DNA of 64,000 nt from Halanaerobiales bacterium (GTDB taxonomy: Bacteria > Bacillota > Halanaerobiia > Halanaerobiales > DTU029), in assembly GCA_025451675.1 (NCBI GenBank), contig JANWJZ010000077.1, positions 1-64,000 of the forward strand. Reading direction: 5' to 3'. The notes beneath the pieces were generated by a model, which made no database searches, had not been told where the DNA came from, and saw nothing but the letters and a program-made list of their open reading frames with translations. The position numbers and the translations under genes are program-made. Shown here one piece after another: positions 1 to 64,000 of this stretch (its first letter is position 1; the number at the start of each line of letters is the position of its first letter).

Positions 1-1164
1 AAGGTTGCTGTACGCAATAAAGATGATCTGAGCCTGGCTTATTCTCCGGGTGTCGCTGAACCATGCAGGAAGATAGAAGAAGACAGGATGGCTGTTTATG
101 ATTATACCAATAAGGGAAATTATGTAGCTGTAGTTTCCACAGGTACAGCGGTCCTGGGCCTGGGCGACATTGGTCCGGAGGCGGCTTTGCCGGTTATGGA
201 GGGTAAAGCGGTGCTTTTTAAGGAATTTGCCGGCATTGATGCTTTTCCCCTCTGTATCGGGACAAAGGATGTAGATGAGGTTGTAAATTTTATTAAACTA
301 TTGGAACCTACCTTTGCCGGTATCAATCTTGAGGATATTGCTGCTCCGGAGTGTTTTGAGATAGAGAGGCGTTTAAAGGAAGAAACAGATATGGCTATCT
401 TCCATGATGACCAGCATGGAACGGCGATTGTTGTCCTGGCTGGCCTGCTCAACGCCTTGAGATTGGTGGGTAAAAAGATTGAGGATGTCAGGATAGTAGT
501 TAATGGAGCCGGGGCTTCTGCCACAGCGGTTACTAAACTCTTACTCAGTGAAGGGGTTAATAATATAATTGTCTGTGACAGGGAAGGGGCCCTTTATGCT
601 GATCGGGCAGAGGGCATGAACCCGGCCAAGAGGGAACTGGCCAGTATTACTAATAGGGATAATGAGAAAGGGCTCCTGGTTGATGTAATAAAGGATGCTG
701 ATGTCTTTATTGGTTTATCTGCCGGTAATGTACTTACAGCAGAGATGGTAAAGAGCATGGGGAAAGATCCGATTATTTTTGCCCTGGCCAACCCTACACC
801 GGAGATAGCACCGGAACTGGCTAAAGAAGCAGGAGCCAGGATTGTTGCTACCGGCCGTTCAGATTATCCAAATCAGATTAATAATGTCCTGGCTTTTCCG
901 GGTGTTTTTAGAGGGGCACTGGATGTAAGGGCAAAAGATATAAATGAAGAGATGAAGCTGGCTGCAGCCCATGCTATTGCCGGATTGGTTGATGATGAAT
1001 TAAGGGAAGACTATATTATACCGGAACCCTTTGATGTCAGGGTTGCTCCAGCAGTGGCAGCAGCGGTGGCCCAGGCAGCCCAGGAAAGTGGTGTGGCGAG
1101 AATAAGTGTTTCTCCTGAAGAAATCCGGGAAAGAACCAGAAAACTGGCTGCCATAGGAGATTAA
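1..1164 (+). CDS. NAD(P)-dependent malic enzyme, 5'-truncated by window edge
   Basis: Oxidative decarboxylation of malate to pyruvate and CO2 in the cytoplasm. The reading frame is open from base 1, so the true start lies upstream; 387 residues are visible. The N-terminal visible part carries the family motif SLAYSPGVAEPC, followed by FHDDQHGTA (divalent metal and substrate site) and the dinucleotide-binding segment VVNGAGASA. The C-terminal part has ALANPTPEI and the NQINNVLAFPGVFRGALD motif typical of this family. The protein ends after the malic domain, so it is the short form without a phosphotransacetylase-like tail. A hairpin terminator follows directly. Cofactor preference (NAD or NADP) cannot be read from the sequence. 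Confidence 0.95.
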   Translation, partial: KVAVRNKDDLSLAYSPGVAEPCRKIEEDRMAVYDYTNKGNYVAVVSTGTAVLGLGDIGPEAALPVMEGKAVLFKEFAGIDAFPLCIGTKDVDEVVNFIKLLEPTFAGINLEDIAAPECFEIERRLKEETDMAIFHDDQHGTAIVVLAGLLNALRLVGKKIEDVRIVVNGAGASATAVTKLLLSEGVNNIIVCDREGALYADRAEGMNPAKRELASITNRDNEKGLLVDVIKDADVFIGLSAGNVLTAEMVKSMGKDPIIFALANPTPEIAPELAKEAGARIVATGRSDYPNQINNVLAFPGVFRGALDVRAKDINEEMKLAAAHAIAGLVDDELREDYIIPEPFDVRVAPAVAAAVAQAAQESGVARISVSPEEIRERTRKLAAIGD

Positions 1165-1187
1165 TTTAATAATATAGGGTAAAATAA

Positions 1188-1224
1188 AAATGCTGGCTCG
1201 ATAAGAGGCAGCATTTCTTTTTCT
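1188..1224 (+). terminator. Intrinsic terminator after malic enzyme
   Basis: Eight-base arms AAATGCTG (1188-1195) and CAGCATTT (1209-1216) form a perfect stem, followed by a T-rich run. It ends the malic enzyme transcript and lies between it and the opposing rpmB gene. Confidence 0.75.
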
Positions 1225-1271
1225 GAGGAGAATGGATTAAGTCTCCTGCTTTTATATTATGTTATTGAAAA

Positions 1272-1502
1272 TTAATAAGCTCTTTCGACCCGTCCAGATT
1301 TGATACAATCTGTACAGACTTTAAGTCTCCTGGGGGTACCATCAACAAGAACCCTTATTTTTTGCAGATTGGGGCTCTGGGTGCGGGCAGCTACTTTAAC
1401 TACGTGTCTTCCAATTCCACCCTCTTTTTTTGCTTTACCACGACGGGTAATGCGGCTACCATATAATTTTCCCTTACCGCAAACTTCACACACTCTTGCC
1501 AT
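1272..1502 (-). CDS. rpmB: 50S ribosomal protein L28
   Basis: Large-subunit ribosomal protein of 76 residues, the usual bacterial L28 size. It starts MARVCEVCGKG and contains TQSPNLQKIRV, typical of L28. Two Cys pairs (CEVC near the N-terminus, CTDC near residue 63) make this the zinc-binding form. A strong Shine-Dalgarno AGGAGGT sits just upstream of the ATG on the minus strand. It is divergent from the Asp23-fakA operon, as in Bacillus, where rpmB lies opposite yloU. Confidence 0.97.
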   Translation of the reverse strand: MARVCEVCGKGKLYGSRITRRGKAKKEGGIGRHVVKVAARTQSPNLQKIRVLVDGTPRRLKVCTDCIKSGRVERAY

Positions 1503-1610
1503 GTCTCCACCTCCTCTTAGGAATCCTGTAAGAAAAATAAAAGTTTATATTAATATTTTTTGGAAAGCATGTAAACCTATAATATAAGGCTGTCAAACAG
1601 TACAGAATAT

Positions 1611-1640
1611 ATTTTAACACAATTACACAGCTTTTAGCAA
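1611..1640 (-). promoter_or_regulatory. Candidate sigma-A promoter for rpmB
   Basis: Read on the minus strand: -35 TTGCTA (1640-1635), an 18-base spacer, -10 TAAAAT (1616-1611). It would leave a leader of about 100 bases before rpmB. Assigned by sequence match only. Confidence 0.45.
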
Positions 1641-1751
1641 GTATAAATTAATAAAAAGCAGGAATTTATATATTGACCATTGAAATTATAGAGCAGGAAA
1701 AAAAATATATATATAGAAATAAGGACTAGTGACGGTTGTGTAAGTTTATTC

Positions 1752-1780
1752 TTGAAACAAAAAGTATATTATAGTAGAAT
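1752..1780 (+). promoter_or_regulatory. Candidate sigma-A promoter for Asp23-fakA-degV-recG
   Basis: -35 TTGAAA (1752-1757), a 17-base spacer, -10 TAGAAT (1775-1780). The predicted transcript start near 1787 is just ahead of the Shine-Dalgarno AGAGGTGA of the first gene, giving a very short leader. Confidence 0.55.
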
Positions 1781-1803
1781 ATTAATGAAAAGAGGTGAGA
1801 AAA

Positions 1804-2169
1804 ATGGAAAAAGAATGGACAAATAATTATGGGAGGGTCACCATCGCTAAGGAAGTTATTGCGAAAATTGCCGGCCTGGCTGCCATGGAATGCTATGGGC
1901 TGGTAGGGATGGCCTCCGTAAAGGTACAGGATGGAATTGCCCAGTTGCTGGGTTGGGAAAATCTAAGTAAAGGGGTTATTGTTGATATTGATGGTGATAA
2001 TGTAAGGCTGGAATTAAATATAATAGTAGAGTATGGTACCAATATTCATCAGGTAGCAAATAATATAATCGAAAGAGTGGATTATACCCTGAAAGAAAAG
2101 GTTGGGATAGAAGCTACATCAATTGATGTAAATGTACAGGGAGTGAGAGTTGCCAATGCAGGTAGATAA
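1804..2169 (+). CDS. Asp23/Gls24-family envelope stress protein (YloU-like)
   Basis: Small alkaline-shock family protein of 121 residues. The start chosen is ATG 1804, which follows AGAGGTGA at good spacing; an in-frame GTG lies at 1795, inside that ribosome-binding site. The family core is visible: ITIAKEV-type beta strands, AGLAAMECYGLVGM, and the C-terminal VNVQGVRV. The Bacillus homologue YloU is encoded directly upstream of the fatty-acid kinase gene, and the same pairing is seen here: the ends overlap fakA by 14 bases, implying translational coupling. Its molecular function is unknown; homologues are linked to cell-envelope homeostasis. Confidence 0.9.
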   Translation: MEKEWTNNYGRVTIAKEVIAKIAGLAAMECYGLVGMASVKVQDGIAQLLGWENLSKGVIVDIDGDNVRLELNIIVEYGTNIHQVANNIIERVDYTLKEKVGIEATSIDVNVQGVRVANAGR

Positions 2170-3799
2170 GCAAAATGAAATTAATAGGCTATACGAAATC
2201 AGTGGTGAAAAGTATAGGGATATGTTGCTGGGAGCCCTTATGTGGCTGAAAGAACAACAATCTTTTATAGATTCTTTAAACGTTTTTCCGGTACCTGATG
2301 GAGATACAGGTACCAATATGTATTTAACTTTCCTTGATGCAGTCAAGGCAGTTAAAAAGGTGGAGTCAAATGATGTCAGTGCCATAAATGAAGCGCTGGC
2401 CCGTGGTGCTCTAATGGGAGCAAGAGGCAATTCGGGAGTAATTTTATCACAGTTAATCCGTGGTTTTCATGTAGCCAATAAAAAGAATAAGAATTTCAGT
2501 ACAGTTAATCTGGCTGAATCATTACGTAAAGCTTCAGAGATTGCCTATCAGGGTGTAATGAAACCTGTGGAAGGTACCATACTGACCGTATCCCGTAAAG
2601 CAGCAGATGGTGCTGAAATAGCGTTGGAAAACAATCTGGATCTGGTAGGAATGCTGGAAAGTACGATTGCCTATGCCCAGGAAGCCCTGAGCAAAACACC
2701 GGAATTATTACCAGCTTTAAAGGATGCAGGTGTTGTTGATGCCGGTGGACAGGGCTATGTAACTATACTGGAAGGCATGTTAAAAGGCCTTGTTGGCGAA
2801 AAGGATTTTAAGGCCGGTGATCTGGAACTGGTGAAGGCCAGCAAAACAGTTGAGGCTGTTCCAGAATTAAAATATGTCTATTGTACTGAGATTTTAATAG
2901 ACCTGAAGGCTGAAAAAGGGATCAATGAAATTAGAAAAGACCTGGAAAGCTATGGTGATTCCCTGCTGGTAGTGGGAACAGAGGATTTTGTTAAGGTCCA
3001 TATTCATACCAATCACCCTGGAATTATCCTTGAATATGGCCTGAAACTGGGCTCACTTAGAGATATAAAGATTGATAATATGCAGCTGCAGAGTGCAGAA
3101 AAGATAGAGAAACAGGAAGAACAGACAAGAAAAGAATACATGACGAAAAAGAAGGGGATTATAGCTGTAGGACAGGGTGAAGGGATTAAAAAGATCTTTG
3201 AGGAACTGGGTGTTGATGTTGTTATCAGTGGCGGGCAGTCCATGAATCCCAGTATTAATGATTTCGTCACTGCTATTAATAATATCAATAGTATGGAGAT
3301 CATTATACTGCCTAATAATAAAAATATTATCTCTGCGGCAGAACAGGCAGCCTCATTGACAGAGAAAAAGATTGCTGTTATTCCGACAAGATCTATACCA
3401 CAGGCCATTGCCAGTTTGATGGTTTATGATGAAGAGGCAGATTTAGATGAACTAAAAGAAATGATGACTGATGAAATAGATAATGTAAAGTGTATTGAAA
3501 TTACCAGGGCAGTGAAGGATTCGAAGGTAAATGGCATGGAAATCAAAGAAGGGGATGTAATTGCCCTATATAACCAGGATATCAAGACTGTAGGTGCTGA
3601 TTATAATCAGGTGATTATTGATTTAATCAAGGAAATCCGGGAGGATGAGGAACTGATTACCCTGTTTTATGGTGAGGATATAAGTGAAGAGGAAGCATTG
3701 AAACTGAAGGAGGAACTGGAAGATAATTTTGAATTTGAAGAGGTTGAAGTATATAATGGCCGGCAGCCTTTATATCCTTATATAATTTCTCTTGAATAA
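2156..3799 (+). CDS. fakA: Fatty acid kinase subunit A (DAK/YloV family)
   Basis: Kinase subunit that phosphorylates fatty acids presented by a FakB (DegV) partner, feeding acyl-phosphate to PlsY or PlsX. It has 547 residues, near the usual length. The N-terminal DhaL-type ATP domain shows the Mg-binding FPVPDGDTGTNM loop (about residue 41) and RGALMGARGNSGVILSQ (about residue 82). A middle segment and the C-terminal EDD-like domain follow (GIIAVGQGEG..., then PNNKNII). ATG 2156 is preferred over TTG 2150 because GGGAGTGAG lies at suitable spacing. The next gene encodes a DegV protein, the expected FakB partner, and plsX and plsY are elsewhere in the window. Confidence 0.93.
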   Translation: MQVDKQNEINRLYEISGEKYRDMLLGALMWLKEQQSFIDSLNVFPVPDGDTGTNMYLTFLDAVKAVKKVESNDVSAINEALARGALMGARGNSGVILSQLIRGFHVANKKNKNFSTVNLAESLRKASEIAYQGVMKPVEGTILTVSRKAADGAEIALENNLDLVGMLESTIAYAQEALSKTPELLPALKDAGVVDAGGQGYVTILEGMLKGLVGEKDFKAGDLELVKASKTVEAVPELKYVYCTEILIDLKAEKGINEIRKDLESYGDSLLVVGTEDFVKVHIHTNHPGIILEYGLKLGSLRDIKIDNMQLQSAEKIEKQEEQTRKEYMTKKKGIIAVGQGEGIKKIFEELGVDVVISGGQSMNPSINDFVTAINNINSMEIIILPNNKNIISAAEQAASLTEKKIAVIPTRSIPQAIASLMVYDEEADLDELKEMMTDEIDNVKCIEITRAVKDSKVNGMEIKEGDVIALYNQDIKTVGADYNQVIIDLIKEIREDEELITLFYGEDISEEEALKLKEELEDNFEFEEVEVYNGRQPLYPYIISLE

Positions 3800-3822
3800 A
3801 ATGAACTATTGAGGTGCAAAAA

Positions 3823-4701
3823 ATGAAGATAGGAATTCTTACTGATAGTACCTGTGATCTTGGTCCAGATCTGCTGGAAAGATACGGAATAGAAATGGTA
3901 CCTTTAGTTATAAATTTCAGTGAAGAAGAAGTATACAGGGATAAACTTGATATAACAAACCAGGAGTTTTTTACAAAACTGGTTCAGGCAGAAAAACTGC
4001 CCACTACTTCCCAGCCGGCAATCGGCTGGTTTGTGGATAAATATAAAGAGATGGCCGAAAGCTATGATGCCATTATTTCTATCCATCTGGCCGAAAGCCT
4101 GAGCGGAACCTGCCATTCTGCCCGGATGGCAGCAAATCAAGTAGAGGATGTCCGGATTGAAGTTATCGATTCAGCTTCAGCCAGTATGGGTATCGGCTTC
4201 CAGGTATTGCTGGCCAGAAAGTTAGCAGAGGAAGGCCTGGAGTTTGAAGAGATTGTTGAACGTGTTAAAGAGATGCAGAAAAACCTGAAGATATTTTTTA
4301 CCGTAAATGACTTGAGTTATCTGGAAAAAGGCGGCCGTATCGGTAAAGCCAGTGCTTTCCTTGGCTCCATCCTTAATTTTTACCCCATCCTGAATATCTC
4401 CGAAAAAAACGGGGAAATATTGCCAATAGAGAAGATCAGGGGTAAGAAGAAAATAGTAAAAAGGATGCTGGAATTGGCGAAAGAGGAAATAGAGAATCTG
4501 GAGGAAGTGACTTTAGGTTTTCTCCATGGTAGTGACTTAGAGTATTTTGATTTATTTAGAAGAGAATTATTGGATTATCTGGAAGAGAAGAATATTTCCT
4601 ATAGTGAAAAAACCGATTGGATCAGTTCTGTAATCGGCTGTCATACTGGTCCGACTGTTTATGGAGTAGTCTTATTTAAAGGGGTAAAACTGGATTTATG
4701 A
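3823..4701 (+). CDS. DegV family protein, probable fatty-acid-binding FakB subunit
   Basis: 292-residue DegV-fold protein that binds a fatty acid for phosphorylation by FakA. It opens with the family pattern KIGILTDSTCDLGPDLLERY and contains SGTCHSARMAA, FTVNDLSYLEKGGRIGKASAF and a C-terminal HTGPTVYGVV, all characteristic. The start is ATG 3823, seven bases after GAGGTG; the upstream in-frame GTG at 3814 is inside that Shine-Dalgarno. It lies between fakA and recG, ending in an ATGA overlap with recG. Acyl-chain preference cannot be judged from sequence. Confidence 0.9.
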   Translation: MKIGILTDSTCDLGPDLLERYGIEMVPLVINFSEEEVYRDKLDITNQEFFTKLVQAEKLPTTSQPAIGWFVDKYKEMAESYDAIISIHLAESLSGTCHSARMAANQVEDVRIEVIDSASASMGIGFQVLLARKLAEEGLEFEEIVERVKEMQKNLKIFFTVNDLSYLEKGGRIGKASAFLGSILNFYPILNISEKNGEILPIEKIRGKKKIVKRMLELAKEEIENLEEVTLGFLHGSDLEYFDLFRRELLDYLEEKNISYSEKTDWISSVIGCHTGPTVYGVVLFKGVKLDL

Positions 4702-6746
4702 AAAAAGAACTACCCAAGAGTGTTCAATTTGTTAAGGGAGTAGGCCCCCGCTATGCCAGTCTCCTGGAAAAGATTAATGTTTATACTGTAGAGGATTTAT
4801 TATATTATTTTCCCCGGGATTACCAGGACAGGAGGAAGCTGGCCAGGATAAAATATTTGAATATAGGGGAACTGGTTACAATAGAGGGGGAAGTCCTGAA
4901 AGTATCGGAAGAAAAACCAAGGCCCGGCCTCAGTATCCTGAAGGTTACATTTACTGATGGTACTGATGTGCTTAATGGGGTCTGGTTTAATCAGCCTTAC
5001 TTAAAAAAACAATTTAAAAAAGGGGAACGCTATTTTCTCAGTGGAGAGTTAAATGAGAAAAGCTGGCGTTATGGAAAGAAAGAGATTTATAATCCTGTCT
5101 TTGAGCAGGCAGATGAGGGGGAAAGTATCCATACTGGCCGGATAGTCCCCATTTATTCTTTAACCAGTGGGATGACTCAAAAGAGATTGAGGCAGATTAT
5201 TTATAATGCCCTGGAAGAATATAGTTGTCATCTGCCTGATTTATTGCCTGAAAATATAAAAAAAAAGTATGGGCTGCCGGATATAGCTGAGAGTATCCGT
5301 GGCCTGCATTTTCCTGAAGACCGGAAAGATTACATAAGGGCCAGGGTCAGGTTGGCCTTTGAGGAGTTATTTTTACTTCAATTGATGGTCCTGCAACGAA
5401 AAAAGGGCAACCTGGAGAAACCCGGGATATTACACCGGGATTCTTCAGTGGTCATCGAGAGATTTCTGGACAGCCTGCCCTTTAAACTGACTGCCGCTCA
5501 GGAAAGGGTCTGGAATGAGATTGAGCGGGATATGGAAAAACCTGTCCCCATGCAGCGTTTATTACAGGGTGATGTGGGTTCAGGTAAGACCATAATTGCT
5601 ACTCTTGCCCTCCTGAAGACCATGGCCAATGGTTATCAGGGTATTCTCATGGCCCCTACTGAAATCCTGGCAGAACAGCATTATTTAAAATTGGGTAAAT
5701 TGCTGAAGGATACTGGTTTCAGAATCGGCTTGCTGATTGGCAGTACCAGTACGGCGGAACGGAAGAAAATCCTGGCTGATATTGCAGAAAACCGGACAAA
5801 CCTGATTATTGGTACACATACCCTTTTTCAGGAAGGGATAAATTATTATAAACCTGGATTAGTAGTTATTGATGAACAGCACCGTTTCGGTGTTGAACAG
5901 CGTTTCCGCCTGAAAGAAAAGGGGGAAAACCCTGATTTGCTGGTTATGACTGCTACCCCCATTCCCAGGACCCTGGCCTTGACGGTATATGGAGACCTGG
6001 ATCTATCCATTATTGATGAATTACCACCGGGCCGGAGTCCGGTCATAACTATCTGGAAAAATGAAGAAGCCAGGATGGAAATCTATAGATTCACCAGGGA
6101 ACAGATTGCTGAAGGCCGGCAGGCCTATATTGTTGCTCCCCTCATTGAGCCGTCTGAGGGTGTCCGCGCCATTTCTGCCCTGGAAATTTTTGAGGAGTTG
6201 ACTGAGAATATTTTCCAGGATTTGAAGATTGGTCTTTTACATGGCAGGGTTTCAGCGGAAGAAAAGAATCAGATTATGGAGGAGTTCCGGGCCGGGGAGA
6301 TAGATATACTGGTTTCAACAACTGTGATTGAAGTTGGCATCGATGTGCCCAATGCTTCAATAATGATTATCGAGAATGCAGAGCGGTTCGGTCTGGCCCA
6401 ATTACACCAATTACGGGGAAGGGTAGGAAGGGGCAGTTATCAATCCTATTGTTTTTTAATAGGCAACCCGACTACAGAAGAAGGAAGAAAACGCCTTGCT
6501 GTCATGACTGAAACCAGTGATGGTTTCAGGATAGCAGAGGAGGACCTGAAGATCCGGGGGCCGGGAGAATTTTTCGGCACAAAGCAGTCCGGAATGCCGG
6601 ACCTGAAGGTGGCCAATATCCTGAAAGACCACAAGTTGATCAGGATAGCCAGGCAGGAGGCGGAAAATATTATAAATATAGACCGGTGGCAGGAAATTTA
6701 CCGGGAACTCCATGAGAGGATAAATGCAATGGAGCTGAAGGTCTAG
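4698..6746 (+). CDS. recG: ATP-dependent DNA helicase RecG
   Basis: Branch-migrating helicase that remodels stalled replication forks and recombination intermediates. 682 residues, the same length as Bacillus RecG. An N-terminal wedge/OB domain (about residues 1-180) is followed by two helicase domains: Walker A GDVGSGKT (about residue 290), motif II DEQHRFG, motif III TATPIPRTLAL, then GLLHGR and the motif VI region QLRGRVGRG. The C-terminal TRG-type region is present (IRGPGEFFGTKQSG). ATG overlaps the degV stop. It lies upstream of rsmD and coaD, a common Firmicute order. Confidence 0.97.
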   Translation: MKKELPKSVQFVKGVGPRYASLLEKINVYTVEDLLYYFPRDYQDRRKLARIKYLNIGELVTIEGEVLKVSEEKPRPGLSILKVTFTDGTDVLNGVWFNQPYLKKQFKKGERYFLSGELNEKSWRYGKKEIYNPVFEQADEGESIHTGRIVPIYSLTSGMTQKRLRQIIYNALEEYSCHLPDLLPENIKKKYGLPDIAESIRGLHFPEDRKDYIRARVRLAFEELFLLQLMVLQRKKGNLEKPGILHRDSSVVIERFLDSLPFKLTAAQERVWNEIERDMEKPVPMQRLLQGDVGSGKTIIATLALLKTMANGYQGILMAPTEILAEQHYLKLGKLLKDTGFRIGLLIGSTSTAERKKILADIAENRTNLIIGTHTLFQEGINYYKPGLVVIDEQHRFGVEQRFRLKEKGENPDLLVMTATPIPRTLALTVYGDLDLSIIDELPPGRSPVITIWKNEEARMEIYRFTREQIAEGRQAYIVAPLIEPSEGVRAISALEIFEELTENIFQDLKIGLLHGRVSAEEKNQIMEEFRAGEIDILVSTTVIEVGIDVPNASIMIIENAERFGLAQLHQLRGRVGRGSYQSYCFLIGNPTTEEGRKRLAVMTETSDGFRIAEEDLKIRGPGEFFGTKQSGMPDLKVANILKDHKLIRIARQEAENIINIDRWQEIYRELHERINAMELKV

Positions 6747-6757
6747 TCTATTTTGGA

Positions 6758-6900
6758 GCCGGTGTTATTTTAACCCGGCGATTATGGAGGGATTCCTTAA
6801 AAATAGAAAAGGGAGTTGACCAGGTCAACTCCCGGGGAGAGGAGAAATTGGAGGAAGAGTTTAAAAATGGGGAGGACTTAATATCTTACTCCTAAATCCT
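6758..6900 (+). other. Structured [16 protein letters not shown] after recG
   Basis: Between recG and rsmD. Hairpin A: arms 6758-6767 and 6771-6779 (one bulged T). Hairpin B: a perfect 10-base stem GGGAGTTGAC (6811-6820) with GTCAACTCCC (6824-6833). A purine-rich stretch with repeated GGAG/GAGG follows to about 6880. Neither hairpin has a T-tract on the plus strand, so these are not standard intrinsic terminators; hairpin B has a T-rich tract only on the minus strand, where no gene ends. It may be an mRNA 3' end, a processing site or a small RNA. Confidence 0.4.
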
Positions 6901-7034
6901 CATCCCTGTACGGAACTATTAGTATTATCTCTTGTTTTCTATTTTAATATACATAAAAAAATTATTTTTTTTTAAAATAAAATTAAGCAGGATTAGTTTT
7001 ACAGGAAGAAATAGTAAAGGATAAGTGAAGAAAG

Positions 7035-7580
7035 ATGCGGATAATTGCTGGTGAAGCAAGGGGGCGAAGATTAAAATCCATTAAGGGGACTTCCACCAGG
7101 CCCACTTCAGACCGGATTAAGGAATCATTATTCAATATCCTGGCACCATATTTACCGGTGGAGAAGGGACTGGATCTTTTTGCCGGTTTTGGCGGGCTGG
7201 GTATTGAAGCCCTCAGCCGGGGTGTAGCCCGGATGACCTTTGTAGAAAAGGATATAAAAATCTGTAAGCTGTTGAAAGAAAACCTGGCCATCGCCGGCTT
7301 TGAAAAAAGAGGGGAAATTATAAAAGGAGATGTTTTCAGCTTTTTAAAAAAGACAGGAGAATCCTATGATCTTGTCCTGATGGATCCCCCCTATCAGAAT
7401 GGATATGTAATGGAGGCATTAGAGCTGCTTCTGGAACGGGATCTTTTGCGGGAATCTGGCATAGTTGCTATAGAGCATGAAAGGGATTTAAAGCTGGAGG
7501 ATATGAGAGACCTATCATTGATTAATTATAAAACTTATGGTGATACTGCTTTAAGCGTTTTAAGAAAAGGGGGAGGGTAA
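7035..7580 (+). CDS. rsmD: 16S rRNA (guanine(966)-N(2))-methyltransferase RsmD
   Basis: SAM-dependent methylation of a 16S rRNA guanine during 30S assembly. 181 residues, normal for the family. Starts MRIIAGEARGRRL and contains RPTSDRIKESLFNIL, both diagnostic. The SAM-binding DLFAGFGGLGIEALSRG and the catalytic DPPY motif (about residue 117) are intact. Equivalent to Bacillus ylbH, and as there it lies immediately upstream of coaD (3 bases apart). No strong promoter was recognised upstream; the ribosome-binding site is weak (GAAGAAAG). Confidence 0.95.
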   Translation: MRIIAGEARGRRLKSIKGTSTRPTSDRIKESLFNILAPYLPVEKGLDLFAGFGGLGIEALSRGVARMTFVEKDIKICKLLKENLAIAGFEKRGEIIKGDVFSFLKKTGESYDLVLMDPPYQNGYVMEALELLLERDLLRESGIVAIEHERDLKLEDMRDLSLINYKTYGDTALSVLRKGGG

Positions 7581-7583
7581 TAG

Positions 7584-8066
7584 ATGCAGCAGGTAGTTGT
7601 CTATCCAGGCAGTTTTGACCCTGTTACCAATGGCCATCTGGATATAATTAAAAGGGCAGCAAAGATTTTTGATAAAGTTATCGTTGCGGTTTTTAAAAAC
7701 CCGCAAAAAAAACCTCTCTTTACCATGGAAGAGAGGGTGGAATTATTAAAAGAGGCAACAAAGGATTTGGAGAAAGTCTGTGTTGATTCCTTTTCCGGCC
7801 TGACCATGGATTATGTCAGGTCAAAAAAGGCTATAGCAATAATCAGAGGTTTAAGGGCTGTTTCTGATTTTGAGGGCGAATTTCAGATGGCTTTATTGAA
7901 TAAAGAGTTAAATAATGAAGTGGAAACAATATTCTTTATGACCGATATTAAATATGCCTATTTGAGTTCCAGTGCTGTCAAGGAAGTTGCCCAATTTGGC
8001 GGTAATATCGACGGGCTGGTCCCTGAAGTGGTGAAGAAAGCCCTGGCAGAAAAATATGCCAGATAA
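7584..8066 (+). CDS. coaD: Pantetheine-phosphate adenylyltransferase
   Basis: Fourth step of coenzyme A synthesis: 4'-phosphopantetheine plus ATP to dephospho-CoA. 160 residues, typical. The nucleotidyltransferase motif [16 protein letters not shown] lies at the N-terminus, and the second nucleotide motif is [15 protein letters not shown] near residue 132. [16 protein letters not shown] is the family's substrate region. Second gene of the rsmD-coaD pair (ylbH-ylbI order), closed by a strong terminator. Confidence 0.97.
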
Positions 8067-8074
8067 AGAAAGAT

Positions 8075-8101
8075 ACCGGAGCAAAAGGCTCCGGTTTTTT
8101 T
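8075..8101 (+). terminator. Intrinsic terminator after coaD
   Basis: Stem ACCGGAGC (8075-8082) with GCTCCGGT (8088-8095), five-base loop, followed by seven T. Lies between coaD and the opposing ylbJ gene. Confidence 0.9.
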
Positions 8102-8110
8102 AGACAATTA

Positions 8111-9331
8111 TCAGTGATGGTAAAAGAAGATGACTTTAACTCTCTTGAATATATAGATTATAATGGAGAGGATAAGGAAAACAATACTTAAGCTGATGAA
8201 GATTAAAAGAGCCATATAGAAGGCATTGATCTGCCTTCCTCCAGCAAGGAAGGGTAAAAAAGTAGTCTCTGTCTGCGATAAGGGGCGGAAGAAAATAACT
8301 GTTAGAATTCCGGCGATTATACTCTGTAAAATTCTGGCCCAGATGAAGGGCTTAAATCCTATATCAGTACCATTTATGACAGTTGCTATCTGGGCATGAA
8401 CGGATAAACCGCTCCATGCAATTAATATATTGGTCATGATGAGCTGGTGTAATAAGGGAGCGTGGGCCTGGCTGACCAGATTGGCTCCATTGGTTACTTC
8501 GAAAAGGCCGCTGATCAGGGGTAGTGTCAGCGCCTCACTCAGGCCAAGGGGCTTTAGAATTAACAACAGTATGCGGCCAATGGTATTTACCAGTCCGGTT
8601 ATTATGAATATCCTGGTCAGTACGGAAAAGAGGATGATAAAACCGCCAACCATCAGGATGGTATTGATGGATTCCTTGATGGCATCACCCAATAATTGTC
8701 CTATATCCCGGCCATCTTTCCTTCTGGCATCAAGCAATTCATTTATGGCCCTTGAAAATATATTCTGCCTCTGCCTTCCATTGCCTGTCTCCACCAGGCT
8801 GGTTCCGGAGTCTTCCCCCTGATAGAAACGCAGGAGGAAACCTACTATTATACTGGAAAGGTAATGAGTGGCAGCAATAAGCAGTCCCAGGTCAGCCCGG
8901 TGAAACATACCGACAGCAACTGCTCCCAGCATGAAAGAAGGATTGGCTGTACAGGTAAAGGATAGCAGCCGCTCGGCTTCTGTTTTACTGCATAATTTTT
9001 TTCTCCTCAGGTTGCTGGTAATCTTGGCTCCTATGGGGTAACCTGAAGCCAGCCCCATAGCCAGGGCAAAGGAACCGACACCGGGTACTTTAAATACCGG
9101 CCGCATCAGGGGTTCCAGCAAGACACCCAGAAAATGCACAACACCCAGTCCCATTAAGATCTCGGCAATAACGAAGAAGGGCAGGAGAGAAGGGAATACT
9201 ATCCCCCACCAGATCTTTAAGCCTTCCAGGGCAGCACTGAAGGCCTCCTCTGAAAAAATAATTATAAAGATGGTTATCGATACAGCCAGGACAGCAGCCA
9301 GGAGATATTTGTTTTCCTGTTTACCATACAT
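8111..9331 (-). CDS. ylbJ: Sporulation integral membrane protein YlbJ
   Basis: 406-residue polytopic membrane protein with about eight hydrophobic segments. Hallmarks of YlbJ are visible: WWGIVFPSLLPFFVIAEI near residue 42, GLASGYPIGAKI near residue 93 and FTCTANPSFMLGAVAVGMF near residue 125, with a long hydrophilic loop in the middle. In Bacillus it is made in the mother cell during sporulation and resembles nucleoside-transporter-type Gate domains; its substrate is unknown. AAGGAGG precedes the ATG. In Bacillus ylbJ follows coaD on the opposite strand, as here, but the next gene ylbK has been moved 4 kb away by inserted genes. Confidence 0.93.
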   Translation of the reverse strand: MYGKQENKYLLAAVLAVSITIFIIIFSEEAFSAALEGLKIWWGIVFPSLLPFFVIAEILMGLGVVHFLGVLLEPLMRPVFKVPGVGSFALAMGLASGYPIGAKITSNLRRKKLCSKTEAERLLSFTCTANPSFMLGAVAVGMFHRADLGLLIAATHYLSSIIVGFLLRFYQGEDSGTSLVETGNGRQRQNIFSRAINELLDARRKDGRDIGQLLGDAIKESINTILMVGGFIILFSVLTRIFIITGLVNTIGRILLLILKPLGLSEALTLPLISGLFEVTNGANLVSQAHAPLLHQLIMTNILIAWSGLSVHAQIATVINGTDIGFKPFIWARILQSIIAGILTVIFFRPLSQTETTFLPFLAGGRQINAFYMALLIFISLSIVFLILSIIIYIFKRVKVIFFYHH

Positions 9332-9399
9332 ATTCTTAACCTCCTTTTTATAATAGATATTGTACTGGTTTGAATTTTATAACCTGTACTAATAGAACC

Positions 9400-9428
9400 T
9401 TGACTAATATGCATAATCATGTTATCTT
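9400..9428 (+). promoter_or_regulatory. Candidate promoter for the DUF1015 gene
   Basis: -35 TTGACT (9400-9405), a 17-base spacer, -10 TATCTT (9423-9428). It lies in the divergent gap between ylbJ and the DUF1015 gene and supports a start codon downstream of the first in-frame ATG. Confidence 0.5.
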
Positions 9429-9461
9429 ATGTATAAAATATTATGCACGGGAGGTTTTATA

Positions 9462-10766
9462 TTGGCGTACATATATCCCTTCAGAGGTTACAGGTATAAT
9501 GTGGCAAAGGTAAAGGACTTAAATAACGTAGTAACACAGCCTTATGATAAAATCGAGGCGGCAGACCAGGAGAGATATTATCAGACCAGTGAATATAACA
9601 TAGTCAGATTGATATTAAATAAGGGTGAGAATGGTAAGGATAGGTATGAAGCAGCAGCGGAATATCTGGAGAAATGGCTGGCTGAAGGAGTACTGGTCCA
9701 GGATGAAGAGCCTTCATTTTATGCTTACTGGCAGGAATATGAAGTGGAAGGAGAAAAGAAGGTACGGAAGGGTTTTGTCGGTATGGGCAGGCTGGAGGGG
9801 GAAGAGACAGTCAAGGCCCATGAGAATACCCTGGATGCCCCCAAAGAGGATCGGTTAAAATTAATGAGGGCGACTGAAGCAAATTTTGGCCATATCTTTA
9901 TGCTCTATTCAGATGAGGAACAGCGGGTTATAAATTTACTGGATGAGGCCGTTAAAGATCTGGAACCTGTGACAGAGGTTTATGATGAGGACGGGAATTT
10001 ACATAGATTATGGCAGATAAGTGAACAGGCCGTACTGGCTGCTATACAGGAAGAGATGAGGGATAAAGTTCTCTATATTGCCGATGGTCATCACCGCTAT
10101 CAGACGGCAGTAAATTTCCGCAATGAGTGTCTGGCCAGAGGCTGGAAGTCCATTGGGGCGGAAGGTTTTGAAAACCGCCTGATGACCTTTGTCAATATAA
10201 ATGATCCTGGTATCAGTATCCTGGCTACCCACCGCCTGGTTCATAGTCTGGCAGATTTTGATCTGAAAAAACTCCTGGCGGTAGCAGAGGAGGATTTCAT
10301 TATCAAGAAATTTGATACAACAGCTGAATTATATCAGGAACTGGATGAAAGCCAGAATAAACAGCATACCATTGGTTTAAAGTCCAGAAAAGACCCCTGT
10401 TATTATTCCCTGACTTTAAAGGATACTTCCATCATGGAAAGCCTGGTACCGGATCATTCAAAGGCCTGGCGGGAACTGGATGTAGTAATCCTGCATAAAT
10501 TGATCCTGGAAAAATATCTTGGTATTGACGAAAGGGCCCTGGCGGAAAATAGGAATATTGATTATATCCGTTACCGGGATAAGGCTCTGGAATTGTTGGA
10601 AAGCGATGTAAAGGAATACCAGGCTGCCTTTCTGCTTAATCCCACACCCATTGAGGCCCTGCAAAAAATAGCTGATGCCGGAGAAAGGATGCCCCAGAAA
10701 TCTACAGATTTCTATCCTAAACTCCTTACCGGGTTGGTTATTACTAAATTAAATATCCAGAAATAA
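9462..10766 (+). CDS. DUF1015 family protein
   Basis: 434-residue soluble protein of the DUF1015 family. Family features: N-terminal IYPFRGYRYN, VVTQPYDKI, a long acidic middle part, YIADGHHRYQTA near residue 210, and a C-terminal DFYPKLLTGLVI. The start chosen is TTG 9462, which follows GGGAGG at seven bases and gives the family's normal MAYIYPFRG start; the in-frame ATG at 9429 overlaps the predicted -10 and has no ribosome-binding site. The molecular role is not settled and I do not assign one. It is the first of four genes inserted between ylbJ and ylbK. Confidence 0.85.
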   Translation: MAYIYPFRGYRYNVAKVKDLNNVVTQPYDKIEAADQERYYQTSEYNIVRLILNKGENGKDRYEAAAEYLEKWLAEGVLVQDEEPSFYAYWQEYEVEGEKKVRKGFVGMGRLEGEETVKAHENTLDAPKEDRLKLMRATEANFGHIFMLYSDEEQRVINLLDEAVKDLEPVTEVYDEDGNLHRLWQISEQAVLAAIQEEMRDKVLYIADGHHRYQTAVNFRNECLARGWKSIGAEGFENRLMTFVNINDPGISILATHRLVHSLADFDLKKLLAVAEEDFIIKKFDTTAELYQELDESQNKQHTIGLKSRKDPCYYSLTLKDTSIMESLVPDHSKAWRELDVVILHKLILEKYLGIDERALAENRNIDYIRYRDKALELLESDVKEYQAAFLLNPTPIEALQKIADAGERMPQKSTDFYPKLLTGLVITKLNIQK

Positions 10767-10777
10767 GGCATGAAAGT

Positions 10778-10821
10778 AACCCCTTCTGGTTATAATATAG
10801 GGTAGTATTCCAGAAGGGGTT
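10778..10821 (+). promoter_or_regulatory. 12-bp inverted repeat enclosing a -10 and masking the next gene's ribosome-binding site
   Basis: Left arm AACCCCTTCTGG (10778-10789) and right arm CCAGAAGGGGTT (10810-10821) are perfect complements with a 20-base loop. The loop holds TATAAT (10791-10796). The right arm contains AGAAGGGG, the Shine-Dalgarno of the next gene (ATG 10829). A transcript started at the internal -10 would lack the left arm; read-through from the upstream gene would contain both arms and hide the Shine-Dalgarno. Confidence 0.6.
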
Positions 10822-10828
10822 GATTTTT

Positions 10829-11326
10829 ATGAATAAAACCATGGATCCCGTTGAATTGAAAGAACATATCCGGGACTTTTTAAAGGAACACCGTCAGGCT
10901 TCCCTGGCTACCTGTTTGCGAAATGTACCCCGTAGCAGCCCGGTCCAGTATTTCCTCGGTAATGATCTGGATATCTATGTCTGTTCCGCCGGTGGAGAAA
11001 AATTTAAAGCTATTGCCGAGAACCCTACAGTCTGTTTACTGGTCAATACAGAGTATATTAATTACCGGCGGATAAAGGGTGTCCAGGTCTTCGGGGTGGC
11101 AAAAAGTAGTACAGAGGACCCTTTCTTAATCGATGAAGCAAAAATCTATGCACCTGACCCCTATCTATTTGACTATGCCGGAGATGACCTGAAGGTGATT
11201 AAAATCGTACCCTACGAAATTGTCTACCTGGATTCACTGGAAAAGGGAGACAGGACGAAACAGATATTGAAACTGAATACTGTTGAGCTAAAGGAAGAAG
11301 AAAAGGAATATGCCATAAAGCATTGA
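10829..11326 (+). CDS. Pyridoxamine 5'-phosphate oxidase-like flavin-binding split-barrel protein
   Basis: 165 residues, cytosolic. The fold is suggested by the N-terminal FLKEHRQASLATC...RSSPVQYFLGNDLDIYVCSAGGEKFKAIAENPTVCL arrangement of strands seen in small PNPOx-like FMN or F420 proteins (shown here with a gap). IKGVQVFGVAKSS and a C-terminal strand IVPYEIVYLD complete the barrel. Substrate and cofactor are unknown; such proteins reduce flavins, bind haem or act on small molecules. ATG 10829 is used; TTG 10820 lies inside the ribosome-binding hairpin. A terminator stem overlaps the stop codon. Confidence 0.75.
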   Translation: MNKTMDPVELKEHIRDFLKEHRQASLATCLRNVPRSSPVQYFLGNDLDIYVCSAGGEKFKAIAENPTVCLLVNTEYINYRRIKGVQVFGVAKSSTEDPFLIDEAKIYAPDPYLFDYAGDDLKVIKIVPYEIVYLDSLEKGDRTKQILKLNTVELKEEEKEYAIKH

Positions 11327-11344
11327 TGCTTTATGGTTTTTTTT
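11313..11344 (+). terminator. Intrinsic terminator overlapping a stop codon
   Basis: Perfect 11-base stem CCATAAAGCAT (11313-11323) with ATGCTTTATGG (11326-11336), then eight T. The stem includes the last codons and the TGA (11324-11326) of the flavin-reductase-like gene. Confidence 0.88.
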
Positions 11345-11347
11345 CGC

Positions 11348-11376
11348 TTGCCCACAGAACAAATGTATGATAAAAT
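11348..11376 (+). promoter_or_regulatory. Promoter of the Y-family polymerase gene
   Basis: -35 TTGCCC (11348-11353), a 17-base spacer, -10 TAAAAT (11371-11376). The spacer contains a LexA-box-like element, listed separately. Confidence 0.6.
11356..11369 (+). promoter_or_regulatory. Candidate LexA (SOS) box
   Basis: AGAACAAATGTATG matches 12 of 14 positions of the Bacillus-type consensus CGAACRNRYGTTYG, and lies between the -35 and -10 of the polymerase promoter, where a repressor would block RNA polymerase. A weaker half-match, AAACAATCGTTC, lies at 11386-11397. Placement and the target gene type support SOS control, but this is inference. Confidence 0.5.
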
Positions 11377-11425
11377 AGAAGCGCCAAACAATCGTTCACA
11401 AAGTATAAGAAAGGAGTATCCGGGC

Positions 11426-12685
11426 ATGGAAATTGATTATGAACAATTGCCGGACAACAAAATACTCTGTGTTGATATGAGGTCCTTTTTTGCCAGTGTT
11501 GAAGCGGTAGAGCGGGGTTGGGACCCTCTGGAGGTCTGCCTGGCGGTGGTAGGGGATAAAAGCCGGCCTGGCTCTGTTGTACTGGCTGCTTCTCCAGCTT
11601 TAAAGGAAAAATATAATATTAAAACTGGTAGCAGATTATATGAGATTCCGGAAAAGAAAGAGATTAAGATAGTGGAGGCCAGGATGGGGCTATATCTGCA
11701 GCGTTCCCTGCAGATTACCCTCCTGTTCAGGGAATTTGTACCCCTTGATGCCATTCATGTTTATTCCATTGATGAGTCCTGGATAAAACTGGCGGGGACG
11801 GAAAGATTATATGGAGAAGATAAGTTAAAGGTGGCCGGGATGATTAAGGAAAGGATAGAAAAGGAGTTTTCCCTGCCCTGTAGTATGGGTATCGGCCCCA
11901 ATATGTTTCTGGCCAAGGTGGCCATGGATATAGAAGGGAAGAAAAAGGGCCTGGTGGAATGGACCTATGCTGATGTTAAGGAAAAATTATGGCCAGTACC
12001 TGTGGAGAAATGTTGGGGAATTGGGAGGAGGATGAGCAGGTGGTTTAAAAAGATCGGGGTAAATACTGTAGGGGATATAGCCCGGTTGCCCCTGAAATTT
12101 CTGGAGGACCGTTTCGGGATTATGGGGAATCAGCTTTATTATCATGCCTGGGGTGTTGATCTCTCCAAACTGGAAGGGCATTATAATGATCCCCGTAAGG
12201 CTATAGGCAGGGGTATTACTCTATTTAAGGATTATAATGATGTAGAAGAAATCAAGACAGTTATCTTTGACCTGGCGGAGGAGGTAGGTAAGCGGGCCCG
12301 GGATAGTAATCTGGTGGGTAAGACAGTTATTTTAGGTATTGGCTATAGTAAAAGGGAAAAACAGGCTGGTTTTCATTTGCAGAGGACCGGGGAAGCTTAT
12401 ACCAATCTGACCGGCGATATCTACCGGCTGGCCCTGGAATTATTTATGGAAAATTACCGGGGCCAGGCAGTAAGGAAGGTGAGCCTGGCCCTGGGTAACC
12501 TGACAACAGCGACCGATTTACAGTTGAATTTATTTATTGATCAGTCAAAGGAGATAAAACTGGCCAGAATCAAGGATAGGCTTGAAAATAAATATGGCTA
12601 TAAGGCCCTCTTTTTTGGTAAAAGCCTGCGACCCGGCAGTGTCAGGGAACGGATCAAGACGACTATCGGCGGCCATGGCAGTTGA
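11426..12685 (+). CDS. Y-family DNA polymerase, UvrX/YqjW (UmuC-like) branch
   Basis: Error-prone translesion polymerase, 419 residues, close to Bacillus UvrX and YqjW. Catalytic motif I is LCVDMRSFFASVEAV (near residue 16), and motif III is YSIDESW (near residue 113) with the paired acidic residues. CSMGIGPNMFLAKVA and WGIGRRM (helix-hairpin-helix) follow, then the little-finger domain. No RadC or UvrC domain is present. ATG 11426 is chosen because AAAGGAG precedes it and the family N-terminus fits; the open frame extends 31 codons upstream through the promoter. A LexA-like box suggests damage induction. Tail-to-tail with the SRAP gene. Confidence 0.88.
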   Translation: MEIDYEQLPDNKILCVDMRSFFASVEAVERGWDPLEVCLAVVGDKSRPGSVVLAASPALKEKYNIKTGSRLYEIPEKKEIKIVEARMGLYLQRSLQITLLFREFVPLDAIHVYSIDESWIKLAGTERLYGEDKLKVAGMIKERIEKEFSLPCSMGIGPNMFLAKVAMDIEGKKKGLVEWTYADVKEKLWPVPVEKCWGIGRRMSRWFKKIGVNTVGDIARLPLKFLEDRFGIMGNQLYYHAWGVDLSKLEGHYNDPRKAIGRGITLFKDYNDVEEIKTVIFDLAEEVGKRARDSNLVGKTVILGIGYSKREKQAGFHLQRTGEAYTNLTGDIYRLALELFMENYRGQAVRKVSLALGNLTTATDLQLNLFIDQSKEIKLARIKDRLENKYGYKALFFGKSLRPGSVRERIKTTIGGHGS

Positions 12686-12698
12686 AACTGGAATACTG

Positions 12699-13313
12699 TT
12701 AAAACTGAAAACTTAATTGTCCATCTTCCCGCTGGATAAGGATATCTTCCTCCGGGTATGGCTGCAGGAGCCCCCGTATTTTTTCTGCTTCTGCAGCAGG
12801 ATTGAGCCAGTCCAGTTCATCTTCCGGATTCAATATTACCGGCATGCGCTGGTGGATTTGCTGCATGGTTTTATTGGCCTCAGTAGTAATAATGACAAAG
12901 TTAATTCCCGGGCTGCCTTTTTCGCCTGGAAAAAGCTCATATATTCCGGCCAGAGAGAAGATTTTCTGCCCCTGAAGGGAAATCCGGTATTTAACCTTAT
13001 TTTTCCCTTCCGTGCTCCATTCAAAGAAGGCATTGGCCGGAATGATGCATCTCTGTTTCCGGAAAGGCTCTTTAAAACTCTTTCGATCCCCTATTGTTTC
13101 AGCCCGGGCGTTGATAATCAGCTTCTTTTGATAGGGGACCGGGAAACCCCAGTGGGCCAGTTTCAGTTCCGGCCTTTCCTGATAGATGATTATCGGAACC
13201 TGCCAGGAAGGGAATATTTCCCTTTCTTTTACTGATTTTATTTCATTTTTCAGGATACCGTATCTTTCCAGCAGTTCATCGATATTGACCTTTAAATAAT
13301 ATCTACCACACAT
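12699..13313 (-). CDS. yedK: SOS response-associated peptidase (SRAP/YedK/HMCES family)
   Basis: Forms a covalent thiazolidine crosslink with abasic sites in single-stranded DNA, shielding them. 204 residues. The catalytic Cys2 is at MCGRY after Met removal. The other conserved active-site parts are visible: WGFPVPY, INARAETI (Asn and Arg), RCIIPANAFFEW (Glu) and the ATTEAN/MPVIL region with the QRMPVIL His context. It converges on the translesion polymerase gene, with the stop codons 13 bases apart, so the pair may form a damage-tolerance module. Promoter lies in the 13314-13443 gap, not identified with confidence. Confidence 0.93.
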   Translation of the reverse strand: MCGRYYLKVNIDELLERYGILKNEIKSVKEREIFPSWQVPIIIYQERPELKLAHWGFPVPYQKKLIINARAETIGDRKSFKEPFRKQRCIIPANAFFEWSTEGKNKVKYRISLQGQKIFSLAGIYELFPGEKGSPGINFVIITTEANKTMQQIHQRMPVILNPEDELDWLNPAAEAEKIRGLLQPYPEEDILIQREDGQLSFQF

Positions 13314-13443
13314 TTTTTCACCCTATTTTGCAATTTATTGTATATTACTATATAATATAATAGAATTATTTTTATATTTATGCAAGCAATTTAAATTAAT
13401 GCCTGTAATCCTGTGTTCATTCTCAAAAGGGGGTAAAGACTGC

Positions 13444-14223
13444 ATGCCTGAAGGTCCCAGAATTGGCCTGGCACTGGGAAGCGGAGCAGCCCGGGGACTG
13501 GCCCATATTCCAGTCCTGGAGGTTCTGGAAAAAGAAGGTATCCCCATTCATATGATTGCCGGTACCAGTATTGGCAGTGTAGTGGGCGGTATTTATGCTA
13601 CCGGTGTCCCGGTAAGATATATGATGGAAATTGCCAGACAGATCGATTGGGAGTATATCAGTGATGTGACCTTTCCCAGGAAGGGTCTCATCAAGGGTGA
13701 TAAGTTACTGGCTTTTCTGGAGGTCATCACCCAGAAAAAGAATTTTGAAGATTTAAAGATTCCCTTCAGTGCAATTGCCTGTGATATTCAAAAGGGAGAA
13801 CACATAGTATTAAATAAGGGTTCTGTTGCAAAAGCTATCCGGGCCAGCACCTCCATACCCGGTATTTATGTTCCCTTTTACCATCAAGGCCGTTTGCTGG
13901 TTGATGGTGCAGTCCTTGATCCTATACCAATATCTACTGTGCGGAAAATGGGAGCAGATATAGTTATTGCTGTTGATGTGGGGATAAAAAATGTGGAGTA
14001 TGCTGCCAATAATATTTTTGATATATTATTTAATACCTTTGATATAATTCAGAGAGAATTGGAAAAACACAGGAAGCTGGATGCCGATATTATAATCAGG
14101 CCTGATTTGAGTGGAACAAATCAATTTGATTTAAATAACCATGAAAAATACTTTGCAGCAGGTTATGAGGCCATCTACAGTGCTTTACCGGAGATAAAAG
14201 AAATTATTAAGGAGAGAAGTTAA
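13444..14223 (+). CDS. ylbK: Patatin-like phospholipase (YlbK/RssA type)
   Basis: 259-residue predicted lipid acyl hydrolase. The oxyanion motif GLALGSGAARGLAH is near the N-terminus, the nucleophile elbow GTSIGS (Ser) near residue 42, and the dyad Asp in VDGAVLDPIP near residue 155. ATG 13444 follows AAGGGGG at ten bases; upstream in-frame ATG 13399 lacks a ribosome-binding site. Immediately upstream of the PDZ-Lon protease gene, the ylbK-ylbL order of Bacillus. Real substrate unknown. Confidence 0.9.
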   Translation: MPEGPRIGLALGSGAARGLAHIPVLEVLEKEGIPIHMIAGTSIGSVVGGIYATGVPVRYMMEIARQIDWEYISDVTFPRKGLIKGDKLLAFLEVITQKKNFEDLKIPFSAIACDIQKGEHIVLNKGSVAKAIRASTSIPGIYVPFYHQGRLLVDGAVLDPIPISTVRKMGADIVIAVDVGIKNVEYAANNIFDILFNTFDIIQRELEKHRKLDADIIIRPDLSGTNQFDLNNHEKYFAAGYEAIYSALPEIKEIIKERS

Positions 14224-15225
14224 ATGTCAAGAAAGAATGGTATTATCAGCAGTGTTGCCGGTGTTTTATTTATTTTTATTTTATTATCTTTTTTCCTGCC
14301 CACACCTTATATGATCATGGCACCGGGTGTTGCTCAGGAATTATCTTCGATGATAACAGTGGAGGACGGGTATAAAGAAGAGATTAGGGGAGAATTCCTG
14401 TTGACAGCAGTATCAACACAGAGGGCAAGAATCCTGGATTATATATATATTAAGTTAAGCAAACCTTCTGGCATAGAACTGGACCATATCTCTGAACATC
14501 TACCGGAGGGGATGAATATGGAAGAATACCAGGAGCTTATGGATGAGTTTATGCTGGATAGCCAGAATAAGGCTAAAGCAGTAGCCTTTCAAAAAGCAGG
14601 TATGCCGGTCAGTATTAAGAATAATGGGGTAATGGTTGCTGAAGTACTGAAAAATGGAGCTGCAGTGGGAAAATTGCAGCGGGGTGATCTGATTATAGCT
14701 GTTGACGGGCAGAAGGTCAGCAGGGATACGGAAGCACAGGAGCTTATTCAGCAGCGGGAAATTGGTGATCCAGTTACTGTTACGGTAGACAGGGATGGAG
14801 AAATCCTGGATTTTACTATGGAAACAGTTCCCCTTCATATTAATGATGAACCCCGGCCATCTATTGGTGTAAGTATTTATAGTAATATAGAATATTCTTT
14901 CCCCAGGGAGATATATTTCCATATGCAGAACATCGGTGGCCCTTCCGCCGGCGGGATGTTTGCCCTGGAGATATACAATCAACTGGTTAAAGAGGATATA
15001 ACCAGGGGAAGAAGGATTGCCGGTACTGGCACCATAGACCTGGATGGTAAAATCGGGCCAATTGATGGAGTAGAGCAGAAGGTTATCGCCGCTGAGAGAG
15101 AAGGGGCTGAATTATTTTTGGTCCCGGTTGAAAACCATGAAGCAGCCCTGCAGGCTGCCGGTAGTATCAAAGTGGTGGCCATTGAAAGCTTTGATGAGGC
15201 CCTTGAATATTTAATGCATAATTAA
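14224..15225 (+). CDS. ylbL: Membrane-anchored PDZ domain, Lon-type serine protease (YlbL)
   Basis: 333 residues. One N-terminal membrane helix (about residues 8-27) anchors it facing outward. A PDZ domain follows (GVMVAEVLKNGAA...LQRGDLIIAVDGQ, about 138-210), then a C-terminal Lon protease domain with the Ser motif GGPSAGGMFALE and the dyad Lys in VEQKVIAA. No AAA domain. In Bacillus YlbL is a cell-division-inhibitor protease of the DNA-damage response; that role here is inference, though a damage-tolerance gene pair is close by. ATG abuts the ylbK stop. Its stop overlaps that of tmcAL on the other strand. Confidence 0.9.
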   Translation: MSRKNGIISSVAGVLFIFILLSFFLPTPYMIMAPGVAQELSSMITVEDGYKEEIRGEFLLTAVSTQRARILDYIYIKLSKPSGIELDHISEHLPEGMNMEEYQELMDEFMLDSQNKAKAVAFQKAGMPVSIKNNGVMVAEVLKNGAAVGKLQRGDLIIAVDGQKVSRDTEAQELIQQREIGDPVTVTVDRDGEILDFTMETVPLHINDEPRPSIGVSIYSNIEYSFPREIYFHMQNIGGPSAGGMFALEIYNQLVKEDITRGRRIAGTGTIDLDGKIGPIDGVEQKVIAAEREGAELFLVPVENHEAALQAAGSIKVVAIESFDEALEYLMHN

Positions 15226-16490
15226 TATTTGATCAAGGCCTTTGTGAAATCAAGATGTCCCTGCCTGCAGGCGAGGTTTTTATATAGGAGGCTGTAAATA
15301 TCACTGGCCAGGATATCATAACTTAAGGATTTTATTAGAGGATCCTGGCTTTCCAGGTCTATTTCCCTGAGGTAAGCAGCCGGGCTGATTATTACTGGCA
15401 GGCTGGCATTTTCATTCAGTTTACTCAAGAGATCTGTCCTTTCTTTCCGGATACCAAGTACACGGATATACTGGGGCCCGCATCTGTCCAGGAGCTGGAA
15501 ATCCTCCTCCCTCAGATTAAAAAAGATGTGGAGGAGGTTACGCTGAATCCTGGTCCAGGTATAGGCCCTGGTTTTAATCTTTTGTACTAAATTTTTGAAG
15601 TCAGCAGTATGGTGGGCCTCCCGGTAAATTCTTCTTTCCAGCCCATTATCCAGTTCAGCAAATTCCCCCAGCTTTTTTATATTTAACCTTCTGATGCTGG
15701 TGATAAGTAAGAGGCTGAAAGAATCCAGGTCAGCAGGGGCCAACCCTTGTTCAATGGCATTCAGGAGAATCTGATAGGATTCTTCCGGGAGATAGGCCTT
15801 TATCTTATCCACTTCTCCCTTATAGACCAGTTCCCTGATGGCTGTCGCACTGGCATATTTCCCTTCCAGTTTTTTTTCATGATAACCGCTGCCAATCCTT
15901 TTAATGGTATAGGGGGTAATGGCTGATTGTATTTCCCGCAGGCTTTTGAGGTATTCGATGGCCAGGATATTATTTGGTTCCGAGAGGATTGCCAGGAGTT
16001 CTCCTACCGGAAAGGAAACATTATCCGGATTTGCTTCCAGATAGCTTTTCAGGGCAGTCTCCCGGGCCAGAGGGAAGGATTTTCCGCTGGCCAGTCCTTC
16101 CTGAATTTTTTCCTGTAGTTCCTGGTTATGATCTACTAAAATCCGGGCGATTTCCTGTAAAGGCTCTATTTTGCCCAGTTCGCTGCCAAAGACAATACTG
16201 TCTACGATATTGCTTTTTTCCATTATGGTTACAGCACCCCTGGCGAAATATTCGGCACTGCGGATTCCATAGATAAGAGGCAGTTCAATGACCAGATCAG
16301 CACCATTGGCCAGGGCCATCCTGGCCCGCTGCCATTTATCCAGCAGGGCCGGTTCACCCCTCTGAACAAAATTACCGTTCATGATAACAATCAGGCTGCC
16401 GGCTTTGCTGAGCTCTTTTGCCTTTTTTAAATGGTAGAGGTGGCCGTTATGAAAAGGGTTGTATTCGGTTATAATAGCAACTGTACCCAT
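15222..16490 (-). CDS. tmcAL: tRNA(Met) cytidine acetate ligase
   Basis: Makes N4-acetylcytidine at the wobble base of elongator tRNA-Met from acetate and ATP. 422 residues. Nucleotidyltransferase motif IITEYNPFHNGHLYHL at the N-terminus; MNGNFVQRGEPA and ADLVIELP are family signatures (Bacillus YlbM). Start ATG at 16490: AAAGGAG lies eight bases upstream; an 18-codon extension is open but lacks a site. It follows ylbL tail-to-tail with overlapping stop codons. Placement beside pta and ackA is fitting, since the ligase uses acetate. Confidence 0.93.
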   Translation of the reverse strand: MGTVAIITEYNPFHNGHLYHLKKAKELSKAGSLIVIMNGNFVQRGEPALLDKWQRARMALANGADLVIELPLIYGIRSAEYFARGAVTIMEKSNIVDSIVFGSELGKIEPLQEIARILVDHNQELQEKIQEGLASGKSFPLARETALKSYLEANPDNVSFPVGELLAILSEPNNILAIEYLKSLREIQSAITPYTIKRIGSGYHEKKLEGKYASATAIRELVYKGEVDKIKAYLPEESYQILLNAIEQGLAPADLDSFSLLLITSIRRLNIKKLGEFAELDNGLERRIYREAHHTADFKNLVQKIKTRAYTWTRIQRNLLHIFFNLREEDFQLLDRCGPQYIRVLGIRKERTDLLSKLNENASLPVIISPAAYLREIDLESQDPLIKSLSYDILASDIYSLLYKNLACRQGHLDFTKALIKY

Positions 16491-16691
16491 ACATTTTTCT
16501 CCTTTAATCGTCATAAAATTTTGAGAAGTAATTCTTTGGTGCAAAATAAAGGATAATTTTATCTCTTGTAGTATTATAATAATGATATCAAAAATAAATT
16601 AAATAAACAATTTATCCAGTAATTTTCCGTCAGCAATGATGGGAGTGGTTGTTTATTTTGTAGTAATTATATATTGAAAGGGGATTTTACA

Positions 16692-17684
16692 ATGGATTTG
16701 TTGGCAGGCTTCAGGAAACGGGCCAGTGAGAACAGGAAAAGCATTGTGCTTCCAGAAGGTAATGAACCAAGGATTATTAAGGCTGCAGCATCAATACTTG
16801 AAGAAGGTATAGCAGACCTTTATCTCCTTGGCGAAGTAGAGGAGATCAGGAGCAGGGCCAGGGATCTTGGTGTAAGTATTGATGGTGCAACGTTAATTAA
16901 TCCTGCGGAGTCAGAATTGTTGGAGGAGTTTGGAAAGCTATTTTATGAATTGAGGAAACATAAAGGGATTACGGAGGAAGAAGCCAGAAGTCAAGTAGTT
17001 AATCCCCTGTATTTTGGTACTATGTTAGTACATACTGGAAGGGCGGCCGGAATGGTGGCCGGGGCAATTAATTCAACCGGCGATGTTTTAAGGCCAGCCT
17101 TTCAGATCATCAAAACCAGGCCTGGAGTTTCAATAGTATCCGGGGCTTTTATTATGCAGGTACCTGACAGCGAATATGGAGCAGACGGGTCTTTTATTTT
17201 TGCCGATTGTGCAGTAAATCCCAATCCTGATGCAGAACAGCTGGCCGAGATAGCGATTTCTTCTGCTGAAACCGCCAGGACCCTGCTGGGTATTGAACCT
17301 GTTGTGGCTATGTTATCTTTCTCCACAAAAGGCAGTGCAAAGCATGAGTTAGTGGATAAGGTTATCCAGGCCACAGCGATTGCTAAAGAAAAGGCACCTG
17401 AACTGAAACTGGATGGAGAATTACAGGCTGATGCAGCCCTGGTAGCTTCTGTTGGCAGGACCAAATGCCCTGATAGTGAAGTAGCCGGTAAAGCCAATGT
17501 CCTGGTATTCCCGGACCTGCAGGCCGGTAATATCGGCTATAAACTGGTAGAGCGCCTGGCAGGAGCACAGGCAGTCGGGCCGATTCTCCAGGGTATAGCA
17601 AAACCAGTTAATGATCTGTCCAGAGGCTGTTCCGTTGAGGACATTATCAATATTGTAGCTATTACTTCTGTTCAGGCAGGATAA
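16692..17684 (+). CDS. pta: Phosphate acetyltransferase
   Basis: Converts acetyl-CoA and phosphate to acetyl phosphate; with acetate kinase it yields ATP. 330 residues, the short single-domain form. Signatures: KSIVLPEGNEPRII, GRAAGMVAGA, and the C-terminal VFPDLQAGNIGYKLVERLAGA. ATG 16692 is used because GAAAGGGG precedes it; the 18-base-longer TTG start lies in the ribosome-binding site. Followed 68 bases later by ackA. Together these suggest a fermentative energy metabolism. Confidence 0.96.
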   Translation: MDLLAGFRKRASENRKSIVLPEGNEPRIIKAAASILEEGIADLYLLGEVEEIRSRARDLGVSIDGATLINPAESELLEEFGKLFYELRKHKGITEEEARSQVVNPLYFGTMLVHTGRAAGMVAGAINSTGDVLRPAFQIIKTRPGVSIVSGAFIMQVPDSEYGADGSFIFADCAVNPNPDAEQLAEIAISSAETARTLLGIEPVVAMLSFSTKGSAKHELVDKVIQATAIAKEKAPELKLDGELQADAALVASVGRTKCPDSEVAGKANVLVFPDLQAGNIGYKLVERLAGAQAVGPILQGIAKPVNDLSRGCSVEDIINIVAITSVQAG

Positions 17685-17752
17685 TGGCAGCATAAGAAAA
17701 TACATGAGAAAGAAAGAACAAATAAAGAAAAATATATAAGGGTGAGGCAGAA

Positions 17753-18946
17753 ATGAAAATATTAGTAATTAATTCAGGGAGTTCTTCAATAAAATATCAA
17801 TTATTTGATATGGATAAAGAAATAGTAATGGCAAAGGGAGGAATACAGAGGATCGGAATCGATAACTCTTTTCTGAAACATGAAACCTATGAAGGAAAAG
17901 AGACCAGGATAGATAGGGATATACCTGACCATGCAGCGGGGATTAAGCTGCTTATTGACGTATTACTGGATGAGGAATATGGCGTGATCAGCGATATAGA
18001 TGAAATCGATGCTGTTGGCCACCGGGTCCTCCATGGCGGGGAAAAATTCACTGAATCAGTCATAATTAATGACGAGGTAGAAAAGACCATAGAAGAATAT
18101 TGCGACCTGGGCCCCCTGCATAATCCCCATAACTTAACCGGGATTAGGGTCTGTAAAAAATTATTACCTGGCAAACCCCAGGTGGCTGTTTTTGATACTT
18201 CCTTCCATACCACTATGCCGCCAAAGGCCTATCTCTATGCATTACCTTATGAGTATTATGAGAAATATAAGGTTAAGAGATATGGCTTTCACGGCACATC
18301 ACACCGTTATGTCAGCAGGCGTTGTGCCCAGTTGATGAACAGGCCCTATGAGGAACTGAAGATTATTTCCTGTCATCTGGGTAATGGTGCCAGCATCGCC
18401 GCTGTTGCCAATGGCAAATGTGTCGATACTTCAATGGGGCTTACCCCGCTGGAAGGACTGGTAATGGGTACCCGTTGTGGTGATATTGACCCGGCCATCA
18501 TTAAATTTATCATGGAAAAAGAGGGAATCAGTATCGAAGAAATGGATAAAATCATGAATAAAAAGAGCGGCCTCCTGGGTATATCAGGGATCAGCAACGA
18601 TTCCAGGGATGTAAGCGAAGCAGCCAAAAATGGCAATAAGCGGGCCCAACTGGCCCTGGAGCTCTTTGACTATCGTGTCGTTAAGTATATCGGGGCTTAT
18701 GTGGCTGCAATGGGCGGTGTTGATGCCATAGTCTTTACTGCAGGAATCGGTGAAAACCAGTGGGAAACCCGGGAGAATATAATCGAGCAATTAGGTTTCC
18801 TGGGTATAAAGCTGGATAAAGAGGCCAATAAGGTCAGAGGTGAAGAAAAGGAGATTTCTACTCCAGATTCAACGGTAAAGGTATTCGTTATTCCTACCAA
18901 CGAAGAGTTAATGATTGCCAGGGATACTATGGCCTTGATTTCTTAA
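17753..18946 (+). CDS. ackA: Acetate kinase
   Basis: Acetyl phosphate plus ADP to acetate plus ATP. 397 residues, normal length. Signatures MKILVINSGSSSIKYQ, VGHRVLHGG, FHGTSHRYV, CHLGNGASIAAV and the AGIGENQWETR segment are all intact. GGGTGAGG precedes the ATG. Co-oriented with pta; no terminator was seen between them. Insertion of pta-ackA between tmcAL and DUF177 is common in Clostridia. Confidence 0.97.
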   Translation: MKILVINSGSSSIKYQLFDMDKEIVMAKGGIQRIGIDNSFLKHETYEGKETRIDRDIPDHAAGIKLLIDVLLDEEYGVISDIDEIDAVGHRVLHGGEKFTESVIINDEVEKTIEEYCDLGPLHNPHNLTGIRVCKKLLPGKPQVAVFDTSFHTTMPPKAYLYALPYEYYEKYKVKRYGFHGTSHRYVSRRCAQLMNRPYEELKIISCHLGNGASIAAVANGKCVDTSMGLTPLEGLVMGTRCGDIDPAIIKFIMEKEGISIEEMDKIMNKKSGLLGISGISNDSRDVSEAAKNGNKRAQLALELFDYRVVKYIGAYVAAMGGVDAIVFTAGIGENQWETRENIIEQLGFLGIKLDKEANKVRGEEKEISTPDSTVKVFVIPTNEELMIARDTMALIS

Positions 18947-18957
18947 TTTATTTTTAC

Positions 18958-18987
18958 TTGACAAGATATGCGGGTTTCTATTATAAT
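18958..18987 (+). promoter_or_regulatory. Strong promoter for DUF177-rpmF
   Basis: Perfect -35 TTGACA (18958-18963), 18-base spacer and perfect -10 TATAAT (18982-18987), beginning 11 bases after the ackA stop. The best consensus promoter in the window, consistent with driving a ribosomal protein gene. Confidence 0.8.
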
Positions 18988-19019
18988 AAATTGTGATTTC
19001 CTGTGAGGTGATAGAAGAA

Positions 19020-19493
19020 GTGAACCTTGATTTAAGTAATCTGAAAGAACCTGGCAGTTCGAAGAGGATACAGGAAAGGATAAAGATACCGGCTTTTGAA
19101 TTGCACAGTCAGGAGATAGAAACCCCATATCTTTTTGACCTGGATCTGAACATCATCAATACCAATGGCTCTTTTGTGCTGACAGGACAAATTACCGGTG
19201 TTTTGTCCCTTATCTGTAGCCGCTGTCTGGAAAAATTTGAGCATGAAATCCAGGTGGAGATAGAGGAAGAATTACTTAAGGAAGAACTGGAAAACCTGGA
19301 GAGGGTAGATCTCATCGGTATTTTACAGGAAAATATCCTCCTGAACCTGCCGATAAAAATCCTTTGCTCAAAGGATTGTAAGGGCCTCTGCACAATATGT
19401 GGCCAGAATCTCAATGAGAAAGAATGTGGCTGTGAAAGAGAGGCAATAGACCCAAGGCTGGCTATATTAAAAGATTTCTATAAAAAAAGCTGA
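19020..19493 (+). CDS. DUF177 (YceD/YlbN) family protein
   Basis: 157-residue protein encoded just upstream of rpmF, as in nearly all bacteria; in other bacteria it is associated with 23S rRNA stability and in plants with 50S assembly. It contains the conserved zinc-like Cys sets: CSRCLEKF near residue 65 and CSKDCKGLCTICGQNLNEKECGC (broken here: CSKDC, then CTICG, then CGC). The start is GTG 19020, seven bases after GAGGTGAT; upstream GTG 18993 is too close to the promoter -10 to be translated. Confidence 0.9.
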   Translation: MNLDLSNLKEPGSSKRIQERIKIPAFELHSQEIETPYLFDLDLNIINTNGSFVLTGQITGVLSLICSRCLEKFEHEIQVEIEEELLKEELENLERVDLIGILQENILLNLPIKILCSKDCKGLCTICGQNLNEKECGCEREAIDPRLAILKDFYKKS

Positions 19494-19520
19494 ACTAGAT
19501 AGATAAGGAGGTGTTAGGAG

Positions 19521-19694
19521 ATGGCCGTACCAAAGAGGAAAACTTCAAAAGCCCGTAAGCGTAAAAGACGCACTCACTGGAAGATAAGTACTCCGAATTT
19601 AATTGAATGTCCTCAGTGTCACGAATTAAAGTTATCCCATAGAGTATGTCCTTCCTGCGGATATTATAAAGGGAGAGAGGCTGTGGGAGAATAA
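19521..19694 (+). CDS. rpmF: 50S ribosomal protein L32
   Basis: 57 residues. N-terminal [20 protein letters not shown] is the L32 signature; two CxxC pairs (CPQC and CPSC) show the zinc-binding form. AAGGAGG and a second GGAG lie in front of the ATG. Coupled to DUF177 upstream and ended by a perfect-stem terminator. Confidence 0.97.
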
Positions 19695-19702
19695 GAATAA
19701 AT

Positions 19703-19724
19703 GACCCTATATAGGGTCTTTTTT
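19703..19724 (+). terminator. Intrinsic terminator after rpmF
   Basis: Palindrome GACCCTAT (19703-19710) and ATAGGGTC (19711-19718), followed by six T. Confidence 0.85.
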
Positions 19725-19745
19725 CATTTAGGAGGAAAATTATCC

Positions 19746-19774
19746 TTGCATTCTGTATAGATATCAATTATAAT
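19746..19774 (+). promoter_or_regulatory. Promoter of the fapR-plsX-fabHKD operon
   Basis: -35 TTGCAT (19746-19751), a 17-base spacer, perfect -10 TATAAT (19769-19774). Predicted start near 19781 places the FapR operator at about +7 to +23. Confidence 0.75.
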
Positions 19775-19786
19775 AAGGGTAAATAT

Positions 19787-19803
19787 TTAGTACCAGGTAT
19801 TAA
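19787..19803 (+). promoter_or_regulatory. FapR operator
   Basis: TTAGTACCAGGTATTAA is an imperfect palindrome (7 of 8 arm positions pair around a central A) that resembles the known FapR site beginning TTAGTACC. It lies just after the predicted transcript start and ends 12 bases before fapR, so FapR very likely represses its own operon and malonyl-CoA relieves it. Confidence 0.8.
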
Positions 19804-19815
19804 TAGGTGGTATTA

Positions 19816-20373
19816 ATGAGATATAAAAAAGAAGACCGACAAAAATTATTGGTAGAATTACTTGAAAAAAATCCATTATTGACAGATCAGGAACTGGCCA
19901 GACATTTTAATGTCAGCATACAAACCATCAGGCTGGATCGCCTGATTCTCGGTATTCCCGAGCTGAGGGAGCGGACCAGGAATGCAGCTTCTGCCTATGC
20001 CAGACTCAAATCCATCAGTGAAGGGGAAGTAATTGGTGAATTAATTTCCCTGGAGCTAGGTAAATATGCCGAGTCATTACTTATTACATCACCGGAAATG
20101 GCCTTGCAGCGCTCAAAGGTTATCCGTGGCCATTTTCTTTTTGCCCAGGCCAATTCCCTGGCTGTAGCAGTAATTGACGCCAGGAATGTCCTGACCGGAA
20201 AAGCTGAACTTAACTTCCATAAGGTAGTGAGGATTGGAGAAAAAATCAGGGCCAGGGCGGTAGTTAAAAGAGCGGAGAAGAATAGATATATTGTTGAGGT
20301 CAATTCTTACCGGGATGAGGAATTGATTTTTTCAGGAGATTTTATTCTCTTTGCTAAAGAGGAGGTGGAATAA
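19816..20373 (+). CDS. fapR: Transcriptional repressor FapR of fatty acid and phospholipid synthesis
   Basis: 185 residues. N-terminal winged-helix segment DQELARHFNVSIQTIRLDR (about residues 22-40), then a hot-dog-fold effector domain that binds malonyl-CoA (GHFLFAQANSLAVAVIDA, GEKIRARAVV). ATG 19816 follows AGGTGG; the in-frame GTG at 19807 is inside that site. It heads the operon whose remaining genes make fatty acids, and a FapR-type operator lies directly upstream. Ends flush against plsX. Confidence 0.95.
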   Translation: MRYKKEDRQKLLVELLEKNPLLTDQELARHFNVSIQTIRLDRLILGIPELRERTRNAASAYARLKSISEGEVIGELISLELGKYAESLLITSPEMALQRSKVIRGHFLFAQANSLAVAVIDARNVLTGKAELNFHKVVRIGEKIRARAVVKRAEKNRYIVEVNSYRDEELIFSGDFILFAKEEVE

Positions 20374-21384
20374 ATGAAAATAATTCTTGATGCAATGGGC
20401 GGTGACAATGCGCCAGCAGAGGTAATAAAGGGGGCCCTTGAGGCCATTGACCTGTATGAGGATATTGAGATTATTCTTGTGGGGCGGGAAAGCGATATAA
20501 AAAGGGAATTGGGGGATAATTATAATAGGGATAGGTTACAGATTCATAATGCAGAAGAAGTCATTACCATGAATGATTCCCCTTCCCGTGCTATAAGATA
20601 TAAAAAGGATTCCTCCATAGTCAGGGGTATATCCTTGCTGAAGGAGGAGAAGGAGGCAGCCTTTGTTTCAGCTGGTAATACTGGCGCTGTCATGGCTGCT
20701 GCCCTATTTGGACTGGGAAGATTAAAGGGTATTAAACGCCCTTCCATACTGACTACCTTCCCCAATATTACAGGACAGACAATTATAATGGATAATGGAG
20801 CCAATATTGATTGTAAGGATGAAAATTTACTGCAGTTTGCCATCATGGGACAAATTTATGCCAGGAAGGTACTGGGTATAGAAAATCCCCGGACCGGACT
20901 CCTGAGCATTGGCGAAGAAAAGGAAAAGGGAAATCAGTTAGTCAAGGATACTTATGAACTCCTGAAAAATGACCGGAGGATTACTAATTTTATAGGCAAT
21001 GTAGAAGGCCGGGATATCTTTAATGGAAGTTGTGATCTGATTGTCTGTGATGGCTTTGTCGGTAATGTTGTCCTGAAGACAACTGAGGGAGTGGCTTCCT
21101 TTGTATTTTCTTTGTTGAAGGAGGCCTTTACCGGCAGTTTCAGGGCAAAGGCAGGTGCCCTACTTTTAAAGCCCTATTTGAAGGCCCTGCGGGATAAGAT
21201 CGATTACCGGCAGTATGGCGGAGCGCCATTGCTTGGTGTGAATGGTGCAGTAATTATCGCCCATGGCAGTTCTGATGCCCTGGCTATCAGCAATGCCATT
21301 AAAGTAGCCAGAGAAACAGTAAAGAGCAAATTAGTAGATGAGATCCAGAAAGAAATAAATCAGGGTGGTGAAATAGATGAGTAA
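20374..21384 (+). CDS. plsX: Phosphate acyltransferase PlsX
   Basis: Converts acyl-ACP to acyl-phosphate for glycerol-3-phosphate acylation by PlsY (also in this window, near 42 kb). 336 residues. Starts [20 protein letters not shown]; contains [21 protein letters not shown] and [19 protein letters not shown] precedes ATG, coupled to fapR. Overlaps fabH by eight bases. Confidence 0.97.
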
Positions 21385-22369
21385 GAGAGCAACGATTACC
21401 GGGTTGGGGAAATATATCCCGCCTAAGGTATTAACAAACAAGGACCTGGAAAAGATGGTCGATACCAGTGATGAATGGATTACCACCAGAACCGGCATTA
21501 AAGAAAGACATGTGGTGGAAGATGGTGTCAGTACCTCTGATATTGCCTGTGAAGCAGCCCGGGAGGCATTGGAAATGGCCGGCCTGGCCGCAGAAGAGAT
21601 AGACTTAATCATTGTGGCTACAGTAACACCGGATATGGTTTTCCCGGCAACGGCCTGTCTTGTCCAGGAAAAATTGGGGGCAAAGAATGCTGCTGCCTTT
21701 GACCTGGAAGCAGGTTGTTCCGGTTTTGTCTATAGCCTGGCTGTAGCAGCCCAGTTTATCGAGAGCGGCCTTTATAAAAATGCCCTGGTCATCGGTGCCG
21801 AGATTTTATCCCGGATAACAGACTGGGAAGACCGCAGTACCTGTGTCCTCTTCGGTGATGGTGCAGGTGCAGCTGTACTTGAGGCAACAGATAAGGGTGG
21901 TATGTTAGCCTTTGAACTGGGGGCTGATGGTTCAGGCGGGAAGAGCCTTTATATTCCGGCAGGAGGTTCCCTGAAGCCTTCCAGTAAAACAACCATTGAA
22001 GAAAAAGAGCATTTTATCAGGATGGAGGGTAATCAGGTCTTTAAATTTGCCGTAAAAACAATGGGCTATGCTGCCTTAAAGGTCATCGAAAAAGCGGGTT
22101 TGCAACCGGAAGATATAGATCTTTTTGTCCCCCATCAGGCCAATACGAGAATCATAGAGGCTGCAGCCAATAAATTGAAGTTACCGGAAGATAAGGTCTT
22201 TGTTAATCTCCCTAAATATGGAAACACTTCCAGCGCTTCGGTACCCATTGCCCTGGCAGAAGCCCGGGCGGAAGGACGGATTAAAAACGGCGATATAGTG
22301 GTCCTGGTTGCTTTTGGTGCTGGTTTGACCTGGGCTTCTACTGTTATAGAATGGAATGAGGGTGTATAG
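21377..22369 (+). CDS. fabH: 3-oxoacyl-ACP synthase III
   Basis: Starts each fatty acid by condensing acetyl-CoA or branched acyl-CoA with malonyl-ACP. 330 residues. The Cys-His-Asn triad is visible: [11 protein letters not shown] (about residue 114), PHQANTRII (about 251) and GNTSSASVP (about 281). Second enzyme of the fapR operon. Whether it prefers acetyl-CoA or branched primers cannot be told. Confidence 0.97.
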
Positions 22370-22370
22370 T

Positions 22371-23321
22371 ATGATTGTTGATAACCGTTTAACAGGGTTA
22401 CTGAAAATCCGCTATCCTATTATTCAGGGAGGAATGGCCTGGATTGCCACTGGAGAATTAGCGGCAGCTGTCAGCGAGGCTGGTGGGCTGGGTGTAATAG
22501 GTGCCGGTAATGCTCCAGCTGATGTCATCCGGAAGGAGATTCAGAAGGTCAAGGAAAGGACGGATAAGCCCTTTGCAGTAAATATCATGCTTTTATCCCC
22601 TTTTGTTGATGAAATTGCAGAGCTGGTAATCGAAGAGAAGGTGCCTGTAGTTACCACCGGTGCCGGTAATCCGGGAAAATATATTGAAGCATTTAAGGAA
22701 AATGGAATCAAAGTAATCCCCGTTGTTCCCACAGTGGCACTGGCTAAAAGAATGGAACGGATTGGCGTGGATGCTGTAATTGCTGAAGGGACTGAGGCTG
22801 GCGGGCATATTGGCGAAATTACAACAATGGCCCTGGTACCACAGATTGTTGATGCAGTAGAGATTCCAGTAATTGCTGCAGGAGGTATTGCCGATGGGCG
22901 CGGGCTAATTGCCGCCTTTGCCCTGGGGGCAGAGGGAGTGCAGATGGGGACCCGTTTTGTGGCCTCTACAGAATGTACTGCCCATAAAGCCTATAAAAAT
23001 GCCATTATTAAGGCCGGCGATAGGGATGCTGTTGTGACCGGCCGTTCAACAGGACACCCGGTAAGGAATTTAAGGAATAATCTGACCCGGATCCTTGATA
23101 AGATGGAGAAAGATGGGAACAGCAGCGAGGAAATAGAAAAAATTGCCGCCGGCGGCCTGCGTAAAGCAGCTGTGGATGGTGACGTGGATGAAGGTAGTGT
23201 AATGGCCGGGCAGATTGCAGCCCTGATCAATGATATCAAGCCAGTCAGGGAAATAATCGAAGATATGGTCAATGAAGCAAAAGTTATTCTGAAAAAATTT
23301 CAGGAGGAACTGGAAATATGA
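22371..23321 (+). CDS. fabK: Enoyl-ACP reductase II (FMN-dependent)
   Basis: Last reduction step of each elongation cycle, in place of FabI. 316 residues, a TIM-barrel flavoprotein of the nitronate-monooxygenase superfamily. Family motifs: YPIIQGGMAWIATGELAAAV at the start, AEGTEAGGHIG near residue 140, IAAGGIADGRG near 174 and GVQMGTRF near 197. ATG 22371 is chosen with GAGGGTG upstream; ATG 22356 would overlap fabH further. FabK organisms are usually insensitive to FabI inhibitors such as triclosan. Confidence 0.93.
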   Translation: MIVDNRLTGLLKIRYPIIQGGMAWIATGELAAAVSEAGGLGVIGAGNAPADVIRKEIQKVKERTDKPFAVNIMLLSPFVDEIAELVIEEKVPVVTTGAGNPGKYIEAFKENGIKVIPVVPTVALAKRMERIGVDAVIAEGTEAGGHIGEITTMALVPQIVDAVEIPVIAAGGIADGRGLIAAFALGAEGVQMGTRFVASTECTAHKAYKNAIIKAGDRDAVVTGRSTGHPVRNLRNNLTRILDKMEKDGNSSEEIEKIAAGGLRKAAVDGDVDEGSVMAGQIAALINDIKPVREIIEDMVNEAKVILKKFQEELEI

Positions 23322-24250
23322 AAATAGCCTTTATCTTTCCAGGGCAGGGTTCTCAGTATATCGGTATGGGTAAGGAACTGGTGGAGAATTTTCCCCTGGC
23401 TGCTGAGATAATGAAAAAGGCCAATAAGATTCTGGAAATGGATCTGGCAGATTTATGTTTTTACGGTCCGGCCGAAGAATTGGGTCTTACGGAAAATACA
23501 CAACCAGCCATCTATACGATCAGTTATATTGTAAATCGTCTCCTCAATGAGGAATGTATCTATCCTGCAGTGGTAGCTGGCCATAGCCTGGGAGAATATT
23601 CTGCCCTGGCTGCTGCCGGTGTATTCAGCTTTGAAGAAGGCCTCTGGCTGGTCCGCCAGAGGGGCATACTGATGAATAAGGCTGTGCCGGATAATCAGGG
23701 CAGTATGGCAGCAATCATCGGCCTTGAAGACAGGGTAATTGAAGAAATCTGTCGGAATGTTAAAGGCATCTGTGAAATAGCCAATTATAATTCTCCTGAA
23801 CAGATTGTTATATCCGGCGAAAGGGAGGCGGTGCTGGCTGCCTGTCAGCTGGCGGAAGAAAAGGGGGCCAGAAAGACAGTGGTCCTGAAGGTAAGCGGTC
23901 CCTTCCATTCCTCTCTGATGGAGAAAGCAGCAAAGGAGTTTGCCGGAATCCTGGATAAAATACAGTTTAATAAACCGGAAATACCTATAGTTTCAAATGT
24001 TACTGCTGATTTTGCGGTAGAACCGGAAGAGATAAAGGAATTGTTAATTAAACAATTAAGCAGTAGTGTCCGTTGGGTGGAATCCATTAATTTTATCCGG
24101 GATGAAGGTATAAATACCTACATCGAAGTTGGGCCTGGCAAGGTCTTGCGGGGTTTATTGCGGAGAATTGATTCTTCTCTAATTACTTATAATATTGAAG
24201 ACCTTAAAACATTGCAGGATTTTTTAAATAAATTTAAGTGCCAGGAATAA
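23318..24250 (+). CDS. fabD: Malonyl-CoA:ACP transacylase
   Basis: Loads malonyl groups on ACP. 310 residues. Nucleophile motif GHSLGEYSALAAAG (about residue 90), FPGQGSQYIGMG at the N-terminus, catalytic His in GPFHSSLM near residue 198, and NVTAD near 224. ATGA overlap with fabK; last gene of the fapR-led unit. Confidence 0.97.
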   Translation: MKIAFIFPGQGSQYIGMGKELVENFPLAAEIMKKANKILEMDLADLCFYGPAEELGLTENTQPAIYTISYIVNRLLNEECIYPAVVAGHSLGEYSALAAAGVFSFEEGLWLVRQRGILMNKAVPDNQGSMAAIIGLEDRVIEEICRNVKGICEIANYNSPEQIVISGEREAVLAACQLAEEKGARKTVVLKVSGPFHSSLMEKAAKEFAGILDKIQFNKPEIPIVSNVTADFAVEPEEIKELLIKQLSSSVRWVESINFIRDEGINTYIEVGPGKVLRGLLRRIDSSLITYNIEDLKTLQDFLNKFKCQE

Positions 24251-24287
24251 ACAGGGAAGAAAAACTAATTATTTTAGAGAAGAATAT

Positions 24288-24310
24288 GAGATAATAGTAT
24301 AACTTATCTC
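24288..24310 (+). promoter_or_regulatory. Inverted repeat between fabD and fabG
   Basis: GAGATAA (24288-24294) and TTATCTC (24304-24310) are perfect arms with a nine-base loop. No T-tract follows. It could be a transcript processing site or a weak operator; it is not a FapR-type sequence. Confidence 0.35.
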
Positions 24311-24337
24311 TTGAAATATATAATAAGGGGGTATATT

Positions 24338-25087
24338 ATGAGATTGGAGGGTAAGGTTGCTCTAATAACTGGTAGTTCCAGGGGAATCGGCGCGGCTACA
24401 GCTTTGAAGCTGGCAGAAGAGGGTGCAGATATAATCATTAATTATCCTTTTGCTGCAGAAGAAGGTAATGCTGCTGAAATCAGAGATAAAATTGTAAAGC
24501 TGGGCCGGGAGGTCCTGTTGGTGGAGGCAGATATATCAATACTGGCTGAAGCGGAACGCATGATTGAGGAAGCCCTTACTAAATTCGGGAAGATAGATAT
24601 ACTGGTCAATAATGCCGGAATTACCAGGGATAATCTCCTCCTGCGGATGAAAGAAGAGGAATGGGATGCAGTGATTAATGTAAACTTAAAGGGGGTATTT
24701 AACTGCACAAAAGCTGTTCTCCGCTCCATGCTGAAGCAAAAAACAGGCAAGATTATTAATGTTGCTTCTGTCGTAGGCGTAATGGGTAATGCGGGACAGA
24801 CCAATTATTCTGCTTCAAAAGCCGGTGTAATAGGTTTTACCAAATCACTGGCTAAAGAGGTTGCCAGTAGAGGAATAACCGCCAATGCTGTTGCCCCTGG
24901 CTTTATAGAATCACAGATGACCGAAGTATTGCCAGAGGATGTCAAGGAAAAGATGCTGTCTGCCATACCATTAAATAGGTTTGGTAAACCTGAGGAAGTT
25001 GCCAATGTAATCTGTTTCCTGGCTTCGGCAGAAGCAGACTATATAAATGGACAGGTAATCAATATTGATGGCGGTATGCTCATGTAA
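24338..25087 (+). CDS. fabG: 3-oxoacyl-ACP reductase
   Basis: NADPH-dependent reduction in fatty acid elongation. 249 residues, short-chain dehydrogenase family. Cofactor motif TGSSRGIGAA near residue 12, NNAG near 91, catalytic Ser-Tyr-Lys within VASVVG...YSASKAG (about 143-160), and C-terminal INIDGGM. ATG 24338 follows AAGGGGG; a longer TTG start at 24311 lacks a site. Followed by acpP 21 bases later. Confidence 0.96.
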   Translation: MRLEGKVALITGSSRGIGAATALKLAEEGADIIINYPFAAEEGNAAEIRDKIVKLGREVLLVEADISILAEAERMIEEALTKFGKIDILVNNAGITRDNLLLRMKEEEWDAVINVNLKGVFNCTKAVLRSMLKQKTGKIINVASVVGVMGNAGQTNYSASKAGVIGFTKSLAKEVASRGITANAVAPGFIESQMTEVLPEDVKEKMLSAIPLNRFGKPEEVANVICFLASAEADYINGQVINIDGGMLM

Positions 25088-25108
25088 TTTTGAAAGGAGG
25101 TGAATATG

Positions 25109-25342
25109 ATGGCAGATGTTTATAATAAAGTTGTAGATATTATTGTTGAGGAATTGGGTGTTGATCCAGAAGAGGTTACACCAGAGGCATCTTTCATTGA
25201 TGACCTTGGTGCAGATTCTCTGGACGTAGTAGAGCTGGTTATGGCTTTTGAAGAAGAGTTTGATCTGGAAATTCCAGATGAAGATGCTGAAAATATTAAA
25301 ACAGTACAGGATGCTGTAGATTATATTGAGGAGAATTTATAA
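25109..25342 (+). CDS. acpP: Acyl carrier protein
   Basis: 77 residues, acidic. The phosphopantetheine Ser is in [23 protein letters not shown] precedes two adjacent ATG codons (25106 and 25109); the second gives better spacing. Between fabG and fabF, the standard order. A terminator follows. Confidence 0.97.
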
Positions 25343-25367
25343 TCTCTCATATGCTTTTATAACAGGG

Positions 25368-25394
25368 AGGCCCTGTTTACAGGGCCTTTCTTCC
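25368..25394 (+). terminator. Intrinsic terminator after acpP
   Basis: Stem AGGCCCTG (25368-25375) with CAGGGCCT (25380-25387), four-base loop, and a short pyrimidine tract. The weak T-run may allow partial read-through into fabF, which would set a high ACP-to-FabF ratio. Confidence 0.7.
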
Positions 25395-25470
25395 ACCAAA
25401 ATTGAAGAGAATAATTATTATTTTTATGGAGATTTCTGAACTGGAGATAAATTAGTAAAGGGTGGAGATT

Positions 25471-26712
25471 ATGGGAAGAAGAGTAGTTATAACAGGATTG
25501 GGTGTAGTTTCTTCACTGGGTAATACTGTTGAGGAATTCTGGAATAATATCATTAATGGAAGATCAGGTATTAGCAGGATAAGTAAATTTGATGTTTCAG
25601 AATATCCCAGCCAGATTGCTTCGGAGATTAGAGATTTTAATCCTGATGAATTTATTTCCCCAAAGGATGCAAAAAGGCTTGCTCTATTTACTCAATATGC
25701 CATTTTTGCTGCCAAAAAGGCTCTGGAAGATGCCGGGCTGGAGATCAATGAAGAGAATGCTGATAAGGTAGGAGTATTGATCGGTTCCGGTATCGGTGGC
25801 ATTGAGGTACTGGAGGAACAGATAGAAAAGCTTATTACCAAAGGACCTAAAAGGGTTAGCCCCTTCTTTATTCCCATGATGATTTCCAATATGGCTTCCG
25901 GTAATGTTTCAATTTATACCGGGGCGAAAGGGCCCAATAGCAATGCAGTTACAGCCTGTGCCTCGGGGACTACAGCAATTGGCGAGGCCATGGAAATGAT
26001 CAAAAGGGGAGATGCCGATATTATGATTGCCGGTGGTACAGAAGCCTCTATAACACCTTCTGCCCTGGCAGGCTTTGGTAATATGAAGGCCCTAAGCACA
26101 AGGAATGATGAACCGGAAAAAGCCAGCCGCCCTTTTGATGCTGAACGGGATGGTTTTGTGATTGGGGAAGGTGGCGGTATCTTAATCCTGGAAGAATTGG
26201 AATCGGCCCGGAAGAGAGGGGCGAAAATATATGCAGAATTACTCGGTTACGGCAGTACAGGAGATGCCTATCACATGACCCAGCCGTCTCCGGGCGGGGA
26301 AGGGGCAGCCAGGGCCATGGAATTAGCCATAAGAAAAGCCGGTATAGCCAGAGAAGAGCTGGGTTATATTAATGCCCATGGTACCTCTACACCTCTGAAT
26401 GATAAACTGGAGACAAATGGGATAAAGACCGTATTTAAAGAGCATGCCTATAAATTAATGGTTAGCTCCACTAAATCCATGACGGGCCATTTGCTGGGAG
26501 CAGCCGGCGGTATAGAAGCAGTCATCTGTGCAAAAACCCTGAAAGAAGGGATTGTGCCACCGACCATTAATTATGAGAATCCTGATCCAGAATGTGACCT
26601 GGATTATGTTCCCAATGAGGCCAGAGAATACCCCGGGCTAAAGTATGTCATGAGCAATTCTTTTGGTTTTGGCGGGCAAAACGCCTGTCTGGTCCTGGGT
26701 AAATTTGAGTAA
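25471..26712 (+). CDS. fabF: 3-oxoacyl-ACP synthase II
   Basis: Main elongation condensing enzyme. 413 residues, as in Bacillus. Active-site Cys in [12 protein letters not shown] (about residue 164), His in [11 protein letters not shown] (about 304) and [12 protein letters not shown] (about 341). ATG 25471 after GGGTGGAG is preferred to GTG 25462. Followed by rnc, 13 bases after the stop. Confidence 0.97.
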
Positions 26713-26725
26713 AGGGGTTTATACA

Positions 26726-27445
26726 ATGGCTTTGCTCCTGGATGAAAAACTAATTCAAGAACTGGAAAGAGAGATAGAAATAGAATTTCATGATAAACTT
26801 CTACTACAGAGGGCTTTAACCCATAAATCCTTCAGTAATGAGAATACTAATTTAGCATTACGGAATAATGAACGGCTGGAATTTCTCGGTGACTCTGTTC
26901 TAAGTATAGTTATAAGCAGCTATATTTTTCAAAATTTCCCCGATTATCCGGAAGGGGAACTGGCCAAGATGCGTTCTGTCATAGTCAGTGAGCCAAGCCT
27001 GGCGGATGTTGCCCGGAATATTAACCTGGGTAAGTATATCCTTCTAGGCAGGGGAGAGGACCTTTCTGGTGGACGGGATAGAAACTCTATTCTGGCTGAT
27101 ACTATGGAAGCAATAATAGCTGCAATTTATCTGGATAAAGGTATTGAGCAGGCCAGGTGTTTTATTATTAAACACTTTAAGGAAAAAATCGAAAAAGTGG
27201 AGAAGGGAGAATATATCCAGGATTATAAAACTATTTTACAGGAGATAATTCAGAAGGAAAGCCTTACCGGGCCTGTTTATGATGTTATCAGGGAGGATGG
27301 CCCTGATCATAACAAATTGTTTACAGTTCAGGTAAAGCACCAAGGCCGCTTACTGGGGATTGGTAAGGGTTATAGCAAGAAAGAAGCAGAACAGAATGCT
27401 GCCAGAGTAGCTTTAGAGAGTTTACAGGATAAGCTTCCGGGATAA
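26726..27445 (+). CDS. rnc: Ribonuclease III
   Basis: Double-strand-specific RNase that processes rRNA and structured mRNAs. 239 residues. Signature NERLEFLGDSVL near residue 48 with the catalytic acidic residues, and a second set near residue 120 (ADTMEAIIAA). A C-terminal double-stranded-RNA-binding domain runs from about residue 165 (DYKTILQEIIQ) to the KKEAEQNAARVAL helix. ATG 26726 follows AAAGGGG; a longer frame reaches into fabF without a site. fabF-rnc is a conserved clostridial pair. Confidence 0.97.
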   Translation: MALLLDEKLIQELEREIEIEFHDKLLLQRALTHKSFSNENTNLALRNNERLEFLGDSVLSIVISSYIFQNFPDYPEGELAKMRSVIVSEPSLADVARNINLGKYILLGRGEDLSGGRDRNSILADTMEAIIAAIYLDKGIEQARCFIIKHFKEKIEKVEKGEYIQDYKTILQEIIQKESLTGPVYDVIREDGPDHNKLFTVQVKHQGRLLGIGKGYSKKEAEQNAARVALESLQDKLPG

Positions 27446-27501
27446 TTTTTATCTTTTATTCATAAAGATATAATAAATGTTTATCCCGGGAGGTTTTTAA
27501 G

Positions 27502-27978
27502 ATGGGTTTTTTACAGAAGGTAGAAAAATTTTTTATTAACCTGACGGTCATTATTCTTATCCTTTTACTGACTGTCCAGATTCTGATGCGGAATGAAACT
27601 GCCTATAGTAAGCTGAAGGAAATGGAATTTTCAATCAGGAATATTATCCAGGAAGATGCGGTAATGCGAGTATTTGGATATAGAGAACTGGCTGAAGAGG
27701 GTTATATAGTCATAGAACTAATGCAGGATTATTCTTTACCCCAGGTCTGGCTGGTAAAAAACGGCCAGCGGGTGGCCAATTTTGCCGATGGTTCGGTGCG
27801 GATTAATGTTAGGGATGGTGACCTGTTGGTGCTGGACTGCAGCTTCTGTAATGAGGTCCTCTGGTTTGAAATCACAGATCTTTCAGCGAGCATCAAGACC
27901 TGGTACACCGGACAGATATACAGAATCCATGGGGAAGAGGAGAAACTCGGAGTAGTTCAGTTTTACGATAAACTATAG
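27502..27978 (+). CDS. Unknown membrane-anchored protein
   Basis: 158 residues, not recognised. An N-terminal membrane helix at about residues 12-29 (FINLTVIILILLLTVQIL) is followed by a charged stalk and a predicted beta-rich domain containing VWLVKNGQRVANFADG and INVRDGDLLVLDCSFCNEV. The strand-turn pattern and the paired Cys (DCSFC) hint at an extracytoplasmic small barrel, but no family is assigned. CGGGAGG precedes the ATG. It stands alone between rnc and the aro leader. Confidence 0.7.
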   Translation: MGFLQKVEKFFINLTVIILILLLTVQILMRNETAYSKLKEMEFSIRNIIQEDAVMRVFGYRELAEEGYIVIELMQDYSLPQVWLVKNGQRVANFADGSVRINVRDGDLLVLDCSFCNEVLWFEITDLSASIKTWYTGQIYRIHGEEEKLGVVQFYDKL

Positions 27979-27987
27979 CTAAAATAC

Positions 27988-28016
27988 TGGACAGTTAAAT
28001 TTTAATATGATAAAAT
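27988..28016 (+). promoter_or_regulatory. Promoter of the aroH operon
   Basis: -35 TGGACA (27988-27993), a 17-base spacer, -10 TAAAAT (28011-28016). It predicts an untranslated leader of about 100 bases. Confidence 0.6.
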
Positions 28017-28039
28017 ATTAAAAATTCCAGAAATATACT

Positions 28040-28118
28040 AACACCCTTACAGGCTGACTAGCCATAGTAATTTAAAGGGGTGTTTCCTTTTAATACTGGA
28101 GAAAAATCTGGTGGTGTT
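28040..28118 (+). promoter_or_regulatory. Structured 5' leader of aroH-aroF-tyrA-aroA
   Basis: Outer arms AACACCCTT (28040-28048) and AAGGGGTGTT (28075-28084) enclose a small hairpin GGCT/AGCC (28052-28063). The same left arm (AACACC) can instead pair with GGTGTT at 28113-28118, which is part of the aroH ribosome-binding region GGTGGTG. The two pairings exclude each other. No leader peptide rich in aromatic residues, and no T-box, was seen. Confidence 0.4.
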
Positions 28119-28123
28119 GATTT

Positions 28124-28504
28124 ATGAGAGCAATACGGGGTGCTATTACAGTAGAAAAAAATACCAGAGAAGATATACTGGAGGCCAGCGGTGAACTCTT
28201 AAAAGAGATAATTGAATTAAATGAGATAGAGACAGAAGAGCTAGTCAGTATATTATTTACTGCGACCACTGATCTGGACGCTGTATATCCAGCTGTGGCA
28301 GCCAGAGAGATGGGGCTGGACAGGGTCCCCCTGCTCTGTTTTCAGGAAATGGAGGTGCAGGGTTCACTGGCCAGGTGTATCCGGGTGCTGGTTTTCATTG
28401 ATAGAAAATCTCCCCAGGAGGAGATAAAACATGTTTATTTGAGGGAGGCAGTTAAGCTGCGTCCTGATTTATATATAAATAATGAGAAGGAGAGGAGAGA
28501 GTAG
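28124..28504 (+). CDS. aroH: Chorismate mutase, AroH type
   Basis: Chorismate to prephenate, the branch to Tyr and Phe. 126 residues, the trimeric Bacillus-type mutase. Starts MRAIRGAITVEKNTREDI; FTATTDLDAVYPAVAARE and VPLLCFQEMEVQGSL carry active-site residues; C-terminal VYLREAVKLRPDL. First gene of an aromatic amino acid operon behind a structured leader. Its end overlaps the possible extended start of aroF. Confidence 0.95.
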   Translation: MRAIRGAITVEKNTREDILEASGELLKEIIELNEIETEELVSILFTATTDLDAVYPAVAAREMGLDRVPLLCFQEMEVQGSLARCIRVLVFIDRKSPQEEIKHVYLREAVKLRPDLYINNEKERRE

Positions 28505-28505
28505 A

Positions 28506-29525
28506 ATGATTATAGTCATGAGGGATGATGCCACACAGGAAGAGATAAAACAGGTTATGGGCAGGGTGGAAGAGTTAGGATTTACTACCCATCCTTCCCG
28601 GGGAGCCAAAAAGATGATCATAGGGGTCATCGGTGACCTGAACCGCCAGGAATTGATGGATTCCCTGGGGGCTTTTCCAGGAATAGAAAAGCTGGTACCA
28701 ATTCTGGAACCTTATAAGTTAGCCGGGCGTACATTCAGAGAAGACCGTAGTGTAATTGAAATCAAGGAAGGCCTGAGCATTGGTGATAAAAAAATAATCA
28801 TCATGGCCGGCCCCTGTGCTGTTGAGAGTGAAGAGCAGATCCGCCTTACTGCTGAAAAGGTAAAGGAGGCGGGGGCCACTGTATTGCGGGGTGGCGCCTT
28901 CAAACCCAGGACTTCACCTTATAGTTTCCAGGGGCTGGAGGAAGAAGGGTTAAAGATTTTGCGCCGGGTAGCTAACGAGACAGGCCTTGCTGTAATAACA
29001 GAAGTGGTTGACCCCCGGGATGTAGAACTGGTGGGGAACTATACGGATATTTATCAGATTGGTGCCCGGAATATGCAGAATTTTTTCCTTTTGAGGGAAG
29101 TAGGGAAAACCAATAAGCCGGTCCTTTTAAAAAGGGGTTTATCTGCCACCTATAATGAATTCCTGATGGCTGCCGAGTATATAATGGCCGAGGGAAATTA
29201 CAATGTTATCCTATGTGAACGGGGAATCAGGACCTTTGAGACCTATACCAGGAATACCCTGGATCTGGTCAGTATCCCGGTATTAAAGAAATTAAGCCAT
29301 TTACCGGTAGTCATTGATCCCAGTCATGGTACCGGCCACTGGGATCTGGTGGCTCCAGCTGCCAGAGGTGCAGTTGCTATGGGTGCAGATGGTTTAATCA
29401 TTGAAGTACACCCTGATCCGACCAAAGCATTAAGTGATGGCCAGCAATCTTTGAAGGTTGAGAAGTTTGCCTTTTTGATGGAGGAAATAAAGAAACTGGC
29501 GCTGGCCGTGGAACGTGAGGTATGA
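28506..29525 (+). CDS. aroF: 3-deoxy-7-phosphoheptulonate (DAHP) synthase, type I-beta with N-terminal regulatory domain
   Basis: First committed step of the shikimate pathway: PEP plus erythrose 4-phosphate. 339 residues. An N-terminal ferredoxin-like regulatory domain covers about the first 70 residues; in related enzymes it mediates feedback inhibition by Tyr. The TIM-barrel catalytic domain shows AGPCAVESEEQ, GGAFKPRTSPYSFQG, KRGLSATYNEF and IDPSHGTGHWD. ATG 28506 follows GGAGAGA; a GTG-type extension to 28482 overlaps aroH. Ends overlapping tyrA. Confidence 0.95.
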   Translation: MIIVMRDDATQEEIKQVMGRVEELGFTTHPSRGAKKMIIGVIGDLNRQELMDSLGAFPGIEKLVPILEPYKLAGRTFREDRSVIEIKEGLSIGDKKIIIMAGPCAVESEEQIRLTAEKVKEAGATVLRGGAFKPRTSPYSFQGLEEEGLKILRRVANETGLAVITEVVDPRDVELVGNYTDIYQIGARNMQNFFLLREVGKTNKPVLLKRGLSATYNEFLMAAEYIMAEGNYNVILCERGIRTFETYTRNTLDLVSIPVLKKLSHLPVVIDPSHGTGHWDLVAPAARGAVAMGADGLIIEVHPDPTKALSDGQQSLKVEKFAFLMEEIKKLALAVEREV

Positions 29526-30400
29526 TGAATGTAGGAATAATTGGCCTTGGTTTAATGGGTAGTTCTCTGGCTCTGGCCATCAATAAATATTGCCAGGATA
29601 TTAATATCTATGGTTATGATAAAAACAGGGAAAACCTGGATTACGTTCTTAGTAATAGTATTATTACTGATGTTTTAAATAAAGACAGGCTTTCTGTTCT
29701 TGATCTTATATTTCTGGCGGTTCCTGTCAGGGCAAGCATAGAAGTAGTGGAAGAAATCAGGCCATATTTGAATGCAGAAAGGACTTTATTGACTGATCTG
29801 GGTAGTACAAAAAGCTATATCTGCAGGGAAATAAAGGAAAGGTTTCCAGATTTATATTTTATTGGTGGGCATCCCATGACTGGACGGGAGACCAGCGGCC
29901 CCTTTACTGCTGATGCGGATCTCTTTTTAAATAAAAGCTATCTGCTTATTTCTGACTCCGGCGGGAGGGACAGCAGGGAAGAAAAATTAATCCGGATCTT
30001 GGAAAGAATAGGGGCCAGGATTATTTTTATCGATAGTGAAAGACATGATGACCTGGTCGCCTTAACCAGTCATCTTCCACACCTTATTGCCACTGCCCTG
30101 ATGAATGAAGTCATAAAATATGAGAGGGAATTTCCTGAAATAAGCAAATTAATGGGGCAAGGTTTCCGGGATTTTACCAGAATAGCTGCTTCCAGCCCGG
30201 AAGTCTGGCGGGATATCTTTCTTACCAACCGGGAATTTATAATAGATAAAATTGACAGAATAATTAATGCCCTTCAATTTTTTAAAAACTCCCTTTTGCA
30301 GGAGGAAGAAAGGGAGTTAACAATTTTACTGGAAGCAGCCAGGGAAAAGAGGGCTTTATTGCAGAAAGAACTCTGGGAGGGGACGAATAATGTCCTTTGA
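29522..30400 (+). CDS. tyrA: Prephenate dehydrogenase
   Basis: Prephenate to 4-hydroxyphenylpyruvate, toward tyrosine. 292 residues. The NAD-binding VGIIGLGLMGSSLALA is at the N-terminus; GGHPMTGRETSG and LTSHLPHLIATAL contain the catalytic His and substrate residues. There is no C-terminal ACT domain, unlike Bacillus TyrA, so feedback may rest on AroF. Two adjacent ATG codons (29522, 29525) are possible starts. Confidence 0.94.
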   Translation: MMNVGIIGLGLMGSSLALAINKYCQDINIYGYDKNRENLDYVLSNSIITDVLNKDRLSVLDLIFLAVPVRASIEVVEEIRPYLNAERTLLTDLGSTKSYICREIKERFPDLYFIGGHPMTGRETSGPFTADADLFLNKSYLLISDSGGRDSREEKLIRILERIGARIIFIDSERHDDLVALTSHLPHLIATALMNEVIKYEREFPEISKLMGQGFRDFTRIAASSPEVWRDIFLTNREFIIDKIDRIINALQFFKNSLLQEEERELTILLEAAREKRALLQKELWEGTNNVL

Positions 30401-31688
30401 AACATTCCAGGCAAAAAGTTTGCGGGGAGAAATTACTATTCCCGGTGATAAGTCTATATCCCACCGGGCAATAATTTTATCCTCACTTGCTGAGGGGAAT
30501 AGTTATATAAAGGGTTTTCTGGAAAGTGATGATTGTTTACATACACTTAAGATCTTTCAGGACCTTGGTGTAGAGATTAGCAGAATAGAGCCGGGCTATT
30601 ATAAGGTAGAGGGTGTTGGCTTAAATGGTTTGAGGGAAGCCCGTAATGTCCTCTATTGCGGTAACTCCGGTACTACAGCAAGGCTTCTGGCGGGATTGTT
30701 ATCAGCGCAGAATTTTTATTCTGTACTTACCGGAGATAATTCCCTCAATGGAAGGCCGATGGACAGGATAATCAATCCCCTGGAAAAGATGGGAGCCCGA
30801 ATCTGGTCCAGGGAAAATAAATATCTTCCCCTAAGCATTATGGGTAGTCCATTAAAGGGAATCAATTATGAATTGCCTGTTGCCAGTGCCCAGTTGAAGT
30901 CTGCCCTGCTCCTGGCTGGCCTGTATGCCCAGGGAGACTTAAAAATAGTTGAACCTGAATATAGTCGGGACCATACAGAAAGGATGTTACAGGCCTTCGG
31001 CGTGGAGCTGGAAATAGATGGAAAAGAGATTACTTTAAGAAAAAGAGGGACACTTAAATTAGATGCACAGGAGATAGAGGTTCCTGGTGATTTGTCTTCT
31101 GCTGCTTTTTTTATAGCTGCTGCCTTAATTACACCAGATAGTGAAATCCTTATCAGGAATGTGGGCATCAACCCTACAAGGGACGGTTTCCTTAAAGTAA
31201 TACAGGAAATGGGGGCCAGTATAGAAATATTCAATATCAGGGAATATGCCGGTGAGCCCCTGGCCGATATATGGGTAATGAGCAGCAACTTAAAGGCAGT
31301 CAGCATTGAAGGAGATATTATTCCCCTTCTCATAGATGAATTACCCCTCCTGGCTATTCTGGCCACTCAGGCTGAAGGCAGAACCGTAATCAGGGATGCA
31401 GCTGAATTAAGGGTCAAGGAGAGTGATCGAATCACTGCTACAGTAGAGGGGTTAAGGAAATTGGGGGCCAGGGTGGAAGAACTGGCTGATGGTATGGTGA
31501 TTGAAGGGCCGGTGAGATTACAGGGTGGTGTGGAAATTGATTCATACTATGATCACCGGATCGCCATGTCTTTTATGGTAGCCGGTTTAGTGAGCCAGGA
31601 GTCATTCAGGATAAAGGAAGCGGAAGCTGTAAAGATTTCTTTTCCGGAATTCAGCACGATCTTAAAAAACTGTGTTAAAGCTAATTAA
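30390..31688 (+). CDS. aroA: 3-phosphoshikimate 1-carboxyvinyltransferase (EPSP synthase)
   Basis: Transfers the enolpyruvyl group of PEP to shikimate 3-phosphate. 432 residues, two-domain inverted barrel. Motifs: IPGDKSISHRAIILSSLAEG at the start, GNSGTTARLLAGLL near residue 90, and LRVKESDRI near 340. Its ATG lies 11 bases inside tyrA. Class I versus II with respect to inhibitor tolerance cannot be stated with confidence. Confidence 0.96.
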   Translation: MSFETFQAKSLRGEITIPGDKSISHRAIILSSLAEGNSYIKGFLESDDCLHTLKIFQDLGVEISRIEPGYYKVEGVGLNGLREARNVLYCGNSGTTARLLAGLLSAQNFYSVLTGDNSLNGRPMDRIINPLEKMGARIWSRENKYLPLSIMGSPLKGINYELPVASAQLKSALLLAGLYAQGDLKIVEPEYSRDHTERMLQAFGVELEIDGKEITLRKRGTLKLDAQEIEVPGDLSSAAFFIAAALITPDSEILIRNVGINPTRDGFLKVIQEMGASIEIFNIREYAGEPLADIWVMSSNLKAVSIEGDIIPLLIDELPLLAILATQAEGRTVIRDAAELRVKESDRITATVEGLRKLGARVEELADGMVIEGPVRLQGGVEIDSYYDHRIAMSFMVAGLVSQESFRIKEAEAVKISFPEFSTILKNCVKAN

Positions 31689-31710
31689 ATCATGGTTAAT
31701 TATTATCTTA

Positions 31711-31783
31711 ATAAGGAGGATTTTCCGCACAGTAAATAGAATATAGAATTGAACAAAAAATAGAATATAGATTGAACAAAAAA
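31711..31783 (+). repeat. Orphan Shine-Dalgarno and tandem duplication before cmk
   Basis: A 24-base unit starting TAGAATATAGAATTGAAC (31737-31760) is repeated directly with one base deleted (31761-31783). Just upstream, AAGGAGG (about 31713-31719) has no start codon at usable distance. The duplication may have displaced the original start region of cmk, leaving the older ribosome-binding site behind. Confidence 0.6.
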
Positions 31784-31799
31784 AGGAGCTGGTGTGTAT

Positions 31800-32477
31800 A
31801 TGGGAAAAGTTATAGCAATAGATGGACCAGCAGGTGCAGGTAAGAGCACTATTTCCAGATTACTGGCCAGGAAGCTAGGCTATAGATACCTGGATACAGG
31901 TGCCATGTACCGGGCCATAACCTATCTGGCCTTAGAACAGGGGATCGATATTCATGATACAGAAGAAATTGTCCAGTTAAGCAGAAATATAGACCTGAAT
32001 ATTACCCCGCCTGATGAAAATAATGTCAGTCATGTTTTTATCAATGGGAGAGATGTGACTGACAGGCTCAGGACAAAAGAAGTGGATTTAAATGTTTCTA
32101 CTGTAGCAAAAAACAGAGCTGTACGGGAACTGATGACTGAAATGCAGAGAAATATTGCCAGGAGCGGTAATATTATTTTGGATGGTAGGGATATTGGTAC
32201 CCGGGTACTGCCTGATGCAGATTTTAAATTTTTTATTACTGCCTCGCTGGAGGAGCGGGCCAGGAGAAGATGGAAAGAGTTAAAGGACAAAGGACTGGAA
32301 GTCAGTTTAGCCGAAATAGAGAAAGAGATTGCGGAGAGGGATTTAGAGGATTCTACCAGAGAGATTGCACCCCTGGTTAAAGCTGAAGATGCCATTTTAA
32401 TTGATACCAGCCATCTTTCTATTCCAGAAGTACTGGATAAATTACTCTCTTACATAAAGGATGAAGAAAATGATTAA
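31800..32477 (+). CDS. cmk: Cytidylate kinase
   Basis: Phosphorylates CMP and dCMP. 225 residues. P-loop GPAGAGKSTISRLLA, DTGAMYRA, and DGRDIGTRVLP are all typical. ATG 31800 (11 bases after AAGGAG) or GTG 31794 (five bases) could be the start; both keep the P-loop intact. cmk-plsC-ispH-S1 is a conserved clostridial order. Confidence 0.96.
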   Translation: MGKVIAIDGPAGAGKSTISRLLARKLGYRYLDTGAMYRAITYLALEQGIDIHDTEEIVQLSRNIDLNITPPDENNVSHVFINGRDVTDRLRTKEVDLNVSTVAKNRAVRELMTEMQRNIARSGNIILDGRDIGTRVLPDADFKFFITASLEERARRRWKELKDKGLEVSLAEIEKEIAERDLEDSTREIAPLVKAEDAILIDTSHLSIPEVLDKLLSYIKDEEND

Positions 32478-33057
32478 TGTTCTGTATATTGTTGCTGCCT
32501 TTCTGTTTAGATTATTCTTTAAAGTCTTCTGCCGCTGGGAAGTGAAGGGCAGGGAAAATATACCTGAAGCTGGTAGGCTGGTTATAATGGCAAATCATAT
32601 TACCTATCTGGATCCACCAATAATAGGTTGTATATCAAAACGCAGGATACATTTTATGGCTAAAGAAGAATTGTTTAGAGTACCGATACTGGGATACTTG
32701 CTGAGAAAAATAGGGCAAATTCCGGTGAAGAGGGGAAGGCCCGACCGCACAGCCCTGAAACAGGCTCTTGCTATCCTGGAACAGGAGAAAGTTCTGGGCA
32801 TTTTCCCGGAAGGGACGACCAAAGGCCACAAGGATAAATTAGGCAAGGCAAAATCAGGTTCCATTTTAATACCCATCGAGGGCAAGAGCCCGGTATTACC
32901 TGTAGGTATAAAATTCAGAGGCACCAAACTAAAAGTATCCATTGGTAAGGTCTTTTATTTGGATCAGTACTATGACCGGAAACTGAGCAGGGAAGAGAGA
33001 GAAGAAGTTGGGGAGTATATAATGAGTAAAATCCAGGCAGAGCTGGATACACTTTAA
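32470..33057 (+). CDS. plsC: 1-acyl-sn-glycerol-3-phosphate acyltransferase
   Basis: Second acylation in phospholipid synthesis. 195 residues. An N-terminal hydrophobic helix (about 1-18) anchors it to the membrane. Acyltransferase motif NHITYLDPP (HxxxxD) near residue 40 and FPEGTTKGHKDKLGKAKSG near 118. ATG 32470, inside the end of cmk, is preferred because the earlier ATG 32461 abuts the ribosome-binding AAAGG. Confidence 0.93.
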   Translation: MINVLYIVAAFLFRLFFKVFCRWEVKGRENIPEAGRLVIMANHITYLDPPIIGCISKRRIHFMAKEELFRVPILGYLLRKIGQIPVKRGRPDRTALKQALAILEQEKVLGIFPEGTTKGHKDKLGKAKSGSILIPIEGKSPVLPVGIKFRGTKLKVSIGKVFYLDQYYDRKLSREEREEVGEYIMSKIQAELDTL

Positions 33058-33183
33058 AATACAAATTTATAAAAATAAAGCAGGATTATAAAGATGTATG
33101 GCGAAAAGGTATATTGATGCATTAATTACAGTACTCTGGATATACTAGTGAAAAAGCATGTTTTTCCTGGGGAGGTTGACAGT

Positions 33184-35283
33184 TTGGAAATTCTTTTAGC
33201 TGAAGAAGCCGGTTTTTGCTTTGGTGTAAAAAGGGCGATAGAGAGTGCTATGGAAACTGCCCGGAATTCCGATGTCCCTGTATATACATTGGGACCCATA
33301 ATCCATAATCCCCAGGTTGTAAAGAAATTGGACGAGAAAGGTGTCAAGGTAATTGATTTCCTGGACGAGATTGAGGAAGGAGTAGTCATCATCAGATCCC
33401 ACGGGGTTTCCCCGGATGTGATCAATATGGCCAGGGAAAGGGGTTTGACGGTAGTTGATGCTACCTGTCCCTTTGTAAAAAAGGCCCAGAAGGTGGCTAA
33501 AAGCCTTGTAGATGAAGGTTATCAAACGATTATATTTGGTGATCCCGAGCATCCCGAGGTAAAGGGTATCTATGGTTCAACAGAGGGAAGGGCATATGTA
33601 GTTAATAATATAGACCAATTGCATTCTTTAGAATTGGGTAATAAAATAGGTTTTGTGGCCCAGACAACAAAATCACCGGAGTCATATCGGGATTTGATAG
33701 CTTCGATAATCGAAAAGGCTAAAGAAATAAAGGTACATAATACTATCTGTAATACTACGGAAATCCGGCAGCGGTCTGCCCGGGAACTGGCCGGGAAAGT
33801 AGATTTAATGTTTGTAATTGGGGGATATAACAGTGCAAATACAAAAAGGCTTGTTGAAATTTGCCTGGAAACTGGTACCCCAACTTATCATATAGAAACT
33901 GCTGCAGATATAAATAAGCAGTGGTTAAAGAATAAAGAAAAAATAGGTATTACAGCAGGGGCATCGACCCCCGAATGGTTAATCAAGGAGGTTATTGAGG
34001 CTATGAGTGAAGAGAAAAAAGATTTGCAGCTTGATGAAAATATTACAAAGGAAGGGGTAGTAGACGGGACTGAAACAACAGAAAATACTGCTGAAGTGAA
34101 TAATGACAGTCCAGCAGGAGAAAATAATCTGAATGAACAGATGGATTACAGTATCGCAGAGCTGAAAAGGGGCCAGATTGTTAAGGGTACTGTAAGTCAA
34201 ATAAAAGAAGATGGAGTTTATGTGGATGTAAACTACAAAACCGATGGCTTCATTCCCTTGAGGGAATTAACATATAAAGAGTTTACTGATCCCCATGAAG
34301 TGGTAGAATTAAATGAAGAAATTGATGTAGTGGTATTAACCCTTGAAGATAGTGAGGGCAATATGATCCTTTCCAAAAAGAGGGCTGATTATGAAAAAGC
34401 CTGGGAAAGGATAATGGATGCTTATGAAAATAATAAAGTTATCGAAGCTGAAGTTACAAAGGTAGTTAAAGGTGGCTTAGTAGCTGATGTAGGTTTAAGA
34501 GGCTTTATCCCGGCATCCCATGTAGATATTGGTTTTGTTGAAAATTTAGATGAATATGTAGGAAAAACACTACGACTGAAAGTAATTGAGGTAGAAAGAG
34601 ATAAAAACAATGTGGTTCTTTCTGCCAGGGAAGTCCTGGAAGAAGAAAAGGAAAGAGAAAAGGAAAAGACACTGGCTAATCTGGAAGCCGGACAGACTGT
34701 AAAAGGAAAGATAACCAAAATAGTGGATTTCGGTGCCTTCGTGGATCTTGGTGGAATAGAAGGACTCCTTCATATCTCTGAAATGTCCTGGGGTAGAATT
34801 GGCCATCCATCTGAACTCTTTGTAGAAGGACAGGAAATCGAAGTTAAGGTTTTAAGTGTAGATAAAGAAGAAGAGAGAATTTCCCTGGGTTATAAACAGT
34901 TATTGCCGGATCCCTGGGAAGAATTTCTGAAAAAACATTATGAGGGAGAGGTTATTAGTGGTACGGTTACCAAAGTAGTCGACTTCGGTGCCTTTGTAGA
35001 AGTAGAAAAAGGTGTCGAAGGACTGATCCATATCTCCCAATTATCACACCGTCATGTGAAGACCCCTGATGAAGTGGTCAGTGAGGGTGACCAGGTGCAG
35101 GTGAAGATCCTGAATATTGATGAAGAACATAAAAGAGTTGGTTTAAGTATAAAAGAATTACAGGAAAAACCGGTTGTAAAAACACCTGTAAAAACTGAAG
35201 TTAAAAAAGAAGAGGAAAGCAGTGGCGGGATAACAATCAGAGAATTGGTAGGAGATATCTTTAATACAGATACAGAGGAGTAA
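33184..35283 (+). CDS. ispH: Fused 4-hydroxy-3-methylbut-2-enyl diphosphate reductase (IspH) and S1 RNA-binding protein
   Basis: 699 residues. The N-terminal IspH domain (about 1-275) makes IPP and DMAPP in the MEP pathway and has its three iron-sulfur Cys (about 12 in GFCFGVKRA, 95 in DATCP, 189 in NTICN) and active-site His at about 41, 73 and 123. An acidic linker of roughly 50 residues joins four S1 domains (about 330-400, 415-485, 507-575, 590-660); the last two share the IVDFGAFVDL / VVDFGAFVEV pattern. Such fusions are known in Clostridia. Start: TTG 33184 after GGGGAGG gives the usual IspH N-terminus; GTG 33148 has no site. Ends at a terminator. Confidence 0.93.
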   Translation: MEILLAEEAGFCFGVKRAIESAMETARNSDVPVYTLGPIIHNPQVVKKLDEKGVKVIDFLDEIEEGVVIIRSHGVSPDVINMARERGLTVVDATCPFVKKAQKVAKSLVDEGYQTIIFGDPEHPEVKGIYGSTEGRAYVVNNIDQLHSLELGNKIGFVAQTTKSPESYRDLIASIIEKAKEIKVHNTICNTTEIRQRSARELAGKVDLMFVIGGYNSANTKRLVEICLETGTPTYHIETAADINKQWLKNKEKIGITAGASTPEWLIKEVIEAMSEEKKDLQLDENITKEGVVDGTETTENTAEVNNDSPAGENNLNEQMDYSIAELKRGQIVKGTVSQIKEDGVYVDVNYKTDGFIPLRELTYKEFTDPHEVVELNEEIDVVVLTLEDSEGNMILSKKRADYEKAWERIMDAYENNKVIEAEVTKVVKGGLVADVGLRGFIPASHVDIGFVENLDEYVGKTLRLKVIEVERDKNNVVLSAREVLEEEKEREKEKTLANLEAGQTVKGKITKIVDFGAFVDLGGIEGLLHISEMSWGRIGHPSELFVEGQEIEVKVLSVDKEEERISLGYKQLLPDPWEEFLKKHYEGEVISGTVTKVVDFGAFVEVEKGVEGLIHISQLSHRHVKTPDEVVSEGDQVQVKILNIDEEHKRVGLSIKELQEKPVVKTPVKTEVKKEEESSGGITIRELVGDIFNTDTEE

Positions 35284-35293
35284 TAAAAAATAC

Positions 35294-35326
35294 AGGGCCA
35301 TCTCAAAAAGAGATGGCTCTTTTTTA
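35294..35326 (+). terminator. Intrinsic terminator after ispH-S1
   Basis: Stem AGGGCCATCTC (35294-35304) with GAGATGGCTCT (35310-35320), one G-T pair, followed by seven T. Confidence 0.9.
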
Positions 35327-35403
35327 TGCAGAAAGAGAATAAGATTAATGAATCAGTGAGATAATATCCTTTGTAGATAAAGGATTATTTTCGAGGTGAA
35401 ATG

Positions 35404-36036
35404 ATGACTATAGGGACAATTTTGCTAATGATAACCGGTTTATTAATCTATCTGGGGGTTGCCCATAGAGTCCTGGACCGCCTGTACTTAACTGATACTG
35501 TCGCAATAATTATAATTGCTCTTATGATAATCGGCAGCTTTTTTGATTTAACAATCAGTAGAAATCCACTCTTAACGGTTAATATTGGTGGTGCACTCAT
35601 TCCCCTATTACTATCAATTTATGTATTTATAAAGGCTGATTCCAATAGGGAAAGAATCCGGACAATAATTGCTGTTATTCTTACTGCTGCAGCAATATAT
35701 GTTATAAGCATCCTATTAAAGGATTTCGGTCATGGCAGGGATATAATTGATCCTATGTATATCTTTGCAATCAGTGGTGGTGTTATCGCTTATCTTCTGG
35801 GCAGATCCCGCAGGGCATCTTTTATTGCCGGCACTCTTGGTTTCTTGCTCTATAATCTATTTATCTTTTACCGGGCCCTTACAGGAGATATCAAGGGAGA
35901 GGTAAGGTTAGGCGGAGCCGGAGTCTATGATAGTATCGTAATTTCAGGAATCCTGGCTTTATTATTGGCTGAGCTGTTGGGAGAATCCCTTGAGCGCTTA
36001 TCAGGAGGACCTTCCGGAAGAGGAGGAGAAGAATGA
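35404..36036 (+). CDS. DUF1614 family membrane protein
   Basis: 210 residues with about seven hydrophobic helices. The IGGALIPLLLSIYVF segment near residue 60 and GGAGVYDSIVISGILALLLAELL near the C-terminus match the DUF1614 type as I recall it. ATG 35404 is preferred over 35401 on spacing to GAGGTG. First gene of a row that includes a SpoIIP-type hydrolase and a YIEGIA protein, which suggests a sporulation or envelope role; no activity is known. Overlaps the next gene by four bases. Confidence 0.75.
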   Translation: MTIGTILLMITGLLIYLGVAHRVLDRLYLTDTVAIIIIALMIIGSFFDLTISRNPLLTVNIGGALIPLLLSIYVFIKADSNRERIRTIIAVILTAAAIYVISILLKDFGHGRDIIDPMYIFAISGGVIAYLLGRSRRASFIAGTLGFLLYNLFIFYRALTGDIKGEVRLGGAGVYDSIVISGILALLLAELLGESLERLSGGPSGRGGEE

Positions 36037-37109
36037 AAAAGATAAAAGTCCGGAAATTGTTACTTTTTCTTCTCTTATTTCTTTTATCTTTTCCTGCCTA
36101 CGGAGAAAAGGCAGGAGAAATGAACATAGAGGAAATTATCGGGCACAGGGAAGAGGATGTAGTCTGGGTCTATGATCAGGAAGGCAGTTATATTTTTGGT
36201 ACTGCCCTGGGTGTCAGTATTGGTGACAGATATATAGATGAGGAAAATATTGAATATGAAATAATTGAAGTAAAGGGCGACAGGGCAATTTGCAGGCAAA
36301 AGGGAAAGGTAGATTTGCTGGCAGATATAGATTCCGATCTGGCCCTACAGATTCCTCTGGCAGCAGCAGGAAGTAAAGTTGTAGCCCTTTACCATACCCA
36401 TAATGATGAATCCTACATACCCGGGCCAGTCAATATTGAAGGTGAAGGGGAGATCCACGAAGTCGGGGAAGCCTTAAAAAAAGCACTGGAGAGCAAGGGA
36501 ATAACAGTTCTGAAGAGTGAAAACCTGCATCTCCCTCATGATGGGGCAGCCTATGAACGCTCCCGGGCAACTGTAGCCGAGTTGATCCAGAAAGCGCCGG
36601 ATGTAATTTTTGATATCCATCGGGATGCCATTCCAAGAAAAGAAGAATATCAGAAAGAAGTGGATGGTAAAACGATCAGCCAGATCAGGTTGGTAGTAGG
36701 AAGACAGAACCCTAACCACAAGGTCAATGATCAATTTGCCAGAAGATTAAAAGCCATCGCCGACGAACTATATCCCGGTTTAATAAAGGGTATATTCTAT
36801 GGCAAAGGCAGTTATAACCAACATGTAGCTCCCCATTCATTATTATTGGAATTTGGCACTCATGTGACTTCAAAAGAACAGGCCATAGCCAGTGCCCAAC
36901 TGTTTGCAGAGCCGGTAAGCCGGTTGCTCTATAGTTCTAAAAACGGAGAAGAAGGAAATAAGAGTGAAGGGCGCAGTATCTCTTCAACCATCAGCTGGAT
37001 CCTTGGTATAACAGCAATTGGAGTAATCCTTTTCCTGTTTATAAATGAAGGAAGTATTTCAGGAGTTGGAGAAAGGTTGAAAAAATTTTTTAAAAGAGAA
37101 CTCAAGTAA
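36033..37109 (+). CDS. SpoIIP-type peptidoglycan amidase/endopeptidase with two membrane anchors
   Basis: 358 residues. An N-terminal hydrophobic segment or signal peptide (about 8-22) is followed by the SpoIIP catalytic region: ALYHTHNDESY (His121, His123, Glu126), VIFDIHRDA (His196) and LLLEFGTH (Glu273), the expected zinc and catalytic residues. A second hydrophobic helix at about 320-337 and a basic tail end the protein. Canonical SpoIIP acts with SpoIID in engulfment and usually has only an N-terminal anchor, so this is a variant or paralogue. Neighbours are membrane proteins of unknown function. Confidence 0.88.
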   Translation: MKKIKVRKLLLFLLLFLLSFPAYGEKAGEMNIEEIIGHREEDVVWVYDQEGSYIFGTALGVSIGDRYIDEENIEYEIIEVKGDRAICRQKGKVDLLADIDSDLALQIPLAAAGSKVVALYHTHNDESYIPGPVNIEGEGEIHEVGEALKKALESKGITVLKSENLHLPHDGAAYERSRATVAELIQKAPDVIFDIHRDAIPRKEEYQKEVDGKTISQIRLVVGRQNPNHKVNDQFARRLKAIADELYPGLIKGIFYGKGSYNQHVAPHSLLLEFGTHVTSKEQAIASAQLFAEPVSRLLYSSKNGEEGNKSEGRSISSTISWILGITAIGVILFLFINEGSISGVGERLKKFFKRELK

Positions 37110-37124
37110 AAGGGGATTGAGCTG

Positions 37125-38015
37125 ATGTTTGAATACAGCAGGATGTTTATAATCAGTTTACTCCTCGGTTTTCTTGCCAGGGCCTTTATGCTAAGGATTG
37201 ATTACCGTCAATTTCCCAGTTATCCACACTCTTATGCCATCCACTTAACCCTGGGTGCCATTGCAGCTGCCCTGGGTGCTCTGGTTATTCCGGTTCTGCT
37301 GGAAAAGGAATTTATAGCTGTAACATTCATAACTATTGCAGCACAACAATTCAGGGAAGTAAGGTCAATGGAGAGAGAAAGCCTGGCAAAGATAGAGAAA
37401 ACCGAATTAATTCCCAGGGGGGAAGCCTATATTGAAGGTATAGCTAAATTATTTGAGGCCAGGAATTACCTGGCTTTAATTAGCTCATTCGCCACAAGTC
37501 TTTTCTATTATTATTTTGGCTGGCCGGTGGCTATTATAGGCGGTAGTATAAGTGCCTATATTTTGCATTGGTTTATGAAAGGACCAACAGTGGGAGATAT
37601 AGCAGAGGTGCAGCTGGCAGATATTACTTTTAAAGGTAAAAACATAGGTATAGATGAAGTAATCATGATGAATGTAGGTGAAGAAGAAGCCCTGGAAGTA
37701 TGGGCAAAAGAAGGCATAGGTATAAAGATTATACCAAAGGATGAAGATGCCAGGGCGACTTTGGCTAATCTTGGCCAGCGGCAGGCTATTTTACATGACC
37801 TGGCTATTTTAATGGGGGTAAAACTTGACCAGGGACTACAACATTTTTCACCCCTGGCCAGGTTAGATATCGATAATGGGACTTTAAATATCATCTTTAT
37901 TCCCCAGGAACCGGATGAGCTATTTATCAAAGAAGCAGTGGAAAGAATACCGGTGCTGGAGAGTTCACAGAGGAAACCGCTTAAAGACAGGATTGGCAGG
38001 AAAGCTGCTGATTAA
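37125..38015 (+). CDS. YIEGIA family membrane protein
   Basis: 296 residues. N-terminal helices (about 7-20, 40-60 and 62-75), the family-naming motif AYIEGIAKLFEARNYLAL near residue 102, further helices near 115-150, then a cytoplasmic domain (about 160-296). The family is largely confined to spore-forming Firmicutes; its biochemical role is unknown. The next small gene encodes the partner named as its capping subunit. AAAGGGG precedes the ATG. Confidence 0.88.
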   Translation: MFEYSRMFIISLLLGFLARAFMLRIDYRQFPSYPHSYAIHLTLGAIAAALGALVIPVLLEKEFIAVTFITIAAQQFREVRSMERESLAKIEKTELIPRGEAYIEGIAKLFEARNYLALISSFATSLFYYYFGWPVAIIGGSISAYILHWFMKGPTVGDIAEVQLADITFKGKNIGIDEVIMMNVGEEEALEVWAKEGIGIKIIPKDEDARATLANLGQRQAILHDLAILMGVKLDQGLQHFSPLARLDIDNGTLNIIFIPQEPDELFIKEAVERIPVLESSQRKPLKDRIGRKAAD

Positions 38016-38026
38016 GGGGGAATTTG

Positions 38027-38215
38027 ATGGGCGAAAGCAATATACTGGCCATCATTACTACAAAAAATAACCGGGACAAGGTAGGAGGTGGTGTGCCTAT
38101 ATTTTATGCCGATAGCCAGGAGGAAATGGAAGAAATGAGCAGTTTACTGGCCCGGATTACCCTGGCCATGGTCCACGATCTGGAAAATGGTATCAAAATT
38201 ATTGTCAGACATTGA
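38027..38215 (+). CDS. Capping complex subunit for YIEGIA
   Basis: 62 residues, soluble. Sequence type: SNILAIITTKNNRDKVGGGVP followed by a helix (EEMEEMSSLLARITLAMVHDL, shown in part) and a final strand IKIIVRH. It always lies next to YIEGIA genes in the genomes I know of. ATG 38027 follows AAGGGGG; TTG 38024 is an alternative. Its stop overlaps the next gene's nominal start. Confidence 0.8.
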   Translation: MGESNILAIITTKNNRDKVGGGVPIFYADSQEEMEEMSSLLARITLAMVHDLENGIKIIVRH

Positions 38216-38631
38216 GGGAGGAGATAAAATTAATTATATTTCTCTGTACAGGTTATAGCCCACTGCCCTTTTTTTTATTTTATTTATTTTTCGCAAAAGG
38301 GAAGAGTTTCAATGAAATATTTAGTGCTGCTATAATGGATTACCGGAAATATAAAGAGGAGAAAAAAGTCCTACTGAGAGTATATCCAGAAAGGCCTGAA
38401 AAATTATTTATATTGATTGGTGGCAGGAAAAAGAGGGTAGTTTTACAGGCCCTGGATGGCTACCTGAAAATGTTTGGGATAAATCATAATTATCAATTGC
38501 TGGATATTTCCCGTTATGAAAAGAGCTGCTGTAAACTGGCCTCCTTAATGGAAAGGGTCGGATTAAAGTCTTTGCCTATTAATTTATATAAATATTCCTG
38601 CCGGCAAATTTATAGGAAGATAAAGGACTGA
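38212..38631 (+). CDS. Diverged DUF3189-like protein, probable paralogue of next gene
   Basis: Up to 139 residues. The nominal start is TTG 38212, but it has no ribosome-binding site. GGGAGGAG (38216-38223) sits nine bases before ATT 38233, and starting there gives MIFLCTGYS, in register with MIVLYHCYG of the downstream protein. The two proteins share a further pattern: KLFILIGGRKKRVVLQAL aligns with KIYVQGMGGSDRIVINLL, followed by YG/FGI and LL. So the pair arose by tandem duplication and this copy has diverged. Function unknown. Confidence 0.7.
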   Translation: MREEIKLIIFLCTGYSPLPFFLFYLFFAKGKSFNEIFSAAIMDYRKYKEEKKVLLRVYPERPEKLFILIGGRKKRVVLQALDGYLKMFGINHNYQLLDISRYEKSCCKLASLMERVGLKSLPINLYKYSCRQIYRKIKD

Positions 38632-38635
38632 TAGG

Positions 38636-39106
38636 ATGATTGTCTTATATCATTGTTACGGGGCTGCCCATTCTTCAGTACTTTCAGCGGCGATACATCT
38701 TGGCCTCTTAGCAGATGATAGAATTCCAGGGATAAAGGAAATCAGGGAAATACCCTATTTTGACAGGAATAAAACAGAAGAGATTGGTATCCCCTTTTTA
38801 TATGGCATTGATAAGTGGGGTAATAAAATCTATGTCCAGGGAATGGGTGGCTCTGATAGAATTGTCATCAATTTATTGAAAGATATAATGGCATTATACG
38901 GGATTCCGGAAAGGGAGATATTGTTGGTCAATGCCCTGGAAAATGTCAATATCCTGGTGAGGATAGGGGGTTTTTTATCCCGCCGTTTAGGCCTTGTCTT
39001 TCCTGGCCGCGTAATAAGTATAATTGGCTTACAGCTGGCTTATCCAAAATTTCTCAGAACTGTCCAGAGGGTGAAAGATTATATTGCTAAGTTTTATGAA
39101 ATGTGA
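38636..39106 (+). CDS. DUF3189 family protein
   Basis: 156 residues. N-terminal MIVLYHCYGAAHSSVLSAAI is the DUF3189 signature, with a possible nucleotide-binding Ser/His-rich turn. GIDKWGNKIYVQGMGGSD is also typical. The family is found mainly in spore-forming Clostridia, near YIEGIA genes; its role is unknown. Preceded by a diverged paralogue and followed by the DUF512 radical SAM gene. Confidence 0.82.
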   Translation: MIVLYHCYGAAHSSVLSAAIHLGLLADDRIPGIKEIREIPYFDRNKTEEIGIPFLYGIDKWGNKIYVQGMGGSDRIVINLLKDIMALYGIPEREILLVNALENVNILVRIGGFLSRRLGLVFPGRVISIIGLQLAYPKFLRTVQRVKDYIAKFYEM

Positions 39107-39136
39107 TATCATCACTTTACAGGAGGTTATAAAAGA

Positions 39137-40429
39137 ATGATAAGGATAAGTGCTGTAGAGCCGGGCAGTATTGCCGATGAATTGGAGATAAAACCCGGTG
39201 ATTATCTGCTAAGTATAGATGGAAAAAAGATCAGGGATTATATAGATTATCAGTATGGAGTAGCAGCTGATTTTTTTGTTTTAATGGTACAAAAAGCAGA
39301 TGGTGAGGTCTGGGAGTTTGAGATTGAAAAAGATGCAGATGAGAATTTAGGATTGCTTTTTGATAATATAATTTTTGATGGTTTAAAATTATGTAAAAAT
39401 AACTGTATCTTTTGTTTTGTTAAGCAACAGCCCCGGGGAATGAGAAGCACATTATTGTTAAAGGATGATGATTACCGCTTTTCCTTTCTGCAGGGCAGTT
39501 TTATTACCCTCAGTAATTTAAAAGAAGAGGAATTTGAGAGGATTGTTGAATTAAAATTAAGCCCTCTCTATATATCGGTACATACTACTAATCCCGTCTT
39601 AAGGGTGGAGATGATGAAAAATCCCCGGGCGGGCCGAATTATGGCACAATTAAAATACCTGGCTGAACAGGGGATAGCTTATCATACCCAACTGGTTTTA
39701 TGTCCAGGCTATAATGACGGCCCGGAACTGGATAGGACAATAAGTGATCTGCTTTCTCTTTATCCCCATGTATTATCAATTGGTGTTGTACCGGTAGGTT
39801 TAACCCGGCACCGTTTTAATTTAACGGAAATAGAGAGTTATACCCATTTATCAGCAAAAAAAACCCTTGAACAGGTAAGGGAATGGCAGAGAAAGATTGA
39901 AAACCTATATGGGAGGAACTTTCTTTATGCCGCTGATGAATTTTATTTTCTGGCTAATGAAAGTATTCCTCAGTTGGAAGATTATCATGATTTCCCCCAA
40001 TTGGAAAATGGTATTGGCCTGACCCGGTTTCTCTGGGAAGAGTTTTCCGGTCTTTTTCTGCCGGAAAGAGTCAGGGCAAAGACTGTAGGAGTCATTACAG
40101 GTATCTTGGGAAATGAAGCTTTATCTCCTGTTGTAAGTAAATTACAGGAGATACCCGGCCTGGAAATCAATACCATTCCGGTGGAAAATTATTATTTTGG
40201 TAGTTCAGTAACAGTTACCGGCCTATTGACTGGACAGGATATCAGGGAAAAAATAAAAGATTTGAGAGATAAACCGGAGTATATAATAATTCCTGATATC
40301 GTTTTGAATTCTGAGGGAGTTTTTTTAGATGATCTTAGTAGTGAAGATCTTAAAAATGAGTTCCCGGAGCTTAAAATATATTTTGTAGCTAATTTACAGG
40401 AAATGCTGGAGGTGTTATGCAATGGCTAA
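39137..40429 (+). CDS. DUF512 family protein (PDZ and radical-SAM-type Cys motif)
   Basis: 430 residues. An N-terminal PDZ-like region (ISAVEPGSIADELEIKPGD, about 3-60) is followed by CKNNCIFCFVKQQP with Cys at about 86, 90 and 93, a CX3CX2C iron-sulfur motif of radical-SAM type. Then LKDDDYRFSFLQGSFITLSN and a C-terminal DUF512 part with ITGILGNEAL and PVENYYFG. It is usually encoded beside der, as here (eight-base overlap). Reaction unknown. Confidence 0.9.
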   Translation: MIRISAVEPGSIADELEIKPGDYLLSIDGKKIRDYIDYQYGVAADFFVLMVQKADGEVWEFEIEKDADENLGLLFDNIIFDGLKLCKNNCIFCFVKQQPRGMRSTLLLKDDDYRFSFLQGSFITLSNLKEEEFERIVELKLSPLYISVHTTNPVLRVEMMKNPRAGRIMAQLKYLAEQGIAYHTQLVLCPGYNDGPELDRTISDLLSLYPHVLSIGVVPVGLTRHRFNLTEIESYTHLSAKKTLEQVREWQRKIENLYGRNFLYAADEFYFLANESIPQLEDYHDFPQLENGIGLTRFLWEEFSGLFLPERVRAKTVGVITGILGNEALSPVVSKLQEIPGLEINTIPVENYYFGSSVTVTGLLTGQDIREKIKDLRDKPEYIIIPDIVLNSEGVFLDDLSSEDLKNEFPELKIYFVANLQEMLEVLCNG

Positions 40430-41738
40430 ACCGGTTGTTGCCATTGTTGGCAGACCCAATGTTGGTAAATCAACATTATTCAATAGACTGGCTGGAACCC
40501 GGATTTCCATAGTGGAAAGTGAACCCGGTATAACCAGGGACCGTATCTATGCCGATATAGAGTGGCAGGATGAAAAATTCATTCTCATCGATACCGGTGG
40601 TATTGAGACTGACAGTGATGATATTATTATCAGCAAAATCCGCCAGCAGGCTCAACTGGCTATTGAAGAAGCTGATTTGCTTTTATTTGTAGTCGATGGC
40701 CGTAGCGGAATTACCAACCTGGATGAGGAGATTGCCGGGTACTTGAGGAAAACAAATAAAAAGATTATACTGGTAATAAATAAAGTAGATGATTTTTCTC
40801 TGGTAGATGAAATTATCTGGCAGTTTTATGCACTGGGTTTTGAAGAGATGATGCCATTATCGGCAGAACACGGGAAGAATATCGGGGATTTGCTGGAAAA
40901 AATTATAGAAAACCTGCCTGAAATTGCAGAAGAGGAGGAAGATAGTGAAGTCCTTAATATTGCCATCGTTGGTAAACCCAATGTAGGTAAATCTTCACTG
41001 GTAAATTATATTGCCGGCCAGGAACGGTCTATAGTCAGTGATATTCCTGGAACCACCAGGGATGCCATTGATACCCTTGTTGAGGTAAATGGGATAAAAT
41101 ATAATTTAATTGACACAGCAGGCCTCAGGCGTAAAGCCAGGATTAAAGAATCTATAGAATATTATAGTGTCATCAGGACACTAAGGGCAATTGACCGGGC
41201 TGATGCTGTATTGATGATGATTGATGCCAGGGATGGGGTTACTACCCAGGATAAGAGGATTGTAGGATATGCCCATGATAGTGGTAAGGCTATTGTTCTG
41301 GCTGTTAATAAATGGGATCTGATCGAAAAAGATAGTAAAACCATGGAGGAATATAAAAAGGACATCTATGATGAGCTGAAATTCTTAACATATGCCCCCA
41401 TTACCTTCATATCAGCCCTGACGGGCCAGAGGGTTACAGAAGCATTGGAACTGCTGGAATATGTAGTAGACCAGAATTCCCTGCGTATAAAAACCGGGCT
41501 TTTAAATGAAGTCCTGGAAGAAGCCTTTCTTTTACGGGAACCACCTGGCTATAGAGGAAAGAAATTGAAATTATTGTACGCAACACAGGTTGGTATTAAA
41601 CCACCTACCTTTTTACTCTTTGTAAATGATCCCGAACTTATGCATTTTTCCTATGAGCGCTATTTAGAGAATGCTCTAAGGGATGCCTTTGGTTTTGTCG
41701 GGACTTCAATAAGAATTATTTTAAAAAAGAGGAATTAG
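40422..41738 (+). CDS. der: Ribosome-assembly GTPase Der
   Basis: 438 residues, two tandem GTPase domains: GRPNVGKSTLFN (about 9) with DTGGIE, then GKPNVGKSSLVN (about 182) with DTAGLRRKARI, followed by a KH-like C-terminal domain. NKVD and NKWD are the base-recognition motifs. Needed for 50S maturation. Confidence 0.97.
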   Translation: MAKPVVAIVGRPNVGKSTLFNRLAGTRISIVESEPGITRDRIYADIEWQDEKFILIDTGGIETDSDDIIISKIRQQAQLAIEEADLLLFVVDGRSGITNLDEEIAGYLRKTNKKIILVINKVDDFSLVDEIIWQFYALGFEEMMPLSAEHGKNIGDLLEKIIENLPEIAEEEEDSEVLNIAIVGKPNVGKSSLVNYIAGQERSIVSDIPGTTRDAIDTLVEVNGIKYNLIDTAGLRRKARIKESIEYYSVIRTLRAIDRADAVLMMIDARDGVTTQDKRIVGYAHDSGKAIVLAVNKWDLIEKDSKTMEEYKKDIYDELKFLTYAPITFISALTGQRVTEALELLEYVVDQNSLRIKTGLLNEVLEEAFLLREPPGYRGKKLKLLYATQVGIKPPTFLLFVNDPELMHFSYERYLENALRDAFGFVGTSIRIILKKRN

Positions 41739-41749
41739 GAGAGGTTTCC

Positions 41750-42376
41750 ATGTTGAGTTTTTTTCTTGTGATAATTATTTCATACCTGATTGGAGCCATA
41801 CCCTTTGCCTATATAATGACCAGGCTTATAACAGGTAAGGATGTCAGGGATTTTGGCAGTGGTAATGTTGGAGCAACCAATGCAGGGCGGGTACTGGGAT
41901 TTAAATACGGGTTTTTAGTAGCGGTTCTGGATGTATTAAAGGCGATTCTGGCTGTTAACATAACGAGAAGCTTATTATCACCTGAATTACCGGAATACTA
42001 TCTTTTAATTGCTGCTTTATTTGTGATTATCGGCCATAATTGGACAATCTTTCTAGGATTTTCCGGCGGTAAAGGGGTGGCAACAACCTGTGGTGTGATT
42101 TTCAGCCTTAATCCCCTGGCCTTTCTTTTCTTTTTTATAATCTGGCTTATAGTTCTTTTGCTGAGCCGTTATGTTTCCCTGGCTTCAATAATCAGTGGAT
42201 TAAGCCTGCCCTTGATTTTCTTTTTATTAAAGGGTGATATATATGATATTATTTTTGCCTTAATTTTTGCTGTTTTAATTGTTATCCGCCATAGAGCGAA
42301 TATCAACAGATTAGTAAATAAAAATGAAAACAAAATAAACCTGCCCTTTTTCAGTAAGAAAGGTGATTGCCAATGA
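41750..42376 (+). CDS. plsY: Glycerol-3-phosphate acyltransferase PlsY
   Basis: Acylates glycerol 3-phosphate using acyl-phosphate from PlsX or FakA/DegV, both also in this window. 208 residues with about five membrane helices. Motifs: SYLIGAIPFAYI, FGSGNVGATNAGRVLG near residue 36, and FSGGKGVATT near 104. The C-terminus overlaps gpsA by four bases, coupling substrate and acyltransferase production. Confidence 0.97.
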   Translation: MLSFFLVIIISYLIGAIPFAYIMTRLITGKDVRDFGSGNVGATNAGRVLGFKYGFLVAVLDVLKAILAVNITRSLLSPELPEYYLLIAALFVIIGHNWTIFLGFSGGKGVATTCGVIFSLNPLAFLFFFIIWLIVLLLSRYVSLASIISGLSLPLIFFLLKGDIYDIIFALIFAVLIVIRHRANINRLVNKNENKINLPFFSKKGDCQ

Positions 42377-43398
42377 TGGAAAAGATTACGATTATTGGAG
42401 GAGGTAGTTGGGGTACAGCTATAGCACAGTTATTTGCCAATAACGGACATGAGGTCCTTATATATGTCCGGGATGAGGAACTGAAGAAAAATATTAACGA
42501 ATTAAATTTAAATACCAGGTATTTTCCGGAAATAAAACTTTCAGAGAGGATCAGAGCAACAGACTACCTGGAGGAAGCTGCAGTATATGGAAATATCCTT
42601 GTTCTGGCTGTACCCACTCATGTAAACCGCGGAATTTTGAAAGATATAAAGGATAAAACCAGAAAAGACCAGATCATCGTCTCCACAGCAAAAGGGATGG
42701 AGGAGGAAACCTTCTTACGTAATTCGCAGATAATAAAAGAATATCTGGATAATCCCATTGTAGTTTTATCTGGACCCAGTCATGCGGAGGAAGTTATGCG
42801 GGGTTTACCTACAACAGTAGTTGCAGCAGCAAGAGATAAAGAAGTAGCCCAATTAATACAGAAATTGATGATGTCTTCTAAATTCAGGGTTTATACCAAT
42901 CCCGATGTAATAGGTGTTGAAATAGGCGGGGCTATTAAAAATATTATTGCCATAGCTGCGGGGATTTCCGATGGTCTTGGTTATGGGGATAACACAAAAG
43001 CTGCTTTGATTACCCGTGGTTTATACGAGATGAGTAAAATTGGCGTTGCCATGGGTGGAAAAATGTTGACTTTTGCCGGGTTAAGCGGCATGGGTGATTT
43101 AGTGGTTACCTGTACCAGTGCCTATAGCAGGAACAGGAATTTTGGTGTCAAGATAGGAAAGGGCCTGACCTTAACTGAGGCCTTAAAGGAGATAGGGCAA
43201 ACCGTTGAAGGTGTACGGTCTACTAAGGCCTTTTATAAATGGTATCAGAAGGGTAATTTTGATTTTGAGATTCCCATTACCAGCCAGATTTATAAGGTGC
43301 TTTTTGAAGAAAAAGACCCTTTACAGGCAGTAGATGATTTAATGTTACGTTGTCCCAAACAGGAGATTGAAGAGGTAGTAACGGAAGAAAACTGGTAA
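42373..43398 (+). CDS. gpsA: NAD(P)-dependent glycerol-3-phosphate dehydrogenase
   Basis: Makes glycerol 3-phosphate for phospholipids. 341 residues. Dinucleotide motif IIGGGSWGTAIAQL at the N-terminus, LSGPSHAEEV near residue 137, catalytic Lys in GGAIKNIIAIAAGISDG near 190, and LSGMGDLVVTC. ATG 42373 (after AGGTGA) is taken as the start. Terminator follows. Confidence 0.97.
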   Translation: MMEKITIIGGGSWGTAIAQLFANNGHEVLIYVRDEELKKNINELNLNTRYFPEIKLSERIRATDYLEEAAVYGNILVLAVPTHVNRGILKDIKDKTRKDQIIVSTAKGMEEETFLRNSQIIKEYLDNPIVVLSGPSHAEEVMRGLPTTVVAAARDKEVAQLIQKLMMSSKFRVYTNPDVIGVEIGGAIKNIIAIAAGISDGLGYGDNTKAALITRGLYEMSKIGVAMGGKMLTFAGLSGMGDLVVTCTSAYSRNRNFGVKIGKGLTLTEALKEIGQTVEGVRSTKAFYKWYQKGNFDFEIPITSQIYKVLFEEKDPLQAVDDLMLRCPKQEIEEVVTEENW

Positions 43399-43435
43399 TG
43401 TTAGATATAGTTTAAATATAGTTAAGTTATATTTT

Positions 43436-43468
43436 CAGAGACTGTCTTCAGAGAGACGGTCTTTTTTT
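43436..43468 (+). terminator. Intrinsic terminator after gpsA
   Basis: Stem AGACTGTCT (43439-43447) with AGACGGTCT (43454-43462), one G-T pair, followed by a run of seven T. Confidence 0.88.
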
Positions 43469-43750
43469 ATATGAAAAATCCTGCGAAAGAAATTGGGAAA
43501 TAAGAGTAATATAGCAAAAAAAATTATAATATATTTTACATAGGAATCTTTACCTGCAGTAATTATTTGATAATCCCTTTTAGAAGTAATATTTTAGACT
43601 TGCCTTCATATATATATTATTGATGTTTATATATTTGTTGCTGGAAAGATATTTTTAAAAATCAATATAATTTAAAAAATTTATTGGGAGGGATGAGAAA
43701 GGTTAATGGTTATTTTTATTGCAAAAATTTATAGAAAAGGAGGGGAATAA
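43469..43750 (+). other. AT-rich promoter region of spoIVA
   Basis: With the gpsA terminator this makes a gene-free gap of about 350 bases. It is very AT-rich. No convincing sigma-A promoter is seen. GTAATATT near 43586 followed about 13 bases on by CATATATA near 43608 loosely resembles a mother-cell sigma-E promoter, as expected for spoIVA; this is tentative. No small gene with a proper ribosome-binding site is present; a 13-codon frame at 43693 has its ATG touching the purine run. Confidence 0.4.
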
Positions 43751-45229
43751 GTGGAACAATTTGATTTATACAGGGATATAAGCGAAAGGACCAATGGTGA
43801 TATATATATAGGAGTAGTTGGGCCGGTTCGGACAGGAAAATCTACATTTATCAAGAAGTTTATGGAACAGTATGTTTTACCCTTAATAAACGATAAATAT
43901 ATTAAGGAACGTTCAAAAGATGAATTACCTCAAAGCGCCAGCGGGAAAACAATAATGACTACTGAACCCAAATTTGTGCCAGAGGAAGCCATAAGGGTAG
44001 AACTGGGGGAAAATATTAATTTTAAGGTAAGGATGATTGATTGTGTCGGTTATACTGTTCCAGGTGCCCAGGGATATGAGGATGAAAATGGACCCCGGAT
44101 GGTATCGACACCCTGGTATTCTCATGATATCCCCTTTCAGGAAGCTGCTGAACTTGGAACTCAAAAGGTCATAAGGGAACACTCAACTATTGGGCTGGTT
44201 ATTACAACTGATGGGAGTTTTTCGGAAATACCCAGACATAATTTTGTAATGGCCGAAGAACGGGTTATTAATGAGCTTAGAGAGATTGGAAAACCCTTTA
44301 TTGTTATTTTAAATTCCGCTAAACCGAATGAAACGAAAACAGTACAGTTAGCTGAAAAATTGAGCGAAAAATATACTGTCCCGGTTCTACCGGTGGATTG
44401 TTTGAATCTGCAGAAGACAGATATTGAAACTATACTTCAGAGTATTCTATATGAATTTCCCATTCGGGAAATATATATTGATTTGCCGTCCTGGGTAAAA
44501 GGCCTGCCGGAAGAGAGTAAAATAAGAAAAAGTTTTGATGAAAGTGTTTTAACCTCTGTTGATGAAGCCGAGAAGATCAGGGATATTGAGAAAATTGTCG
44601 ACCTCCTGGCCGACAATGAGTTTGTCCGGGAAGTATATCTGGAGAGTATAGACCTGGGGGAAGGAATTGCAAAAATATCTATTGGTGTACTTGAAAACCT
44701 ATTTTACCAGACCCTTGAAGAGATCAGCGGCTTTTCCATAAAGAATGATTTTGATTTGCTCTCACTGATTAAGGATTTAAGCATAGCTAAAAAGGAATAC
44801 GACCGGATTGCCGACGCCCTTGCCGATGTCAGGGAAAAGGGTTATGGTATTGTCACCCCATCTCTGGAAGATATGGTTTTTGATGAGCCAGAAATTATAA
44901 AGAGGGGAAATCAATTTGGCGTAAAGTTAAAGGCCAATGCACCATCTATACATATGATTAGAGCAGACATTAATGCCGAGGTTTCACCGGTAGTCGGTAC
45001 TGAGAAACAATCAGAAGAGCTGATTGCCTTCCTGCAGAAGGATTTTGAAGATAATCCGGAAGATATCTGGGAAACTGAATTTTTAGGCCGCTCGCTCCAC
45101 GATATTATGAAAGAAGGTATATCCAACAAATTGTACAGGATGCCAGAATCAGCCCAGCATAAAATTAAGGATACAATTGAGAAAATCGTAAATGAAGGTA
45201 GTGGTGGTTTAATCTGTATTATTCTTTAG
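43751..45229 (+). CDS. spoIVA: Stage IV sporulation protein A, spore coat morphogenetic ATPase
   Basis: 492 residues, the normal length. Forms the ATP-driven basement layer of the spore coat on the forespore surface. Walker A is GPVRTGKST near residue 24; the Walker-B-like MIDCVGYTVPGA near residue 97 and the conserved TTEPKF sensor region follow. The middle and C-terminal domains end in GSGGLICIIL, similar to the membrane-targeting end of known SpoIVA. GTG start after AAGGAGGGG. It sits between gpsA and the HU gene, as in Bacillus, and is strong evidence that this organism can sporulate. Confidence 0.97.
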   Translation: MEQFDLYRDISERTNGDIYIGVVGPVRTGKSTFIKKFMEQYVLPLINDKYIKERSKDELPQSASGKTIMTTEPKFVPEEAIRVELGENINFKVRMIDCVGYTVPGAQGYEDENGPRMVSTPWYSHDIPFQEAAELGTQKVIREHSTIGLVITTDGSFSEIPRHNFVMAEERVINELREIGKPFIVILNSAKPNETKTVQLAEKLSEKYTVPVLPVDCLNLQKTDIETILQSILYEFPIREIYIDLPSWVKGLPEESKIRKSFDESVLTSVDEAEKIRDIEKIVDLLADNEFVREVYLESIDLGEGIAKISIGVLENLFYQTLEEISGFSIKNDFDLLSLIKDLSIAKKEYDRIADALADVREKGYGIVTPSLEDMVFDEPEIIKRGNQFGVKLKANAPSIHMIRADINAEVSPVVGTEKQSEELIAFLQKDFEDNPEDIWETEFLGRSLHDIMKEGISNKLYRMPESAQHKIKDTIEKIVNEGSGGLICIIL

Positions 45230-45246
45230 CCAGGCGTATTTTTTTT

Positions 45247-45284
45247 CGGGCTTGAGGGAAAATAACCTTAAGCCCGTTTTTTTT
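45247..45284 (+). terminator. Intrinsic terminator after spoIVA
   Basis: Stem CGGGCTT (45247-45253) with AAGCCCG (45270-45276), possible extra pairing of GAGG and CCTT inside the loop, then eight T. Confidence 0.88.
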
Positions 45285-45391
45285 ATGTTTTTTCAAAAAA
45301 AAATACATAAACATGCAGGAGATTATTGTTATACCGCGAATAATAAGTATTGAAATTATAAAGCAAGGAAGAAAAAGGGGGGGTGACAATT

Positions 45392-45691
45392 ATGACCAAA
45401 ACTGATTTAATCGATGCTGTAGCTGAAAAAACAGGGTTGACCAAAAAGGATTCAGGCGAGGCTGTTAATGCAGTGTTTGATACCATTGTTGAGTTTTTAA
45501 GTGGTGAAGCACGCAAAGCTGAAGCCGACAGGGAAAGTGTACAGATTATCGGGTTTGGTACATTTGAAGTAAAGGACCGTAGTGAAAGAAAAGGAAGAAA
45601 TCCTCAAACTGGTGAGGAGATTACCATTCCTGCAAGAACTGTTCCAGTATTTAGAGCTGGTAAATCATTTAAAGATTCAGTAGAAGGCTAA
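45392..45691 (+). CDS. DNA-binding protein HU with an eight-residue insertion
   Basis: 99 residues, against about 90 for usual HU. Starts [20 protein letters not shown]; the DNA-binding arm [20 protein letters not shown] is conserved. Between the second helix and the IIGFGTFEV strand there is extra sequence ([15 protein letters not shown] at about 38-52). ATG 45392 follows GGGGGGTGA; GTG 45383 is inside that site. Monocistronic, closed by a strong terminator. Confidence 0.95.
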
Positions 45692-45721
45692 AAGAGTTTC
45701 ATACATATTTTTATAGCCAGA

Positions 45722-45754
45722 AGAAAGGATTATTTTAATCCTTTCTTTTTTTTT
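45722..45754 (+). terminator. Intrinsic terminator after HU gene
   Basis: Perfect 11-base stem AGAAAGGATTA (45722-45732) with TAATCCTTTCT (45736-45746), loop TTT, followed by eight T. Confidence 0.92.
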
Positions 45755-45827
45755 GCCTGAAATAATAACCTGTTAGATGTATAAAATAATAAATTCAACT
45801 CTATACTATGCTTAAAGGAGTGATAGG

Positions 45828-45989
45828 ATGAAAAAGAGAAAAATAAAAAAGCGGGAAAATAAACTGAAAGAACCTGTTGTGATGGCAGAAGCAGCCTATA
45901 ATCTCAGCCCGGATGATATTGAGATAGGAGATGAGATTATAACTCACCGGGAACTTAAAGATAAAAAGAAAATGGAAGAGGATCATTAG
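45828..45989 (+). CDS. Small unknown protein (53 residues)
   Basis: Starts MKKRKIKKRENKLKEP, so strongly basic, then an acidic middle (SPDDIEIGDEIITHRELK) and a charged end. No membrane segment and no known family. Supported as real by a good ribosome-binding site (AAAGGAGTGA, about nine bases before ATG) and by its own terminator eight bases after the stop. The charge split suggests a nucleic-acid or ribosome-associated peptide, but that is only a guess. Confidence 0.65.
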   Translation: MKKRKIKKRENKLKEPVVMAEAAYNLSPDDIEIGDEIITHRELKDKKKMEEDH

Positions 45990-45997
45990 ATATAAGT

Positions 45998-46018
45998 AAG
46001 GGGCATAGGCCCCTTTTT
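45998..46018 (+). terminator. Intrinsic terminator after the 53-residue gene
   Basis: Stem AAGGGGC (45998-46004) with GCCCCTT (46009-46015), four-base loop, T-run. Confidence 0.85.
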
Positions 46019-46067
46019 CTTTAATTAATATTTTTAGAGAAAAAGCAGGAAAAATCAATGTTAAAAC

Positions 46068-46096
46068 TTGAACAAGTGCTTTGATTAAGGTATAAT
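46068..46096 (+). promoter_or_regulatory. Promoter of the 107-residue protein and PgsA-like genes
   Basis: -35 TTGAAC (46068-46073), a 17-base spacer, perfect -10 TATAAT (46091-46096). Leader of about 75 bases. Confidence 0.7.
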
Positions 46097-46179
46097 TATA
46101 TATTGTTAAATGTTGAAATAATTAAGCGAGTGACTGATGTGTGGCAGAACCAGGATTGTGAGAAAAGGGGGTAGGCTCC

Positions 46180-46503
46180 ATGGGGTTAATTAATTTTATA
46201 AAAAGATTTTTTCAGACACCACAGGATAGTAACCTTATATCTATCTACTTGAGGGATAAAAAATGTAATGAAAAGATAAAGGTACTGGTCCGGAAAAGTT
46301 ATGATATCCAGCCCCTCTACGAAGAGGAGGAAGAAGCAGCCTATCGTTTAAGTAAAGTAGTTATCTGTAATAAATGTTATAATAAAATTTACCTAACCAT
46401 GGATTTTGACCGGAACTTTAATCTTATAAAAGAAGAGGCCAGGGGTGGCGAGTTTATTACAGAGGAAGAATACAATAATGAGAAAACTGGAAGTGATTTA
46501 TGA
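46180..46503 (+). CDS. Unknown small protein with Cys motif
   Basis: 107 residues, not assigned. N-terminal amphipathic helix (LINFIKRFF), then YLRDKKCNEKIKVLV, a second Cys pair in VVICNKCYNKIYLTM, and an end rich in acidic residues with GGEFITEEEY. The layout recalls a group of short clostridial proteins with a CxxC ribbon, but only one Cys is left at the first site. Four-base overlap with the PgsA-like gene suggests co-translation. Confidence 0.7.
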   Translation: MGLINFIKRFFQTPQDSNLISIYLRDKKCNEKIKVLVRKSYDIQPLYEEEEEAAYRLSKVVICNKCYNKIYLTMDFDRNFNLIKEEARGGEFITEEEYNNEKTGSDL

Positions 46504-47027
46504 TGTCAGCGATTCCAAATATTCTTTCCATTACCAGAATAATATTGATACCTATTTATCTCTATTTTTTTATTAATGCCAACTATCTTACTGCTGGGAT
46601 TCTTTTTTGCATATCAGCCATTACAGATTTTTTTGATGGCTACATAGCCAGGAAATATGATGCAGTTACTGACCTGGGCAGGATTCTGGATCCTTTTGCA
46701 GACAAATTGACGGTAATAAGTATCCTGATTGCCCTGTTAATTTCGGAGATAATTCCCAGAATTATACCAATTATTTTACTGGCCAGGGAGCTTTTTATCT
46801 TTATTGGTTCAATTGTTGCTTACCTGCTTGGTTTTGATTTCATACATCCCAGTAAGCTGGGGAAATTCTCTATTTTCCTTTTATATCTAGCAATTGTATT
46901 ACAGTTAGTTGGTATCCAGACATTTGCCAAATATCTGTTTTATACAGTAGTCCCCTTGAATGTTTTTTCTGGATTGAATTATGTTTACACCACGATTAAA
47001 TATTTGTCAAATAAAAATAATAAATAA
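46500..47027 (+). CDS. pgsA: CDP-alcohol phosphatidyltransferase, PgsA type
   Basis: Predicted CDP-diacylglycerol-glycerol-3-phosphate 3-phosphatidyltransferase, making phosphatidylglycerol phosphate. 175 residues with about five membrane helices. Catalytic motif DFFDGYIARKYDAVTDLGR, continuing ILDPFADK (the DG-AR-G-D-D pattern), is complete. A sister specificity within the family is possible. Two adjacent ATG codons (46500, 46503) could start it. Adds to the window's phospholipid genes. Confidence 0.9.
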   Translation: MMSAIPNILSITRIILIPIYLYFFINANYLTAGILFCISAITDFFDGYIARKYDAVTDLGRILDPFADKLTVISILIALLISEIIPRIIPIILLARELFIFIGSIVAYLLGFDFIHPSKLGKFSIFLLYLAIVLQLVGIQTFAKYLFYTVVPLNVFSGLNYVYTTIKYLSNKNNK

Positions 47028-47044
47028 ATATATTTAGCTTTAAA

Positions 47045-47076
47045 GAGAGACAGCAGCATACAGCTGTCTCTTTCTG
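47045..47076 (+). terminator. Intrinsic terminator after pgsA
   Basis: Stem GAGACAGC (47047-47054) with GCTGTCTC (47063-47070) and a following T-rich tract. Confidence 0.82.
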
Positions 47077-47201
47077 TTTTATCTACACGGAAAATAATTT
47101 GTGGCGGCGACAAAGTAATACATTATCTATAAAGGAAATAAATGGTCTTTAAAGAAGTATAATATTGAGGCAATCAAGAAAGGGGGCTGATTAAAATAAA
47201 G

Positions 47202-48482
47202 TTGGCTGCCGATATATGGGAAGATTTTATTAAAATATTACTGGAATTCGGCTATAATTTAAATGTAAAGGAAAATAAGGAGGAAAATCTGAAGTTTGTC
47301 TGGGAAATTATTATAAATATAAAGAAAAATATGAAAGAGGAATTGGAACAGGCCATCAGAATGAATCTTAACCTTTGCTATGCCCTGGAAGAAGAAGGAC
47401 AGGTTAAAATACTGAATACAGGGATATTGAAACTAAATTATCTCTTAGATCAGAACATCTATCGACTGGATAATGATCCTCAAAAAGGTTTAATGGATTT
47501 TCACAAAATTCTTATTTCAACCTATGGTAATATCGATAACTTTATAAAAAATATCAAAACTGTAAAGGAAAATATATCTTTTATCCGTAAGAGAATGGAC
47601 CAGGAGCTTATTGATAAATATAATTATTTAAGAAAAATTACTTTACCGTTAAGGGGCTATGAAAACCTGCGGATTTCCTTAATTACACTCCTGGAAAAAT
47701 TTAAAGAAATCAAAGATATTGTTACCGACCCGGAGATTTATATAAATTTTAATACAGAATTAGATTATTTTATAAGGGAATATCAGAAAATTTACCGGCA
47801 GGAACATGATGCCTTTCACCAAAACTTAAAGGACTTTTATCAGAAATTATATAATTTACCTGAATATAAGGCTCTGGAGAACCTCTCCCGGATAGAGCTT
47901 ATTAATGTGGCCTATAATTTAAAACCTATCAAGAAATATATTGATACATTTTTCCCGGAAGAATGTACTGTTTCAGATCTGGATGATATGTTAAATAATA
48001 ATGTTAAATGCCACTGTGGTTTTACTATTGGTGAATCCTTTACAGTTCCTTCCCTTAATAAGATTAAACCCATGTTGAGAAAAGGAATAGCAGAATACAT
48101 AGAAAAAATCCAGAATAAAAGGTTCAGGCCTTTATTTGATAATTACTTAAGTTATAATAAGGATTCAATACTAAAATATATTCTGGATTACAAAATAGAT
48201 AAGGTTAATGGTTCAATTAAATATATAAATGAAGACCTGGTTAGAGAAATAAATAATGCCCTCAGTAATACCTATCCATTGAAAATATCCCTGGAGGAAA
48301 TAATCCCCAATATAACAGGTATATATTCCATTAATCAATTAAATCTCCTTGCTGAAGATCTGGAAAGAAACATAAAAAAAGCAGTCAGGAAAAAAATTAA
48401 GGGAATTGAAGATATTAAATATGAAAATATAGTGATAAATTTAGTCCTCCAGGAAGGAACTCAGGATTTTTCTGTAGAATGA
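47202..48482 (+). CDS. Unknown 426-residue protein with a Cys motif
   Basis: Not recognised. Soluble, largely helical, rich in Lys, Glu, Asn and Ile, with coiled-coil-like stretches (about 30-130 and 150-225). Near residues 255-275 there is PEECTVSDLDDML then VKCHCGFTIGES, with Cys at about 257, 272 and 274, a possible metal site or half zinc ribbon. No P-loop or nuclease motif was found. The Cys-bearing part resembles the C-terminal end of large multi-domain proteins in my memory, but I cannot name one. TTG 47202 is the nominal start; AGGGGG (47181-47186) lies far from it, so ATA 47196 or TTG 47202 is uncertain. Monocistronic, between pgsA and mtaD. Confidence 0.6.
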   Translation: MAADIWEDFIKILLEFGYNLNVKENKEENLKFVWEIIINIKKNMKEELEQAIRMNLNLCYALEEEGQVKILNTGILKLNYLLDQNIYRLDNDPQKGLMDFHKILISTYGNIDNFIKNIKTVKENISFIRKRMDQELIDKYNYLRKITLPLRGYENLRISLITLLEKFKEIKDIVTDPEIYINFNTELDYFIREYQKIYRQEHDAFHQNLKDFYQKLYNLPEYKALENLSRIELINVAYNLKPIKKYIDTFFPEECTVSDLDDMLNNNVKCHCGFTIGESFTVPSLNKIKPMLRKGIAEYIEKIQNKRFRPLFDNYLSYNKDSILKYILDYKIDKVNGSIKYINEDLVREINNALSNTYPLKISLEEIIPNITGIYSINQLNLLAEDLERNIKKAVRKKIKGIEDIKYENIVINLVLQEGTQDFSVE

Positions 48483-48516
48483 TAGATAATAGAATGATAA
48501 ATAATGAGGTGAAAAA

Positions 48517-49803
48517 ATGAGTATACTGATCAAAAATATAAGTGAAATATACACAGGGGAGGAATTGATAAAGGATGGCTGGATAGCCATAGAAGGTAAT
48601 CAAATTACCGCTCTTGGGAAGGGGAGTCCTGGCCTTGCTGAACAAAATTATACCCATGTTCTGGATGCCAGGGATAAGATAGCCCTTCCCGGTTTGGTTA
48701 ATCTACATACACATGCAGCCATGACTTTGCTGCGGGGTTATGCGGATGATCTGCCCTTGCAGGAGTGGTTGGAAGAAAAAATCTGGCCCCAGGAAGCTAA
48801 ACTGGCAGGGGAAGATATTTACTGGGGTACTAAACTGGCTATCCTGGAAATGATCAGTACCGGAACAACGACTTTTATGGATATGTACTTTCAGATGGAT
48901 CAGGTGGCCAGGGCTGTAGAGGAGAGTGGAATAAGGGCAGTTTTAAGTGAAGGCCTGATTGAGGCCAATGATGGTGAGGAAGGTTTAAGGAAAAGCCTGG
49001 AGTTTTGTAAAAATTGGCAGGGAAAAGCCGATGGCAGGATTCGTACCATGTTAGGGCCCCATGCTCCCTATACCTGTTCCAGGGAATATTTAATAAAAAC
49101 AGGTGAACTGGCCAGTGCCAACAATCTCTTTTTACATATACATATTGCAGAAACCAGAAAGGAATATGAAGATTTTCTAAATAATTATGATGCTACTCCT
49201 GTTCAGTATCTGAATAGTTTTGGCTTTTTCCAGAACAGGGTACTGGCTGCCCATTGCGTGTATCTTGATGAAAAAGATCTGGAGATTTTCGCTGAAAATG
49301 ATGTTAATGTGGCCTATAATCCGGGCAGTAATATGAAATTGGGCAGCGGAATTGCCCCGGTAATAGAGATGTTGGAAAAGGGTATCAATGTCGGCTTTGG
49401 CACCGATGGAACAGCCAGTAATAATAATCTGGATTTAATCGAAGAAGCCAGAATGGGTTCTTATATGCAGAAGGTCAAAAACTGTCTTCCTACTGCCCTG
49501 AATCTGGATGATATCTTAAAAATGCTTACAGTTAATGGGGCCAGGGCCCTGGGCCTGGAAGAAACAGGCAGGATAAAGGAAGGATATCTGGCGGACCTGA
49601 TCCTGGTCAATATAGAGGATAGTACTCATTTTTATCCACACCATAATAATCTGTCAAATCTCTTTTATGCAGGCAGCGGCAGGGATGTGGATACAGTTAT
49701 CATCGATGGCCGCCTGGTCTATAAAGAAAAGGAATTCCTGACCCTTGATAAGGAGGAAATATATTACCAGGTTGAAAAACTGAGGAAAAAGATCTTTGCC
49801 TAA
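48517..49803 (+). CDS. mtaD: Amidohydrolase, 5'-methylthioadenosine/S-adenosylhomocysteine deaminase type
   Basis: 428 residues. Deaminates MTA, SAH or adenosine in purine and methionine salvage. Metal-binding LVNLHTHAAMTLLRG near residue 65, HIHIAETRKEYEDF near 209, AAHCVYLDEKD near 243 and GFGTDGTASNNNLDL near 293 are typical. Substrate choice within the family cannot be fixed from sequence. AATGAGGTG precedes the ATG. Confidence 0.88.
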   Translation: MSILIKNISEIYTGEELIKDGWIAIEGNQITALGKGSPGLAEQNYTHVLDARDKIALPGLVNLHTHAAMTLLRGYADDLPLQEWLEEKIWPQEAKLAGEDIYWGTKLAILEMISTGTTTFMDMYFQMDQVARAVEESGIRAVLSEGLIEANDGEEGLRKSLEFCKNWQGKADGRIRTMLGPHAPYTCSREYLIKTGELASANNLFLHIHIAETRKEYEDFLNNYDATPVQYLNSFGFFQNRVLAAHCVYLDEKDLEIFAENDVNVAYNPGSNMKLGSGIAPVIEMLEKGINVGFGTDGTASNNNLDLIEEARMGSYMQKVKNCLPTALNLDDILKMLTVNGARALGLEETGRIKEGYLADLILVNIEDSTHFYPHHNNLSNLFYAGSGRDVDTVIIDGRLVYKEKEFLTLDKEEIYYQVEKLRKKIFA

Positions 49804-49826
49804 ATAAAATGAGCAGGATTTGTTCT

Positions 49827-49866
49827 AATCTCCCTGTAGAGAAATATATTTAAAACAGGGGGGATT
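49827..49866 (+). promoter_or_regulatory. Inverted repeat masking the ribosome-binding site of the VWA gene, with promoter-like loop
   Basis: Left arm AATCTCCCTGT (49827-49837) can pair with ACAGGGGGGATT (49855-49866): eleven pairs, one bulged G, one G-T. The right arm is the Shine-Dalgarno (GGGGGGA) of the gene starting at 49870. The loop holds TATATT (49845-49850), with TTGTTC at 49820-49825 as a possible -35 at loose spacing. Same design as 10778-10821. Confidence 0.45.
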
Positions 49867-49869
49867 AGC

Positions 49870-50550
49870 ATGAAATTGGATTCCATCAGGATAGTACTGG
49901 TCTTCCTCTTGCTTCTTGGGTTCTTCCTAGGTGCCTATGAAGGAATCTGGCGGCAGGGTGCACAGAAGGTAGCTAATTATAATATTGACTTAGCAGAAGA
50001 GAGCAAGGATATTTATCTCGAGGTAATCTGGGATGCTTCCGGAAGTATGTGGGGAAGAGATTATGGAGTGGAGAAAATTATAAGATCGAAAGAGGTCCTG
50101 AAAACTTTTACTGAGGAGATGCCGGAAAATGTCAATATTGCCTTAAGGATTTTTGGTGCAAGAAGGGTGGGGGATCCGGAGGATTCTTTTCTGGCTTTGC
50201 CCTTTGACAATGAAAACAGGGAAGATATGATTAATTTTATAACAAATGTAAAGCCCCTGGGCAAATCTCCCATAGCCTATTCCTTAAGGGAGGCCTGCAA
50301 AGATTTACAGGTAATCAATGGAAAAAAATACATCCTCCTGATCAGTGATGGCATTGACAATGGAGAAATACCGGCTGAAGAGGTCATCGAGGAAATCATT
50401 AATAATGATATTGTCCTGCATGTTGTCCATATAGGCGAACCGGAAGAAGCGGATGTAAAGGCCAGGCTGAAGGAGATGGCGGAAAAAACAGGGGGTTCAT
50501 ATTTTACTTATAATGACCATGAAAGGGTTATTGCCACTTTTAGCCAATGA
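49870..50550 (+). CDS. VWA domain protein with N-terminal membrane anchor
   Basis: 226 residues. One hydrophobic segment (about 7-24, signal or anchor), then a von Willebrand factor A domain from about residue 48: MIDAS DASGSMWG, a Thr/Ser region at GKSPIAYSLREAC, and SDGIDNGE. Such domains bind partner proteins through Mg2+. Probably extracytoplasmic. The upstream inverted repeat would hide its ribosome-binding site in read-through mRNA. A terminator separates it from the UPF0182 gene. Confidence 0.85.
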   Translation: MKLDSIRIVLVFLLLLGFFLGAYEGIWRQGAQKVANYNIDLAEESKDIYLEVIWDASGSMWGRDYGVEKIIRSKEVLKTFTEEMPENVNIALRIFGARRVGDPEDSFLALPFDNENREDMINFITNVKPLGKSPIAYSLREACKDLQVINGKKYILLISDGIDNGEIPAEEVIEEIINNDIVLHVVHIGEPEEADVKARLKEMAEKTGGSYFTYNDHERVIATFSQ

Positions 50551-50597
50551 TATTTTGCTCTATTAAATTTTAGAAGAGTAAATAACAGGAACTTCTA

Positions 50598-50625
50598 AAA
50601 AGGCTGTTAGAAACGGCCTTTTTTA
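50598..50625 (+). terminator. Intrinsic terminator after the VWA gene
   Basis: Stem AAAAGGCTG (50598-50606) with CGGCCTTTT (50614-50622), one G-T pair, seven-base loop, T-run. Confidence 0.85.
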
Positions 50626-50683
50626 TATTTTAAGGATTAAGCATTTAATTATTTAAGAAATTAAAGGAGGAAGTTTTTAAGAT

Positions 50684-50737
50684 ATGAGGAATATTATATA
50701 TAATTTAAGGAGGTACTATAATGAGAAAAAATACTAA
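50684..50737 (+). CDS. Possible 17-codon upstream reading frame overlapping the UPF0182 start
   Basis: ATG 50684 opens the frame MRNIIYNLRRYYNEKKY, ending at TAA 50737, 17 bases past the UPF0182 ATG (50721). AAAGGAGG (50663-50670) lies 13 bases before it, and the UPF0182 gene has its own AAGGAGG at 50706-50712. The spare Shine-Dalgarno has no other use, so this may be a leader peptide that couples translation; it may also be chance. Confidence 0.3.
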   Translation: MRNIIYNLRRYYNEKKY

Positions 50738-53459
50738 ACCCTTATTGCTGTTCTTTTTATTGCTATTTTTGGTTTTTATTTTTCTGCTTTTATCTGGAAA
50801 CCATTTTTATACAGAATGGTTATGGTTTAAAAATCTTAATTTGACAAAAACCTTTTTGACCATGTTTTTCAGTAACTATGTCCTGCGTATAATTATTGGT
50901 CTTTCATTCAGTATTTTTATTTTCATAAATTTATTCTTTACCAGAAAACCACTTCTGGATTATCTTAATCATAAAAAGAGTATCAGGGTGGAATCCCTTT
51001 TTGGCGGTGATGAGGATTTATTACTAAACTGGATTAATGCAAGAAGATTAAACTATATATATATATTAATCAGTTTAGTTTCAGGATTTCTTTTTACTTC
51101 CATAAGGTCTGATTTATGGGAAATTGTCCTGAAATATTTTAACCAGACCCCTTTTCATTTGCAGGATCCAATCTTCAGTAATGATATTACTTTTTATGTT
51201 TTTTCCCTGCCCTTTTTCCAGATTCTGAAAGGGATGGCTGTTGCCTTAGTTCTTATAACATTGATTATAGTTGCTATTATCTATCTCATTATTGCCGGTA
51301 TAAAATCCTTCAGGGATTTGCAGGGCAGGCCCAGGAGGCATCTCCTTTTCCTTTTAACATTGCTTTTGCTATTAAAAGCCTGGGATTACCGTTTACAGGC
51401 CTATGAGCTTCTCTATGCTTCGGGTGGAGTCTTTTTTGGTGCCGGTTTTACTGATATTTATGCCAAATTACCCGCTTTGAGATTCCTGATTTTTATTGTT
51501 CTATTGATTGCTGTATTTATGTTAATCAGTATCTTCAGGAAGAATAACCGGCTTATTTTCTGGGGTTTTCTGATCTGGATAGTTTCCTCTTTTCTCATTG
51601 GGACTATTTATCCGGCATTTGTGCAGAGATTTAGGGTTGCACCTAATGAGATTGCCATGGAGAGGGAGTTTATAAGGCATAATATTAATATGACCCTAAA
51701 GGGATATGGCATGGCCAATATAAGGGAAATAGATTTTGACGTAATAAATGATTTAGAATGGGAGGATCTCCTGGAAAATCAGGAAACCATTAAAAATATC
51801 AGATTATGGGATCCCAGGCCATTACAGGCTACATATAATCAATTACAGGGCCTGCGTCCCTATTATACCTTCCCGGGAGTAGATGTAGACCGTTATAAGA
51901 TTAATGGCCATTACCAGCAGGTGATGATAGCAGTCAGAGAGCTGGAACAGAGAAATTTAAATCCCCAGGCTCAGAATTGGATTAACCAGAAATTGAAGTA
52001 TACCCACGGTTACGGGGTAGTCATGAGCCCGGTAAACACCGGTACTGCTGAAGGGATGCCTGAATTTTTGATTAAAGATATTCCGCCGAAAATATTTGTT
52101 AATATTGAATTGAATAACCCGGCTATATATTTTGGAGAAATTACCGATGAAGATTATGTGATAGTGAACAATAATTCCATGGAATTTCATTATCCGCTGG
52201 GTGATGAAAATGTCTATTATAATTATACCGGTAGTGGCGGGGTTGAACTGAACAGCTTTTTCCGGAAGTTGATTTATGCCTTGCGTTACAGGGATATGAA
52301 GATTCTCTTAAGCAGTGATATAAGAAATGACAGCAGGATTATGTACTATAGAAATATCCAGCAAAGAGTCCGTAAGGTTGCTCCTTACTTAAAATATGAC
52401 CGGGATCCCTATCCGGTTATAGCCTATGGGCGCCTCTTCTGGATACAGGATGCCTATACGGTAACTGATAAGTTTCCCTATTCACAACCAGTGGCGGGTA
52501 TAGGGAATTATATCCGGAATTCCATTAAGGTTGTGATCGATGCTTATAATGGAACCATGGACTTTTATATAATAGATAAAAATGACCCCCTGGCAATGAC
52601 CTATATGAAAATCTTTCCTGATCTATATAAGGATGGAGACCTGATGCCAGAAGAATTAAGGGAACATTTACGATATCCCCAGGACTTATTTGAGATTCAG
52701 GCTCATGTTTATTGTTCTTATCACATGCAGGATCCGGTTGTATTTTATAACAGGGAGGATCTCTGGTCTATACCTGAGGAGAATTATGGCGGTAACATAA
52801 TACCAATGGAACCCTATTATGTAACCATGAAATTACCGGGGATGGCAGGGGAAGAATTTATTTTAATGCAGCCCTTAACCCCTGTTAATAAAAACAATAT
52901 GATTGCCTGGATGGCTGGTAGATCTGATGGCGAAAATTATGGAGAACTTATTGTTTATAATTTCCCTAAAGATCAATTAGTTTATGGTCCAATGCAAATA
53001 GAGTCCAGGATTGAACAGGATACGGAGATATCACAACTATTGACCCTATGGGGGCAGTTGGGTTCGAGAGTGATCAGGGGAGACCTGCTGGTTATCCCCA
53101 TTGAAAATTCCATTCTTTATATAGAACCGGTCTATTTACAGGCTGAAACCAGTGAATTACCTGAATTGAAAAGGGTTATTGTTGCCTTTCAGGACAAGAT
53201 CATCATGAGGGAGAATCTGGAAGAGGCCCTGAAGGAGCTTTTTATGCAAAGTGGCCAGGCAGGAGAAAAAAGAGTAGAGAGAGAAATCAAAGAAATTGGG
53301 GATAATATTAGTAAAATACAGGGTGATCTGGCCAGAAAGGCCCTGGAAATATTTGAAGAAGCAGAAGAGAGCATAAAGGCCGGCGATTGGGCAAAATATG
53401 GTGAAAAGTTAGATGAACTTAAAAATGTATTATTAAGAATGCTTAGTAATGATGAATAA
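50721..53459 (+). CDS. UPF0182 family large membrane protein
   Basis: 912 residues, typical. Seven hydrophobic helices fill the first third (about 7-300), with HLQDPIFSNDITFYVFSLPF and the RVAPNEIAMEREFIRHNI motif; the remaining two-thirds form a large domain, probably outside the membrane, with NWINQKLKYTHGYGVVMSPV and the GARP-like acidic C-terminal end. Role unknown across bacteria. Strong AAGGAGG before the ATG. Confidence 0.93.
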   Translation: MRKNTKPLLLFFLLLFLVFIFLLLSGNHFYTEWLWFKNLNLTKTFLTMFFSNYVLRIIIGLSFSIFIFINLFFTRKPLLDYLNHKKSIRVESLFGGDEDLLLNWINARRLNYIYILISLVSGFLFTSIRSDLWEIVLKYFNQTPFHLQDPIFSNDITFYVFSLPFFQILKGMAVALVLITLIIVAIIYLIIAGIKSFRDLQGRPRRHLLFLLTLLLLLKAWDYRLQAYELLYASGGVFFGAGFTDIYAKLPALRFLIFIVLLIAVFMLISIFRKNNRLIFWGFLIWIVSSFLIGTIYPAFVQRFRVAPNEIAMEREFIRHNINMTLKGYGMANIREIDFDVINDLEWEDLLENQETIKNIRLWDPRPLQATYNQLQGLRPYYTFPGVDVDRYKINGHYQQVMIAVRELEQRNLNPQAQNWINQKLKYTHGYGVVMSPVNTGTAEGMPEFLIKDIPPKIFVNIELNNPAIYFGEITDEDYVIVNNNSMEFHYPLGDENVYYNYTGSGGVELNSFFRKLIYALRYRDMKILLSSDIRNDSRIMYYRNIQQRVRKVAPYLKYDRDPYPVIAYGRLFWIQDAYTVTDKFPYSQPVAGIGNYIRNSIKVVIDAYNGTMDFYIIDKNDPLAMTYMKIFPDLYKDGDLMPEELREHLRYPQDLFEIQAHVYCSYHMQDPVVFYNREDLWSIPEENYGGNIIPMEPYYVTMKLPGMAGEEFILMQPLTPVNKNNMIAWMAGRSDGENYGELIVYNFPKDQLVYGPMQIESRIEQDTEISQLLTLWGQLGSRVIRGDLLVIPIENSILYIEPVYLQAETSELPELKRVIVAFQDKIIMRENLEEALKELFMQSGQAGEKRVEREIKEIGDNISKIQGDLARKALEIFEEAEESIKAGDWAKYGEKLDELKNVLLRMLSNDE

Positions 53460-53494
53460 ATGAAGAAAAAATAAAATAGTAAGGATGGTATCAA

Positions 53495-54766
53495 ATGAAG
53501 GAAGCAGGAGCATTTAAGTATTATCAAACAGATAATGAGTTAGATTTATATATATGTAAAAATCCCAAATTTAAAACAAATTTAATTCAGATGGTGATTT
53601 TGGGCCAATTGGATAAGGAAACTGCCAGCAGCAATGCCCTGATACCTTTTATCCTCTACCGGGGTAGCAAAAACTATCCCAGCAGCAGGGACTTTAAATT
53701 GGAGCTGGATGAGTTATATGGTGCTGAATTAAGTGTATCTGTCCTGAAAAGGGGAGAGATACAGCTTTTAAATTTCTCCCTGGAAATAGTCAACGAAAAA
53801 TACCTGGGAATAGATGAGGCCCTGTTGCCGAAAGGGCTGGCTTTATTAAAGGAGCTGGTGCTGAATCCGCTTTTCACTGAAGAATTTTTTCAACAGGAAA
53901 AGGATTTTATAATTAAAGAGATTAAATCAATTATCAATGATAAGTACTATTATTCATTGAATAGATGTTTTCAGGAAATGTGTGCAGAGGAACCTTTTGG
54001 TTTGTATAAATTGGGAAGAATCGAAGACCATGAGAAACTGACTAGAGAAGAGGTATACCAACAATATCAAAAAATTATCCAGAATAACCGGATATTGATT
54101 TTTGTTATTGGCGATGTAGATGAACAGAGTGTTTATGAAGAAATTAACAGCGAGTTCAATTTTAAACATCAAGCCCTTAAAGAGTATAATAATACAATTA
54201 TAAAAAAAGAGGTTGCCGAAATTAAAGAAGTGGAAGAGAGGTTAAATATAGAACAGGGAAAACTTGTCCTGGGATTCAGAACAGGGATTACCAGGAAGGA
54301 TGAGCTTTATTATCCCCTGCTGATGTATAACGGGATATTGGGTTCTTTTCCCCATTCCAAGCTATTTCAAAATGTGCGGGAAAAAGAGAGTCTGGCCTAT
54401 TATGCCAGTTCCAGTCTTGAGTCGACGAAAGGCCTTTTACTTATAACGGCAGGGATTGATTTTGCCGATTATAAGAAGACCAGGGAAATAATCCTGCAGG
54501 AAGTTGAAAAAATGAGGCAGGGGGATTTTACTGCAGAAGAATTTGATTGGACCATGAAATCCTTAATCAATTCTTTTGAAAATACTGCTGATAATAACAG
54601 GGGTTTACTGGCACATTATTTACTGGGTGTAATCAACCATAGACCGGAGCCTATCAGGGAATCGATAGAACGGCTGTCCATGGTTAAAAGAGAGGATATA
54701 ATAAGTGTTGCGGAAAATATTAAACTGGATACAATCTATTTTCTGAATAAGAGGGTGAAAAATTGA
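53495..54766 (+). CDS. M16 family peptidase-like protein, non-catalytic subunit (YmfF/YfmF type)
   Basis: 423 residues. M16 fold (GSKNYPSSRDFKLELDELYGAELSVSV, split here: the DELYGAELSV strand and RGEIQLLNFS) but the zinc motif HxxEH is absent where expected, and the N-terminal half has IPFILYRGS instead. C-terminal LLMYNGILGSFPHSKLFQNVREKESLAYY is the usual substrate-cavity motif (shown partly). Directly followed by a catalytic partner, forming the heterodimer-type pair known from Bacillus ymfF-ymfH. Database names link these to EF-P 5-aminopentanol modification; I treat that as a label only. Confidence 0.87.
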   Translation: MKEAGAFKYYQTDNELDLYICKNPKFKTNLIQMVILGQLDKETASSNALIPFILYRGSKNYPSSRDFKLELDELYGAELSVSVLKRGEIQLLNFSLEIVNEKYLGIDEALLPKGLALLKELVLNPLFTEEFFQQEKDFIIKEIKSIINDKYYYSLNRCFQEMCAEEPFGLYKLGRIEDHEKLTREEVYQQYQKIIQNNRILIFVIGDVDEQSVYEEINSEFNFKHQALKEYNNTIIKKEVAEIKEVEERLNIEQGKLVLGFRTGITRKDELYYPLLMYNGILGSFPHSKLFQNVREKESLAYYASSSLESTKGLLLITAGIDFADYKKTREIILQEVEKMRQGDFTAEEFDWTMKSLINSFENTADNNRGLLAHYLLGVINHRPEPIRESIERLSMVKREDIISVAENIKLDTIYFLNKRVKN

Positions 54767-56046
54767 TGCAGGAGATATACGATGATATTATCAAAGAAAG
54801 GCTCTATATAAAAAAACTGGATAATGGCCTTACCGTGATGCTGATGCCCAGGGCAAATTACAGCAAATATTATGGCATTTTTGCTACAGATTATGGTTCT
54901 ATTGATAATAAATTTGTCAATCCGGAAACCAATGAAGTAGTAGAGGTGCCGGATGGAATTGCCCATTTTCTGGAACACAAGCTTTTTGAAAGTGAAGAAG
55001 GGGATGTTTTCAATAAATTTGCCAGGCTGGGGGCTTCAGCCAATGCTTTTACCAATTATAATATGACAGCTTATTTATTTAATACCAGCAGCAATTTTCA
55101 GGAAGCTGTCCTTACCCTGCTGGATTTTGTACAGGATCCCTATTTTACAGATGAAAGTGTAGAAAAGGAGAAGGGAATAATCACCCAGGAAATCAGGATG
55201 TATAATGATGAGGCAGGTTATCAGGTCTATGCAAACCTCCTGGAAGCCCTTTACCAGGCACACCCTGTAAGGATAGATATAGCCGGAACTGTAGAAAGTA
55301 TAAACAGGATTACTAAAGAGGATCTTTATCTCTGCTATAATACCTTTTATAATCCGGGAAATATGGTTTTATTTTTAACCGGGGATTTTAACCCTGTAGA
55401 AATTATGGAGAAAATTGAAGAGAACCAATCTGGTAAAGATTTAAAGAATTATAGTGAAATAAAAAGGATTTATCCGGAAGAACCCGCCAGTGTCAGGGAG
55501 AAAATAGTAATCAGGAAAATGGATGTTTCTGAACCGCTTTTCAGGTTAGGTATAAAGGAAAACAGGCTGCCTGTGGAAGGCAAAGAATTACTTAAACAGG
55601 AACTGGGAACCGGACTTTTGCTGGATTTATTGGTAGGGAAAAGTTCAAAACTCTATCAAGAATTATACGAAGAGGGATTAATTGATGATTACTTCAGTTC
55701 TTATTATGTTCTTGAGAAAGGTTATGGTTATGTAATTATGGGTGGAAAAAGTAGGGATCCGGAGCTGCTTTATAAAAGGTTATTGGAGGGCTTCAGGGAA
55801 GGTAGCAAGGAAATAAAGGAGGAGGATTTCAGGCGGGTTTATAAGAAAGTACTGGGTGAGTATGTACAGACCTTTAATTCCTTTGAAGCAGTAGCTACAG
55901 AGTTTATATCCTATTATTTTAAAGAAATAAGTTTCTTTGCTATACCTGAAATTATTAAGGAGATAAATATTGAATATCTCTCTAAGAGATATGAGGAATT
56001 GTTTAATGAAGAAAATTATGTCCGTTCAATTATAGAAGTAAGCTAA
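54766..56046 (+). CDS. M16 family zinc peptidase, catalytic subunit (YmfH/YfmH type)
   Basis: 426 residues. Inverted zinc motif HFLEHKLFE (HxxEH) near residue 68, with the distal Glu in EKGIITQEIRMY near 145. Two M16 domains. ATG 54766 overlaps the last base of the preceding gene; GAGGGTG lies eight bases upstream. The inactive-active pair is likely to fold as one proteolytic unit in the cytoplasm. Substrate unknown. Confidence 0.9.
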   Translation: MQEIYDDIIKERLYIKKLDNGLTVMLMPRANYSKYYGIFATDYGSIDNKFVNPETNEVVEVPDGIAHFLEHKLFESEEGDVFNKFARLGASANAFTNYNMTAYLFNTSSNFQEAVLTLLDFVQDPYFTDESVEKEKGIITQEIRMYNDEAGYQVYANLLEALYQAHPVRIDIAGTVESINRITKEDLYLCYNTFYNPGNMVLFLTGDFNPVEIMEKIEENQSGKDLKNYSEIKRIYPEEPASVREKIVIRKMDVSEPLFRLGIKENRLPVEGKELLKQELGTGLLLDLLVGKSSKLYQELYEEGLIDDYFSSYYVLEKGYGYVIMGGKSRDPELLYKRLLEGFREGSKEIKEEDFRRVYKKVLGEYVQTFNSFEAVATEFISYYFKEISFFAIPEIIKEINIEYLSKRYEELFNEENYVRSIIEVS

Positions 56047-56176
56047 TCTATGGGTTTGCTAAAGGGGGTGATTATTCAACGATAGGGGAAAAGACAGGTA
56101 TGGTAAGAAACATATAGTAGGTGAATAGCTTGTAGTGTTTTACTGAATTATCAAAACGAGAAGGGAGTAATTGAGG

Positions 56177-57679
56177 ATGGAAAGACAACGTTGGGATAGT
56201 AGAGCAGCTTTTATTCTGGCGGCTATTGGTTCCGCCGCAGGATTGGGAAATGCAATCCGTTTCCCCTATGTGGCCTACTCCAATGGTGGAGGAGCCTTTT
56301 TAATTCCTTATTTTGTAGCCTTACTGACAGCAGGAATTCCCATGCTGGTCATGGAATTTGCCATTGGCCAGAAAAATCAGGCCGGTGCACCTGTTGCCCT
56401 GGGTAAACTTAATAATAAATTTGAATTTTTTGGTTGGTGGCAGGTTATCTGTGCCTTTGTCATTGTCTGTTATTATGCAGTAATCATGTCCTGGATCTGT
56501 AATTATTTAGTTGGTTCAATCAATGTAGCCTGGGGCTCTGAACCTATGAGATATTTTACAGAGGATGTTTTAAAAGTTTCAGATAGTCCAGGTAATCTAT
56601 CCGGATTCAGCCTGTCTGTCCTGGTAGGGTTAATTGTTACCTGGGTGGCAGTATATCTTATTTTACGTAAAGGAACAGAAAGTGTAGGAAAGGTAATCAG
56701 TTATACTGTTGCTGCACCTGTAGTTTTATTAATTATATTGATTATCAGGGCAGTCACTTTACCGGGAGCCATGGAAGGCTTAAACTATTTCTTAAAACCG
56801 GATTTTGTAGCTTTATTGACTCCACGGGTCTGGATTGAGGCCTATACCCAGGTTTTCTATTCTCTGAGCCTGGCCATGGCAATCATGTATGCCTATTCCA
56901 GTTATATGCCTGAAGATTCGGATATCACCAACAGTGCCTTAATAATTGTTTTTGCTGATGCCTGTGTCAGCTTCCTGGCAGGACTGGCCATTTTTGGCAC
57001 ACTGGGACATATGTCCTTGACCCAGGGTGTTCCTATTGAAGAGGTAGCTATAGGAGGTATACGTCTGTCCTTTGACGTATTTCCTGCAGCCATAAATGCC
57101 TTACCCGGTGGACAGACAGTGGTGGCTATATTTGGTTTTGTATTCTTTGCAACCTTACTGACATTGGGCATTGATTCCACTTTCTCCCTTGTAGAGGCTG
57201 TTATAACCGCTGTGGCAGATAAATGGAGAATGAATAAACACAGGACAACTGTAGGGGTAATTCTGGTTATGGCCCTGGTCAGTTTAATATATGCTACAAG
57301 GGCAGGTCTACATTGGGTTGACCTGGTCGATCATTATATAAACAGCTATGGCTTGATTATTGCCGGTATTATGGAGACAATCCTGATTGGTTGGTTCTAT
57401 AATACCGATTCACTGCGGCAATATTTTAATCCTATCTCAGAGTATAAGTTCGGTAAATGGTGGACCTATATGATCAAGATAATTCCCTTTATTTTATTTG
57501 TATTACTGGCTGGATACTTCGTAGAAGATATTCAGACACCCTATGGAGGTTATGCAAGCATCTATCAATGGCTGGGCGGTTGGGGCCTGATTATAGCCGT
57601 AGGAGTTGTTTCCTTTATAATTACTAAATTTATAGGTAAGAGAAAAAATAAAGAGATAGGCAAAGCCGTGGATTTATAA
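56177..57679 (+). CDS. Sodium-dependent NSS (SNF) family transporter
   Basis: 500 residues with about twelve membrane helices. N-terminal RAAFILAAIGSAAGLGNAIRF-type segment (unwound helix 1 with the GLGN sodium and substrate site) and GGGAFLIPYF match bacterial LeuT relatives. Imports amino acids or related solutes with sodium, which would suit a saline habitat. The companion small MetS-type subunit lies 16 bases downstream. ATG 56177 is chosen; TTG 56171 is alternative. Confidence 0.94.
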   Translation: MERQRWDSRAAFILAAIGSAAGLGNAIRFPYVAYSNGGGAFLIPYFVALLTAGIPMLVMEFAIGQKNQAGAPVALGKLNNKFEFFGWWQVICAFVIVCYYAVIMSWICNYLVGSINVAWGSEPMRYFTEDVLKVSDSPGNLSGFSLSVLVGLIVTWVAVYLILRKGTESVGKVISYTVAAPVVLLIILIIRAVTLPGAMEGLNYFLKPDFVALLTPRVWIEAYTQVFYSLSLAMAIMYAYSSYMPEDSDITNSALIIVFADACVSFLAGLAIFGTLGHMSLTQGVPIEEVAIGGIRLSFDVFPAAINALPGGQTVVAIFGFVFFATLLTLGIDSTFSLVEAVITAVADKWRMNKHRTTVGVILVMALVSLIYATRAGLHWVDLVDHYINSYGLIIAGIMETILIGWFYNTDSLRQYFNPISEYKFGKWWTYMIKIIPFILFVLLAGYFVEDIQTPYGGYASIYQWLGGWGLIIAVGVVSFIITKFIGKRKNKEIGKAVDL

Positions 57680-57695
57680 AGGGGGTCAATGACAC

Positions 57696-57809
57696 ATGGA
57701 TCTTTCTGCTATCGTGATGTTAATATTTGCTTTTGTAGTTATATTTGGTGGGCTTTATATTACAATAGGAAAAGCCATGAGTACAGAGAAAAGCAAAAAA
57801 GAGGAATAA
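57696..57809 (+). CDS. metS: MetS family NSS transporter small subunit
   Basis: 37 residues: MDLSAIVMLIFAFVVIFG followed by GLYITIGKAM and a basic tail. A single membrane helix at about 5-25. Small single-pass MetS proteins accompany NSS transporters of this type in Firmicutes (MetP/MetS). AAAGGGGG (57678-57685) precedes the ATG by about ten bases. Terminator follows. Confidence 0.8.
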   Translation: MDLSAIVMLIFAFVVIFGGLYITIGKAMSTEKSKKEE

Positions 57810-57824
57810 ATAATGGTAAAAATA

Positions 57825-57853
57825 GCCCGGACCTTTTTAGTCCGGGCCTTTTT
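57825..57853 (+). terminator. Intrinsic terminator after metS
   Basis: Stem GCCCGGAC (57825-57832) with GTCCGGGC (57840-57847) and a T-run. GC-rich and strong. Confidence 0.92.
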
Positions 57854-57923
57854 AATTATTTGTAAATTAGAAGAAAATGTGTAATAATAGAATTATCAAT
57901 AGAGAATTGGTGTGGAAAAGTAT

Positions 57924-59042
57924 ATGAGAGAGAGAGAGAAGCTGACAGAGATAATAAAGGAAAAAGCAAGAGAAATAGGTTTTGATCTGGTGGGGATAGC
58001 ATCAGCTGAACCTTTTCAACGGGCTTATTCTAATCTGCAGAAGAGAAAATTATCAGAATTTATCACTAATGATATAGATTTGCTTACTGATCCAGCCAGG
58101 CATCTGCCTTCTGTAAAGTCCATTATCGCCCTGGCCTTTTCCTATGCCAGTAAAAGAATAGATAAGGAAGAGGAGCAATTTATATCCCTCTATGCCAGGG
58201 GAAAGGATTATCATCAGGTGATGCAGGCTAAAATGCAGGAATTGATTATTTTTTTGAAATCACTATCAAAAGATATAGAGGTTAAAGCTTATTCAGATAC
58301 CGGTGCCCTATTGGATAGAGAGGTGGCCTATCAGGCAGGTTTAGGCTGGATAGGAAAGAGCAATAATCTCATAAATCCTGAGTATGGCTCTTATCTTTTT
58401 CTGGGGGAGATCTTGACAAATCTGCCGTTGATTCCAGATAAACCTATGTCATCGAGATGTGGCAATTGTCAGTTGTGTATAGAGAATTGCCCTGCTCAGG
58501 CCTTAGAATCCTATTGCCTGGATCCGGAGCGTTGTTTAAGTTATATTACCCAGAAAAAGGATATTCTATCTGAAAAGGAAAGGGAGCAGATGGGTAATCA
58601 TCTCTGGGGTTGTGATACCTGTTTGCAGGTTTGTCCCTATAATAGGGATATCCCTTATGATTTACATCCGGAATTTTACCCTGTCCTCAACGGGGATATA
58701 AAGGAAATACTGGATTTTAAAAAAGATAATCTTCCACCTGAATGGAGAGAATCGGCCCTTTTCTGGCGGGGGTTAAGGACATTAAAGAGGAATACCCTGA
58801 TTAATATGGGAAACCTGGGGAAGGAGGAATATATCCCGTTTTTAATAGATTATTTAAAAAATCCTTCTCCAGTTTTACGGGTTTATACAGTATGGGCTTT
58901 GGGAAAATTCAGCAAGGAAGGGATAAAAAACCTGCTTTACAGTCATTATTATAAGGAAAAAGATAATATGGTTAAAAAAGAGATAGAGGATGTATTTAAA
59001 ATTAATAATTGGGGGGAGATAAATGATCAAGGTAAATATTGA
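57924..59042 (+). CDS. queG: Epoxyqueuosine reductase QueG
   Basis: Last step of queuosine synthesis in tRNA, cobalamin-dependent. 372 residues. FDLVGIASAEPF, YSDTGALLDREVAYQAGLGWIGKSNNLI (shown partly: DREVAYQAGLGWIGKS) mark the cobalamin domain; two 4Fe-4S clusters come from CGNCQLCIENCPAQAL near residue 180 and CDTCLQVCPYN near 230. A C-terminal HEAT-like repeat region binds tRNA. GTG 57912 is an alternative start. Overlaps the next gene by 20 bases. Confidence 0.94.
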   Translation: MREREKLTEIIKEKAREIGFDLVGIASAEPFQRAYSNLQKRKLSEFITNDIDLLTDPARHLPSVKSIIALAFSYASKRIDKEEEQFISLYARGKDYHQVMQAKMQELIIFLKSLSKDIEVKAYSDTGALLDREVAYQAGLGWIGKSNNLINPEYGSYLFLGEILTNLPLIPDKPMSSRCGNCQLCIENCPAQALESYCLDPERCLSYITQKKDILSEKEREQMGNHLWGCDTCLQVCPYNRDIPYDLHPEFYPVLNGDIKEILDFKKDNLPPEWRESALFWRGLRTLKRNTLINMGNLGKEEYIPFLIDYLKNPSPVLRVYTVWALGKFSKEGIKNLLYSHYYKEKDNMVKKEIEDVFKINNWGEINDQGKY

Positions 59043-60669
59043 AGGAAAATATTTTACTTTTCCAAAAGGAATCAGCCTGGAAGAAATATTGGAGGAAGTA
59101 GATTTATATGACAAAAGAATTGTTGTAGCTGCTATTGTAAATAACCGTTTATCTGATCTGACAGATACAATAGAAGAAAATTCCCGGATTAGATATTTGA
59201 CCATCAATGATGAAGTAGGAAACCGTATTTATCGCCGCAGCCTATATCTGGTAATGACCAAAGCAATCCAGGAGCTTTATCCTGGCAGCAGGTTATTAAT
59301 AGAACACTCCCTGAGTAATGGGATCTATTGTGAACTGAAAAAGGACCGCCCTCTCAGCAGCAGGGACCTGGCAATGATAAAGGAAAAGATGATGGAGTAT
59401 GTCAATAGGGATGTTCCCATCAGGAAATTAGTAAAGAGTAAGAGTGAATTGATGGAAATATATAAAAAGCAGGGCTATCTGGATAAAGTGGAGATGCTTG
59501 GCTTTCTGGAAAGGGATGAATATACTGTTTATGAATTAGAAGGGAATTTTGACTACTATTTTTATAACCTGGTACCCAGGACAGGAATCCTGGATAGGTT
59601 TGACCTGCACCTCCAGATGCCCGGTTTTATCCTTCTCCATCCCAAGCGGGGCAAACCATATGAAGTACCAGAGTATGTCGAGCAGGAAAAACTGGCAGAG
59701 GCCTTCCATGAATTTGAAAGATGGGGGGAAATTATCGGAGTTGCAACAGTCAGTGATTTAAATAAAATAATAAAAAAGGGTAAATTTAAAGATCTGGTTA
59801 ATATCATGGAGGCTTTACATGAGAAAAAGATTGCCAGAATAGCGGACCAGATAGCCGAGGAAAAGGACAAAAACAAAATTATCTTGATTGCTGGCCCTTC
59901 ATCTTCCGGGAAAACAACATTTGCCCAGAGATTGTCTATTCAATTGAGGGTTAATGGTATAAATCCTGTATCCATCTCAACTGATGATTATTTTGTTGAC
60001 CGGGAGAAAACCCCAAGAGATGAAAATGGGGAATATGATTTTGAATCAATAGAAGCAATAGATCTGGAACTTCTTAATGAAGACTTACTGGCCCTTTTGC
60101 AGGGAGAAAAAGTGGAGATACCGACCTTTAATTTCCTGACCGGCAGAAGGGAATACCGTGGCAATTATATTCAGGTGGACAGGGAACATCCCATTATCAT
60201 TGAAGGTATTCATAGTTTAAATGACCGCCTGACCGAATTTATCCCTGAAAATAATAAATTCAAAATCTATATCAGTGCCTTAACCCAGATCAATATAGAC
60301 AGGCATAACCGGATTCCCACAACAGATAATAGATTACTGCGCAGAATGGTCCGTGATAATTTCTTCCGGAATAGGTCTGCAGCTTCTACCCTGGAATGGT
60401 GGCCGGCAGTAAGAAAAGGAGAAGAAATGAATATTTTCCCCTTCCAGGAGAATGCGGATGTTATGTTTAATTCCGGTATTGTATATGAACTGGCTATCCT
60501 GAAAAAATATGCGACACCATTATTGAAACAGATAACACCGGAAGATGAATATTATTATCAGGCGGAAAGGTTATTGGAATTGTTGGATTGTTTTCTGCCT
60601 ATGGATGAGGATGCAGTTCCCGGTAATTCTATATTGAGGGAATTTATCGGTGGCAGTATCTTTGATTAA
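59023..60669 (+). CDS. Nucleoside kinase with N-terminal TGS-like domain
   Basis: 548 residues. Regions: an N-terminal TGS-like domain (about 1-65), a ThrRS-SAD-like second part with HSLSNGIYCEL (about 85-180), then a uridine-kinase/PRK domain with Walker A AGPSSSGKTTFAQRLS near residue 290, STDDYFVDREKTPRD and IEGIHSLND. This three-part architecture is common in Firmicutes and has been linked to uridine or other nucleosides, but the real substrate of each is not known. ATG is placed inside queG. Confidence 0.9.
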   Translation: MIKVNIEGKYFTFPKGISLEEILEEVDLYDKRIVVAAIVNNRLSDLTDTIEENSRIRYLTINDEVGNRIYRRSLYLVMTKAIQELYPGSRLLIEHSLSNGIYCELKKDRPLSSRDLAMIKEKMMEYVNRDVPIRKLVKSKSELMEIYKKQGYLDKVEMLGFLERDEYTVYELEGNFDYYFYNLVPRTGILDRFDLHLQMPGFILLHPKRGKPYEVPEYVEQEKLAEAFHEFERWGEIIGVATVSDLNKIIKKGKFKDLVNIMEALHEKKIARIADQIAEEKDKNKIILIAGPSSSGKTTFAQRLSIQLRVNGINPVSISTDDYFVDREKTPRDENGEYDFESIEAIDLELLNEDLLALLQGEKVEIPTFNFLTGRREYRGNYIQVDREHPIIIEGIHSLNDRLTEFIPENNKFKIYISALTQINIDRHNRIPTTDNRLLRRMVRDNFFRNRSAASTLEWWPAVRKGEEMNIFPFQENADVMFNSGIVYELAILKKYATPLLKQITPEDEYYYQAERLLELLDCFLPMDEDAVPGNSILREFIGGSIFD

Positions 60670-60670
60670 A

Positions 60671-61252
60671 TTATAATGAATAAATTTTTTCAATCATTTT
60701 TCTGGCCTCAGTCCAGTCATAAATTCTGATGATATTTTTATTTTCCCTGATATGCCGGTTGTGGAATTTATCAAATAAGAGGACTGAGATATTGCAGCTG
60801 GCCAGTGCTTCTGTATTATAGGCATTGTCTTCCAGAAATAGGTTGATTCCCTTTTTAACAGCCAGAGGAGCTTTATCCTCTTCATGGTTTAAGCTGGTAT
60901 AAAGGATACCCTGCTTGTCCAGCCAATTCCTTGTCAGTGTTTCAAATTCAGGCTCTCTGGCTGTTATTAAATGTATTTCAAATCCTTTATCATACAGATA
61001 ATTTATTGTTTCCCTGGCACCTGCTGCCAGCTTAGCATTGGCATAGATAGTGGCTATATTCTTTTCCAGGAAATCATTAATGATTTCCAGAGGTAAGTTA
61101 TAGGCTTCATCAAAATAGTAGGAATCCTTTACTCTTTCTATTTCATAGCCTAAATAATTACAGAGGGCATCGTGCCAGATGTTATCATTGATGTGTGTTT
61201 CATCAGTTATTACACCATCAATATCGATACCGATAATTTTCTTTGGACTCAC
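60671..61252 (-). CDS. 5' nucleotidase, NT5C-type HAD hydrolase
   Basis: 193 residues. HAD motif I DIDGVITDE near residue 9, motif II LITAREPE near 96, a Lys near 128, and motif IV LFLEDNAYN near 138. Related to deoxyribonucleotidases (YqfW/YorS type). GTG start preceded by AGAGGTGG on the minus strand. Converges on the nucleoside kinase gene, one base between stops, a possible phosphorylation/dephosphorylation pair. Confidence 0.88.
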   Translation of the reverse strand: MSPKKIIGIDIDGVITDETHINDNIWHDALCNYLGYEIERVKDSYYFDEAYNLPLEIINDFLEKNIATIYANAKLAAGARETINYLYDKGFEIHLITAREPEFETLTRNWLDKQGILYTSLNHEEDKAPLAVKKGINLFLEDNAYNTEALASCNISVLLFDKFHNRHIRENKNIIRIYDWTEARKMIEKIYSL

Positions 61253-61380
61253 AGGGAACCACCTCTTTGGTTTATGTGATTTAGATTTTATAATTGAAGA
61301 AATACTAAATGCAATTTTATAATATTTTTATATATTAATCAAGTTTACTAGAGCTAGAAAATGGAGGATGCTTTATAGCT

Positions 61381-62031
61381 ATGAATAAAATAAGATATAA
61401 AAGAATTATGGACAAGTTAGCGGCTGAATATCCTGAGGCAAAGACAGAATTAAATTTTACTACTCCTTTTGAACTCCTGGTTGCAACCATTTTATCTGCC
61501 CAGACTACAGACAGGCAGGTTAATAAAGTGACTGCTGAACTTTTTAAAAAATATAATACAGCAGAGGATTTTGCCCGGCTTACTCCAGAAAAACTGGCAG
61601 AAGAGATAAAATCTATCGGTTTATATAGAAATAAGAGCAGATTTATTATTGAGGCAAGTAAAATACTCCTGGAAAAATATGACGGAGAGGTTCCGGCCAG
61701 TAGAGAAGAACTGATGAAATTACCGGGAGTGGGGAGGAAAACGGCCAATGTTATCCTGTCTTCGGCCTTTAACAGGGCAGCTATAGCTGTTGATACACAT
61801 GTCTTCAGGGTTGCCAATAGAATCGGCCTGGCCAATTCCGACGATGTTCTGGGAGTGGAAAAGCAATTGATGGAGAGGGTGCCGGAGAGCTTGTGGTCTA
61901 AATTACATCACTGGTTGATTTTTCATGGCAGAAGGGTATGTAAAGCCAGAAATCCAGCCTGCAGCAGCTGTGTGTTAAAGGAAGATTGCTTATATTATAA
62001 TAAAAGAGGTGAGTTTAATGAAACAAAATAA
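61381..62031 (+). CDS. nth: Endonuclease III
   Basis: DNA glycosylase/AP lyase that removes oxidised pyrimidines. 216 residues. Helix-hairpin-helix LPGVGRKTANVIL with the catalytic Lys, the catalytic Asp in AVDTHVFRV, and an iron-sulfur C-x6-C-x2-C-x5-C set near the C-terminus. GGAGG lies 13 bases before the ATG, farther than usual. Overlaps the TPR gene. Confidence 0.97.
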   Translation: MNKIRYKRIMDKLAAEYPEAKTELNFTTPFELLVATILSAQTTDRQVNKVTAELFKKYNTAEDFARLTPEKLAEEIKSIGLYRNKSRFIIEASKILLEKYDGEVPASREELMKLPGVGRKTANVILSSAFNRAAIAVDTHVFRVANRIGLANSDDVLGVEKQLMERVPESLWSKLHHWLIFHGRRVCKARNPACSSCVLKEDCLYYNKRGEFNETK

Positions 62032-62734
62032 TGTTTTTCTATTTGTTTTTCTATTACTTTTAATCAGTTTAAATATTTTTGCTGATTCTCTGCTGGAACA
62101 GGGAATAAAGGAATATAACCGAAATAATTATAATGCAGCCATTGATTATCTAACAGGGGTACTGGTGGCGGACGAGGATAATTTTTCCGCCCATTATTAT
62201 CTTGGTTTATCCTATTTAAAGATTAATGAATATGAGCTGGCCAGGAATTCTTTAGAAATTGCCAGACAATTATCACCCGGCCACTACAAAGTATACCTTA
62301 ATCTGGGCCGGGCTTATTATAATCTGAAGGAGTATCAGGAAGCCCTTGCTGTTTTACAGGAGGCTGAAATAATTGAGCCAAATGATGCCCAGATCTATAA
62401 TGTTCAGGGTTTAGTATACATGGATTTAAAGGATTATGAAAAAGCTATTGAAAATTATAAAAGGGCTGCTGATTTAAATCCAGGAAATTATTATGTATTA
62501 AATAATCTGGGTTACCTGTATATATTGAATAACCGATATGATGAAGCAAGGGATGTACTGGAAAAAGCAGTTAATTTAAATCCACCGGTGGCATATATAT
62601 ATAATAATTTAGCTATAAGCTATGAGAACTTAAGAGAATATGAAAAGGCCAGACAGTATTATCAGAAAGCCCTGGAGGTAGATCCAGGCTATGAGAAAGC
62701 AAGAATAAATCTGGAAAGAATAAAAGATTTATAA
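62018..62734 (+). CDS. Secreted or membrane-anchored TPR protein
   Basis: 238 residues. N-terminal signal-type hydrophobic segment (about 6-22, ending near FADS), then about six tetratricopeptide repeats, each with A/G-Y-x-L-G and a terminal P at the helix turn (for example LGLSYLKINEYELARNSLE near 60, NLGYLYILNNRYDEARDVLE near 160). Protein-binding scaffold outside the membrane or in the periplasm-like space. ATG 62018 follows AGAGGTGA. Translationally coupled to nth, though no functional link is evident. Confidence 0.88.
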   Translation: MKQNNVFLFVFLLLLISLNIFADSLLEQGIKEYNRNNYNAAIDYLTGVLVADEDNFSAHYYLGLSYLKINEYELARNSLEIARQLSPGHYKVYLNLGRAYYNLKEYQEALAVLQEAEIIEPNDAQIYNVQGLVYMDLKDYEKAIENYKRAADLNPGNYYVLNNLGYLYILNNRYDEARDVLEKAVNLNPPVAYIYNNLAISYENLREYEKARQYYQKALEVDPGYEKARINLERIKDL

Positions 62735-62735
62735 A

Positions 62736-62770
62736 AATAAAGCTCCCGGCAAATCCGGGAGCCTTATTTA
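62736..62770. terminator. Bidirectional terminator between TPR and MerR genes
   Basis: Stem GCTCCCGG (62742-62749) with CCGGGAGC (62755-62762), four-base loop, A/T-rich flanks on both sides. It serves the two converging genes. Confidence 0.8.
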
Positions 62771-63282
62771 TTTTTACTCCAGGGTAATAATTTATGTATC
62801 AGGCCTGTATTTTTTTCTTTTTTTTCATTGAGCCGGTAGCGGATTTCTTTAATTAATTCCCTGTCACGCCGTTCCTGGGTTATGCTTAAGAGTTTTATAG
62901 CCTGTAAATAGTCTTCTCTTAAATGTTTTTGTCCATTTTTTAGCTCTTCAATGCCATTTTCTATCTGATCAAATTTTTCCAGCAAAGCATGTAAAAAATC
63001 GGCCACATTTGGATCCGTATTGGCAATTAAGGTTGCGGCAATGTCCTGCTTGCTTTTTTCCAGGTTCAGTATTTCCCGGACCTGTTTTATGGAATATTTC
63101 TGTTCATAGAGGTATCTCTTTATTTCTTTTAAAAGGGCGATATCTTCTTTGCTGTATTGCCTGTAACCATTTTCATTTCTCTGTATATTAAGGATATTAC
63201 CGAATTCAGATTCCCAATATCTTAGAGTGGATGGTGCCACGTTTAGAATTTTTGCCGCCTCTGAAGTGGTGTATGTTTCCAT
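62764..63282 (-). CDS. MerR family transcriptional regulator
   Basis: 172 residues. N-terminal winged-helix with METYTTSEAAKILNVAPSTL, the wing RRNENGYRQYSKEDI-type region (GYRQYSKEDIALL) and the following helices; then a coiled-coil (about 95-150) and a basic tail. No effector-binding Cys. The long coiled coil is like chromosome-anchoring MerR-type proteins (RacA), but close similarity to RacA was not seen. GGAGG-type site before ATG. Target unknown. Confidence 0.85.
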   Translation of the reverse strand: METYTTSEAAKILNVAPSTLRYWESEFGNILNIQRNENGYRQYSKEDIALLKEIKRYLYEQKYSIKQVREILNLEKSKQDIAATLIANTDPNVADFLHALLEKFDQIENGIEELKNGQKHLREDYLQAIKLLSITQERRDRELIKEIRYRLNEKKEKNTGLIHKLLPWSKNK

Positions 63283-63465
63283 ATGATGTTTTCCCTCCTT
63301 CCACAGAGACTGAATTTATTTTCTATTTAATAATTCTATATTTAGTAAATAATTCCTGCTGGTAAGTTTAATTTAAAGAAGGATTTAGCTTGACTTTAAA
63401 GAATAATTATATCAGAAACAGAAATAAACAAAAAAATTATTTATTCTACAAAATAGGAGGATATG

Positions 63466-64000
63466 ATGAAGAAAAAATTACTGTTTGTTTTTATAACCGG
63501 AGTTATGTTAGGTTTTTCTGCGGTGTTAGTAAATTATTTTGTTTTTACTCCTGCAATAAATTCCAGCCAGCAGGTAATACAGGTACTGGAAGAAATGTCT
63601 ACTGAGGAATGGAATGAATTGTTAGCAGAGGGAAAACAGGAATATTATAGAGGAAATCTGGATAGTGCAATCAATATATACGAAAGGCTGTTGAATACTA
63701 CATATGATAAAAAAGAACCACTGAAAAATCTATACTATATCAACAAGGAAATGGGAGATTATGGTAAATCCAATTATTATTTAAAATATTTGATCAAAGA
63801 AGAGAAAGATAATTATGAGTGGAAATATAAATATGGTGTAAATTTATACTTGATGGGCCAATGGAAAGAATCCAGAGAAATGCTGGAAAAAGTCTATCTT
63901 TATTACACGGAAAATGATATGACTGAGCTGGATGCAAAAGAACAATCGATACTGGCCTATTATCTTGGGCAGGTTTATTTTGCCAGTGGCGAACTTGAAA
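63466..64000 (+). CDS. Secreted or anchored repeat protein, 3'-truncated by window edge
   Basis: At least 178 codons; open to the window end. ATG 63466 follows AGGAGG at five bases (ATG 63463 is closer). The N-terminal hydrophobic segment (about 5-27) is a signal or anchor, followed by repeats resembling TPR units: EGKQEYYRGNLDSAINIYERL near 55, KEMGDYGKSNYYLKYL near 92, YGVNLYLMGQWKESREMLEKV near 115 (partial quotations). Probably paralogous in architecture to the TPR protein at 62018. Divergent from the MerR gene, which may regulate it. Confidence 0.75.
   Translation, partial: MKKKLLFVFITGVMLGFSAVLVNYFVFTPAINSSQQVIQVLEEMSTEEWNELLAEGKQEYYRGNLDSAINIYERLLNTTYDKKEPLKNLYYINKEMGDYGKSNYYLKYLIKEEKDNYEWKYKYGVNLYLMGQWKESREMLEKVYLYYTENDMTELDAKEQSILAYYLGQVYFASGELE

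Follow-up and report, generated by a model that had tools for sequence, protein, structure and literature searches.

The locus described here raises the question whether a SpoIIP-family gene found among genes for membrane proteins belongs to the engulfment machine of SpoIID, SpoIIM and SpoIIP (DMP), or to a separate envelope machine for sporulation, as suggested in the preliminary description. In the window, i.e. the whole analysed stretch of 64,000 nt, six ORFs are found on the + strand at 35401-39106. They were correctly described as a cluster within 3.7 kb, and all match Pfam families: DUF1614 (E-value 5.6e-18), SpoIIP (5.9e-59), YIEGIA (4e-119), YIEGIA_cap (4e-27) and twice DUF3189 (2.7e-5, barely above the cut-off, and 1.3e-50). 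The SpoIIP-like gene was said to lead the row; the first gene is instead DUF1614, which overlaps it by 4 bases. We here give the name SpoIIP2 to this type of SpoIIP, which judged by its sequence is an ancient SpoIIP paralogue. The features of the locus are listed below with their basis.

35294-35320, + strand: intrinsic terminator in the gap from rpsA to DUF1614, with a stem of 11 bp and a T-run
35337-35366, + strand: candidate forespore sigma-G-like promoter, GAATA-N18-GATAATA, a weak lead (pattern match)
35401-36036, + strand: DUF1614 membrane protein, YphA-related, partner of SpoIIP2 (Pfam, helix prediction, neighbourhood counts, fusions)
36033-37109, + strand: SpoIIP2, predicted peptidoglycan hydrolase of the SpoIIP family, carrying a membrane helix at its C-terminus (Pfam/TIGR, model, tree)
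36033-36104, + strand: putative export signal at the N-terminus of SpoIIP2, comprising residues 1-24 (hydropathy)
36150-36317, + strand: N-terminal beta domain of SpoIIP2, about residues 40-95 (model strands, conserved block)
36363-36932, + strand: catalytic domain of SpoIIP2, amidase_3-like fold (Pfam, fold match, conserved residues)
36987-37043, + strand: C-terminal transmembrane helix of SpoIIP2, residues 319-337, after which comes a short basic tail (hydropathy, model, relatives)
37125-38015, + strand: membrane protein of the YIEGIA (YphB) type, a common though optional neighbour (Pfam, locus counts)
38024-38215, + strand: YIEGIA_cap small protein, optional neighbour (Pfam)
38212-38631, + strand: divergent DUF3189 protein, optional neighbour (Pfam)
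38636-39106, + strand: DUF3189 protein, optional neighbour (Pfam)

SpoIIP2 is not the only SpoIIP of this genome, as a canonical gpr-spoIIP pair is found on another contig (G000:C56). Homologues of SpoIIM and SpoIID are also present, unlinked to the SpoIIP2 locus, with a SpoIIM gene at C38 and SpoIID-domain genes at C87, C22 and C77:64726, the last one just beyond the end of the window. The earlier observation that neither spoIID nor spoIIM lies nearby is therefore true for the window; as an argument for a separate machine it carries little weight, since canonical spoIIP, spoIIM and spoIID are themselves scattered on different contigs here. SpoIIP2 is additional to the DMP genes.

SpoIIP2 has the catalytic fold and the invariant residues of canonical SpoIIP, and it passes the cut-offs of both family models (200.2 bits against 24.4 for PF07454 and 171.8 against 123.15 for TIGR02867). 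To this it adds a signal-like N-terminus, a beta N-domain and a C-terminal membrane helix, and it has DUF1614 as partner rather than gpr as neighbour. We compared 160 complete SpoIIP2 proteins with 103 other SpoIIPs. The profile used for assigning SpoIIP2 includes the helix, and we checked for circularity: in a tree of the catalytic domain alone, SpoIIP2 forms one side of a long branch (length 0.76, SH-aLRT 100), placing the protein of the window outside the canonical lineage and ruling out a recent spoIIP duplication. Further, four fusion proteins without the helix score as SpoIIP2 all the same (about 290 versus 172 bits). A gpr-linked class makes up 62 of the 103 other SpoIIPs and none of the SpoIIP2 set; in the window, DUF1614 adjoins SpoIIP2 where gpr would be.

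The Pfam match of SpoIIP2 starts at residue 111, leaving outside it the N-terminal beta domain, which has strands at residues 44-92 in the AlphaFold2 model and a conserved block in the alignment. Residues H123, E126, H196, R197 and E273 are invariant across both sets, the two histidines thus being unchanged in all 263 proteins. By motif order and spacing, not direct alignment, H123 and H196 appear to correspond to H142 and H222 of C. difficile SpoIIP, for which a catalytic role has been demonstrated (PMC6221140). The fold matches amidase_3 enzymes, and the enzyme may act as an amidase or endopeptidase; a search of the SpoIIP2 profile against PDB sequences gave no significant match. The extra C-terminal helix noted earlier was confirmed, both by hydropathy (residues 319-337) and in the AlphaFold2 model (312-339). 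It is not a chance feature, as the helix is found in 26/26 orthologues and 0/25 canonical SpoIIPs of the class of the window, and in the wider set in 160/160 SpoIIP2 versus 0/103 others. It was also proposed that the catalytic domain is held at both ends. This seems right for the C-terminus, while the N-terminal anchor is doubtful, since many relatives carry a segment resembling a cleavable signal: an AxA-type site is seen in 53/160 SpoIIP2 versus 5/103 other SpoIIPs, and a possible signal peptidase site follows AYG in the protein of the window.

The DUF1614 protein has seven predicted helices, the second and third of which are separated by a beta hairpin. DUF1614 adjoins 157 of the 160 SpoIIP2 genes, and SpoIIP2 is present in 78 of 80 DUF1614 loci taken from 199 genomes and sampled irrespective of SpoIIP, although conserved neighbours can be co-regulated without physical contact. 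Exceptions are two DUF1614-YIEGIA loci without SpoIIP2 (L202 and L245) and a few stand-alone SpoIIP2 genes (L048, L050). Carriers of the pair include Moorella (L102 and L106) and a Thermoanaerobacter relative (L137). DUF1614 and SpoIIP2 are fused in five genomes; the C-terminal helix is lost in four of these fusions, which belong to one closely related group, hence there were perhaps two independent fusion events. All 39 DUF1614 proteins match the DUF1614 profile, and 25 of them also match that of B. subtilis YphA (PF24124) at E ≤ 0.1 (best 2e-10); the member in the window scores 17.1, under the YphA cut-off of 28. Against solved structures the best E-value for the DUF1614 fold was only 0.19.

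Among the 199 genomes, at least two SpoIIPs are found in 137 of the 144 with DUF1614 and in 3 of the 55 others (p 3e-36). The sporulation protease SpoIIGA is present in every DUF1614-positive genome with at least two SpoIIPs, and in the class of the window the 23 of 49 genomes without canonical SpoIIP all lack SpoIIP2 as well. The proposed sporulation character is thus borne out in that SpoIIP2 is seen only where the genome also has a sporulation marker; SpoIIGA co-occurs with every SpoIIP, and the co-occurrence is therefore silent on the stage of action.

The terminator between rpsA and DUF1614 indicates that the row is probably transcribed separately from rpsA, and comparable hairpins precede DUF1614 in the near relatives L062, L053 and L055. 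The sigma-G-like pattern occurs once in the 64 kb, where 0.68 matches are expected by chance, and is thus at chance level as a sporulation promoter; both boxes are conserved in L038 and L062, with a partly different spacer. When relatives were scanned for patterns of the sigma-E, sigma-F and sigma-G type, nothing was found.

We propose, with a probability of roughly 60%, that DUF1614 and SpoIIP2, a peptidoglycan amidase anchored by its C-terminus, form a sporulation-linked membrane complex that is distinct from the DMP machine of engulfment. As to activity, physical complex, topology, and time and place of action, we infer that SpoIIP2 would be exported, with its catalytic domain outside the cytoplasm, and would cut peptidoglycan stem peptides as SpoIIP does. 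The C-terminal helix would keep it on the membrane, the reverse of canonical SpoIIP, and the seven-helix DUF1614 protein may hold or control it. The pair would act alongside the SpoIID-SpoIIM-SpoIIP machine, not replacing it, and its most likely site of action would be where mother cell and forespore meet.

SpoIIP2 might instead be a redundant copy of canonical SpoIIP in the same engulfment machine, with for example one copy each for mother cell and forespore. The identical catalytic residues fit this, as do the dependence of C. difficile spoIIP on both sigma-F and sigma-E and the two spoIIP genes reported in B. anthracis, under sigma-F and sigma-E (PMC3789822), but the old lineage on its long branch, the different N-terminal domain, the reversed anchor, the near-obligate DUF1614 partner and the gpr linkage of many other SpoIIPs make it unlikely. 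That the entire six-gene row including YIEGIA is one machine, as first proposed, seems to us quite improbable. The order DUF1614-SpoIIP2-YIEGIA-cap is conserved in most of the class of the window, and YIEGIA is found in 42 of the 80 sampled DUF1614 loci, in 40 of them together with SpoIIP2; yet it is absent from 38 of the 78 loci containing SpoIIP2, 55 genomes have DUF1614 without YIEGIA and 5 the reverse, and Pfam describes YIEGIA_cap as a partner of YIEGIA itself. As YIEGIA, cap and DUF3189 are optional, we redraw the unit as DUF1614 and SpoIIP2, with YIEGIA and DUF3189 probably accessory or independent neighbours. That the pair serves the envelope in general, and not sporulation in particular, we hold to be very improbable given the presence of SpoIIGA and the joint absence of both SpoIIPs described above, even though DUF1614 relatives occur in archaeal controls, Clostridia also have a distinct type of DUF1614 that lacks SpoIIP, and Makarova et al. 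state that SpoIIP occurs in many non-spore-formers (PMC5898192).

The DUF1614-SpoIIP-YphB(YIEGIA) neighbourhood was reported by Makarova, Galperin and Koonin in 2015, with a membrane-remodelling complex proposed (PMC5898192; arCOG02159); their passage on it does not tell this SpoIIP apart from engulfment SpoIIP, and it says nothing of a helix at the C-terminus, of fusions, of a two-gene core or of an association with a sporulation marker. In the openly accessible literature we found no functional paper on yphA, yphB, seaA or DUF1614.

A control search found the YIEGIA family, that of YphB, in B. subtilis, and the yphA-yphB locus presumably has no SpoIIP gene in between. DUF1614 resembles the DMP scaffold SpoIIM in being a polytopic membrane protein, and SpoIIM works with a SpoIIP; however, the two show no profile similarity (hhalign probability 0.2%), and we reject the idea that DUF1614 is a diverged SpoIIM. 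B. subtilis and C. difficile, with one SpoIIP studied in each, have supplied most of the genetics of engulfment. We tentatively speculate that endospore formers ancestrally had, besides DMP, an independent second machine for cutting the wall that was also based on SpoIIP, namely DUF1614-SpoIIP2, with DUF1614 in the scaffold role of SpoIIM. Bacillus would have lost this second machine and kept yphA-yphB, so that it was missed by model-organism genetics.

Current family models merge SpoIIP2 with canonical SpoIIP, both being named "stage II sporulation protein P". If our proposal is true, there would be an extra wall-remodelling step in much of Clostridia and Halanaerobiia, and the pair would give a first functional handle on YphA and on DUF1614, a family that is also archaeal.

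The six-gene row lies on the + strand at 35401-39106 as the preliminary description had it, but its first gene is DUF1614 and not SpoIIP; the DUF1614 stop and the SpoIIP start overlap by four bases. The gene order in the window is cmk, plsC, ispH-rpsA, DUF1614, SpoIIP, YIEGIA, cap, DUF3189, DUF3189, DUF512 radical SAM, der, plsY, gpsA, spoIVA, and this cmk-to-spoIVA order is common to relatives. A candidate sigma-G-like promoter for the row was at chance level.

33148-35283, single 711-aa ORF encoding IspH and RpsA (S1)
35294-35320, intrinsic terminator between the ispH-rpsA ORF and the start of the row
47202-48482, 426-aa ORF without Pfam matches at E 1e-4

A second, canonical spoIIP was sought in the genome and found, making two; it lies on contig C56 next to gpr, and C. 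difficile likewise has a gpr-spoIIP operon (PMC3789822). The other engulfment homologues in this genome are located as follows.

Contig C38, SpoIIM
Contigs C87, C22, and C77 just past the window's end, SpoIID-domain genes

Homologues of all three DMP proteins therefore exist outside the row. The earlier remark that no spoIID or spoIIM lies near the row is true but uninformative as an argument, since canonical spoIIP, spoIIM and spoIID are also on separate contigs. The SpoIID domain on C77 (64726-64992) sits in a 711-aa ORF and is probably not the sporulation SpoIID, as this type occurs also in class members without SpoIIP.

Within the window's class SpoIIP was detected in 26 of 49 genomes, nearly all of which carry two, and the proteins fall into two clean groups. 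The comparison set of 263 complete distinct SpoIIP proteins (160 SpoIIP2 and 103 others) drew on three sources: this class, named genome contigs, and 199 genomes spread around one of Thermoanaerobacter. A hydrophobic helix lies C-terminal of the catalytic domain in each of the 160 SpoIIP2 proteins and in none of the 103 others, which stop shortly past that domain (median tail 14 residues, versus 83 in the examined tail of SpoIIP2). In a tree built on the catalytic domain only, with the helix columns left out, all 40 sampled SpoIIP2 proteins fall on one side of a branch of length 0.76 (SH-aLRT 100); it should be noted that this quick, midpoint-rooted search gives the bipartition and not the direction of duplication. 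Judged by its distribution the split is old, as it is found across Halanaerobiia and Clostridia.

The Pfam SpoIIP match in the window protein is limited to residues 111-293, preceded in the structure model (mean pLDDT 82.8) by a small beta domain with strands at 44-92. Amidase_3 structures match the model, among them Ami1 and a C. difficile amidase, with E down to 2.6e-6. All 263 proteins share H123, E126, H196, R197 and E273 without exception. In C. difficile H142 and H222 are required for SpoIIP activity and sporulation (PMC6221140), and by motif order and spacing these should be H123 and H196 here.

Anchoring at both ends, as first proposed, stands for the C-terminal helix, while the double anchor is doubtful: by a crude rule a strict AxA site follows the first hydrophobic stretch in 53/160 SpoIIP2 proteins versus 5/103 others, consistent with cleavage of a signal peptide in at least some SpoIIP2 proteins. 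At the putative cleavage position the window protein reads AYG. A lone anchor at the C-terminus, opposite to that of canonical SpoIIP, seems the likelier arrangement.

DUF1614 is on the same strand as SpoIIP2 in the fetched stretch for 157 of 160 genes; of the exceptions L216 is a DUF1614 fusion, and L048 and L050 (an additional copy in G009) stand alone. DUF1614 precedes SpoIIP2 in 197 loci and follows it in two (L111, L118), the pair still being kept. At L265 one DUF1614 is flanked by two SpoIIP2 genes.

Against circularity, 80 loci of the short, YphA-like DUF1614 type were sampled from the 199 genomes regardless of SpoIIP. SpoIIP2 was present in 78 and YIEGIA in only 42, with 38 having SpoIIP2 without YIEGIA, so that of the proposed row DUF1614 with SpoIIP2 holds as the unit. 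The other, strong-scoring DUF1614 type (L277-L286, Clostridia, full-length Pfam match E <1e-48) had a same-strand SpoIIP partner in none of 10 loci. At least two SpoIIPs occur in 137/144 DUF1614-positive versus 3/55 DUF1614-negative genomes, although relatedness among the genomes makes the p value exaggerate how many independent events lie behind this contrast.

YIEGIA has a second, lower-scoring copy outside the cluster in several genomes (G005, G038, G040, G046, G048, G141, G168) and a broken one in G047. The Thermovorax subterraneus YIEGIA (L079, G052:C22:79647-80492) has one in-frame stop (TAA), which may be a broken gene or a sequencing error.

The L216 ORF joins DUF1614 (1-209) to SpoIIP2 (243-569) with the C-terminal helix present. 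In L327-L330, from four genomes that look closely related, a single DUF1614-SpoIIP2 ORF ends past the catalytic domain and the helix is gone, which suggests that it is dispensable once DUF1614 covalently tethers the enzyme. With the seven helices of the DUF1614 model and one spacer helix, the catalytic domain of the fusion would lie outside.

SpoIIGA is the sigma-E processing protease, and none of the DUF1614-positive genomes with at least two SpoIIPs among the 199 lacked it. The 23 genomes of the window's class without SpoIIP have neither lineage. On gene content, these two observations tie the DUF1614-SpoIIP2 pair to spore formers, not to any stage.

That DUF1614 homologues adjoin SpoIIP and yphB in several bacteria was reported by Makarova, Galperin and Koonin 2015, who already proposed a membrane-remodelling complex (PMC5898192). 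What this analysis adds is the recognition of SpoIIP2 as a lineage of its own, the likely reversal of its anchor, the reduction of the unit to two genes, the fusions, and the co-occurrence with a sporulation marker. Of these results the separate lineage, the helix and the DUF1614 pairing are well supported; enzyme activity, a DUF1614-SpoIIP2 complex and its time of action we infer. Because 25 of 39 DUF1614 proteins also match the YphA family, the yphA-yphB locus of B. subtilis may be a remnant left by SpoIIP2 loss.
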